A stretch of 40,299 bases of DNA from assembly GCA_004294095.1 (NCBI GenBank), contig RDZR01000051.1, forward strand, positions 1-40,299. The letters are read 5' to 3'. Below the pieces are notes generated by a model. It was not told the DNA's origin. It saw only the letters and a list, made by a program, of their open reading frames with translations, and did no database searches. Below, in pieces: positions 1 through 40,299 of the stretch. Source of the DNA: Verrucomicrobiota bacterium. Lineage in GTDB: Bacteria; Verrucomicrobiota; Verrucomicrobiia; Verrucomicrobiales; Akkermansiaceae. How positions within the stretch are numbered: the stretch's first letter is position 1; each line of letters begins with the position of its first letter. The translations under genes were made by a program, and so were the position numbers.

Positions 1-2217
1 GGAGACGAATTGTTCTTCGCAAGAAACGAGCTGGCTGGAAATCTCGGCACGCAGGGCTCGGGCGAAGTCGGCTCCGGGGTCGCTCGATGCGGGTTTGCGA
101 GTGGATTTTCTGACAATCGTATTCTCGCCGACGAGCAGGGTTTGTTGGAGGCGGGTGAGGAAGGATTGGCCATTGCCCTTGAGCTGCACTTGGGCGAGAT
201 CGCCCATGCCGTCGAGCACGCCATCGGCGAGGCCTTGTTTGAGTGCGAGGGTGCCAAGCATGCCGTGCTCAATGGTGTTGCGCGCGACGAGGTTGATGAC
301 AGTGACAGGGCGCTGCTGACCCTTGCGCCAAGCGCGGGCGATGCGTTGTTCGAGCTTGGCGGGGTTCCATGGCAGATCGACATTGATTACGATGCTGGCG
401 TTTTGGAGATTGAGGCCCGCGCCGCCGGATTCGGTGCTGAGGAAAATCCGGCAAGCGGGGTCTTCCTTAAAGGCTTTGATCTCTCGGCGTCGCTTGATTT
501 GTGGGACGCTGCCGGTGTGCCAGGCAAAGCCGATTTTGCGCTTTTCAAGGTGGGTGCGGATTAAGGTGAGCATGCCGATCCACTCGGAAAAGACGATGAT
601 TTTGGTATCGGCATCGGATAGAGCGGTGTCAAAAATTTCGACGAGTTCATCGAGCTTGGGCGAGACGCGGGTTTCCTTGTCGAGGATGAACTGGGTATCG
701 CAGACCATGCGCATTTTCGCGAGCAGGAGCATGAGGATCTCGTGCTCTTCCTTGCGCAATGGGCGCTTTTGGGCACGGGCGAGGAGTTGTTTGACTTCTC
801 GGGCGTATTCATCGTGCTCCTGGCGCTGGCCGTTTGTTAGATCGATGAAGCGGGTTTCATCGGTGCGTTCGGGGAGTTCGGTCTCGACCTCGGACTTGCG
901 GCGGCGGAGCACGATGGGTCTGAGTTTTTCGCGCATCACATCGAGATTCTGATAGCCTTGTGGCTTGCCATTTTCATCGAAGAGATAGAAATCGCGATTG
1001 AAACGGAACAAAGGGCCGAAAACGGCGGGATTGAGGAACTCGGTGATGGAGTAAATTTCATCGATGCGGTTCTCAATGGGGGTGCCGGTGAGGACGAAGG
1101 CGTAGCGGCTTTGCAGGCGCTTGATCGCACGGGCGGTCTGCGAGACCCAGTTCTTGATGCGCTGGGCTTCATCGAGGATGACGATGTCTGGCTTGAGTGC
1201 TTCGTTGATGTCGAGCGCATCGCTACGGACTTGCTCGTAGTTGACGATGATGAAGAAGCCAGCGGGGTTCTGATAGACGGCGGCGCGTTCGTGGCGGGTG
1301 CCATAGACGACCTCGCATGGCAGATGGGTGAATTTTCCGATTTGTTCCTCCCACTCGGTTTTGAGTGAGGCGGGCGTGACGACGAGGCAGCGTTTCGCCT
1401 TGCCCATGCGGTGTAGCAGGGCGGCGGCGGCGATGCCTTGAATGGTTTTCCCGAGGCCCATCTCATCGCCCACCATGGCGCGCTCGGTGAACGCAAGGTG
1501 GAGCATTCCTTCGCGCTGGTAGGGAAAAAGCGGAAGTTTCGTTTCATGCGCCGGATACTCGCCGGACTGGACGCGCTGCTCGTAGTCGCGCCGGAGTTGC
1601 ACGCTCTCACGCTTATTTTGCAGCGCTTCGAGAAAGGGGGCGACCTCAATGGAAATGCGGAATGCTTTGTCGGGGATTTCGCCGGCGCTGGCGAAGATTT
1701 TGAGAAGATCGTTGCCGGGTTTGAGCAAGCCGGATTTGTCAAATTTCTGGCGGAAGGCTGTGGGCAAATCGATGCCATCAGGGTTGAGCAAGCGGAGGTT
1801 TTTTGTAGCGTGGTCAGGCACGAGGTCACAACGTTCGCTGCCTTGTTTGAGCACGGATTTGTAAAGTTCCGGAAAACAGTTTTTGAGTTGGTAGAGAACG
1901 GCTTCGGTGTGCTTGCAGGTGCCGAGTCCGTTGTGGGCGAAGTCCGGGGAAGTGGAGAAAAATCTGCGTTGGGCGAGGTCGAAGATTTCTACCTGATAGA
2001 TCAGGCTGCTCTCAGGCGATTGCACCTCGAAAGTGGAGTGGATTTTGTGAGCCGGAGTGAGATTTCGAATCGCGGGTGGAAACTCGAGGGCGCGGATTTG
2101 ACGGCGGGTGATTTCCTGTTCATCGGTCGAACGCCAGTCTTGCTTGGCCGGCAGGGTGAGTTTCATCTCGTGGATGAGTTGCTCCAATTCTGTCATCGTC
2201 TTCTGAGCCCTTGCCAT
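1..2217 (-). CDS. SNF2-family DEAD/DEAH-box helicase, 3' part beyond the window
   Basis: This is a double-stranded DNA translocase of the SNF2/Rad54 branch of superfamily 2. 739 codons are visible with no stop, so the C-terminus lies outside the window. Starting at the ATG complementary to 2217..2215, the N-terminal region carries a SWIM-like segment in which the usual CxC is SxS (residues 88-90), followed by C101-K-H103. The ATPase core then shows Walker A (GDEMGLGKT, K257) and a DEAQ box (D349-Q352). The second RecA lobe has a motif VI-like segment, QRIARAWRKGQQ, near residue 625. It starts 10 bp after the TOTE remnant ends, so the two may once have been co-transcribed. Bacterial SNF2 proteins act in repair, in transcription recycling and in several phage-defence systems, and nothing visible here decides between these. 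The family call is firm and the role is open. Confidence 0.9.
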   Translation of the reverse strand, partial: MARAQKTMTELEQLIHEMKLTLPAKQDWRSTDEQEITRRQIRALEFPPAIRNLTPAHKIHSTFEVQSPESSLIYQVEIFDLAQRRFFSTSPDFAHNGLGTCKHTEAVLYQLKNCFPELYKSVLKQGSERCDLVPDHATKNLRLLNPDGIDLPTAFRQKFDKSGLLKPGNDLLKIFASAGEIPDKAFRISIEVAPFLEALQNKRESVQLRRDYEQRVQSGEYPAHETKLPLFPYQREGMLHLAFTERAMVGDEMGLGKTIQGIAAAALLHRMGKAKRCLVVTPASLKTEWEEQIGKFTHLPCEVVYGTRHERAAVYQNPAGFFIIVNYEQVRSDALDINEALKPDIVILDEAQRIKNWVSQTARAIKRLQSRYAFVLTGTPIENRIDEIYSITEFLNPAVFGPLFRFNRDFYLFDENGKPQGYQNLDVMREKLRPIVLRRRKSEVETELPERTDETRFIDLTNGQRQEHDEYAREVKQLLARAQKRPLRKEEHEILMLLLAKMRMVCDTQFILDKETRVSPKLDELVEIFDTALSDADTKIIVFSEWIGMLTLIRTHLEKRKIGFAWHTGSVPQIKRRREIKAFKEDPACRIFLSTESGGAGLNLQNASIVINVDLPWNPAKLEQRIARAWRKGQQRPVTVINLVARNTIEHGMLGTLALKQGLADGVLDGMGDLAQVQLKGNGQSFLTRLQQTLLVGENTIVRKSTRKPASSDPGADFARALRAEISSQLVSCEEQFVS

Positions 2218-2227
2218 ATGGCGGAGC

Positions 2228-3266
2228 TTATGAAATCCGAGCGGGAGGGGAAGAAGAAGATTCGCTTGAATGTGCGAGTGCGCGGTGAATGGTGTCCAGC
2301 ACACGGTCGAGGTTCTTGCCGAGATCAGTGGTTAGGAAACGCAGGATCAAATAGCCGTTTTCCTGAAGAAGCATGTCTTTGCGACGGTCGCGGCGGTAGG
2401 CATCCACGTCGCCAAGGTGTTGCTCGCCATCGAGTTCGATAACGAGCCTTTTGACGGAGCAAAGGAAATCCACTTCCAAACTCCCGCGATCATCGAAAGG
2501 AATGGGCAAGTGGGCGTTGAGTTGAAAGCGGTCTTTAGTGCTCGGCAGAGTCTGCAGCCGTTGGTAGAGAAAACTCTCACTGGCACTGCGGGCCTCTGGA
2601 TGATGCGTTTGGGTGACATGGACGAAGAGGCGGGCGAGTGGTGGATCGATACCATCGCGGATCAGGCGTCGCACGCTGGCGGCGTAGTCGTTTTTCCACA
2701 GGGGATCGAGCGGAAGCGGGACTTCTACTGGCCACCCCGGCAGTGCACTGGCGGGAAGAAGGATAGTGTAGCCAATGGCTTCGTAGCCTTCGCAGCGGCG
2801 GTCAAACATCCGTGACAACATCGGGACATCAAGATCGGCGTAATCATAGATGCGAACGACTTTCTTGCCATCGTGAAGGCGGTGGAGTCGCCCGGCGTAT
2901 TGGGCGATGGTGCCTTTCCACGAAATGGGCATGGTGAGGAAGAGCGTGTCGAGTCGTGAGTCGTCGAAACCCTCGCCAACGTATCGACCCGTGGCAATGA
3001 TCAAGCGTGGCTCGCAGTCCGGAATCGCCGCGAGTCGGTCTGTGGCTGCCTTGAGTTCCTTTTTGGAAAGCCCGCACGTCACTGCATTTGATCCGCGGCT
3101 TTTCGCAAATTCCCCGAGCCCACTCATTTCCACAAACCGGCGAGTATCCGGCCTTCCCTGTCTTTTTACTGACAAATCGAATGGGATAAACATCGGCACG
3201 CCCGGCAAAGAGCGAGCGGAAGAGCGCGATTTTTTCATCTACCGGAGAATGGTGAGTCACAGGCAT
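2228..3266 (-). pseudogene. TOTE-type primase-helicase remnant with internal deletion and frame change, DUF559-like C-terminus
   Basis: Two reading frames together resemble the two ends of one large protein. The 5' frame, from ATG at 3266, encodes the start of a TOTE-type archaeo-eukaryotic primase domain (EKIALFRSLFAGR, then CEKPRIKC). Near 3078..3090 the homology jumps to another frame that encodes only the last helicase motifs (ATGRYVGEGFDD, QYAGRLHR). A DUF559 / Vsr-like nuclease domain follows (EVDFL and ELDGEQH). The rest of the primase and the helicase Walker A and B motifs are missing, so several hundred codons appear deleted. The frame-2 part alone could be read as 336 aa from a non-ATG start at 3238, but its first ~50 residues are the out-of-frame shadow of the primase. 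A TGA lies three codons before the TTG-ATG start, so no longer N-terminus exists. The surviving nuclease end might still be expressed, but a dead gene is more likely. Confidence 0.75.
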
Positions 3267-3334
3267 CAAGGTGTTTCAAGCATATCTGCGCATCGATGAC
3301 AATAATCCAAGCCGTCCCCAATTGGTCGCGGGAG

Positions 3335-3415
3335 GCCAGCTCATCCACGGTGGGACGGGAAGCCCGAATTCAAAGAAGGACGTTGCCCGCCGTTGGGTGA
3401 GTCGGCATGTTAGGC
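3335..3415. repeat. attC-like imperfect hairpin with GTTAGGC box, left of the GNAT gene
   Basis: Bases 3335..3357 and 3380..3405 form a long imperfect hairpin (GCCAGCTCATCC against GTTGGGTGAGTCGGC, and ACGGTGGG against CCCGCCGT) with a few extrahelical bases. A GTTAGGC heptamer follows at 3409. On the minus strand this reads GCCTAAC starting a few bases after the acetyltransferase stop codon, as in an integron cassette recombination site. No matching GTTRRRY box is seen at the far end, so the site is either degenerate or a different kind of hairpin repeat. Its 46-bp core (3347..3392) recurs at 3865..3910 with 39 of 46 bases identical. Confidence 0.5.
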
Positions 3416-3422
3416 GTGGTAT

Positions 3423-3836
3423 TCATTCTAGGTTTTTTTTTGCAGGGAGAATCCATGCGGAATCATGGCGCTTAAATCCGATCTTTGGATAAAATTCAGT
3501 GGCTTTAGGTGCAGATAGTAGAATGATCTTGGCTCTTTCTCCGAGCTTGGACTGAGTCAGACGAATCAACTCACGACCAATTCCCTGTTTCTGATAGGCA
3601 AGATCTACGGCGAGATCAGACAAGTAACAACAGTATTCAAAATCTGTAACCGATCTGGCTACTCCAACAAGTGTCTCACCATCCCACGCTGTGCAAAGCA
3701 GATTCGCGTGCATCAGCATCGCTTCGATACAAGATGAATCATCGATCGGTCGTCTCTCCGCGAGTGTCGATCGCCTGAGTAAACCCGTGAATTCATTTCG
3801 GCTTATCGGGCGGCTGTGTTCGTATTGGATTGTCAT
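3423..3836 (-). CDS. GNAT-family N-acetyltransferase
   Basis: This 137-residue protein has the GNAT fold, which transfers an acetyl group from acetyl-CoA to an amine. The acetyl-CoA pyrophosphate loop is visible as YQKQGIGRELI (motif A, Q-x-x-G-x-G). It is preceded by the strand LSDLAVDLAY and followed by a motif B-like segment, APKATEFYPKIGFKR. Length is typical for the compact single-domain family, and it resembles YhbS/PhnO-like members, but the substrate cannot be read from sequence. The gene stands alone on the minus strand and is flanked on both sides by related 46-bp hairpin repeats. No clear promoter of its own is visible. That layout, and the frequency of small acetyltransferases as integron cargo, suggests a cassette gene. 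Confidence 0.88.
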   Translation of the reverse strand: MTIQYEHSRPISRNEFTGLLRRSTLAERRPIDDSSCIEAMLMHANLLCTAWDGETLVGVARSVTDFEYCCYLSDLAVDLAYQKQGIGRELIRLTQSKLGERAKIILLSAPKATEFYPKIGFKRHDSAWILPAKKNLE

Positions 3837-3856
3837 CTATTTTTGCTGAACGATTA

Positions 3857-3924
3857 GCCCATTGACGGTGGGAATAGAAGTCCGAATTCGAAGAAGGGCG
3901 TTACCCGCCGCCGGATGGAGCGCC
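3857..3924. repeat. attC-like imperfect hairpin, right of the GNAT gene
   Basis: This is the second copy of the hairpin repeat. Core 3865..3910 matches 3347..3392 at 39 of 46 positions in the same orientation. The arms pair imperfectly through CCAT/ATGG and GGTGGG/CCCGCC. On the minus strand the repeat ends about 20 bases before the acetyltransferase ATG, with the weak box GTTCAGC in between. Together the two copies bracket the gene as direct repeats. Confidence 0.5.
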
Positions 3925-3990
3925 TTTTTGCCCAGCCGCTCATTGGAGTGATTTTTCACCGGGTGATCGCACGCTTGTTTTTTCTCTCAC

Positions 3991-4035
3991 TTGACTTTTG
4001 TCGTTAGTAATATTAATTTTGTTTTTAGTAATACT
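3991..4035 (+). promoter_or_regulatory. promoter with paired 9-bp repeats before the NikR-like gene
   Basis: A -35-like TTGACT lies at 3991..3996 with an AT-rich -10 region around 4011..4019. Overlapping and following it are AGTAATATT (4006..4014) and AGTAATACT (4027..4035), whose starts are 21 bp apart, about two helical turns. AGTAATACT is itself nearly palindromic. Ribbon-helix-helix tetramers such as NikR bind two half-sites on one DNA face, so this is a good candidate for the autoregulatory operator of the adjacent regulator. No Shine-Dalgarno sequence fits before the ATG at 4038. Confidence 0.5.
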
Positions 4036-4037
4036 GT

Positions 4038-4523
4038 ATGAACCAACGCGCCGCGAAAAAACCAGCCCGCAAGCAGGCGATCCAGCGGATCAGCATCTCG
4101 TTGCCGCGCGATGTTTATTGCGCGTTGGATGAAATGGTTGAGGAGCGCGGTTTGGATAATCGCTCGAAGGCCATTGCGGAGATGATTTCACACTTCGCAC
4201 TTCAACGCCGCGAGGCGGCTGAGGGCGATCCGGTGATGGCGGGCATGATCGCGCTCGTTTACGAGGAAGCGAGAGGCACGCTTGTTCAGCGTCTTTTTGA
4301 ACTCGAGCGCCAGCATGTGGCCGAGGTCATCAGCTCGATGCATGTGCAGCTCGAAAATCAACGCCGGATGGAAGTTCTCGTCGTCCAAGGGCCGGTTCAT
4401 GTGCTCAAGGAAATCACCGACAAAATTATGGCCTGCAAGGGGGTGCTCTCTTGTAAACTTACTCTAACAGATTCTATCATCCCTCAGGTTCACCAAAAAA
4501 CGGCACGGCTCAATCATTTATGA
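4038..4523 (+). CDS. NikR-like ribbon-helix-helix regulator with incomplete nickel site
   Basis: The 161-residue protein has the two-domain plan of NikR. A ribbon-helix-helix DNA-binding domain (residues 15-55, with the strand IQRISISLP and the NRSKAIAEM helix) precedes an ACT-like regulatory domain (about 67-148). In E. coli NikR the high-affinity nickel ligands are three His and one Cys. By eye alignment, H93 and H102 are kept, while the other two positions are Q104 and R110. It therefore probably does not bind nickel in the classical way and may sense another ligand. It overlaps the next gene by ATGA, and two more translationally coupled genes follow, so it is likely the local regulator of the urea-carboxylase-associated pair. 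The name NikR should be used only for the fold. Confidence 0.82.
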   Translation: MNQRAAKKPARKQAIQRISISLPRDVYCALDEMVEERGLDNRSKAIAEMISHFALQRREAAEGDPVMAGMIALVYEEARGTLVQRLFELERQHVAEVISSMHVQLENQRRMEVLVVQGPVHVLKEITDKIMACKGVLSCKLTLTDSIIPQVHQKTARLNHL

Positions 4524-5224
4524 CATCACTCACAGAAACTCTCCCCGGCGGATCGATGTGGTCCCTGCGCATCGCACGCCATCGCATGCTTCGGCTCACT
4601 GCGATGGAAGCCGGAGCCAACGTCTCCGCGTTATTTTTTAATGCAACGCAGCCGCTCGACCGCCTGAACGTGCCCGACACACTCAAGGCACTTCATACGG
4701 CAAAATTAACCCGTGGACATGTGCTGATGAGCGATATGGGACACGCAATGGTTTCCATCACCGAGGATTCTTTGGGCTGGCACGATCCCCTGGGAGGCCA
4801 CATTCATGCCCCACAGGTGACGGAAAAATTTGGCGCAAGCACTTTCCAGAATGATCGAAATCGTTTCCAGAGAAATGCGCACGATAATTTTCTCGTCGAG
4901 TTGGGCAAACATGGTCTTGGCCTGCGTGACATCGTGGCCAACGTGAATTTTTTTAGCAAGGTCGCCGTCGATGCCGAAGGACGCATGGCGCTTGCGCCCG
5001 AGCATTGCCCAGCTGGCGCATCCATCGAGCTGCGCACGGAGATGGATGTGCTCGTGGTTCTTGCGAATTGCCCGCATCCGCTGGCGCCGAGTGGAGTTTA
5101 TCCAAGGGTGCAGGTAAAATTGGAAGTCAATCGCAGCGAGGCCCCCGGCGAAGACGATTTTTGCCGCAATTTCCGCCCCGAATGCGCACGCGCCATGACC
5201 CTCGCTGAACGTCTTTACCTATGA
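4520..5224 (+). CDS. urea carboxylase-associated protein (UAAP2-type, DUF1989), carboxyguanidine deiminase subunit candidate
   Basis: This 234-residue protein belongs to the DUF1989 family and most resembles the UAAP2 subfamily: [16 protein letters not shown] near the N-terminus, MPDTLKA-like [30 protein letters not shown] and [19 protein letters not shown]. Such proteins pair with a UAAP1 partner. In guanidine-degrading bacteria the pair (named CgdA and CgdB) acts as carboxyguanidine deiminase, converting carboxyguanidine from guanidine carboxylase to allophanate. The conserved Cys-Gly-Arg-His-Asp motif of the partner is replaced here by GWHDP, as expected for this paralogue. Start and stop overlap both neighbours by ATGA, indicating tight coupling. 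No guanidine carboxylase or allophanate hydrolase gene lies nearby, so the substrate in this organism is not proven. Which cgd letter applies is uncertain, so no symbol is given. Confidence 0.85.
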
Positions 5225-5871
5225 GCACATTGATTTATACCGAAAGTGAATTAAAGCCCGAAAATGCTTCTTTCAACGAAGTCATTTTAGCCGGTGATGG
5301 CTGGATGCACCCGATCAAAAAAGGACAAATCTTTCGCATCGTGGACATCGAGGGCAATCAAGCCGCTGATACGTTTTTCTTCTCGGCTGACGATGTCAGT
5401 GAGCGTTACAGCGCACAGGACACCATCCGTGAGCAAGGCGCCATTTACCTAACCACTGGCACCAAGCTCCTCTCCAATCTGTGCCGGACGATGCTAACGA
5501 TCATCGCCGACACTTGCGGGCGGCACGATACGCTCGGCGGTGCTTGCGCCGCAGAAAGCAACATGGTGCGCTACGCCCTCAATACGCGGTTCATGCATTC
5601 CTGTCGCGATACATTCCTGTTAGAAATGGCGAAGTCTGGCTACGAAGTCACCAAGCGCGACCTCGCCCATAATATCAACTTTTTCATGAACGTTCCGGTG
5701 ACAGCGGAGGGAGACCTCAAATTTGACGACGGTGTTTCCGATGCCGGCAAGTATGTCGAAATGCGGGCTGAAATGGACGTGCTTTGCCTAATTTCAAATT
5801 GCCCGCAGCTCAACAATCCCTGCAATGCTTACAACCCAACGCCGATCCAAGTGTTGATCTGGGACTCGTGA
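5221..5871 (+). CDS. urea carboxylase-associated protein (UAAP1-type, DUF1989), carboxyguanidine deiminase subunit candidate
   Basis: This 216-residue partner of the preceding gene carries the UAAP1-type landmarks: [53 protein letters not shown] (with the conserved Cys and His expected in the metal or active site), [10 protein letters not shown] and [16 protein letters not shown] near the end. Family knowledge places it in a heteromeric carboxyguanidine deiminase that feeds allophanate hydrolase during guanidine use as nitrogen source. It overlaps the previous stop by ATGA and is the last gene of the three-gene operon. The next gene is convergent. All motifs look intact, so the enzyme should be functional. 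What is missing is the rest of the pathway within this window. Confidence 0.87.
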
Positions 5872-5921
5872 TGGGTGGATGATGGCCTTCTTACATCTCA
5901 ATCGCTAATCCTCCGCGCGAT

Positions 5922-6605
5922 TTATCTTTTATAGTCATTCAAGACTTTCGTCAGAAATAAAGCCCTCGTCACACGATTCGCATCATCGAGAGGCGGGTTG
6001 AATGATCCAGAGGAACTTACGAAGGATGTTCTGCCGAGTTCCATTAGACCCTTAATGCCAAGTTTTTCGTCAGATGCTGAATCGTGCAAATACGAATGAA
6101 TAGTCGTCATTGGAGTGACCTGAGCACCTGATGGCCCCTCCGAAACTCCGGTTGCAAGGGTTTGAACGATGACAAGATATCTTCCATACCTTTTCCTTTC
6201 TGCAGGAAAACGTTCTGGGGACAATCGACCAACGCCTGCCAATATTGAATTACCTCCACCGGATACGCTATCGCGTGTCGGGAAACTTTGAATCAGGTGC
6301 GCTTCAACCCCTTGTGATTTCAGCCGATCCACAATCTGTTTACCAAAAGCCATGGATGTCTTGATATGATTGTCATATTTGGCGACACGCTTTTTTAAGG
6401 AGTCTTCGATCGGAATTTCATAAGAGGTTAAAATTCCACCAATAAATTGAAGTCCGCCAGATGAGGCGATAGGCGCTTCAGGACGAATCATTAGCACTCC
6501 CACTGACTGCTTATCTTCCACCATGCGCTTCATGACATCAGTGGCACAACTGCTCAGAAGGATGGAAAAAAGAGAGAAGAAGAGCAATGTTCCGACGCGT
6601 TTCAT
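5922..6605 (-). CDS. putative lipoprotein of unknown function
   Basis: The product has 227 residues and a clear type II signal peptide: MKR, a hydrophobic run and the lipobox LLSSC with C20 as the lipidation site. The mature part is not recognised. It contains a segment VGVLMIRPEAP, a Gly/Ser-rich stretch near residues 115-125, and a strand-like YGRYLVIVQTLA. It has no Cys other than the lipidated one and no transmembrane segment after the signal. It is transcribed away from the SF1 helicase pair and converges on the guanidine-type operon, so it appears to be a single-gene unit. The downstream 50-bp gap holds no obvious terminator. A cell-envelope location is well supported. The function is unknown. 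Confidence 0.75.
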   Translation of the reverse strand: MKRVGTLLFFSLFSILLSSCATDVMKRMVEDKQSVGVLMIRPEAPIASSGGLQFIGGILTSYEIPIEDSLKKRVAKYDNHIKTSMAFGKQIVDRLKSQGVEAHLIQSFPTRDSVSGGGNSILAGVGRLSPERFPAERKRYGRYLVIVQTLATGVSEGPSGAQVTPMTTIHSYLHDSASDEKLGIKGLMELGRTSFVSSSGSFNPPLDDANRVTRALFLTKVLNDYKR

Positions 6606-6778
6606 GGCATGTTCATAGCGAATTCATGGTGTTTTGCGAGAATGTTTTTGAGTTTGTTGATCCCGATCCGCTCACATTTCGAGGGAGGACGAGCGGGGCT
6701 AATCAAGGGCAATAATCATTTCATTCAAGACGGCTCAGGTCGGCAGATGTTAGGCTTTTCATCGCCCAATCATCCCGT

Positions 6779-8539
6779 ATGGTTTGTGCTTTGAAATACT
6801 CACCTGAAGCGCAAAAAAACTACCTGCATGAGTTGGACCTCAAGATGCGGCGAGAAGCTATTTTGCAGCGTGAGGCTTGTGAAAAAATTTGGGACAAGCC
6901 GATCGATGAACGCGTCCGTGATGGCTATGCGTTAGGGCCATTGAAAGTTGCGAAAGTTTCCTCAAAAGTCGTGATCTTGAGTCAAGTGGATCACACTGCC
7001 GATCTGGCTGAGTGCCGATTCCGCGAAGGGGATTTGGTGCGATTGAGCCAAGATTCGCCGCGCGATCCGATCGGCAAATTCATGTTCATGGGCGAAGATC
7101 ATGACGGCATCCAGCTTCACTGGCAGCATGGCTCCAAGCCGGCCGTGAGCGATCATGCATGGATCGTGGATCAAGATCACGTTGATCTAACTGATCTCTG
7201 CGCCAAAGCCATCGAGGCATTGGCCGCCAGTGAGCGCGGACGCAATTTTATTTTACCATTATTGATGGGAAATCTTGAGGCGACTTTGGATGCAGAATCT
7301 TACGAGCAAACGTTGCTTGATCTCGAATCTAACAGCACCCAGCGCGCATGGCATGATTCGCAGAAAGAGGCGATCGCCGCATGCGTTGCCAGCGATCTTT
7401 GCTATCTCGTGCAAGGTCCACCCGGAACGGGAAAAACACTGGTGTTGTCCGAAGTCGTGCATCGGCTGATAGAAAAAGGTGAGCGGGTGCTCATTACCGG
7501 GCCGACGCATCGAGCGATCAATCACGCGCTAGGTGCCGTTCGTAAATTGCTCGGCTCTACCGTGCGCGTTGTCAAAATCGGCCTGCCGCCTATTGAAGAA
7601 TTTTCCTTCGAGTGCCATGAAAATTTTCTAACATGTGGCTTGCCCGAATGTGGGGATCCATACGTGGTGGGAGCCACGCCGTTTGCTTTGTGGTCGGCAC
7701 GCAGTGGCTTAGTCCAAAGTGAATTTGATACGGTGCTTTTTGACGAAGCATCCCAAATTACGCCGCTGTTAGCGATCATGGCGATGATGCGTGGGCAGCG
7801 TTGGTTGTTTTTTGGCGACGATTGCCAACTGCCTCCGGTGGTGCTGGATGACGCCTCCACAGATCGCGCTCGTTCGATTTTTGGGCAATTAAAAAATCGT
7901 GGATTCGATACGCTGTTAGAAGAAAGTTGGCGCCTGAGTGGGCCGTTGGCAGAATGGCCATCAGCAGTGTTTTATGGAAACCGGCTGAAGGCGCGGCATG
8001 CGCTTCAACTCCTGTTAGAACCGGTGCCCACGCAGCAAGCGCTATGGGCAAATCCTGCCATCTGCCTGATAGAGTGCTCATCATCTGGCACGGAAACGGT
8101 GCGCTCGAATCAAGAAGCCCAATGCGTGGTCGGCCTCATCCGCGAGGCCGTTCAGCTCGGCATGATGCCTCAGCAAATTGGAGTGGTCGTGCCATTCCGC
8201 GCCCATGCGGCACGCATCCGTCAGCTCTTGGGCATTTCAGATTCCGGTATGCAGTTACGCCGTCGCATCGTGGTCGATACGGTGGAGCGTTTCCAAGGAC
8301 AAGAGCGCGATTTAATCATCGTCAGCACGGCGGCGGCTCATCAGCCGTTTATCCACCAGCGGGCGGATTTTCTTTTCCAGGCCGAGCGATGGAATGTCTC
8401 GGTGACGCGTGCGCGCTTGAAGACGATTGTCATCGCTGCCAAAAACTTGTTAGAGTGCGCGGATTCGATGACATCGTATCATCGCGGTGCGCAAGTATTT
8501 TCATCGCTTGTTGCTCATCTACGACACCACGCGCGATAA
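6779..8539 (+). CDS. UPF1/DNA2-like superfamily 1 helicase
   Basis: The product is a 586-residue SF1 helicase with AAA_11/AAA_12-type domains. An N-terminal region of about 190 residues (OB- or barrel-like, with repeated beta-type segments such as AKVSSKVVILSQV) precedes Walker A (GPPGTGKT, 213-220). DEAS (322-325) and GDDCQLPPVV follow. The second lobe carries VERFQGQERDLIIVS and WNVSVTRAR (motifs V and VI). All ATPase motifs are intact, so it should be an active RNA or DNA helicase with 5'-3' polarity typical of the branch. The next helicase starts 3 bp after its stop, which implies co-transcription and probably co-function. The 173-bp upstream gap contains GTCGGCAGATGTTAGGC (6739..6755). 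Two-helicase operons of this type are not a textbook system, and a defence or repair role is inference only. Confidence 0.88.
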   Translation: MVCALKYSPEAQKNYLHELDLKMRREAILQREACEKIWDKPIDERVRDGYALGPLKVAKVSSKVVILSQVDHTADLAECRFREGDLVRLSQDSPRDPIGKFMFMGEDHDGIQLHWQHGSKPAVSDHAWIVDQDHVDLTDLCAKAIEALAASERGRNFILPLLMGNLEATLDAESYEQTLLDLESNSTQRAWHDSQKEAIAACVASDLCYLVQGPPGTGKTLVLSEVVHRLIEKGERVLITGPTHRAINHALGAVRKLLGSTVRVVKIGLPPIEEFSFECHENFLTCGLPECGDPYVVGATPFALWSARSGLVQSEFDTVLFDEASQITPLLAIMAMMRGQRWLFFGDDCQLPPVVLDDASTDRARSIFGQLKNRGFDTLLEESWRLSGPLAEWPSAVFYGNRLKARHALQLLLEPVPTQQALWANPAICLIECSSSGTETVRSNQEAQCVVGLIREAVQLGMMPQQIGVVVPFRAHAARIRQLLGISDSGMQLRRRIVVDTVERFQGQERDLIIVSTAAAHQPFIHQRADFLFQAERWNVSVTRARLKTIVIAAKNLLECADSMTSYHRGAQVFSSLVAHLRHHAR

Positions 8540-8542
8540 TCG

Positions 8543-10522
8543 ATGGCTATCATCATTCCACCAAAACCGATCGCATCGGCATCAAAATCGGTGATCACGA
8601 TGTTTGGATTGCTGAAAAAATTGAGCGATGCATTCACGGTTCGTTATTTGTTAGAAGCTACCGATGGTCCGCATTTTTTGGTGATATGGCGCGAGTGCCA
8701 TGCATTCTTGATCCGGGTGGCGGCGACGAGCCAAGAGCTAGCTGATGCGGCATTGAGTCCTTCGTTTTTTCAGGAAATGGAGACCTTGAATCTAGCAGAT
8801 TTGGAAAATCAAAGCGGATTTGAGGAGTTAGATCCCGCCATCGCCGTGCAGCGTTTGGTGGTATTTCCTAACGTGCATGATTTCACCATCGATCAGATCG
8901 AACGTCTGCGCACAGAGCAGGCTGGAGTCGCATTTTTGGGCTTGAAGCAAACTCCGCCGGAGCGCTTTGCCCATGTGCTCGAGGCGATGGCTGGACCGTC
9001 CATGAGCGAGCCGATGATGGCCATGCTGCGCGAGCGCTTCGATGCGGGGTCGCTCATTCACCAGCAACATGCCCCGCGGCGGTTGCCACTGCGATTGCAG
9101 GCGGAAGCATGCGCATTGCCGCCGTTATTTCTCGATGTGCACCAAGAAATGCTCGCCAAGTTAGACGTATCTATGCCGCCTAATTCTGAGCGCTTGGTCA
9201 ATCGTCTGGATACGCGCTTGGTCACTGGACCTGCTGGCAGCGGGAAATCGATCGTCTTGCTTCATCGAGCACTTTTTGCCGCTCGCTTAAATCGTGATGC
9301 GAGGATTTTGGTGCTGACTCACAATCGCCCGCTCAATCAGGAGCTGAAACGCCGCGCTGAGACGCTGATGCCCACAGCAGGCCGCATTGAATGGTGCACA
9401 TTTTTTCAATGGGCCATGAAAACATCAAGATTGGGCGAGGTCTCGATTTTATTTCCCAAACATACTCTACGCCGGATTGAAATGTTGATGCTCGGGCAAA
9501 ACAGCAGCCTCACTCCGCAGTATGTGGCGGAGGAAATTGGCTACCTGCGCGATCTCGGAATCGCTTCGTTCGATGAATATTTAGAGCTCGAGCGCAGTGG
9601 GCGGCTGATGGCTCTCACCGCTAGCCGCCGCAAATTTGTGTGGAATACGTTAGAAAGCTACCGTGCCTCGTTGAAGGAAGCCAAGGAATTGGATTGGCAT
9701 GAAGTGGCATTGCAGTTTGTGAAAATTTCTCGCGAGCAACCATCACGTTTGCATAAGTATGATTTTATCTTCATCGATGAAGCGCAATTTTTTGCAAAAG
9801 TCTGGTTCCAGCCAGTGCTTGCTGCCTTGCGATCCGGCGGCCAGCTTTTTCTAGCAGCAGATCCTACCCAAGGATTTCTCAAACGCCGTGATTCATGGAC
9901 TGCGGCGGGCATTGACATTCGTGGCCGCTCAAGCCGCCTATCCATTCCTTATCGATCGACTCGCGCCATTCTCGAATTCGCCATGGAATTTTTGTGCTTG
10001 CGGGCACCACTGCATCCAGAGCTAGGTCCGGATCTCGATCCTCCGACTGGGCAAGATTTGGCCACGATTTTTGAAATCGGTGAAGCGCCGGTCGTTTTGA
10101 AACTCCCGAGTTTTCAAGATGTGATCGTTCGCTTGGTTGAAGAAATCGTTCAGTTGCACGCTCAATCGCCGCATCTCGCCGGAAACGTGCTGGTGCTCGA
10201 TGCCCAAGGCCATGCCATCAAGTCCATCGCCGCCGCCCTCCGTCACAAACTTGGGAACGATCTAGTTGCAGAACTCAACGCGCACGAGCCGCAACCGCAA
10301 AATCCGTTTTGCCTGCTCTCGATTGGCCGCGCCGCAACTGGCCTGGAAGCAGCGGTGGTCTTCGTTCTCGGAGTGGATCCTTTGTTAGATGCGGAACTCG
10401 ATCCTCGCCTCGATGCGACCGCACGCGCTGAGCTGGCGGCAGACAATACGCGCTTGCTCTACATGGCCTGCACGCGCGCTGCGCATCGATTGGTCATTTT
10501 CTCACACCGCTGGCCACGATGA
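8543..10522 (+). CDS. UvrD/Rep-like superfamily 1 helicase
   Basis: The 659-residue protein has Walker A TGPAGSGKS (228-236, K235), DEAQ (412-415) and a GQLFLAADPTQGFL segment with the Q-rich motif III pattern. IPYRSTRAILEF resembles motif IV, and TRLLYMACTRAAHRLVIF is motif VI. This is the UvrD/DUF2075-like branch of SF1. The first ~190 residues lack helicase motifs. They include a short strand-rich part (FLVIWRECHAFLIRV, QRLVVFPNV) that distantly recalls a NERD-like nuclease domain without visible catalytic residues. The start is placed at ATG 8543, 3 bp after the previous stop. An alternative is Met20 (MFGLLKKL). Pairing of a UPF1-like and a UvrD-like helicase in one operon suggests a two-motor complex or a sequential DNA-processing pathway, but no partner nuclease is visible. 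Confidence 0.87.
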   Translation: MAIIIPPKPIASASKSVITMFGLLKKLSDAFTVRYLLEATDGPHFLVIWRECHAFLIRVAATSQELADAALSPSFFQEMETLNLADLENQSGFEELDPAIAVQRLVVFPNVHDFTIDQIERLRTEQAGVAFLGLKQTPPERFAHVLEAMAGPSMSEPMMAMLRERFDAGSLIHQQHAPRRLPLRLQAEACALPPLFLDVHQEMLAKLDVSMPPNSERLVNRLDTRLVTGPAGSGKSIVLLHRALFAARLNRDARILVLTHNRPLNQELKRRAETLMPTAGRIEWCTFFQWAMKTSRLGEVSILFPKHTLRRIEMLMLGQNSSLTPQYVAEEIGYLRDLGIASFDEYLELERSGRLMALTASRRKFVWNTLESYRASLKEAKELDWHEVALQFVKISREQPSRLHKYDFIFIDEAQFFAKVWFQPVLAALRSGGQLFLAADPTQGFLKRRDSWTAAGIDIRGRSSRLSIPYRSTRAILEFAMEFLCLRAPLHPELGPDLDPPTGQDLATIFEIGEAPVVLKLPSFQDVIVRLVEEIVQLHAQSPHLAGNVLVLDAQGHAIKSIAAALRHKLGNDLVAELNAHEPQPQNPFCLLSIGRAATGLEAAVVFVLGVDPLLDAELDPRLDATARAELAADNTRLLYMACTRAAHRLVIFSHRWPR

Positions 10523-10652
10523 TGGCATTTCGCACCAACCAATATGATCGAAAAAAACGCAGTTGAAAAGAGGACGAAATTGCTTCCCCAGTCTTAATCT
10601 ATTCCCTTCCAATTCGTTGCATTTCTTTTTAAATCCACGCAACTGACTGCCA

Positions 10653-11508
10653 ATGACACGAAAAATGATGTTCACAAAAAATACGTTGACGCTAGCGGCT
10701 GCCTTGGGGTTCTGCGGGCTCGTGTCCGCAGCGGAAGTGGAATGGGAGCCGGACATTTATCCCAAAAATAACATTTTCCCGTCCCTCATCATCGGCACCG
10801 CCCGCGTCGATCCCAGCAACGAGCTCTTCCCCATGTGGGAGGGTGATCATCATGGTGACTCGTTAGGCCAAGTCGGGGCCATGATCGAGGGGGTGAAAAA
10901 AGGTGATAAGTTCAAACTCGTCATCGCGGCAAACGATCTCATGAAGGAGAGCAAATACGAGGGAGTGGTCGAGGAAACACCCGAAGGCAACATTCTTGTG
11001 TATCCAAAGATTTCTTATTTCTACGATAAATTGTCCGGCATCTCGCAGGTGGTGCCCATGGAGATTTCAATGGAGTTGTTCGTCAATGGACAGAGCAAAG
11101 GTGAGAAGACCGAAACCGTGACGCTTCGGTCGGTGAATGACTGCCTCTTTGGTGTCTTGGAAGAGGCGGAAGAAGGCGCAGAGGGCGAAAATTCCGACTA
11201 TAGTTGGCTATTTGCCGCCTACGTGAATGAAAACCATCCTTGGGTTGATCTCTTGCTCAAAGAGGCATTGCAAACCGGCATCGTTTCCGCTTTTGATGGC
11301 TACCAATCGGAATCGACAGAGAACGTCCTGATGCAAATTTTTGCCATATGGAATGTCATGCAAATGCGCGGGATCAAATATAGCGATATCACCACGACGG
11401 CCGCCGATAGCGATGGTATCTGCAGCCAGCATGTGCGAATACCAAATCATCAACCTCAACGCTGCGCGGAAAGCAGGCATCTTGCCCATCCCTTCCAAAC
11501 GCAAATAG
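10653..11508 (+). pseudogene. exported transglutaminase-like protein gene with internal deletion
   Basis: The 5' part is a normal exported protein. It has a signal peptide (MMFTKNTLTLAAALGFCGLVSAAE), then about 230 residues including FPSLIIGTARVDP, WEGDHHGDSLGQ and GIKYSDITTTAADSDG followed by CSQHVR. In the related proteins I recall, the SQHVR segment leads into a transglutaminase-like core with a catalytic Cys (ANCVDGS-type) and His. Here the sequence jumps at about 11428..11436 to another frame, reading EYQIINLNAARKAGI and ending at TAG 11506..11508. That resembles the usual C-terminal end. Roughly 100 codons and the catalytic core appear lost. The unshifted frame runs on to 11561 with a composition unlike a real protein. 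The catalytic function is probably gone. The intact N-terminal domain could still be secreted. Confidence 0.65.
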
Positions 11509-11649
11509 ATAAAGAATCTAACGCGGAGAGCTTTGAGCGTGCGCATGCGATCTCACCCTAAGATGCCGCTAACCTCAATTTTATCTTGCAGTTTCATTTC
11601 CCGCTTCTTGCAAGTGTCATTCTAATAGGCTCAATTAGGCGGTGCGAAA

Positions 11650-11701
11650 AAAATTCTAAAAAATTCTAAAATAGTTGACATGGCGATTTTTTTCTTACAT
11701 A
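11650..11701 (+). promoter_or_regulatory. putative promoter of the PEP-CTERM gene with AT-rich direct repeat
   Basis: A perfect -35 hexamer TTGACA (11675..11680) is followed 15 bp later by TACATA (11696..11701), a weak -10. Just upstream are two adjacent copies of AAATTCTAAA (11651..11670), which may be an UP-element-like stretch or a regulator site. The rest of the 200-bp gap before 11763 shows nothing else. Confidence 0.4.
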
Positions 11702-11762
11702 CCGAGTTTATCAGTTTGAAAAATCTGATGAAAACCACTTATATACAATCACTCACCTCAAC

Positions 11763-12902
11763 ATGAAAAATACGCTTTTCACCCGACTTCGCGATTCACT
11801 TGGCCCATCGGCAAAACTCGGAGGCTCTGCATTGCTGGGCTTCGCGCTTGCCAACAGCGCCACGGCCCAAACTTTTGATTTCATTTATGGTCTGAATTCT
11901 ACGACAGCAGGTAACAGTTCACCATACAATCTCGTCGAGTTTAAAATCGATACTGTGACGAACGCGATTACTCCTTCAACGATTTTTTCAAACCTCCAAT
12001 CGTTCATTCCTGGCTACGGCTCAGTTGGTCGTGCATTTGAGCAAGTCAATGGGCTAGCGATCAATCCTGCCAACAATCAAGTTTATTTTAATTACACTTA
12101 CAGCAATAATGGGAGCAATCCAACCTTGGGTGATACTACCTTTACCCTGTTTCGCGCTCAGTTCACGTCCAGCTGGACAGTCGATTCACTAGGATCCTTC
12201 ACGACACCTCTTTCAGCCAGTGGATTGGCGGTAGCCGCGAATGGTGGCTCGTTTCCTCGGGGAGGATTCCTCAATAACATCGGTGGCGGATTAGATGGAT
12301 ATTATTTTGGCGGAAACGGTGCGCAAAACTTATTGCGTATCCCTTTGAGTTCAGCAACAGGAAATCCTGCTTCTCCGATCAGTGTCGCCTCAGTTAACTC
12401 TTGGGCGGATATTGATGGAAGTGCTGCATTGACTGGCAATGTGGGTGGCGATATGGTGATTAACAATGGTAACATTTACACGACCACTCAAGCGTTTGTT
12501 GGCTCGCCTATCACTGGATCTATTCCTACTCACATGCGCCGCGGTATTGATTCTAGCGGAGCGCCAACCGCTCCTTTATCCCCACCGTTTCTGAACTTGA
12601 CTGGCCAGCCTGGAATTGCAGCCGCTGGCACTATTCAGCTAGCAGGCTTAGGAAATATACCAAGACTCTACGCGATTGGCACTAATTCTGATGATGTCTT
12701 TTTATATGGTAATCCGGACGCTACGACAGCTGCGGGTCTTGGAATGACAGTAGTTGGAAACGTAGGTGCTTTCTTAGGTGCTGGCACCATCACAGACTTG
12801 TCTTCAGGATTTACGACATCCGTTATCCCAGAACCCTCAAGCACCGCATTGCTCGGTCTTGCTGGAGCATGCACATTGCTCCGCCGCAAGCGTAAAGCGT
12901 AA
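11763..12902 (+). CDS. PEP-CTERM sorting domain protein
   Basis: A 379-residue exported protein. It starts with a signal peptide ending near ALANSATAQ and ends with a PEP-CTERM tail: IPEPSSTALLGLAGA followed by a hydrophobic stretch and the basic end RRKRKA. That tail is normally recognised by the exosortase/EpsH system for transfer to the cell envelope or extracellular matrix. The body is low in Cys and rich in Gly, Asn, Ser and Thr. It has repeated beta-type segments (GLAINPANNQVYFNYTY, RLYAIGTNSDDVFLYG) that suggest a beta-propeller-like or DUF4394-like fold. No enzymatic motif is seen. It has its own promoter candidate and an intrinsic terminator, so it is likely monocistronic. No exosortase gene lies in this window. 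Confidence 0.88.
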   Translation: MKNTLFTRLRDSLGPSAKLGGSALLGFALANSATAQTFDFIYGLNSTTAGNSSPYNLVEFKIDTVTNAITPSTIFSNLQSFIPGYGSVGRAFEQVNGLAINPANNQVYFNYTYSNNGSNPTLGDTTFTLFRAQFTSSWTVDSLGSFTTPLSASGLAVAANGGSFPRGGFLNNIGGGLDGYYFGGNGAQNLLRIPLSSATGNPASPISVASVNSWADIDGSAALTGNVGGDMVINNGNIYTTTQAFVGSPITGSIPTHMRRGIDSSGAPTAPLSPPFLNLTGQPGIAAAGTIQLAGLGNIPRLYAIGTNSDDVFLYGNPDATTAAGLGMTVVGNVGAFLGAGTITDLSSGFTTSVIPEPSSTALLGLAGACTLLRRKRKA

Positions 12903-12951
12903 CTAAAGGATCAACATATGGCAGCTTGACTGCCGATTGTCTTTTTAAATC

Positions 12952-12990
12952 AAACACCGAGGTCGCCACAAACGGCTTCGGTGTTTTTTA
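12952..12990 (+). terminator. intrinsic terminator after the PEP-CTERM gene
   Basis: AAACACCGA pairs with TCGGTGTTT around a loop and is followed by a T-run (TTTTTTATTT). On the minus strand the same stem is followed by TTTGATTT, so it may also stop the convergent nuclease gene. Confidence 0.8.
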
Positions 12991-13056
12991 TTTGGCATTA
13001 GATAATGTTTGGCATGGCGGATGCAGTCTGAGCCGACATGGATTCGGGTAAATCCC

Positions 13057-15786
13057 TCAGTCCACCGAAACCGCAAGGCGGTAAAATTGGCGGGTATTGT
13101 CCACTGTGATTGGCAGGCTCGTGGTGATTGAGGCTCCGGTGCCTGCGTAAGTTTGAAAGTTTGACCAAGAATTCAAATCGATGCTCCGCTCGATGCGATA
13201 GGCGCGGTCGAGTATTGTTGGAAATGTGTAGTTGATCGATGCAGGGCCATCGCGGGTCCATGTTGGCTGATAGATGGATGATGCATCTAACGGATTTGAT
13301 CCAAAAAGAATCTCATCACTATCCGCCAATAGATCACCATCGTCATCAGGATCTGTTAGGTCGGGTAATCCATCTTGATCTGTATCTAACAAAAACGTGA
13401 GTTGGAGGTTATCAAAAGAAATTCCTTGGGATAGAGAAACTGGACTTAACGTTTGGCCATTGTTGAGAGAGCCATTCGTCGCCGCGCCATTGAAGACGGC
13501 CCATGTGAATTGATTCGCCTGCGAGCCGCTGCCAGTCAGGCCGATGGATGAGCCGATGGGAGTGCTTGTGTTGCTTTGGCTCACTGGAATGGCGATAGAA
13601 GTCATGCCCGCCGCTGGGCCACTGCCAGCGGTAAAAATGCCGTTGTAGGAAAGTAATTGGCGGACTTCGCCACTCGGCACATGGACCAAAGCAAGCCCAT
13701 CGCGAGGGCCATTTTGCAATCCATTGGCAGGCAGGCTGATTCGCAAAAGGCGATATCCACTCGGTAAATCTGTTAGAATAAATTGGCTGCCCACGTTGAG
13801 TGTTTGGTAAACGACTGCACTGCTGGCCGTATCTCCATTGTAGAGCACGACGTTAAAATCTGCTGGAGTGCCATCGTAGCCGGGAGCCATGATCAGCTCG
13901 ATAAATTCGTTTTGATCGGTGCCGGCATTATCGTAATGCAGCTCGTTGATCCACACGCTGTCTGGTATTTGCCCAGCTGGTTGGAAGGAAAAACGTAGAT
14001 CAAATGATGCGGCTGGCTCAATGCTCAAGCCGGTGATGATTGCGCTGCGCTGTTCTTGCACGGGTGGCGATAAAGCACCTGTTGTTAGATTGGTTTTTCC
14101 AATAAATTCCAGCGCGGTGATCGGAATGGTTTCCGTCTCGGTGATCAATTCCACGCGCAGTGCGTCACTCTTTCCGCCTGCTGCGGCGCGCCATTGCTCG
14201 GCGGTAAAATCAATCTGCAATGCTGTTAGAATTTCCGGCGAATTGTTAAACACCGCGGTGGTGGCGATGCCAGTGGTGTTTTTCGGGAAAAATCCAAGCG
14301 AGCCATCTAAGCCCACACCAAACGAGCGGAATCCGAAGGTGCTGGCACTGCCATTATCAAGGCCACGCCACGCTCCACCTTGTGGCGTGCTCCATGGAGC
14401 AGGTGCTTGGCTGCCGTTGAATTGCGTGAATGTTTCTCCTAACACTTGTCCTGCTGCGGTGAATGCATACGGCGGATCTGCATCGAGCACTTGCAGCGCG
14501 GAGGTGACGGAGGTGAAGCCCGATGCACTCGCGGTGAGGACCACGCTGCGTGTGCCATCGGTGATGAAATTGCGCGGCGTGGTGAGCGGGATCGTGGTTT
14601 GCAAAGACCCTGCTGGAATCACCCAAGAAGGCGTGGTAAAAGAAGCGGCTTGAGAGTTATCTGATGAAACGGTTAGAGTGACATCAGTCGCTTGCACGGA
14701 TGGTAAATTGATCGTCCATGAGACGGTGCCGGCGGCCGATCCTTCTTGCACGCTTGGCGCGCTGAGGCTCGCGGTGAGCGGCTCAAATGGTGAATCTAAC
14801 AAAAGATCAGCGAAGACAGCGTAATGATCTGAGGCGACGGCACTCGTCGTCGTAGCGAGCGGGCTGCCTGATTTGGGCAGACCGATGCTGTTAGAAGTAT
14901 CAAACGTAGAATTGTAAACTTCCGAATTAACACCACGCGCGAAGATCGCCGGAGAAACCAGGATGAGATCGAGAATCGGGCCGTTCGTATTGGTCGTATC
15001 AAACGTGCTGGACGATCCATTCGTATGCGTTGCCGGCACCCGAATCGGCAATGGATTGGTGAAGTAGGCCAGCATTTGCCGTGAGTAACTCAGCGGAAAA
15101 GTAATGTCTGCGCCGAGACTGAAGGTGGAGGGCAGTCCCGAGGGCAAGGCGCTGAATGTCGTATTCGACCCGGAGGGATTAAAATCCCCTAGCACCACAA
15201 ACGGGCTGCTGTTAGAAATCGCTTGCTGAGTTAAATAACCCGTGAGCCGTCTCATTTCAATCGTGCGCCGGAAGCGGTCTGCGGTGCTGGTGCCGGATTT
15301 GAGATGCGGGGAAATGAAGAGTAGATTTTCTTCCGTATCAGGCACATCGATGGTCACGGCGGGAATGCGCCGCGTCATTTCCCGCGCTCCCGTCGGCGAG
15401 CCGATCGAATTGGTGTTGAGAAATGGATATTTTGAGAGAACGGCCACGCGGAGTGTGGTATCGAATGCCTGAGTCGTTGGCGCCACGTAGCGGTGGGTGT
15501 AGCCAAGTGAATTTGCCATAGCCGTGAGGCTGCCTGACTGCACATCAGCGCTGTGAATTTCCTGAAGTGCCACCACATCGGCATTGATGCGCCGCAAGAC
15601 ATCTTTGACGGCGTCGTGGTTCGGCTGGCCGGCTGGACCAATCCCATAATCGAAATAGGCAGGGCCGCCATCGGGTGGGACGACCAATCTTGCGCCTACA
15701 TTGAAAGTGGCGACGCGCAGCCCAGCCGCAAGGGCAAGCGAGCACGCGGCGATCAAGCAAGTGATCAATGCAAAAAGAAAACGCAT
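13057..15786 (-). CDS. secreted endonuclease/exonuclease/phosphatase-family protein with lamin-tail-like domain
   Basis: A 909-residue exported protein. After the signal peptide (cleavage near ALA-AG, residue 21) comes an EEP-fold catalytic domain with the expected residues: N29 (RVATFNVG), E76 (ALQEI), D201 and N203 (GDFN), and the D320-H321 pair (ASDHYAVF). Residues about 335-430 look like a Calx-beta/Ig-type domain (SVQEGSAAGTVSWTI). Near 610-660 is a lamin-tail-like domain (WINELHYDNAGTDQNEFIEL). A calcium-binding type 3 repeat (DTDQDGLPDLTDPDDDGD) and a C-terminal domain common in Verrucomicrobia (YRIERSIDLNSW) complete it. It likely hydrolyses extracellular DNA or RNA, for example for phosphate. 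Seven TGTTAGA or TCTAACA heptamers lie inside the gene. The domain borders beyond the catalytic part are approximate. Confidence 0.88.
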   Translation of the reverse strand: MRFLFALITCLIAACSLALAAGLRVATFNVGARLVVPPDGGPAYFDYGIGPAGQPNHDAVKDVLRRINADVVALQEIHSADVQSGSLTAMANSLGYTHRYVAPTTQAFDTTLRVAVLSKYPFLNTNSIGSPTGAREMTRRIPAVTIDVPDTEENLLFISPHLKSGTSTADRFRRTIEMRRLTGYLTQQAISNSSPFVVLGDFNPSGSNTTFSALPSGLPSTFSLGADITFPLSYSRQMLAYFTNPLPIRVPATHTNGSSSTFDTTNTNGPILDLILVSPAIFARGVNSEVYNSTFDTSNSIGLPKSGSPLATTTSAVASDHYAVFADLLLDSPFEPLTASLSAPSVQEGSAAGTVSWTINLPSVQATDVTLTVSSDNSQAASFTTPSWVIPAGSLQTTIPLTTPRNFITDGTRSVVLTASASGFTSVTSALQVLDADPPYAFTAAGQVLGETFTQFNGSQAPAPWSTPQGGAWRGLDNGSASTFGFRSFGVGLDGSLGFFPKNTTGIATTAVFNNSPEILTALQIDFTAEQWRAAAGGKSDALRVELITETETIPITALEFIGKTNLTTGALSPPVQEQRSAIITGLSIEPAASFDLRFSFQPAGQIPDSVWINELHYDNAGTDQNEFIELIMAPGYDGTPADFNVVLYNGDTASSAVVYQTLNVGSQFILTDLPSGYRLLRISLPANGLQNGPRDGLALVHVPSGEVRQLLSYNGIFTAGSGPAAGMTSIAIPVSQSNTSTPIGSSIGLTGSGSQANQFTWAVFNGAATNGSLNNGQTLSPVSLSQGISFDNLQLTFLLDTDQDGLPDLTDPDDDGDLLADSDEILFGSNPLDASSIYQPTWTRDGPASINYTFPTILDRAYRIERSIDLNSWSNFQTYAGTGASITTSLPITVDNTRQFYRLAVSVD

Positions 15787-15947
15787 AGCGGTTTATAAGT
15801 ATCACAAATGAGGCTCAAGGCCAGCAGGGAAAAAATCGATGAGGAGATTTATTGAAACGAGTTTGCGCAGAAGTTGCAAAAATTTGCTCGTTCGCGTCTT
15901 AGAATGAGTTGCCAGCGGCAGTGATGATGGCTTGGATACCGCTGCTC

Positions 15948-16871
15948 ATGGATCAGCCAACCCCGCGTGTGCCAACTTCCAGAACGGCTGTTTTCATCAA
16001 ACGGACGGCGAGCACCTTGGTGCTTTGGTCGTTGGTGACGGGCATTTTTCTTAGCCGCTACTCGTGGGCGTTTCTTGCGTTGATTGGCGTTCTGGTGGTG
16101 TTGGCGACGATGGAGTATTTTCGCATGCTCAAAGCGGCGAATGTGCCGTGCTTCAGGAGCTTTGGGGTGATCATCTCGATCATTTATTGCCTCGGCCTAT
16201 ATGCTTATTTTTTAAATGGCGAACCTGAAGTCTCATTTGCGTTAGATTCGTTGATGGTTTTCATCACCACGGCAGGAGCCTTCGCGTTGCAGATGCGCTA
16301 CCCGATTCGTGGCTCGGATGCGTTGATGGCGGTGGCGATGAATGTGATGGGATTTGTTTACATCGCATTTTTATTCAACTTCACGGCGCGGGTGACCTTC
16401 ATGTTGCCGGTTGAGGATGGCTCGAAAGGCTTGGTCAACATCCACGGTGCGTATCTACTGCTGTGGCTCTTGGCCGTGACGAAATTTACAGACATGGGTG
16501 CTTACATGACCGGCTCGCTGATCGGGAAACATAAAATGATTCCGCACATCAGCCCGGGGAAAACGTGGGAAGGATTTTTCGGTGCCTTGGTCTTTGCCCA
16601 GATTGCGGCGTGCGGCTTGTATTTTTTATTTCCGCATCAGTTGTATTTTTTCGGGCACGTGAAGCACGTGATTTTGCTTGGTTTTTTATTGGCGGTGCTG
16701 GCCGTGGTCGGGGATCTCGCAGAAAGTGTGGTAAAGCGGGCACTGGCAGCGAAGGATTCTGGTTCTATTTTACCGGGGATCGGTGGCTCGCTGGATTTGA
16801 TTGATAGCATCTGTTTCACCGCGCCGGCTTTGTATTTTTATTTGAAATGGATCGTCCTGCCCAACGCATGA
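15948..16871 (+). CDS. cdsA: phosphatidate cytidylyltransferase
   Basis: CdsA makes CDP-diacylglycerol from phosphatidic acid and CTP at the inner membrane, the branch point of phospholipid synthesis. The protein is strongly hydrophobic with about eight membrane segments. It ends in the family signature: ISPGKTWEGFFG, then VGDLAESVVKRALAAKDSG and LPGIGGSLDLIDS. I place the start at ATG 15948 (MDQPTPRV), giving 307 residues. Upstream in-frame ATGs at 15924 and 15927 and a TTG at 15909 are possible. The gene overlaps dxr by ATGA at 16868..16871, so the two are co-translated. The usual neighbours uppS and rseP are not next to them here. Confidence 0.93.
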   Translation: MDQPTPRVPTSRTAVFIKRTASTLVLWSLVTGIFLSRYSWAFLALIGVLVVLATMEYFRMLKAANVPCFRSFGVIISIIYCLGLYAYFLNGEPEVSFALDSLMVFITTAGAFALQMRYPIRGSDALMAVAMNVMGFVYIAFLFNFTARVTFMLPVEDGSKGLVNIHGAYLLLWLLAVTKFTDMGAYMTGSLIGKHKMIPHISPGKTWEGFFGALVFAQIAACGLYFLFPHQLYFFGHVKHVILLGFLLAVLAVVGDLAESVVKRALAAKDSGSILPGIGGSLDLIDSICFTAPALYFYLKWIVLPNA

Positions 16872-18034
16872 AGGCATTTTCCAAACGCCGAGTCGTGCTG
16901 TTAGGATCGACTGGCTCGATCGGCCAATCGACATTGCAAGTCGCGGCGGCCATGCCCGAGCAAATTCAAATCGTCGGCCTCGCGGCTGGCAGCAACGCCG
17001 CGGCGCTCGTGGCCCAAGCGCGGGAGACGGGCGTCAAGCACGTTGCGCTGAATGATGCGAGCCAAGAAGCATGGCTGCGCGCGCAGCTACCGGCGGATGT
17101 GAAGGTGCACGTGGGCGAGCAAGGCTTGATCGAGTTGGCGACTCTGACGGATGCGGATGTGGTGTTGATGGCGATTGTTGGCACGGCTGGATTGATGCCG
17201 GCTTTGGCGGCGATTGAGGCTGGAAAAGACATCGCCATTGCCTCCAAGGAAATTTTAGTCATGGCGGGGGAAGTGATCACCACCGCGGCGCAGAAGCGAG
17301 GCGTGCGGCTACTGCCGGTGGATAGTGAGCACAATGCGATTTTCCAATGCTTGGACGGGCATCGCGGCGGCCAAGCGGAGGTGGCGAGACTGATTTTGAC
17401 CGCCTCGGGTGGGCCGTTTCGCAAGTGGTCGAGTGAGTTGTTAGATTCCGTCACCTTGGAGCAGGCGCTGCAGCATCCGACGTGGCAAATGGGCCCAAAA
17501 ATCAGCATCGATTCGGCGACGATGTTCAACAAAGGCCTAGAAATGATCGAGGCGCGCTGGCTGTTTGGAATTGAGATGGACCGCATCGATGTGGTCATTC
17601 ATCCGCAGAGTGTGGTGCACTCGATGGTGGAATTCATCGATGGCTCGATCATGGCGCAAATGAGCCGCACGGACATGATTTTTCCGATCCAATACGCGCT
17701 GACATGGCCGCGGCGGCTCGCGGGCGCGATGGCACCGTTGGATTTTTCCGCACTTGCGGCATTGGAATTTGAGAAACCGCGGGAAGATGTGTTCTTGGCC
17801 CTCTCGCTCGCTCGTCGCGCCGGGCAGATTGGCGGGACCATGCCAGCCGTGATGAATGCTGCCAATGAAGTCGCAGTGCAGGCTTTCTCGAAGGGGAGCA
17901 TCCGCTTTCCGCAAATCTGGCAGGTTGTCTCGCAAGTGATGGACCAGCATGCGCCGCAAAGCTCCGCCGAGTTGCGCGAGGTGCTTGCGGCAGACGCGTG
18001 GGCCCGCGCGGCGGCGGCCATTTGCTGCGCGTAG
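16868..18034 (+). CDS. dxr: 1-deoxy-D-xylulose 5-phosphate reductoisomerase
   Basis: Dxr catalyses the first committed step of the non-mevalonate isoprenoid pathway, rearranging and reducing DXP to MEP with NADPH. The NADPH loop LLGSTGSIGQST sits at residues 11-22. Further landmarks are ASKEILV (usually ANKE), PVDSEHNAIFQCL, LTASGGPF, HPTWQMGPKISIDSATM with NKGLEMIEA, and HPQSVVHSMVEF. MPAVMNAANEVAV is near the end. These cover the metal- and substrate-binding residues. The start at 16868 gives 388 residues and an ATGA overlap with cdsA. The alternative ATG at 16847 would overlap by 25 bp and add seven residues not seen in the family. No terminator follows before the next gene, 86 bp on. Confidence 0.96.
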   Translation: MKAFSKRRVVLLGSTGSIGQSTLQVAAAMPEQIQIVGLAAGSNAAALVAQARETGVKHVALNDASQEAWLRAQLPADVKVHVGEQGLIELATLTDADVVLMAIVGTAGLMPALAAIEAGKDIAIASKEILVMAGEVITTAAQKRGVRLLPVDSEHNAIFQCLDGHRGGQAEVARLILTASGGPFRKWSSELLDSVTLEQALQHPTWQMGPKISIDSATMFNKGLEMIEARWLFGIEMDRIDVVIHPQSVVHSMVEFIDGSIMAQMSRTDMIFPIQYALTWPRRLAGAMAPLDFSALAALEFEKPREDVFLALSLARRAGQIGGTMPAVMNAANEVAVQAFSKGSIRFPQIWQVVSQVMDQHAPQSSAELREVLAADAWARAAAAICCA

Positions 18035-18120
18035 AGCAGAATCATGTAAATTTAAGACAAAACTGGCGCGTAGGCCACGTTCTATACCTGCGCTCATGAA
18101 ACCGACGCGCTCTAAATCAA

Positions 18121-18723
18121 ATGAAATCACTTCTTATCACCACCCTCGTGAGTGCCGCGGCACTTGCCATTTCACATGCGGCCGAGATTGGCAAAGCAGC
18201 ATCTGCCTTTACGTTGAAAAACGTGAAAGGTGAGTCCGTCTCGCTGGCCGATTTCAAAGGCAAAGTCGTCGTCCTTGAGTGGATGAATTACGATTGCCCG
18301 TTTGTGAAAAAACAATACTCGAGCGGCAACATGCCTAAGCTGCAAAAACAATATGCGGAAAAAGGCGTTGTTTGGCTCACCATCAATTCTTCTGCTGAAG
18401 GCAAGCAAGGATACTACGCGGCAGAAGCCATGGCCGCTCGCTCAAAAGAAGAGGGCAATGCCGCAACTCATGTTTTGTTAGATGCGGATGGTAAAGTTGG
18501 CAAGTTATACAGCGCCCAAGTGACGCCCCACATGTTCATCATTTGCTCCGCGGGAAATTTGCAGTATGACGGCGCGATCGATTCGATCAACTCCACCGAT
18601 GCGGCCGATGTGGCCAAGGCGGACGCATTATTCGCCAAAGCACTCGATGCAGTTTTAGCGGGCTCCGAAGTTAAAGACGCGAAAAATAAGCCGTATGGTT
18701 GTAGCGTGAAATACAAAGAATAA
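18121..18723 (+). CDS. exported redoxin / thioredoxin-like protein
   Basis: This 200-residue protein has a signal peptide ending near ISHAAE and an AhpC/TSA-Redoxin fold. Landmarks are FTLKNVKGESVSLADFKGKVVVLEW, C59 in NYDCPFVKK, HVLLDADGKVGKLY, a cis-Pro motif in QVTPHMFII, and a C-terminal GCSVKYKE with C194. The CxxC of thioredoxins is replaced by CPFV, so C59 would be the peroxidatic or reactive Cys and C194 a possible resolving Cys, as in peroxiredoxin-like families. It probably acts outside the cytoplasmic membrane. It follows dxr by 86 bp and is closed by a strong terminator, which also separates it from the convergent pilin cluster. Confidence 0.87.
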   Translation: MKSLLITTLVSAAALAISHAAEIGKAASAFTLKNVKGESVSLADFKGKVVVLEWMNYDCPFVKKQYSSGNMPKLQKQYAEKGVVWLTINSSAEGKQGYYAAEAMAARSKEEGNAATHVLLDADGKVGKLYSAQVTPHMFIICSAGNLQYDGAIDSINSTDAADVAKADALFAKALDAVLAGSEVKDAKNKPYGCSVKYKE

Positions 18724-18751
18724 TCTCCGCGCAATCAGATTCTAACAAAAG

Positions 18752-18780
18752 GCGGCACGTGCGAGCGTGCCGCTTTTTTT
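18752..18780 (+). terminator. intrinsic terminator after the redoxin gene
   Basis: GCGGCACG (18752..18759) pairs with CGTGCCGC (18766..18773) around a 6-base loop and is followed by seven T. TCTAACAAAA (18741..18750) sits immediately before the stem, the same arrangement as at the rpoC terminator. Confidence 0.9.
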
Positions 18781-18783
18781 GGC

Positions 18784-19491
18784 TCAATCCGCGCTGAGCA
18801 ACTTGGCATCTTGGAAGCTGATGGATTGCAGTTTGTCTTCGTGATCGTTGTAAAAAAGCACCACGTAATTGCCTGCGTTGCTTATCGGGATCGAGGGTAA
18901 CTCATCGCCGCCTTTCAAACGCAACGGGACATAGCCCGCAGTGAAAGAAATGGGCGCGGACGTCACCGCCATGCGTTTGACGGAATAGGGCTTCCATGAT
19001 CCATCCGTCTCGCCAAGTTCCACTTGGATTTCAGGATTGTTGGCAACCGAAATAAAGCTCGCCGCGAATTCGGTCTTTGGCGTGATTTGTTTTAAGCGCA
19101 AGATGCGGATTGCCCAAAATGCAGGTTTTTCATCCGTGGCAGGCATTCGCTCAGCGAAGGGGATCAGCGTGGTTGTTAGTTTGTCTTCTACTTTGACGCG
19201 GGTTTTGCCGGATTCGGTTCCATTGCGGACGATGGTAATTTCTTGAGTGCCCGTGGGAACTTCGAAGGCTCTGGTTCGCTGGCCTAGCTTGTAACCTTTT
19301 TGATTGGTTCTCTCGCCATTGATGCTTATTTCTAACGGTCCATCACCTTCGACCACGGCATTGACAAAGCGGATGAAACCAGCAGGTTTTTCAGCAGATT
19401 CTTGCGCCCAAGCGCTTGTGCTGGAGCCGATGTTAAAAAACAACGCAGCAAGCAGGCTGCTTGCGGAGGTAAGTTTAAAAATCTCTTTCAT
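18784..19491 (-). CDS. exported protein of unknown function, fifth gene of the Verru_Chthon cluster
   Basis: I chose ATG at 19491, which gives 235 residues with a signal peptide (MKEIFKLTSASSLLAALFF, cleavage near SAWAQ). A longer in-frame extension to 19722 only repeats, in another frame, DNA that codes for the upstream gene. The mature protein looks all-beta. A first domain (RFVNAVVEGDGPLEISING, TQEITIVRNG) resembles DUF4397-like Ig folds, and a second begins near AFWAIRILRLKQ. It overlaps the 3' end of the giant pilin-like gene by 17 bp, so it is translated from the same mRNA. A role as periplasmic or surface partner of the pseudopilus is plausible but not shown by any motif. Confidence 0.75.
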   Translation of the reverse strand: MKEIFKLTSASSLLAALFFNIGSSTSAWAQESAEKPAGFIRFVNAVVEGDGPLEISINGERTNQKGYKLGQRTRAFEVPTGTQEITIVRNGTESGKTRVKVEDKLTTTLIPFAERMPATDEKPAFWAIRILRLKQITPKTEFAASFISVANNPEIQVELGETDGSWKPYSVKRMAVTSAPISFTAGYVPLRLKGGDELPSIPISNAGNYVVLFYNDHEDKLQSISFQDAKLLSAD

Positions 19492-22400
19492 GAATGATTT
19501 TGAGTTGTGAATTTTGAATTTCGCCAAAAGAACTGCGGACCCCAGGATCCAAGAAGACACTATACGCTCGACGTGCCTCGGCAAGCACTTCCACTGATGG
19601 CACATTTCCAGAACGGTCCATTGTGCCACTGATCGATTGGCCGACGACCCAAACTCGGAAATTGCGTGAACGTAGGGTGCTGCCTTCGTAAACTCGGGCA
19701 AAGATTTCCTCTGCCGCGGCATCCGTCATTTGCAATCGATTGTTGTTTTGATTTGCAGGATAAAGATTTTTGTTGCCGAAAACAGGTTGGTCTCGCAAAT
19801 TTACGTTAGCATCTTCAGAGTTTATTTTCACGGAGGCCAACTCTGCAGCACTTGCAAATGGACGCTTGGCGATGATGTAATCCGCAAGCATATCAGCTTC
19901 TAGTGTATTGCCAGATGAGGCAGCAGAGGTAGGGGCGCTGAGCGGTGGATCGACGGAAGCCTTTCGAGCTGAGAATGATCCATCTGAAGTCTCGTGCGTC
20001 CAACTCGTCACTCTTCGGATTTGTTCGTCCTGGCGCAAACGCCCGGCTGCTAAGGCGCGAATGGCATCGCGAGTGGCGGTATTGATGTTCACTTGGCCCT
20101 CAATGCGAGCCAAGTTACCTTGGCGCTCGATGGCTCCGTTTGAGGTTGGCTTGCCGACGTGGAATAGATCTAACAGTGAAGCCGCGTGAGCACCGGGAGC
20201 ATCGAACTTGGGGTGCTCTGGTCGGCCGATGCGTAGGGTATTGCCGCCTCCATGCATGTTGCTGATGGTGTTAGTCCGTTCAACGCTGGGCCAAACGTTT
20301 CTCCTTGGCGGAAACAATGGAGGGCTTCTTTCGATTTCTGCGGTATCTGACCGGCCCGTCCCTTGCTGCCCTGGCAAATCAGCATACGTAGGCCTCCATA
20401 AGATTGGATCATAAACTAGACCAAGTTCGGTCGTGCTGTAAAAAACGCCTTCATTGGAAAGCCGATGTGGTGCATTTCTAGCATCTGGCACCGGCAAGGA
20501 GGAGTTGAACATTGGATCGGTCGGTAAGGTTGGTGAAAATTCAGTGCTAAGAACAGGAAAATTTCCGACAGGGGAATCGTGACCTCCATCAGGCCATTCC
20601 GAGGGGAGGACTCTTCCGTGTGGCCCTCGCTTTTGATTGCTAGGGTCAATATCATAGATTGTAGCGCGGCGAATATTGCGCCGCCCAGGGCTAATATTTC
20701 TATAAATGTTATCACTAAGTGGCATTCCTCTACGAGGATTTAAGCCAAATTCTAGATAAGAACTAATGCGAGGATCACCCATATTATTAACGTATAATAT
20801 CGATTGTGTAGAGCCGGTTTGTCTTATGCCGTAGCTATGTCCAGGGATCGCAGCTCTTGCGAAAAAAATAGGCTTATCTGAAGTTAAATTTTGAGGTCTG
20901 CGGACAATAGCAGGAACCCGCTGAATGAAGTCATTATTCCAGTATAGTGATATTCCTCTGAGTTGGTTTTCTTCTTCCGTATAATTAAATGTAAAGTTCT
21001 TGCCAAGCTCACCCTGCCTAGGAAAAAAATCAATCGTGTAATTGACTTCTGCCATTTTTAAAACTTTATACTCATCAGGGAGCAGACTCACTGAAACGGA
21101 AGCAGTTTTATAAGATCCATCTTTTTTAATGAGTGAATGTGAGGATTGGGTGGGGTCATCCAAAAATCTTGGGTCATCGAATGGAATGACTTCATCGAGC
21201 TTGGAGTCTACATCCAGCGCCATGTTCACTTCATAAGTGGTTTCCGCAGATCCTTGCACTGGTAAATTGGTCATGTTCCATAACTCAATAAATAATTGAA
21301 AACGAAATTGGTGAACATGCCGCGTGTCTATTTTTTTAGCGCCCTGGTAGTGAATATGAAGATAGATTTCACTAAGAAGAGGAAACCCATCGAGCCCTAA
21401 ATAATTACCTCCAATGGTTGGAGCAGAATCGGCATCGGCATAATCGAAGGCGTTCGCAGCGAGCGTGCTGAGGTAATCGACGGTAGGTGGCAAGCCACCT
21501 TTGCGATCCTCAAAGGGGACGAACGGGCCGGGTGGATCGATTAGACTATTGCGAATTTGATTGGCAAAGGAAGCCACGGCGCCAGAGCGATCTGGTTGGT
21601 TTAATAATTGGTTTAGATTGATCTTCACTTGGCCAGCGCGGCCCGGCTCGATCCCGGGTGCGAAGGGTAGCACTGGGCGTTCGTCGTAAGGCTGGGTTTT
21701 GGCGATCGTATTCATTTCGATGGCGGCAGCTTGCGCATTTTCTAGGATGCCGGTGCCGGCGTTGCGTTGATTACCTGCGCCTTCGCTATTCAGGCCGGAG
21801 GCACCGAGTGGTGACTCTGGGGTGAGCATGTAATTGCGGTTTCTGATCAGGCTGGTGCTGAGGTCGTTGGTTTCGATCCGGCTTTTTTCTGGATCGAGCG
21901 TAAATAGGCCGATCACGCTCTGTGCCGGTAGTTTTGAGTCCAGATCAAGCGGCTTGTAGTTCGGATTGGGCCATCTGCTGCGCATGCTGCCGTCTGCCAT
22001 TAAAGGCAAGCGACCGGCGACTTCGGGATTGATTTTTCCCTGCATATCTTCCACAAAGTAGGCGTATCTTGAAATGACTTGCCCAGGATTTGCTGGATCG
22101 GTGACGTATCTCCAGTTGACTTTCACTGGGTCCATCCACGGTAGGGTGGTGAGCTTGGCGACGTTTTTTTCAGTTCTAAGATTGAGGAAATTTTCTGCAA
22201 GCGGGGGCTTGAGTTCTTGTTGGGTCACGGCTGCCATCTCCGCGCCGAAGAGTGGGGTGAGTTTATATTCGTATGCATCACCGCCGCCACTGCTAGGGCT
22301 TCCTTTGGCGATAAAAAGGTATGGAACTCGCTTCACGTCATCAATTCTGAATTGCGAATCATTTGCTTCTTCTTCCTCTTCTCTATTGAACTCTCGGCTG

Positions 22401-22645
22401 ACGATGTAAAAATCGTCGTTCTCAGCGTATGTTTTGAAGATGCCACGGAGTTCTTCGATGCTGATGGTGGTGGCCATTTCAGCCCGGCGTTGATCGACGA
22501 AGGAGCGCGCGCTTGAGCGCTCGATGCCGGTGATCAGCATCGAGCCGACGGCCATGATCATCAGGGCCGCAATGACGATGATGACGGTGGGCAGGGCAAA
22601 ACCTCGCGGCCTCCGGCATGAATGGATGGATGGAAGGTAATTCAT
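19475..22645 (-). CDS. Verru_Chthon cassette protein A, GspK-like giant pilin-related protein
   Basis: At 1056 residues this is far longer than GspK of type II secretion (about 320). It begins with a prepilin-like N-terminus: basic leader, RG, then FALPTVIIVIAALMIMAVG. The Glu normally at mature position 5 is absent, as in GspK. Further on it has a GspK-like helix-hairpin-helix segment, VNINTATRDAIRALAAG. The middle region contains many beta-type and low-similarity segments. The match to the family known as Verru_Chthon cassette protein A rests on length, N-terminus and cassette order. Ten bp separate it from the preceding GspJ-like gene. GspK caps the pseudopilus tip in other systems, so this one may form an enlarged tip or surface adhesin. 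Confidence 0.85.
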   Translation of the reverse strand: MNYLPSIHSCRRPRGFALPTVIIVIAALMIMAVGSMLITGIERSSARSFVDQRRAEMATTISIEELRGIFKTYAENDDFYIVSREFNREEEEEANDSQFRIDDVKRVPYLFIAKGSPSSGGGDAYEYKLTPLFGAEMAAVTQQELKPPLAENFLNLRTEKNVAKLTTLPWMDPVKVNWRYVTDPANPGQVISRYAYFVEDMQGKINPEVAGRLPLMADGSMRSRWPNPNYKPLDLDSKLPAQSVIGLFTLDPEKSRIETNDLSTSLIRNRNYMLTPESPLGASGLNSEGAGNQRNAGTGILENAQAAAIEMNTIAKTQPYDERPVLPFAPGIEPGRAGQVKINLNQLLNQPDRSGAVASFANQIRNSLIDPPGPFVPFEDRKGGLPPTVDYLSTLAANAFDYADADSAPTIGGNYLGLDGFPLLSEIYLHIHYQGAKKIDTRHVHQFRFQLFIELWNMTNLPVQGSAETTYEVNMALDVDSKLDEVIPFDDPRFLDDPTQSSHSLIKKDGSYKTASVSVSLLPDEYKVLKMAEVNYTIDFFPRQGELGKNFTFNYTEEENQLRGISLYWNNDFIQRVPAIVRRPQNLTSDKPIFFARAAIPGHSYGIRQTGSTQSILYVNNMGDPRISSYLEFGLNPRRGMPLSDNIYRNISPGRRNIRRATIYDIDPSNQKRGPHGRVLPSEWPDGGHDSPVGNFPVLSTEFSPTLPTDPMFNSSLPVPDARNAPHRLSNEGVFYSTTELGLVYDPILWRPTYADLPGQQGTGRSDTAEIERSPPLFPPRRNVWPSVERTNTISNMHGGGNTLRIGRPEHPKFDAPGAHAASLLDLFHVGKPTSNGAIERQGNLARIEGQVNINTATRDAIRALAAGRLRQDEQIRRVTSWTHETSDGSFSARKASVDPPLSAPTSAASSGNTLEADMLADYIIAKRPFASAAELASVKINSEDANVNLRDQPVFGNKNLYPANQNNNRLQMTDAAAEEIFARVYEGSTLRSRNFRVWVVGQSISGTMDRSGNVPSVEVLAEARRAYSVFLDPGVRSSFGEIQNSQLKIIHERDF

Positions 22646-22655
22646 GAAGCGAAAA

Positions 22656-23411
22656 TTAGGAAGCTGAGTTGCCGAAGCGGATGAAAGCTTTGAAGGTCTC
22701 TAAATCTTTGTTTTCTGAAATCTTGGATGACTGTCCCAGAAATGGGCTGGAATTCCAATCGTTCGTAGAATTGAGCCGCGACATGAGGCTGCGGCTTGCG
22801 ACGGTGAGAGTGATTTCTAGCAAATCTGGCGGGGTGGTTGGATTGGGTTGCCAATCGGTGAGTGCGCCTGTGTTGGTGCGCACGCGCGGAATGACTTTGA
22901 AGCTGACGACGCCAAAGGCGATCGGCTCATCCAATGTTCCTTGAGGTGCAAATAACTGATCTTGCACGCTATTATCGCTGCGCAGAGCCGAGAACGTCTG
23001 GCGGCTATTGCGGAAGCCGCGCATCAGGCAGCGCACCACTTTGCCGTTGTGGCTGATGTCCGCAATGTAATAACTTACTGCACACAAATCACCGACGAAA
23101 TCGGCAGAATCTTGTGACGCTTCCGGTAAAGATGTGAGAAATCCGAGTTTTGTTTTCGTCCAAGCTTCTGGATTTTCGGTTTGAATGAGTAGGTCTTTCT
23201 GAAAGACGGCGGCACTCAAGTCTTGCTGTAAGGTGGTGAAGACGGCACGCCCTTCGCGCTCGCTTGCGACGTTATTGCCAACGCGTGAGTAACTTTCTCC
23301 GCTGGTGCCAAGCATGCCGGCAGCAAGCAGCAAAACGATTGAGCCAATGGCCATCGAAAACATCAACTCCACGAGTGTGAAGCCGCCTTGAGTCGAACGG
23401 GAAGCGATCAC
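22656..23411 (-). CDS. Verru_Chthon cassette protein C, GspJ-like prepilin
   Basis: A 251-residue pseudopilin. The class III signal is textbook: MIASRSTQGG, cleaved before FTLVELMFSMAIG, with the Glu at mature position 5. The mature domain contains EGRAVFTTLQQDLSAAVF, matching the GspJ-type helix-then-strand start, and ends FKAFIRFGNSAS. It overlaps the previous gene by 4 bp and precedes the giant GspK-like gene by 10 bp. Processing would need a prepilin peptidase (PilD) encoded elsewhere. The position in the cassette mirrors gspJ between gspI and gspK. Confidence 0.88.
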   Translation of the reverse strand: MIASRSTQGGFTLVELMFSMAIGSIVLLLAAGMLGTSGESYSRVGNNVASEREGRAVFTTLQQDLSAAVFQKDLLIQTENPEAWTKTKLGFLTSLPEASQDSADFVGDLCAVSYYIADISHNGKVVRCLMRGFRNSRQTFSALRSDNSVQDQLFAPQGTLDEPIAFGVVSFKVIPRVRTNTGALTDWQPNPTTPPDLLEITLTVASRSLMSRLNSTNDWNSSPFLGQSSKISENKDLETFKAFIRFGNSAS

Positions 23412-23965
23412 GGGTTAGAAGAAGCTGGAGGAGCGGGAATCAGCGAGTGAAACTTGACTAGCTGGCGGCGTGCTTGGGGAGCACTCGCTGGATATTCAAT
23501 GGTGATGGTCAAGGGCAACATCGGCACGGCTGTTCTTGTTTGAGGATTGTTGTCAGTCCGAGGTAGTGATGTTTTAATGTTAGCGATGTAACGCACTTCG
23601 CTATTGCCGATTTTAGAGGTGCCAGAGGCATAATCGCCATCGCTGATGCGCCCGATCAACTCGCCTTGTGAGCTGAAGCCAAGTGCCCAAATTTGGCCTC
23701 CAGTCGGCAATGCATCACCTACTTTTGTGGCTGGAAAATAGACTGATTTGCCCAACCTCGAAGCTTCGATTTCTTCCAAACAAATCGGCACAAGCCATGA
23801 AGTGCGAGTTTCTGCTTCGGAGGAAACACTGGTTTTCCCGGACTCTGCGATGGCACCAAAAACAAGCGGAATGGCCACTGCGAGAATGCCCATGGCAATC
23901 ACGACTTCCACGAGTGATGCGCCGCGATGATGAGGTTGGTAGTTTTTTCGGTAAGGAAAATTCAT
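23408..23965 (-). CDS. Verru_Chthon cassette protein B, GspI-like prepilin
   Basis: A 185-residue protein with a class III signal: basic leader ending HHRG, then ASLVEVVIAMGILAVA, with Glu at mature position 5. The mature part includes WLVPICLEEIEASRLGK and, near the end, a strand PLTITIEYPASAP typical of GspI-like minor pilins. It overlaps both neighbours by 4 bp (ATGA type), so the three small pilin genes are translationally coupled. It fits the Verru_Chthon B family by length, N-terminus and position. Confidence 0.86.
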   Translation of the reverse strand: MNFPYRKNYQPHHRGASLVEVVIAMGILAVAIPLVFGAIAESGKTSVSSEAETRTSWLVPICLEEIEASRLGKSVYFPATKVGDALPTGGQIWALGFSSQGELIGRISDGDYASGTSKIGNSEVRYIANIKTSLPRTDNNPQTRTAVPMLPLTITIEYPASAPQARRQLVKFHSLIPAPPASSNP

Positions 23966-24636
23966 GGCATCAAGAATGGGCGGGCTGTGATGCGCCCTAA
24001 TTTTACACGTGTTTCTGGCAGCGGCGATCCATCATTGGGTGCATTGACCACTGGCCGGTTATCGCGGTAGGTTCCGGCAGCGATACGGAGGATCAGCGGC
24101 GTCGAGCCAGCCGGATATGTCAAGCGGCCGCGGCTATTAAAAACCAATGCATGCACGGTGATGCTTTCGCGAGTCGCGCCCCGCTTGTAGGTGATGGGAA
24201 TTTGCGCCGCGTCCATCGGATTAGACATCCCGTCATATTGACCTGAGCCTAAAATGATGCCAGTATTAAAAGATCTCCAGCGCTGGAGTTGGGTATGGGG
24301 CACCCTCTCGGTCTCTTTCTCGGTCGGGTCCGTTTCATTGACGCTAAACATGCCGATGCGCAGCTGATTGTCCGTCCTGCCTAGCGGTAAATCATTTGGC
24401 TCTAAAATGGCAAGTATCACATCTCTGCGCGTGACCATCGCTTGATAGCGCGCTTGCTCGATCATGCCGATGAGCATCTCGGTGCCTGCGCGGCGAGATT
24501 GGGCACCCGTGTCCTTCAACAAGCTAATTCCCGACACCATCAAAATGGAAACAATCGCCACCACCGTCAGCATTTCAATCAAAGTGAATGCTGGCCGATT
24601 GCGCTTAGTTCGGGGCGCTCGATGGAGATGATTCAT
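23962..24636 (-). CDS. Verru_Chthon cassette protein D, GspH-like prepilin
   Basis: First gene of the cassette, 224 residues. Its N-terminus reads KRNRPA, then FTLIEMLTVVAIVSILMVSG. The hydrophobic helix and Glu5 are classic, but position -1 is Ala instead of the near-invariant Gly, which may slow or change processing by prepilin peptidase. The GspH-like part follows (LIGMIEQARYQAMVTRRDVILAI). It starts about 20 bases downstream of the transcription start expected from a consensus sigma-54 promoter at 24667..24684. The gene order D-B-C-A corresponds to gspH-I-J-K. Confidence 0.87.
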   Translation of the reverse strand: MNHLHRAPRTKRNRPAFTLIEMLTVVAIVSILMVSGISLLKDTGAQSRRAGTEMLIGMIEQARYQAMVTRRDVILAILEPNDLPLGRTDNQLRIGMFSVNETDPTEKETERVPHTQLQRWRSFNTGIILGSGQYDGMSNPMDAAQIPITYKRGATRESITVHALVFNSRGRLTYPAGSTPLILRIAAGTYRDNRPVVNAPNDGSPLPETRVKLGRITARPFLMP

Positions 24637-24666
24637 ACGCTTCTAATGTCCGCTTTTGCGATGTGG

Positions 24667-24684
24667 TTGCAACATTCGTGCCAA
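24667..24684 (-). promoter_or_regulatory. consensus sigma-54 (-24/-12) promoter of the Verru_Chthon cassette
   Basis: The minus strand reads TTGGCACGAATGTTGCAA, which fits the sigma-54 consensus TGGCACG-N4-TTGC(A/T) at every fixed position. Expected transcription start is near 24657, leaving about 20 bases to the ATG at 24636. Sigma-54 promoters need an activator ATPase, so the pilin operon should be switched by an NtrC-type regulator. Type IV pilin genes in other bacteria are often controlled this way. Confidence 0.82.
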
Positions 24685-24712
24685 CACTTAGTAAACACAT
24701 CCAACGTTCCAT

Positions 24713-24757
24713 AAATGTGATTTTTTGCAACTAGGGAAATGTGACGGGATGTTCACA
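24713..24757. promoter_or_regulatory. possible upstream activator sites for the sigma-54 promoter
   Basis: AAATGTGA occurs at 24713..24720 and 24737..24744. The second copy forms an inverted repeat TGTGA-N8-TCACA (24740..24757). These lie about 30-75 bp upstream of the -24 element, a usable though close distance for enhancer-binding proteins. A second sigma-70 or CRP-like use cannot be excluded. Confidence 0.35.
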
Positions 24758-24866
24758 TGCAGATTTGCAAGACCGATGTAATTGCTTCAGCTTCAACAAA
24801 ATAGTAACTGATTCGCGCAGATGGTTTTTTATTAACGCGATTCCTACAAGGCGAAAAAATTTTGGA

Positions 24867-26402
24867 TCAAGGTTCTTCTTCCGGTGGTGGGGGATTGAGA
24901 AAGCTGTTAAGCAACTGATCTGCCTGATGGATGATTTCGGTGCCCTGATCGAGAATTTTTTCGCCTTTTTCAATGATTTCCGCCGGATCTTCCCCGAGTT
25001 TTGTCAGGGCCAAATCTGCGAGAGCCTTGCCGTGCTCAGGCAGAGCCTCAATCACGCGCAGTCCCGCAGCGGCGATCAGCCGGTGAGTGAGGTCTTCTTT
25101 GGGATCATTTAATGTGCCAGAAATGCGGACCGGTGCCCATAGTAAACCATTTTCTCGCGCGACGAAGACATGCGTTTCTGCACCCGGAAGGCGGGCTAAC
25201 AGGCCGGGAACGATGCCGAGGCGCATGTGACCATCAAGCTTTTGACCATCGATGCGCAGAGTCCCTTCAAGCCGCGCGAGGCTCTCGGAAGCCATGATGA
25301 TTTCACTGATCTCAATGGTTTCTCCACGGCGGCTCCAATTTGCCGTCGCTTGCTCTAAGGCGATGGTGCGGAACCTCGTTGTATCCGCATACGCGGCCAG
25401 CACTTCGAGCACTGGCAACGCGGTGAGCATGGCATTTTCTATCTTCAACCCGCCTTGAGCCTGCAGTTCGCCCTGCTCACGCTTGAGCTGAAAGGGCAGG
25501 GTGATTTCTCCAGAAATTCGCTTTGCCCATGTGGCGTTAACGACCGCTTGGCAGGCAATTCCAGAACAAATGCCATCGACTGAAAAATTCCCGCTATCGC
25601 GCTGCCACTTGCCATTGGCTGTGATGCGGCCGCGATCTGTTAGGTTCAGCTTGGCATCGGTTAGATAAAAATCATTGCGATTGGCCACGCGCATCTTGAT
25701 TTCCTCGATTTCAAAACTTGGCAGTTGTTTCCATGGTGTCTCGATGTGGCCTTCAGAGATTTGTGCCTTATACGCGCCAACGCCTCCATCGGATTGGGCC
25801 GTGACCCGCAAATTCCGCGCACTTAATGGCCCTTGGGACAACTGAGCGTCCAGATTGAGCGACTCGATTTGGAACTCGTCTAACTCCACTTTTCGCGGCA
25901 AGCCCCATGCGGACTTGCGCTCGCTCGGTGGCGAAATATCTGGGCGATGCTCTCGTTCAATCTCTGCGATGTCTGGCTGAAGTGTCATTTGCAGACTGCC
26001 GATCGATGTGCCTTTGAGTTCCCAAACTCCGCGTTTGACACCTGTTAGACGGACTTCGGTCGCGAGCCGCTCTGCTTTGAGTTCACGAATCGCACCCTCG
26101 CCCGTTGCTTCGTAGGAGTTGACCCGCAGCGCCAAGCCCTGCCACTCGAATGGTGAAAACTCGCCACTCATTCCAACCACTTTGCTCACCCTCTCACTCA
26201 AAAATTGGCGGAATCCATCGCTCTGCAAATAACCGCGCAATGACAAGTAGCCGCCGCCACTCAGAACCAACAGCGCGGCGATGCCCAATCCACACCATTT
26301 CGGCAGTTGGCTGCCCGCCACTTTGCCAGCTCGCGCTTTGGATCGACGACTCATTGCCGATGACCATAGTGGATTTGCTGCCGTCTGCAAGCGATCATCC
26401 AT
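24867..26402 (-). CDS. AsmA-like single-pass membrane protein
   Basis: A 511-residue protein with one N-terminal membrane helix (WCGLGIAALLVLSGGGYLSL, about residues 36-55). A long beta-rich periplasmic body of AsmA/DUF748 type follows: repeated strands with L-x-x-V-x-L patterns, LEGTLRIDGQKLDGHMRLGI, and APVRISGTLNDPKEDLTHRL near the end. AsmA-like proteins form lipid-carrying grooves across the envelope or influence outer-membrane assembly. The C-terminus ends in a Pro/Glu-rich tail (NPPPPEEEP). The start at ATG 26402 is used. An in-frame ATG at 26354 (MSRRSKARAGK) just before the helix is equally plausible. It is colinear with, but 230 bp upstream of, the sigma-54-driven pilin cassette. 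Confidence 0.72.
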   Translation of the reverse strand: MDDRLQTAANPLWSSAMSRRSKARAGKVAGSQLPKWCGLGIAALLVLSGGGYLSLRGYLQSDGFRQFLSERVSKVVGMSGEFSPFEWQGLALRVNSYEATGEGAIRELKAERLATEVRLTGVKRGVWELKGTSIGSLQMTLQPDIAEIEREHRPDISPPSERKSAWGLPRKVELDEFQIESLNLDAQLSQGPLSARNLRVTAQSDGGVGAYKAQISEGHIETPWKQLPSFEIEEIKMRVANRNDFYLTDAKLNLTDRGRITANGKWQRDSGNFSVDGICSGIACQAVVNATWAKRISGEITLPFQLKREQGELQAQGGLKIENAMLTALPVLEVLAAYADTTRFRTIALEQATANWSRRGETIEISEIIMASESLARLEGTLRIDGQKLDGHMRLGIVPGLLARLPGAETHVFVARENGLLWAPVRISGTLNDPKEDLTHRLIAAAGLRVIEALPEHGKALADLALTKLGEDPAEIIEKGEKILDQGTEIIHQADQLLNSFLNPPPPEEEP

Positions 26403-26644
26403 GCTCTTGAAAAATGCTTCAACGCACTATTTTTTTTCTAACAGATAGATTGCTTTTTTTCGTCCAATTTGAGAGAATCATTTTTGTTGTTAGAATGAAA
26501 AAATTCGACTTGCAACGAGCGATTCTGCGGCGGCGAGAAATTGATTTAACGCCCCATTAGGATGACTTTTTGAGCATTTGGACCGCCGCAATCACTGGAT
26601 TTTTCAGGGGATCACGATTTTTTTTCTTTTCAATCCGATTTTTT

Positions 26645-26673
26645 TTGACAGATTGAAGGGCTCTAGTTACTTT
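26645..26673 (+). promoter_or_regulatory. probable promoter of the tRNA-Thr / tuf transcription unit
   Basis: Perfect -35 TTGACA (26645..26650) lies in a very T-rich stretch and is followed at 17 bp by TACTTT (26668..26673), a poor -10. The 240 bp before it (26403..26640) contain only AT-rich DNA and an inverted pair of the TCTAACA (26437) and TGTTAGA (26488) heptamers. No gene is seen there. Confidence 0.45.
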
Positions 26674-26703
26674 CCCGCCGCCTTCCCCAACGCGATAGGG
26701 GTG

Positions 26704-26751
26704 CCGCGCTCAATCTCGAAGAATTAATTTGAGATCGGTCGCGGTGTTTTT
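26704..26751 (+). terminator. leader hairpin with T-run upstream of tRNA-Thr, attenuator-like
   Basis: Arms 26704..26717 and 26731..26744 pair at 12 of 14 positions around a 13-base loop and are followed by TGTTTTTG. A smaller CCCC/GGGG hairpin (26685..26701) precedes it. Lying between the promoter candidate and the tRNA, this looks like a conditional terminator or the end of a short leader RNA of about 70 nt. Confidence 0.55.
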
Positions 26752-26789
26752 GTCGAGTAAAGAAGCGCGAATCACAATCCATATTACAG

Positions 26790-26864
<75 letters not shown>

Positions 26865-26915
26865 GGGCAAATCTAGTCAATTTTTTTAAGTAAACGTTTC
26901 AGAACAACAACCACC

Positions 26916-28100
<1,185 letters not shown>

Positions 28101-28120
28101 AGTATTTCAAAACATTCATC

Positions 28121-28187
28121 GATGCCGGCTGGGCGGATCTGGCCGGCATCAAGAAATGGGGCATCTTCGCCAATTGGCGGGATGCCC
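28121..28187 (+). other. two adjacent hairpins between tuf and tRNA-Trp that can also pair with each other
   Basis: GATGCCGGC (28121..28129) pairs with GCCGGCATC (28142..28150). GGGCATC (28159..28165) pairs with GATGCCC (28181..28187) around an inner palindrome CGCCAATTGGCG (28168..28179). Because GATGCC and GGCATC occur in both, alternative pairings are possible. There is no T-run, so these may be RNA-processing or antitermination structures rather than terminators. Confidence 0.6.
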
Positions 28188-28202
28188 TTCAGTCGCCTCA
28201 AT

Positions 28203-28278
28203 ACGGAAGTAGCTCAATTGGTAGAGTAGCGGTCTCCAAAACCGTTGGTTGTGGGTTCGAGTCCCACCTTCCGTGCCA
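28203..28278 (+). tRNA. tRNA-Trp (anticodon CCA)
   Basis: Acceptor ACGGAAG pairs with CTTCCGT. D-arm GCTCAATTGGTAGAGT, anticodon loop CTCCAAA on stem CGGT/ACCG, and T-arm GTGGG-TTCGAGT-CCCAC complete the fold. Discriminator G and encoded CCA follow. The position between tuf and secE is widespread in bacteria. Confidence 0.96.
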
Positions 28279-28307
28279 GTTTTATCATCTAATTGTTTTA
28301 AGCCATT

Positions 28308-28538
28308 ATGTTTTCAAAAATCGGTCATTTCATCAGTGAAGTGAAAGGCGAGTTGCGCAAAGCGACATGGCCGTGGGAATCAGATCCCAAAATCAAAGGG
28401 GTGCGTAAATATAAGGAATTGATTGATTCCACCATCGTGGTGTTGATCGCGATGATTCTGCTCGCGGGATTTGTCCAAATTTCGGATTTGCTGCACGTTT
28501 TTGTCGTCGGCTTTTTGACCAACATTGGCCGTTCTTAG
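28308..28538 (+). CDS. secE: preprotein translocase subunit SecE
   Basis: A 76-residue single-spanning subunit of the SecYEG translocon. The amphipathic cytoplasmic helix with the conserved pattern EVKGELRKATWP precedes a membrane helix (TIVVLIAMILLAGFVQISDLL). Length and motif fit the short bacterial form. It lies 29 bp after tRNA-Trp and 34 bp before nusG, as in most bacteria. Confidence 0.95.
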   Translation: MFSKIGHFISEVKGELRKATWPWESDPKIKGVRKYKELIDSTIVVLIAMILLAGFVQISDLLHVFVVGFLTNIGRS

Positions 28539-28572
28539 GTCTGTCATTTTTTAGCATTTAACCACATCACTG

Positions 28573-29142
28573 ATGTCTTCTACTCAATCATTTCGCGACC
28601 AATGGTATGTCGTTCAGGTGCTTTCCGGCCAAGAGGGGAAAGTGCGCGAGCGCATTTTGCGCAACGCCGAGGCCGAGGACATGCAAGGATACATCCGCGA
28701 GGTGCTGGTGCCGGTGGAAATGGTTTCTGAAATCCGCCGCGGCAAAAAAACTGAAACGAAAAAGAAATTTTTCCCCGGCTACATCATCGTCAACATGAAT
28801 CTGGCGACCGAGGATGGCCAGCTCGTCGAGAAGACATGGTTTTTCATCAAAGAAATGGAAGGGGTGATTGGCTTTGCCGGCACCAAAGACCGCCCAGCTC
28901 CGATGCGCCAGCGCGAGGTGGATGCAATGCTTTCCCAAATCAAAGAACGCGAGGAAAGCGTGCGCCCATCGATTAGTTTTGAAGTTGGCGATACCGTCAA
29001 AGTCGCCGATGGTCCGTTCCAAAGTCAGAACGGCATCGTCGAAGAAATTGACCCTGAGCGCGGTAAGTTGCGCGTCTCAGTGACCATCTTCGGCCGCAAC
29101 ACACCCGTCGAACTCGAATATTGGCAAGTCGAAAGAGCATAA
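28573..29142 (+). CDS. nusG: transcription termination/antitermination factor NusG
   Basis: A 189-residue protein with the NGN domain (QWYVVQVLSGQEGKVRE at the start, FFPGYIIVNM in the middle, GVIGFAG) and a C-terminal KOW domain (VGDTVKVADGPFQSQNGIVEEID). NusG binds RNA polymerase and couples it to Rho or to ribosomal protein S10. It is of standard length without the inserted domain seen in some phyla. An ATG at 28573 starts 34 bp after secE. Confidence 0.97.
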   Translation: MSSTQSFRDQWYVVQVLSGQEGKVRERILRNAEAEDMQGYIREVLVPVEMVSEIRRGKKTETKKKFFPGYIIVNMNLATEDGQLVEKTWFFIKEMEGVIGFAGTKDRPAPMRQREVDAMLSQIKEREESVRPSISFEVGDTVKVADGPFQSQNGIVEEIDPERGKLRVSVTIFGRNTPVELEYWQVERA

Positions 29143-29205
29143 TTGTCTGGACCTGCTACACTAAATTTTTCATCACCCCCGTCCCGCATTTAACAACGCA
29201 ATCAT

Positions 29206-29634
29206 ATGGCTAAGGAAATCGTCAAACTCATCAAGCTCCAAATCAAGGCAGGAGCAGCAAACCCATCACCGCCAGTGGGCCCAGCGCTCGGCCAGGCCGG
29301 CGTCAATATCATGGCGTTTTGTAAAGAATTCAATGCCAACACGCAGAGCCAAGCGGGCGATGTGTTGCCGGTGGTCATTACTGTTTACAAAGACAAGTCA
29401 TTTTCATTCATCACTAAAAAACCCCCAGCCGGCAATTTGCTGAAAAAGGCGGCGGGCATTGCTTCCGGCTCCAAAGAGGCCAACAAGGTCAAAGTGGGCA
29501 AGCTGACCAAAGCCCAGTTGATGGAAGTGGTGAAAGTGAAAATGCCCGACCTCAATACCAAAGATCCTGAAGCAGCGTGCCGCATCTTGGCTGGCACCGC
29601 CCGCCAGATGGGCTTGGAAATTGAAGGATATTAA
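29206..29634 (+). CDS. rplK: 50S ribosomal protein L11
   Basis: A 142-residue L11. It has the N-terminal flexible domain ([35 protein letters not shown]) and the rRNA-binding C-terminal domain ([36 protein letters not shown]). It forms the GTPase-associated centre with L10 and L7/L12. The 63-bp gap from nusG shows no terminator. Confidence 0.98.
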
Positions 29635-29789
29635 TTCCGCTAACCGAAAAATTAAACAACCCGCTTCACCGCTATCGTTTTCATTTTTGTATCACTATTT
29701 TAGTTAGGCCGCCATTATTGGTTACCTAGCGCCCGCAGGAGAGAAGTGCATCCGGCATTTTTCGAATGAACTGCAAACCCCAAGACCCC

Positions 29790-30497
29790 ATGTCCAAACA
29801 TCGCAGCAAACGCTACAAACAAGCAGTCGCTCTTGTCGAAACCGGCAAAAGCTACTCGCTCCCAGATGCCATCAGCACCGTGAAGAAGCTTCCGGCGCCG
29901 AAGTTCGTGCCCACCGTGACCTTATCATTCCACCTTGGAGTGGATCCTCGCAAGAGTGATCAAATGGTCCGCGGATCCGTCTCCCTGCCGCATGGCACGG
30001 GTAAAAATGTGCGAGTCGCCGTATTTGCTCAAGGCGCAGCTGCTGAGGCTGCTCTGGCTGCCGGTGCAGAATTCGTCGGCCTTGAAGATTTGATCAAAAA
30101 AGTCCAAGATGGATTCACGGATTTTGATTCCGCGATTGCGACTCCAGACGCGATGACGGAAGTCCGCAAAATTGCTCGTGTGCTCGGCCCTCGCGGCTTG
30201 ATGCCCAATCCGAAAACTGGCACCGTGACGGACGATACCGCCAAAGCGGTGCGCGAGGTCAAGGCTGGCCGCGTGGATTACAAACTTGATAAAAACGGCA
30301 ACGTCTCCGGCGCGATCGGCAAGGCATCTTTCGAGCAAGCACAGCTGGAAGAAAATGCCCGCGCGTTCGTCGATAGCGTCGTCCGTGCCAAGCCTGCCTC
30401 TGCCAAAGGAAACTACATCCAAGCAGTGACGATTGCCGCCTCCATGCTTCCCGGAATTCCGTTAGAAGCTGCCACTTACACCAAAGCTTCCGCTTAA
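29790..30497 (+). CDS. rplA: 50S ribosomal protein L1
   Basis: L1 binds the mobile L1 stalk of 23S rRNA and often represses its own operon. Starting at ATG 29790 ([13 protein letters not shown]) gives 235 residues, in line with the family. The earlier ATG at 29766 would add eight residues (MNCKPQDP) not typical of L1. Motifs include [45 protein letters not shown], and [15 protein letters not shown]. The 155-bp gap before it contains AGGAGA (29739..29744) but at too great a distance to serve this start. Confidence 0.96.
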
Positions 30498-30518
30498 TCC
30501 AATTGATGCCCTATTGTT

Positions 30519-31079
30519 ATGAATCCAGATAAAAAAATCATCATCAACAGCTTGTTGGATCGCGTCAACGCCTCGCCATTCCTAATCGTCATCGATTATA
30601 CGGGTTTGACGGTTAAGCAATTTACTGAGCTGCGCCAGCGCCTCGATAGCGGCAGTGCTAAGTGCACCGTGGCCAAGAATAGCTACATGCGCAAAGCTCT
30701 CGCCGAAGCAGGACTTCCAGACATCGGTGCCGATTTAGTCGGTCAAATGGCCTACGTCACTGGTGATAGCGAAGTTTTCGCCGCCGCCAAAACGATCAAG
30801 AATTTTGAAAAAGAATTCAAAAAGCCAGAGATGAAAGTCGGGCTGTTAGGTAATGCCGTCTTGGATGCTGAAAAGCTCAAAGCGATTGCCGACATCCCAT
30901 CGCGCGAAGCGGTGCTTTCACAACTTTTGGCATTGATCCTCGAGCCTGCAACTCGCATCGCCCGCGTGGTGCAAGCCAAATACAATCCAGATGCATCATC
31001 AGACGCTGCGCCAGAAGTCGCTGCAGAAGCAACTGCAGAAGTCGCCGCAGAAGCAACCTCAGAAGCCGCTGCCGAATAA
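30519..31079 (+). CDS. rplJ: 50S ribosomal protein L10 with Ala/Glu-rich tail
   Basis: L10 anchors L7/L12 dimers to the ribosome. The 186 residues include the rRNA-binding core (LIVIDYTGLTVKQFTELR, KCTVAKNSYMRKALAEAG), KVGLLGNAVLDAEKLKAIA, and the helix that binds L7/L12 (AVLSQLLALILEPATRIARVV). After it comes a low-complexity tail of repeated AAE-AT/S-E units encoded by an imperfect 24-bp repeat at about 31015..31076. The tail makes it slightly longer than usual. It lies 21 bp after rplA. Confidence 0.96.
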   Translation: MNPDKKIIINSLLDRVNASPFLIVIDYTGLTVKQFTELRQRLDSGSAKCTVAKNSYMRKALAEAGLPDIGADLVGQMAYVTGDSEVFAAAKTIKNFEKEFKKPEMKVGLLGNAVLDAEKLKAIADIPSREAVLSQLLALILEPATRIARVVQAKYNPDASSDAAPEVAAEATAEVAAEATSEAAAE

Positions 31080-31215
31080 ACAATTTGATTGGACGATGGC
31101 GGCGTCTCCCGTTGCCATCTGAACACACAATGGTTCCTCGTCGGAGTGGCGGCTGCTGCTCTGAAATCCCCGGAAGCTCTGGAGGCGACGATACCGCAAC
31201 AGGAGAAAATAATAC

Positions 31216-31593
31216 ATGTCAAATATTGCAACACTCGTAGAAGAACTCGGCAAACTTACCGTTTTGGAAGCTGTCGATCTCGTTAAACAACTCGAAGAAT
31301 CATGGGGCGTTTCCGCCGCTGCACCAGTCGCAATGGCTGGTCCTGCCGCTGCTGGCCCTGCTGAAGCTGTCGAAGAAAAAACTGAATTCGATGTCGTCAT
31401 CACCGAAGCCGGTGCGAACAAGATCGCCGTGATTAAAGCGGTGCGCGAAGTCGCCCCAGGATTAGGCCTTGCCGATGCGAAGAAGCTCGTCGAGAGTGCG
31501 CCAGCCAAAGTTTTGGAAGGCGTTGCCAAGGATGCCGCAGAAACGGCGAAGAAAAAGCTCGAAGAGGCAGGTGCCAAAATCGAACTCAAGTAA
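31216..31593 (+). CDS. rplL: 50S ribosomal protein L7/L12
   Basis: A 125-residue stalk protein. The N-terminal dimerisation domain ([18 protein letters not shown]) is followed by an Ala-rich hinge ([22 protein letters not shown]) and the C-terminal factor-binding domain ([37 protein letters not shown]). It has a clear Shine-Dalgarno AGGAGA at 31200..31205, rare in this window. The 136-bp gap from rplJ contains GATGGC/GCCATC (31095..31119), a possible weak hairpin. Confidence 0.98.
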
Positions 31594-31610
31594 TCCGTCC
31601 ACCCAATTTC

Positions 31611-31726
31611 TCCCAGGGAGGGCAACTTCCCTGGGAATTTCTACCCAAAATTATCTCACTTTTCACACTTCAATTGACTGCCGAGATGGGCGTGAGCCGC
31701 TCTTTCAATCCACAGCTGCTCACGCC
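31611..31726 (+). other. two hairpins in the rplL-rpoB gap, attenuator or processing region
   Basis: TCCCAGGGA (31611..31619) pairs with TCCCTGGGA (31628..31636). Further on, GGCGTGAGC (31689..31697) pairs perfectly with GCTCACGCC (31718..31726). Neither has a T-run. In E. coli the rplL-rpoB gap holds an attenuator and an RNase III site that set the lower rpoBC level, and this region is likely equivalent by position. Confidence 0.55.
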
Positions 31727-31819
31727 GATTTCGACCGCCTTTTTCCACGCTTGATCACACCTTGCCTGAGACCGTCCGCGGCTCGGGCTCATTTCGTAAT
31801 TAGAATACCCTAAATTGTC

Positions 31820-34800
31820 ATGGCTGAACGTCTCTATTTTGGAAAGTTTCAAGAAGTCATCGAACCGCCGAACCTCATTGAGGTTCAGAGCCGTTCGTAT
31901 GATGAATTCCTACAGAAGGAAATTGCGCCCAGTGAGCGCGCAGATGGTGGCCTCCAGGCCGTTTTCCGGGAAGTTTTCCCGATCAAAAGCTATGATGAGG
32001 CGATCGAGTTGGACTTCATTTCCTACGACATCGAAGACCCTAAAATCACATCGCTGGATTCCTTGAGAAATGGCGAGAGCTTCAGTGCGGCACTTTACGT
32101 GACGTTCAAACTGAAGGATGAAACGGGCACCAAAAAAGAGCGCGTTTACATGGGAGAACTGCCGATGATGACGCGCCGTGGCACGTTCATCATCAATGGC
32201 GCTGAGCGTGTGATCGTTTCTCAGTTGCACCGCTCGCCCGGTATTTGTTTTGAAACATCTCAGCACTTGAATGGCAAATTGCTGCACTCATTCCGCATCA
32301 TTCCTGACCGTGGATCATGGCTGGAAGTGCAATTTGACACCAACGATTTGCTTTACGTCTATCTCGACCGCCGCCGCCGCCGCCGCAAGTTTTTGGCGAC
32401 GACGTTCTTGCGTGTGCTCGGTTTCCCGACGGATCGTGATATCGTCAGCCATTTCTACTCGATGGAGGATTTGCCACTGAGTGAAAAAATGGATGAGAGC
32501 GAATTAGGCCATAAAGTGCCATTTGAAGACATCCACGATGGCGAGCTTACCGTGGCCAAGGCCTACGAACCGCTGACGATCGGCATCGTCCGCCAATTGC
32601 TGGCTTTGGGCCACAAGACAGTGGAGGTGATCGATAGCCGCGAGGATGAAATTTTGCTTAAATCTCTGCGCAAAGATCCTGCCAACGACGAAGAATCCGC
32701 GCTGAAAGACATTTATCGCAAACTCCGCCCAGGAGATCCGCCGACGGCTGCCAATGCCCGTGCCCTTCTGCGCAGATTGTTTTTCGATGCGAAAAAATAC
32801 GATCTGACGCGTGTGGGCCGTTACAAAATCAATCAAAAACTCGGCATCCAAGTGGATTCCGATCAACGCATCATGGTGCCTGAGGATTTCCTCGCCGCGG
32901 TGCGCTACATTTTGAAGCTGAAAAAAGGCGATGGCGTGATTGATGACATCGATCACCTCGGCTCGCGCCGCGTGCGCGCCGTGGGTGAATTGTTGGCCAA
33001 TCAGTGCCGCGTTGGTCTCGCTCGCACGGAGCGATTGGTCAAAGAGCGCATGACGTTGTTTGATGTGAACATCGAAGGCATGACGCCGCAGAAGTTGATC
33101 AATCCGAAGGCACTCTCAGCGGTGGTTCGGGATTTCTTCGGGCGCTCGCAGTTATCGCAGTTCATGGACCAAACCAATCCATTGGCCGAATTGACGCACA
33201 AGCGCCGCCTCTCCGCGCTTGGACCTGGCGGTCTTAATCGCGACCGCGCCGGATTTGAAGTGCGCGACGTGCATCCATCGCATTACGGCCGGATTTGTCC
33301 GATCGAAACGCCGGAAGGACCGAACATCGGCCTTATCAACTCGATGTGCACCTACGCCCGCATCAATGAGTTCGGTTTCATCGAAACTCCTTACCGCCGC
33401 GTGGTGAACTCAAAGGTGACTCACGAAATCGAGTATCTCACCGCGGATCAGGAAGAAAATTTCCTTATCGCCCAGGCCAATAACCCGATCGATAAACACG
33501 GTGCTTTCCAAACTGAGCGCATCACCGCGCGGGAAAAAGGCGGCGAGTTCATCGAAGCGCTGCCAGCGGATGTGAATTACATGGACGTGTCACCGAAGCA
33601 GTTGGTTTCGGTAGCCGCGGGTCTGATTCCATTCCTCGAGCACGACGATGCGAACCGCGCCTTGATGGGCTCGAACATGCAACGCCAAGGTGTGCCGCTT
33701 TTAATTTCAGAAGCGCCACTCGTCGGCACCGGTCTCGAAGGCAAAGCTGCACGCGATTCGCGGGCGGTCGTCGTCGCAGAAGCGGATGGCATTGTGGCCG
33801 CAGCCACTGCGGAGATCATCGTGACCACCGCGGACGGCAAATTGCCAGTTTCTGATGAGAAATTCTTATCCGATGCGGAAACGGTGAAGACCAATCTGGA
33901 TAAGGGCACGATGGCCTACCCACTGCGCAAATTCATGCGCTCCAATGCGGGCACCTGCATCAATCAGAAGCCAATCGTCAAGCTCGGCCAAAAAATCAAA
34001 AAAGGCCAAGTGCTGGCAGACGGACCCAACACGGAAGATGGCGAGTTGGCCATCGGCCGCAACGTGCTCGTCGCCTTCATGCCATGGAATGGCTACAACT
34101 TCGAGGACGCGATCGTCATCTCGGAGCGCGTGGTCAAGGACGATGTTTATACTTCCATCCACATTTCAGAATTCGATGTCGCCGCGCGCGATACCAAGCT
34201 CGGCCCAGAAGAAATCACTCGCGATATTCCAAACGTCGGCGAAGATGCATTGCGCAATCTCGACCACGACGGCATCATCCGCATCGGCGCGGAAGTGAAG
34301 CCCGGCGATATCCTCGTCGGCAAAATCACGCCAAAGTCCGAAACGGAACTCGCGCCTGAAGAGCGCTTGCTGCGCGCCATCTTTGGTGAAAAAGCGGCGG
34401 ACGTGAAAGACACCTCGCTGCGCGTGCCATCCGGCTGCGTCGGCATTGTGCAAGACGTGCGCGTTTCCCAAAGCGGCTTTGCCAAAAAGCGCGCGGAAAA
34501 AGTGGATCCTGTCGAGCTGAAGAAAACGCTCAAAAAGATCAGTGATGATCACAAGAAAAAGGCGGATAAACTCACGGACGATCTTACCGAGCGACTTTCA
34601 GATATTCTGTTAGGCGAAAAAATTCCGCTGGATGTGGTCAATGCCCAAACTGGCGAAATCATCATCCCAGCCAACCGTAAAATCACCAAAACATTGCTGC
34701 GCAAATTGGCATCAGTTCACGATCACATCGAGATTGATCCATCGCCGATTCGCAACAAGATTTTAGAAATCATCGGCTCATTTGAGAGTCGTTTCCAAGA

Positions 34801-35767
34801 GCTCGATACCGAGCGCGAGCGCAAGCTCGATACTTTGGAATCCGGCGATGAAGTCGATCCAGGCGTGATCAAGGAAGTGAAAGTTTTCATCGCAGCGAAG
34901 CGCAAGCTCTCGGTGGGTGATAAAATGGCAGGCCGCCACGGCAATAAGGGCGTGGTTGCCACCATCGTTCCTGAAGAAGACATGCCGTTCCTCCACGATG
35001 GAACACCAGTCGATATCTGCCTCAATCCACTCGGCGTGCCCTCGCGGATGAACGTCGGCCAAGTGTTAGAAACGCACCTTGGAGTGGCCGCCAAAGCGCT
35101 TGGTTTTAAAGTTGCAACGCCGATTTTCGATGGCATCAAAGAAGAAGTCATCTGGGATTTCATGACCAAGGCGAAAAAAGTCGATGGGGTGAAATTTATC
35201 GGTAAAAACGGCGAACTCGTCGAACGCAAAGGATCGATGCCAGAAGGCCGCGGATACACATGGATTGGCGATGGTAAAGACGGCACCACCGGCGGGAAAT
35301 CGACGTTGTATGACGGACGCACCGGTGAGGCATTTCACAATCCAGTCGTGGTCGGCATGATTTACATTTTAAAACTCGGCCACTTGGTCGCGGATAAAAT
35401 CCATGCACGCGCAGTCGGGCCCTACTCGTTGGTCACCCAGCAGCCACTCGGCGGTAAGGCCCAATATGGTGGCCAGCGCTTTGGTGAAATGGAAGTGTGG
35501 GCGCTGCAAGCCTACGGCGCTGCCTACACGCTGCAAGAGCTCCTCACCGTCAAATCAGACGATGTGCAGGGCCGCACGCGCATCTATGAGGCGATTGTCA
35601 AAGGCGACAATAACCTCGAAGCCGGAACGCCTGAATCTTTCAACGTGTTGATCAAAGAAATGCAATCTCTCGGGCTCGACGTGCGCCCAGGCCACAGGGG
35701 CTCGACCCATGGTTCTGGCATGACCGGCGGTCTCGACGATTACACATTGGACGATCTTACTATCTAA
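31820..35767 (+). CDS. rpoB: RNA polymerase beta subunit
   Basis: A 1315-residue catalytic subunit. Visible segments include [15 protein letters not shown], the rifampicin region ([20 protein letters not shown], with the wild-type Asp, His and Ser), [60 protein letters not shown], and the C-terminal [18 protein letters not shown]. The protein seems susceptible-type for rifampicin by sequence. No large lineage insert is obvious. The first ATG (31820) gives the usual MAERLYFGK start. rpoC follows after 46 bp. Confidence 0.98.
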
Positions 35768-35813
35768 CTGCTACGGACAACCCTAATCCCAATCCTTAAA
35801 CGATTTATCTAAC

Positions 35814-38800
35814 ATGAGTGTGGAACAAAATCTTCGCGAATTATATGGAGTGGAAGAGCGTCCCGATGCCTTCGACCAAGTATCCATCACCGTCGCTTCT
35901 CCAGAAATTATCCGTTCCTGGTCAAGAGGTGAGGTGAAAAACCCAGAAACCATCAACTACCGCACATTTAAACCTGAAAAAGGCGGCCTGTTCTGCGAGC
36001 GCATCTTCGGACCGACTCGTGACTGGGAGTGCGCCTGCGGAAAATACAAGCGCATCAAGCACAAAGGTGTGATCTGTGATCGCTGCGGTGTGGAAGTGAC
36101 GCTCAGCCGCGTGCGCCGCGAGCGCATGGGCCACATCGAGCTGGCGGTGCCGGTTTCCCACATTTGGTTTTACAAGTGCATGCCATCGCGCATCGGCTTG
36201 ATGTTGGACATGAGTGCGCGCCAATTGGAGCGCATCATTTACTACGAAGACTACGTGGTGACCGAGCCGGGAAATACCGCGCTTCAGTTAGGCCAATTGC
36301 TCACGGAAAATGAATTGCGTGACGCGGAAGATACCTATGGTGATGGAACATTCCAAGCCAGCATGGGTGCTGCCGCCATTCAAGAATTGCTGCGCCAAAT
36401 TGATCTGCCATCGTTGGTTGTTGTGTTGGAGGAAGAACTCGGCACGACTCGCTCGAAGCAAAATAAGAAAAAACTCTCCAAGCGCCTCAAAATCACCCAA
36501 GGATTTTTACAATCCAAAACCCGTCCCGAGTGGATGGTGCAAACGGTGCTGCCAGTGATTCCGCCGGACTTGCGTCCGTTGGTGCCGCTGGAAGGTGGCC
36601 GCTTTGCGACTTCGGACCTCAATGACCTCTATCGCCGAGTGATCAACCGCAACAACCGCCTCAAGAATTTGTTGTTGTTGAAAACTCCGGAAGTCATCAT
36701 CCGCAATGAAAAGCGCATGCTGCAAGAAGCAGTCGATGCGTTATTCGACAACGGCCGCCACGGCCGCGCGGTGACGGGTGCTGGCAATCGCCCGCTCAAA
36801 TCGCTATCGGACATGTTGAAGGGCAAGGGCGGACGTTTCCGTCAGAATTTGCTCGGAAAACGCGTCGATTACTCGGGCCGTTCCGTGATCGTGATCGGTC
36901 CGGATTTGAAGCTTGGCCAGTGCGGATTGCCGAAGAAAATGGCACTCACCTTGTTTGAGCCATTCATCATTCGCCGTCTCAAAGAGCTCAATTTCTGCCA
37001 CACAGTGCGCTCGGCCAAGAAGATGATCGATCGCAAAACGACGGAAGTTTGGGACATTCTCGCTGAGGTGACCAAAGGCCACCCGATCTTACTCAACCGC
37101 GCGCCGACGCTTCACCGCCTCTCGATCCAAGCCTTCGAACCGAAGCTGATCGAGGGTGAGGCCATTCGCGTCCATCCACTCGTTTGCACCGCCTACAATG
37201 CGGACTTCGATGGTGACCAAATGGCCGTTCACGTCCCACTTTCGGTGGAGGCTCAGATGGAGTGCCGCCAGTTGATGCTCGCTCCTAACAATATTTTCTC
37301 ACCTGCATCTGGCCGCCCGATCACGGTGCCGACGCAGGATATTATTTTGGGAACTTACTATCTGACGTGGTCTGGCGTTCGCACGCTCAAGGATCGTGAG
37401 AAGCAAGAACATTTGCCGTTGTTTGAAAATTCCTCGGAAGTGGAATTCGCCATTGCCAGCCGCAAGATCGATTACCACCAGTGGATCCGCATCCGCAACC
37501 CCGATTTCGGCAAGGACACCGTCTTTGGTTACAAGGGCGAGGAAATAAGCGCGAAAGATGCCAAAGAGCTTTCTCCGTTGGAAATTGCATTGCGCCGTGG
37601 CCGCATCATTGAAACTACGCCAGGCCGTGTGCGCTTTAATGAAATTTGGCCCGAAGGTGTTGGTTTCATCAATAACAACGTCGGCAAAAAGCAAATTGGC
37701 GATATCATTTGGCGCTGCTACCAAGTCTCCGGAAAACGCAAAACCGTTGAAGTGTTAGATCGCTTGAAGACTCTTGGATTTGCCGAAGCAACGCGCTCTG
37801 GCACCTCGATCGGAATCGTCGATATGGTGATTCCTGAAGAGAAAAAAGAAGTCATCGCTAAGGCCTACGAAGAAGTGGACAAAGTGACCAAGCAATACCG
37901 CAACGGTGTGATCACCGATGGCGAGCGCTACCAGAAAGTGGTGGATGTTTGGACCCAAGCCACGGACACGATTGCCAACGCGCTCTATCGTAAAATCGAG
38001 CACAACGAGGGCAAGAAAAAGGCATCGCCACTCTTCATGATGGTCGATTCCGGCGCTCGTGGTAACAAATCGCAAATCAAGCAGCTCGGAGGCATGCGCG
38101 GTCTGATGGCCCGTCCTTCCGGTGAAATTATTGAGCGTCCGATTATTTCCAATTTCCGCGAAGGTCTCTCGGTGTTGGAATACTTCATCTCCACCCACGG
38201 AGCACGTAAAGGTCTCTCCGATACCGCTCTCAAAACGGCGGACTCGGGTTACATGACCCGCAAGTTGGTCGATGTCGCCCAAGACGTGATCGTCTTTGAG
38301 CAAGATTGTGGAACCGTCAATGGCATCACCGTCACGGCAATCTATGATGGCGACGAGGAAGTGGCGACACTTTCCACCCGCATTTACGGCCGCGTTTCAT
38401 GCGAACAAATCAAAGACCCCGTCACCGGCGAAATCATCGTCGAGGTGGATGATGTGATCAACGAAATCCAAGCCAACGCAATCGAACGCATCGGCGTGCT
38501 GAAGCTCAAAATCCGCTCGGTCCTCACCTGTGAGTCAGAGCGCGGTTGCTGCGCAAATTGCTACGGCCTGAATTTGGCGACTGGCCTACCGGTTAAAATC
38601 GGGGAAGCCGTCGGCATCATCGCCGCGCAATCCATCGGTGAGCCTGGCACGCAGTTGACCATGCGCACCTTCCACGTCGGCGGGGTGGCTGCGGCCACTT
38701 TCAAACAGCCGATGATCAAGGTGAAAAACGCTGGCCGTCTGGTCTATAAAGACATCCGCACCGTGCAAGATGCCGATGGAAACTGGGTGGTGCTCAACAA

Positions 38801-40025
38801 AAATGGCAACATTTCGATCCGCGACAAAGCCGGACTTGAATTGGAAAGCCACGTAATCGTGATCGGCTCGGTCATCTCCGTGAAAGACGGCGATGAAGTG
38901 AAAAAAGGCGATACCGTCGTGACTTGGGATCCTTACAACGTGCCAATTCTCACCGAGAAACATGGCAGGGTAGAATTCCGCGACATGATTTCCGGCATCA
39001 CCGTGGCCAATGAAACGGATAAGGAAACTGGCAAAAAAGGCATGGTCGTCACCGAGCACAAAGAAGATCTCCACCCACAAGTGGTCATCTTCGATGAGAA
39101 GACCAAAGAGGTCAAAGCCAGCTACTCCATTCCGGTCGGCGCTCACCTTTCCGTCAAGGAAGGGCAATCCGTCACCGCCGGCACACAGATCGCGAAAACT
39201 CCGCGCAAAGTGGCTCGCACCAAAGACATCACGGGTGGTCTGCCACGCGTGGCTGAACTCTTTGAAGCACGTAAACCAAAAGATTCCTGCGTCATCGCTA
39301 AGATTGATGGCGTGGTCTCCTTCGGCAACAACGTGCGCGGCAAGAAAAAAGTCGTCATCACCGATCCAGAAACTGGCGAGCAAATCGATCACTTAGTGCC
39401 CATGGGCCGCCACATCGTCATCGCTGATGGGGATCATGTGAAGCGTGGTGATCAAATCACCGAAGGGCCTGTCTCTCCGGAAGATTTGCTCGAAGCCTGC
39501 GGTGCTCAGCAACTCCAAGAACACTTGGTCAACGAAGTGCAATCCGTTTACCGCGTGCAAGGCGTGGAAATTAACGACAAGCACATCGAAGTCATTGTCC
39601 GGCAAATGCTGCGCAAGGTGAAAATTACCGATCCTGGCGATGCCGATCAATTCCTCTGGGGTGATCAAGTCGATCGCACCACCTTCAAGCGTGCGAATAG
39701 CGCACTCGTCGCCAACGGCGGCAAGCCTGCTGAAGGTGAGCCGATTCTGTTAGGAATCACCAAAGCATCATTGGAGACGGATTCGTTCATCTCTGCTGCC
39801 TCCTTCCAAGACACCACTCGCGTGCTCACGGAAGCGGCAACTTTGGGCCGAGTTGATTACCTTAGCGGCTTCAAAGAAAACGTGATCATGGGCCACTTGA
39901 TTCCGGCCGGCACTGGATTCCACAGCCACCGCGATGTGGAGTTTGAATTCACCGTCGAGGAGCCAGAACCGCTGCCACCCGTCGTTGAAGAACCGATCGA
40001 AGAAGAAGATACCGCCACTGCGTGA
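35814..40025 (+). CDS. rpoC: RNA polymerase beta-prime subunit
   Basis: A 1403-residue catalytic subunit. The N-terminal zinc ribbon (CACGKYKR, then CDRCG) comes first. The active-site loop [12 protein letters not shown] follows, with its magnesium-binding Asp residues at 464, 466 and 468. The bridge helix and trigger loop region comes later ([20 protein letters not shown]), then a second Cys cluster ([14 protein letters not shown]), [16 protein letters not shown], and several SBHM-type repeats. It ends in an acidic tail ([14 protein letters not shown]). A TCTAACA heptamer ends on the A of its ATG. A strong terminator follows 20 bp after the stop. Confidence 0.98.
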
Positions 40026-40030
40026 TCGTC

Positions 40031-40045
40031 TGTTAGAGTCTAACA
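40031..40045. repeat. perfect inverted pair of the TGTTAGA heptamer at the rpoC terminator
   Basis: TGTTAGA-G-TCTAACA forms a perfect palindrome around one base, directly before the terminator stem. Both heptamers are copies of the motif over-represented throughout the window. Confidence 0.85.
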
Positions 40046-40081
40046 AAAACCCCAACGTGCCATCGCGCGTTGGGGTTTTTT
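40045..40081 (+). terminator. intrinsic terminator of the rpoBC operon
   Basis: AAAACCCCAACG (40046..40057) pairs with CGTTGGGGTTTT (40068..40079) around ten bases and is followed by a T-run. It probably ends the whole secE-to-rpoC transcript. The following 180 bp (40082..40260) hold no recognisable feature. Confidence 0.93.
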
Positions 40082-40260
40082 GTTGAGCGGGGCATCTGCC
40101 CGCCGTGACTTTTTTCCCTGCAAAGGAGGCAATTTTTATCAGCAGCTTGGCAAATCTGCGATGCAGCTCTTCGGAGAAATCAAGACAACTATCTCAATTT
40201 AACCTAAAGAGGAAAATGAAAGTATCGCCAGAGCGCGGTAAGTGAAGTAAATTCAAAGTC

Positions 40261-40299
40261 ATGGAAGCTCCGGTAACCGTGATTTCTGCTAACCCTGCG
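40261..40299 (+). CDS. possible start of the next gene, cut by the window end
   Basis: An ATG at 40261 opens a frame MEAPVTVISANPA that runs to the window edge without a stop. Thirteen codons are too few to identify anything. No ribosome binding site is clear. Confidence 0.2.
   Translation, partial: MEAPVTVISANPA

Follow-up and report, generated by a model that had tools for sequence, protein, structure and literature searches.

A predicted sigma-54 promoter with a conserved adjoining block in front of a minor-pilin operon of Verrucomicrobiota

Results

A five-gene cassette of prepilin-like proteins

The window, i.e., the whole stretch of 40,299 nucleotides analyzed here, carries on its minus strand a cassette of five genes that overlap or abut. 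Gene 1 (23962 to 24636, 224 aa) is of the FimU/GspH minor-pilin type. Its product has a prepilin N terminus with a GFxxxE-type motif, scoring over the cut-off of the N_methyl model, and its AlphaFold2 model (pLDDT 82.6) was compared with the PDB. FimU (4ipu, E 3.5e-4) was the best fold match, with a TM-score of 0.37 by query and 0.62 by target, and EpsH (2qv8) was matched with E 5.8e-3. All of ranks 1 to 10 were FimU, EpsH or the XcpGHIJK filament, and two chains reached E 0.001. Gene 1 thus combines the two features of GspH/FimU proteins, the prepilin N terminus and the FimU/GspH-like fold.

Gene 2 (23408 to 23965, 185 aa), which has 4 bases in common with gene 1, encodes a GspI-type, prepilin-like protein that matches the XpsI model below its cut-off (3.7e-5) and yielded no Pfam match. 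Gene 3 (22656 to 23411, 251 aa, GTG start) encodes a GspJ or Verru_Chthon C-like prepilin, over the cut-off for both TIGR02532 and N_methyl. Gene 4 (19475 to 22645) takes the position of GspK or cassette A; with 1056 aa, it is far longer than GspK, and its prepilin-like N terminus, GFALPTVIIVIAALM, is matched at only 0.0085. For gene 5 (18784 to 19491, 235 aa) the start was chosen at 19491, the longest open reading frame beginning at 19722; the N terminus looks by eye like a signal peptide, and DUF4397 is matched below cut-off (0.0027). The order of the genes is a direct observation.

Since the modeled fold of gene 1 resembles that of FimU and EpsH, the cassette is best described as a FimU/GspH-type minor-pilin operon, for which the Verru_Chthon label of a first-pass annotation is approximate only. 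The label was matched in part, by gene 3 for cassette protein C (TIGR02599, 1.9e-9, 37.3 bits against a cut-off of 256.5) and by gene 1 for D (TIGR02596, 27.4 bits against 70), both below cut-off, and a literature search for 'Verru_Chthon' found no paper using the name. The likeness to pilA drawn in the same annotation was not borne out, pilA encoding a major pilin and the cassette reading as a minor-pilin operon. Upstream of the cassette, 26402 to 24867 on the minus strand encodes a 511 aa protein with no Pfam (E<=0.1) or NCBIfam (E<=0.01) match.

A full -24/-12 consensus match 30 bases from the start codon

On the minus strand, positions 24684 to 24667 read TTGGCACGAATGTTGCAA, leaving a gap of 30 bases to the ATG of gene 1 (24636). 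Within this stretch lies the element TGGCACGAATGTTGC (24669 to 24683, minus strand), which agrees with all 11 fixed bases of the sigma-54 consensus TGGCACG-N4-TTGC, as the first-pass annotation had pointed out. GG stands at -25/-24 and GC at -13/-12, with the GG-GC spacing of 10, and from the position of the -12 element (site at 24669) transcription is predicted to start at 24657.

The 15-mer is the single exact occurrence of TGGCACGN4TTGC in the window. With up to two mismatches 19 matches were counted against 18.5 expected, so the exact match alone stands out. Its earlier estimated chance probability of 0.02 is correct for the window, but by our own arithmetic, with equal base frequencies, a genome of 3.0 Mb should contain about 1.4 exact matches by chance. 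Six were found, with none for the backwards control; among them are the site itself, one match before a P-II gene and two inside open reading frames. Taken alone, the exact match is weak evidence, and conservation is the real evidence for the site. A scan of the interval for sigma-70-like promoters found nothing, which says little, as only 0.4 sites were expected by chance.

Conservation of the site upstream of orthologous genes

The 15 orthologues used for a first alignment have 33-48% identity to gene 1. Aligned upstream regions showed TGTNTTTACTTNGT at -42 to -29, followed by TGGC. A profile search then identified a gene 1 orthologue in 56/73 genomes of the genus. The 56 loci analyzed come from 54 genomes, two of which have a second copy; G185 and G202 stand outside these loci, G202 having only the gene end. 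The upstream region of G185 has the dyad described below as well as GG and GC (8/11 by eye), and the block is absent. The scan covered 55 of the 56 loci; L128 of G163, where the gene lies at another offset, was dropped from it and included in the block-anchored counts and alignments, and the site is present there.

A GG-N10-GC site with at least 9/11 consensus bases was found in 24/55 upstream regions and in 0/55 reverse complements. Three of these sites score 11/11, eight 10/11 and thirteen 9/11, and for each of them at most 4% of 200 dinucleotide shuffles score as well. Measured from the GFxxxE codon, 22/24 are placed between -83 and -115, and the remaining two at -59 and -252. The predicted conservation before orthologous genes was thus confirmed for these loci, but 31/55 upstream regions remain below 9/11. 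Six of the latter have an 8/11 site at -89 to -122. Decayed versions of the conserved region are seen in genus g1, where G117 lacks GG, G162 has GT at -12 and G098 lacks both; in G157 decay has gone further than in these three. Other upstream regions below 9/11 have nothing visible in common with it.

Three loci of this kind, L014, L017 and L018 (G069, G153 and G145), have a different upstream stretch in common; it contains CGTTAGCTG and TATCCACTC in 3/3 and is perhaps a replacement promoter. The CGTTAGC of this stretch also occurs upstream in G179.

For other genera, 27 of 28 orthologue matches were examined, G096, at a contig edge, being left out. The site reached at least 9/11 in 11/27 upstream regions and 0/27 on the reverse strand; one of the 11 is out of place, at -179. 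Two g7 genomes have an 11/11 site without the block.

A conserved block directly next to the -24 element

The block reads TGTGTTTACTAAGT in the window (24686 to 24699, minus strand) and spans -42 to -29, immediately before the -24 element. The pattern TTTACT-N6-TGGC-N8-TGC has a single exact match in the genome, and looser matches are near background (105 against 80 for the backwards control); a regulon of sigma-54 promoters marked by the TTTACT block was therefore rejected. Nor does the block belong to sigma-54 promoters of the organism in general: it is missing from the two such sites compared, the one before P-II and the rtcR-linked one.

We used the block as an anchor, defined as at least 10/12 matches to its consensus, among 83 orthologues; as the consensus was derived from the aligned sites themselves, the counts obtained in this way are not independent. 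The block was found in 40/83 orthologues, and 31/40 have GG and GC at the expected place (23/26 in g1, 7/8 in g11, 1/1 in g16 and 0/5 in g7), and none of the four g12 orthologues has the block. In 25 non-redundant block-anchored sequences from g1, g11 and g16, the bases of TGGC were kept in 24, 22, 24 and 24 and those of TGC in 23, 24 and 22 sequences, whereas the six bases in between agree in at most 13/25. Two kept elements separated by a variable spacer are the sigma-54 signature of two separate contacts.

Site and block are not always found together. Six g1 genomes (G122, G111, G182, G131, G195 and G061) have a site of at least 9/11 with the block below 10/12, and G117 has kept the block and -12 and lost GG. 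Five of 13 orthologues in the sister genus g7 (L187, L188, L194, L195 and L197) keep the block and TGGC without the GC at -12, and rpoN is present in their genomes. These five are the strongest contrary result for sigma-54, and the block seems to be uncoupled from sigma-54 in them. In L213 (g12), TGTGTAGACAATGTGTTGGCATG resembles by eye the block followed by -24, without GC at -12; it falls below the block threshold.

A dyad completes a module that is unique in the genome

Further upstream lies the dyad TGTGAACATCCCGTCACA (24740 to 24757, minus strand), a candidate activator-binding enhancer centered near -91. The order of the module is dyad TGTGAC-N6-GTCACA, block TGTNTTTACTTNGT and then TGGCAC-N6-TGC. 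All three DNA elements, their conservation and the uniqueness of the module in its genome are observed directly. The first-pass annotation had recognized the -24/-12 site and missed the dyad and the block conserved with it.

A dyad of at least 9/12 is present in 33/55 orthologue upstream regions as compared to ~5% of 1,100 shuffled sequences, and in 31 of the 33 it is placed between -159 and -173 relative to the GFxxxE codon. The pattern TTTACTNNGTNNTGGCN8TGC was found in 20/73 genus genomes, at 21 places, and in 0/73 with the backwards control. At 18/21 places it precedes a prepilin-like open reading frame of at least 100 aa; L089 and L095 lie before a large cassette-A-like frame, and L094 runs into the contig end. 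In 20 of 21 loci compared for the dyad, its best match starts either 62-67 bases (class TTTACTNNGTGTTGGCAC) or 48-51 bases (class TTTACTTRGTCGTGGCRC) before TTTACT, scoring 7/12 in L083 and at least 9/12 in the other 19; L098 is truncated at the start of its contig.

For a longer pattern with 19 fixed bases, TGTNTTTACTNNGTNNTGGCNCN6TGC, we calculate ~2 chance matches in 257 billion bases. It occurred 19 times in 84,980 species genomes, every time in Verrucomicrobiota MAGs, named Akkermansiaceae, Akkermansia, Verrucomicrobiaceae or Prosthecobacter; the viral contigs searched gave no match. Prepilin-like open reading frames of at least 60 aa follow 17/19 occurrences, two of them being short (68 and 77 aa), and the exceptions are L115, before a cassette-A-like frame, and L108, where the stretch is cut. 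As 17/19 occurrences are the same DNA as loci of the genus pattern search, the larger search demonstrates specificity and not independent occurrence. The module also persists at L107/L089 and L115/L095, where the first prepilin frame either has a mere 68 aa or was not seen and the frame that follows is large and cassette-A-like.

Enhancer-binding proteins and rpoN

The genome assembly (G000) comprises 113 contigs and 3.0 Mb and is 96.96% complete. The NtrC-family genes that the first-pass annotation had asked about are directly observed in it. PF00158 gave seven matches; since this model also matches 14/14 control genomes, only the three matches above 170 bits were counted and the four weaker ones disregarded. 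One of the three strong enhancer-binding proteins is RtcR (760 bits, cut-off 650), another an AtoC/NtrC-like regulator with a Fis-type helix-turn-helix, and the third an NtrC-like protein in which no HTH_8 was detected. Their motifs read GSFTGA, GAFTGA and GSFTGA, all in open frames. An attempt to name the activator by presence and absence failed: two candidates are found in 70/73 (E<=1e-130) and 68/73 (E<=1e-110) genus genomes and, being nearly universal, cannot be assigned to the dyad in this way.

The NtrC-like protein (L099:5888-7336, contig C40 of G000) occurs in 68/73 genus genomes. In its receiver domain, an alanine is aligned with the phosphate-accepting aspartate of the other regulator, in the protein itself and all eight relatives (L218-L225). 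Because of this replacement the protein is probably not switched by phosphorylation.

In contrast to the enhancer-binding proteins, rpoN, which a sigma-54 promoter leads one to expect in the genome, was not found in G000 with a DNA-binding-domain model, and a full-length model gave only one 10-bit match with E up to 10. The gene is present in 134/145 genomes of the family, in 108/110 of the better ones and in 21/21 other genus members sampled. Among these family genomes, G010 (g11) is the only other one at least 90% complete without rpoN, and its -24/-12 site is still kept. The rpoN flanks differ among relatives, so a search by synteny could not place a gap.

Two further -24/-12 sites belong to operon types that are classical sigma-54 targets, those of P-II and those linked to rtcR. 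A perfect TGGCACGN4TTGC precedes the P-II gene (L003, 1515 to 1501 minus, contig C38 of G000) and is likely an NtrC-type target. The other site, TGGCCCGCTGCGTGC, is found in the interval that separates rtcR from a Ro60-like gene. RtcR is described as an RpoN activator in the cited excerpt of PMC9879122.

Discussion

We consider it likely that this site forms the core of a sigma-54 promoter of the enhancer-dependent type, driving the five-gene minor-pilin (GspHIJK/FimU-type) operon; without a dedicated activator protein, the cassette would probably stay off. RNA polymerase carrying sigma-54 would occupy TGGCACG-N4-TTGC and stay there until it is remodeled, with the use of ATP, by an NtrC-family enhancer-binding protein at TGTGAC-N6-GTCACA, which lies ~90 bases before the predicted start. 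Beside -24, TGTNTTTACTTNGT is a third conserved element, at which an accessory regulator or a bending protein may act, and all five genes would be read as one transcript starting at 24657. The sigma-54-type promoter proposed in the first-pass annotation is supported by the conserved site and the strong enhancer-binding proteins, but rpoN, whose absence that annotation named as a refutation, is not found in the assembly. An assembly gap is the likelier reason for its absence, because almost all genomes of the family have the gene, and the three enhancer-binding proteins together with the two classical sigma-54 target types also suggest this.

The missing rpoN could also mean that the lineage has lost the gene and the site is a relic no longer in use. 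Pathogenic Neisseria offer a precedent: according to the excerpt of PMC6528607, their rpoN is inactive and the sigma-54 promoter of pilE goes unused. Such a loss appears highly unlikely here: the site is still perfect, the three enhancer-binding proteins have open frames and the P-II and rtcR-linked sites persist, and, as G010 keeps the site as well, gaps in two assemblies fit better than two losses. Chance resemblance without function, in turn, could draw on the six exact matches in the genome, against about 1.4 expected and with two of them inside open reading frames, but a near-fixed position before orthologous genes in three genera makes it hardly credible; it is mainly conservation that refutes it.

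A different reading takes GTNTTTACTTNGTNNTGGC and the dyad as operators of ordinary regulators acting on a promoter of the sigma-70 family, with the -24/-12 likeness being secondary. The dyad might be the target of a regulator outside the sigma-54 system, and in class A the block can be read as TGTTTAC-N4-TGTTGGC, a direct repeat whose period of 11 bases would suit an OmpR/PhoB-type site. The five g7 orthologues that retain block and TGGC without GC, and G117 with its block and no GG, speak for this reading. Against it, TGC is kept at -14 to -12 at the exact spacing behind variable bases in g1, g11 and g16, and -24/-12 is kept where the block is degraded or missing, and we regard it as unlikely. 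Under the preferred sigma-54 reading, we tentatively raise the possibility that TGTNTTTACTTNGT is a new dedicated promoter element touching -24, read together with sigma-54 by a protein or by the holoenzyme itself, which commits one operon per genome, the minor-pilin cassette, to sigma-54 and has become uncoupled from it in part of g7.

The module gives this little-known cassette a switch that can be put to the test, with the lineages in which parts have decayed as a natural series. What it adds is predicted sigma-54 control of a Verrucomicrobiota minor-pilin operon, usually by a single site per genome and with an extra element next to -24.

Sigma-54 control of major pilins in Proteobacteria is well known. 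A close likeness in architecture is found at pilE of commensal Neisseria with RpoN, IHF and Npa, which shares GG-N10-GC, an upstream activator site, an element in between and a pilin target. As far as the excerpt of PMC6528607 goes, pilE of Neisseria elongata is controlled by RpoN and has an IHF site between the activator site and the promoter, and the minor-pilin genes tested there are not RpoN-controlled. The target in Neisseria is the major pilin and the middle element an IHF site, whereas the block described here adjoins -24 with constant spacing and precedes a minor-pilin operon as the target. PilS-PilR and pilA of Pseudomonas aeruginosa similarly combine sigma-54, an NtrC-family activator and a pilin target; in the part of PMC6058289 available, PilR acts on pilA, minor-pilin genes appear as indirect targets, and the hallmarks of PilR sites (TGTN11AGA and GTCT elements) differ from the dyad found here.

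The PEP-CTERM box (PrsR/PrsK) is likewise a two-part region recognized by conservation, with an activator motif (motif 1) and a -24/-12 sigma-54 motif (motif 2); the excerpt of PMC1569441 places it in Proteobacteria only and mostly before PEP-CTERM genes. Identity with this box was rejected, as the target here is a prepilin and not a PEP-CTERM protein; unlike the box, the module is single-copy and precedes a prepilin gene. A 2025 survey of sigma-54 regulons reports enrichment of PilA in Beta- and Gammaproteobacteria and, in the portion cited, gives no pilin for Verrucomicrobiota (PMC12316311), and a search for a sigma-54-controlled minor-pilin operon in Verrucomicrobiota gave no such report among the matches listed. 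The promoter type is known; among the matches listed, its employment ahead of minor-pilin genes in this phylum and the conserved block beside -24 appear new. With the GspHIJK and FimU-PilVWX minor-pilin operons, finally, the cassette shares the H-, I-, J-, K-like order and a first protein that folds like FimU and EpsH, and it differs from them in the fifth gene that follows and in the type of promoter.
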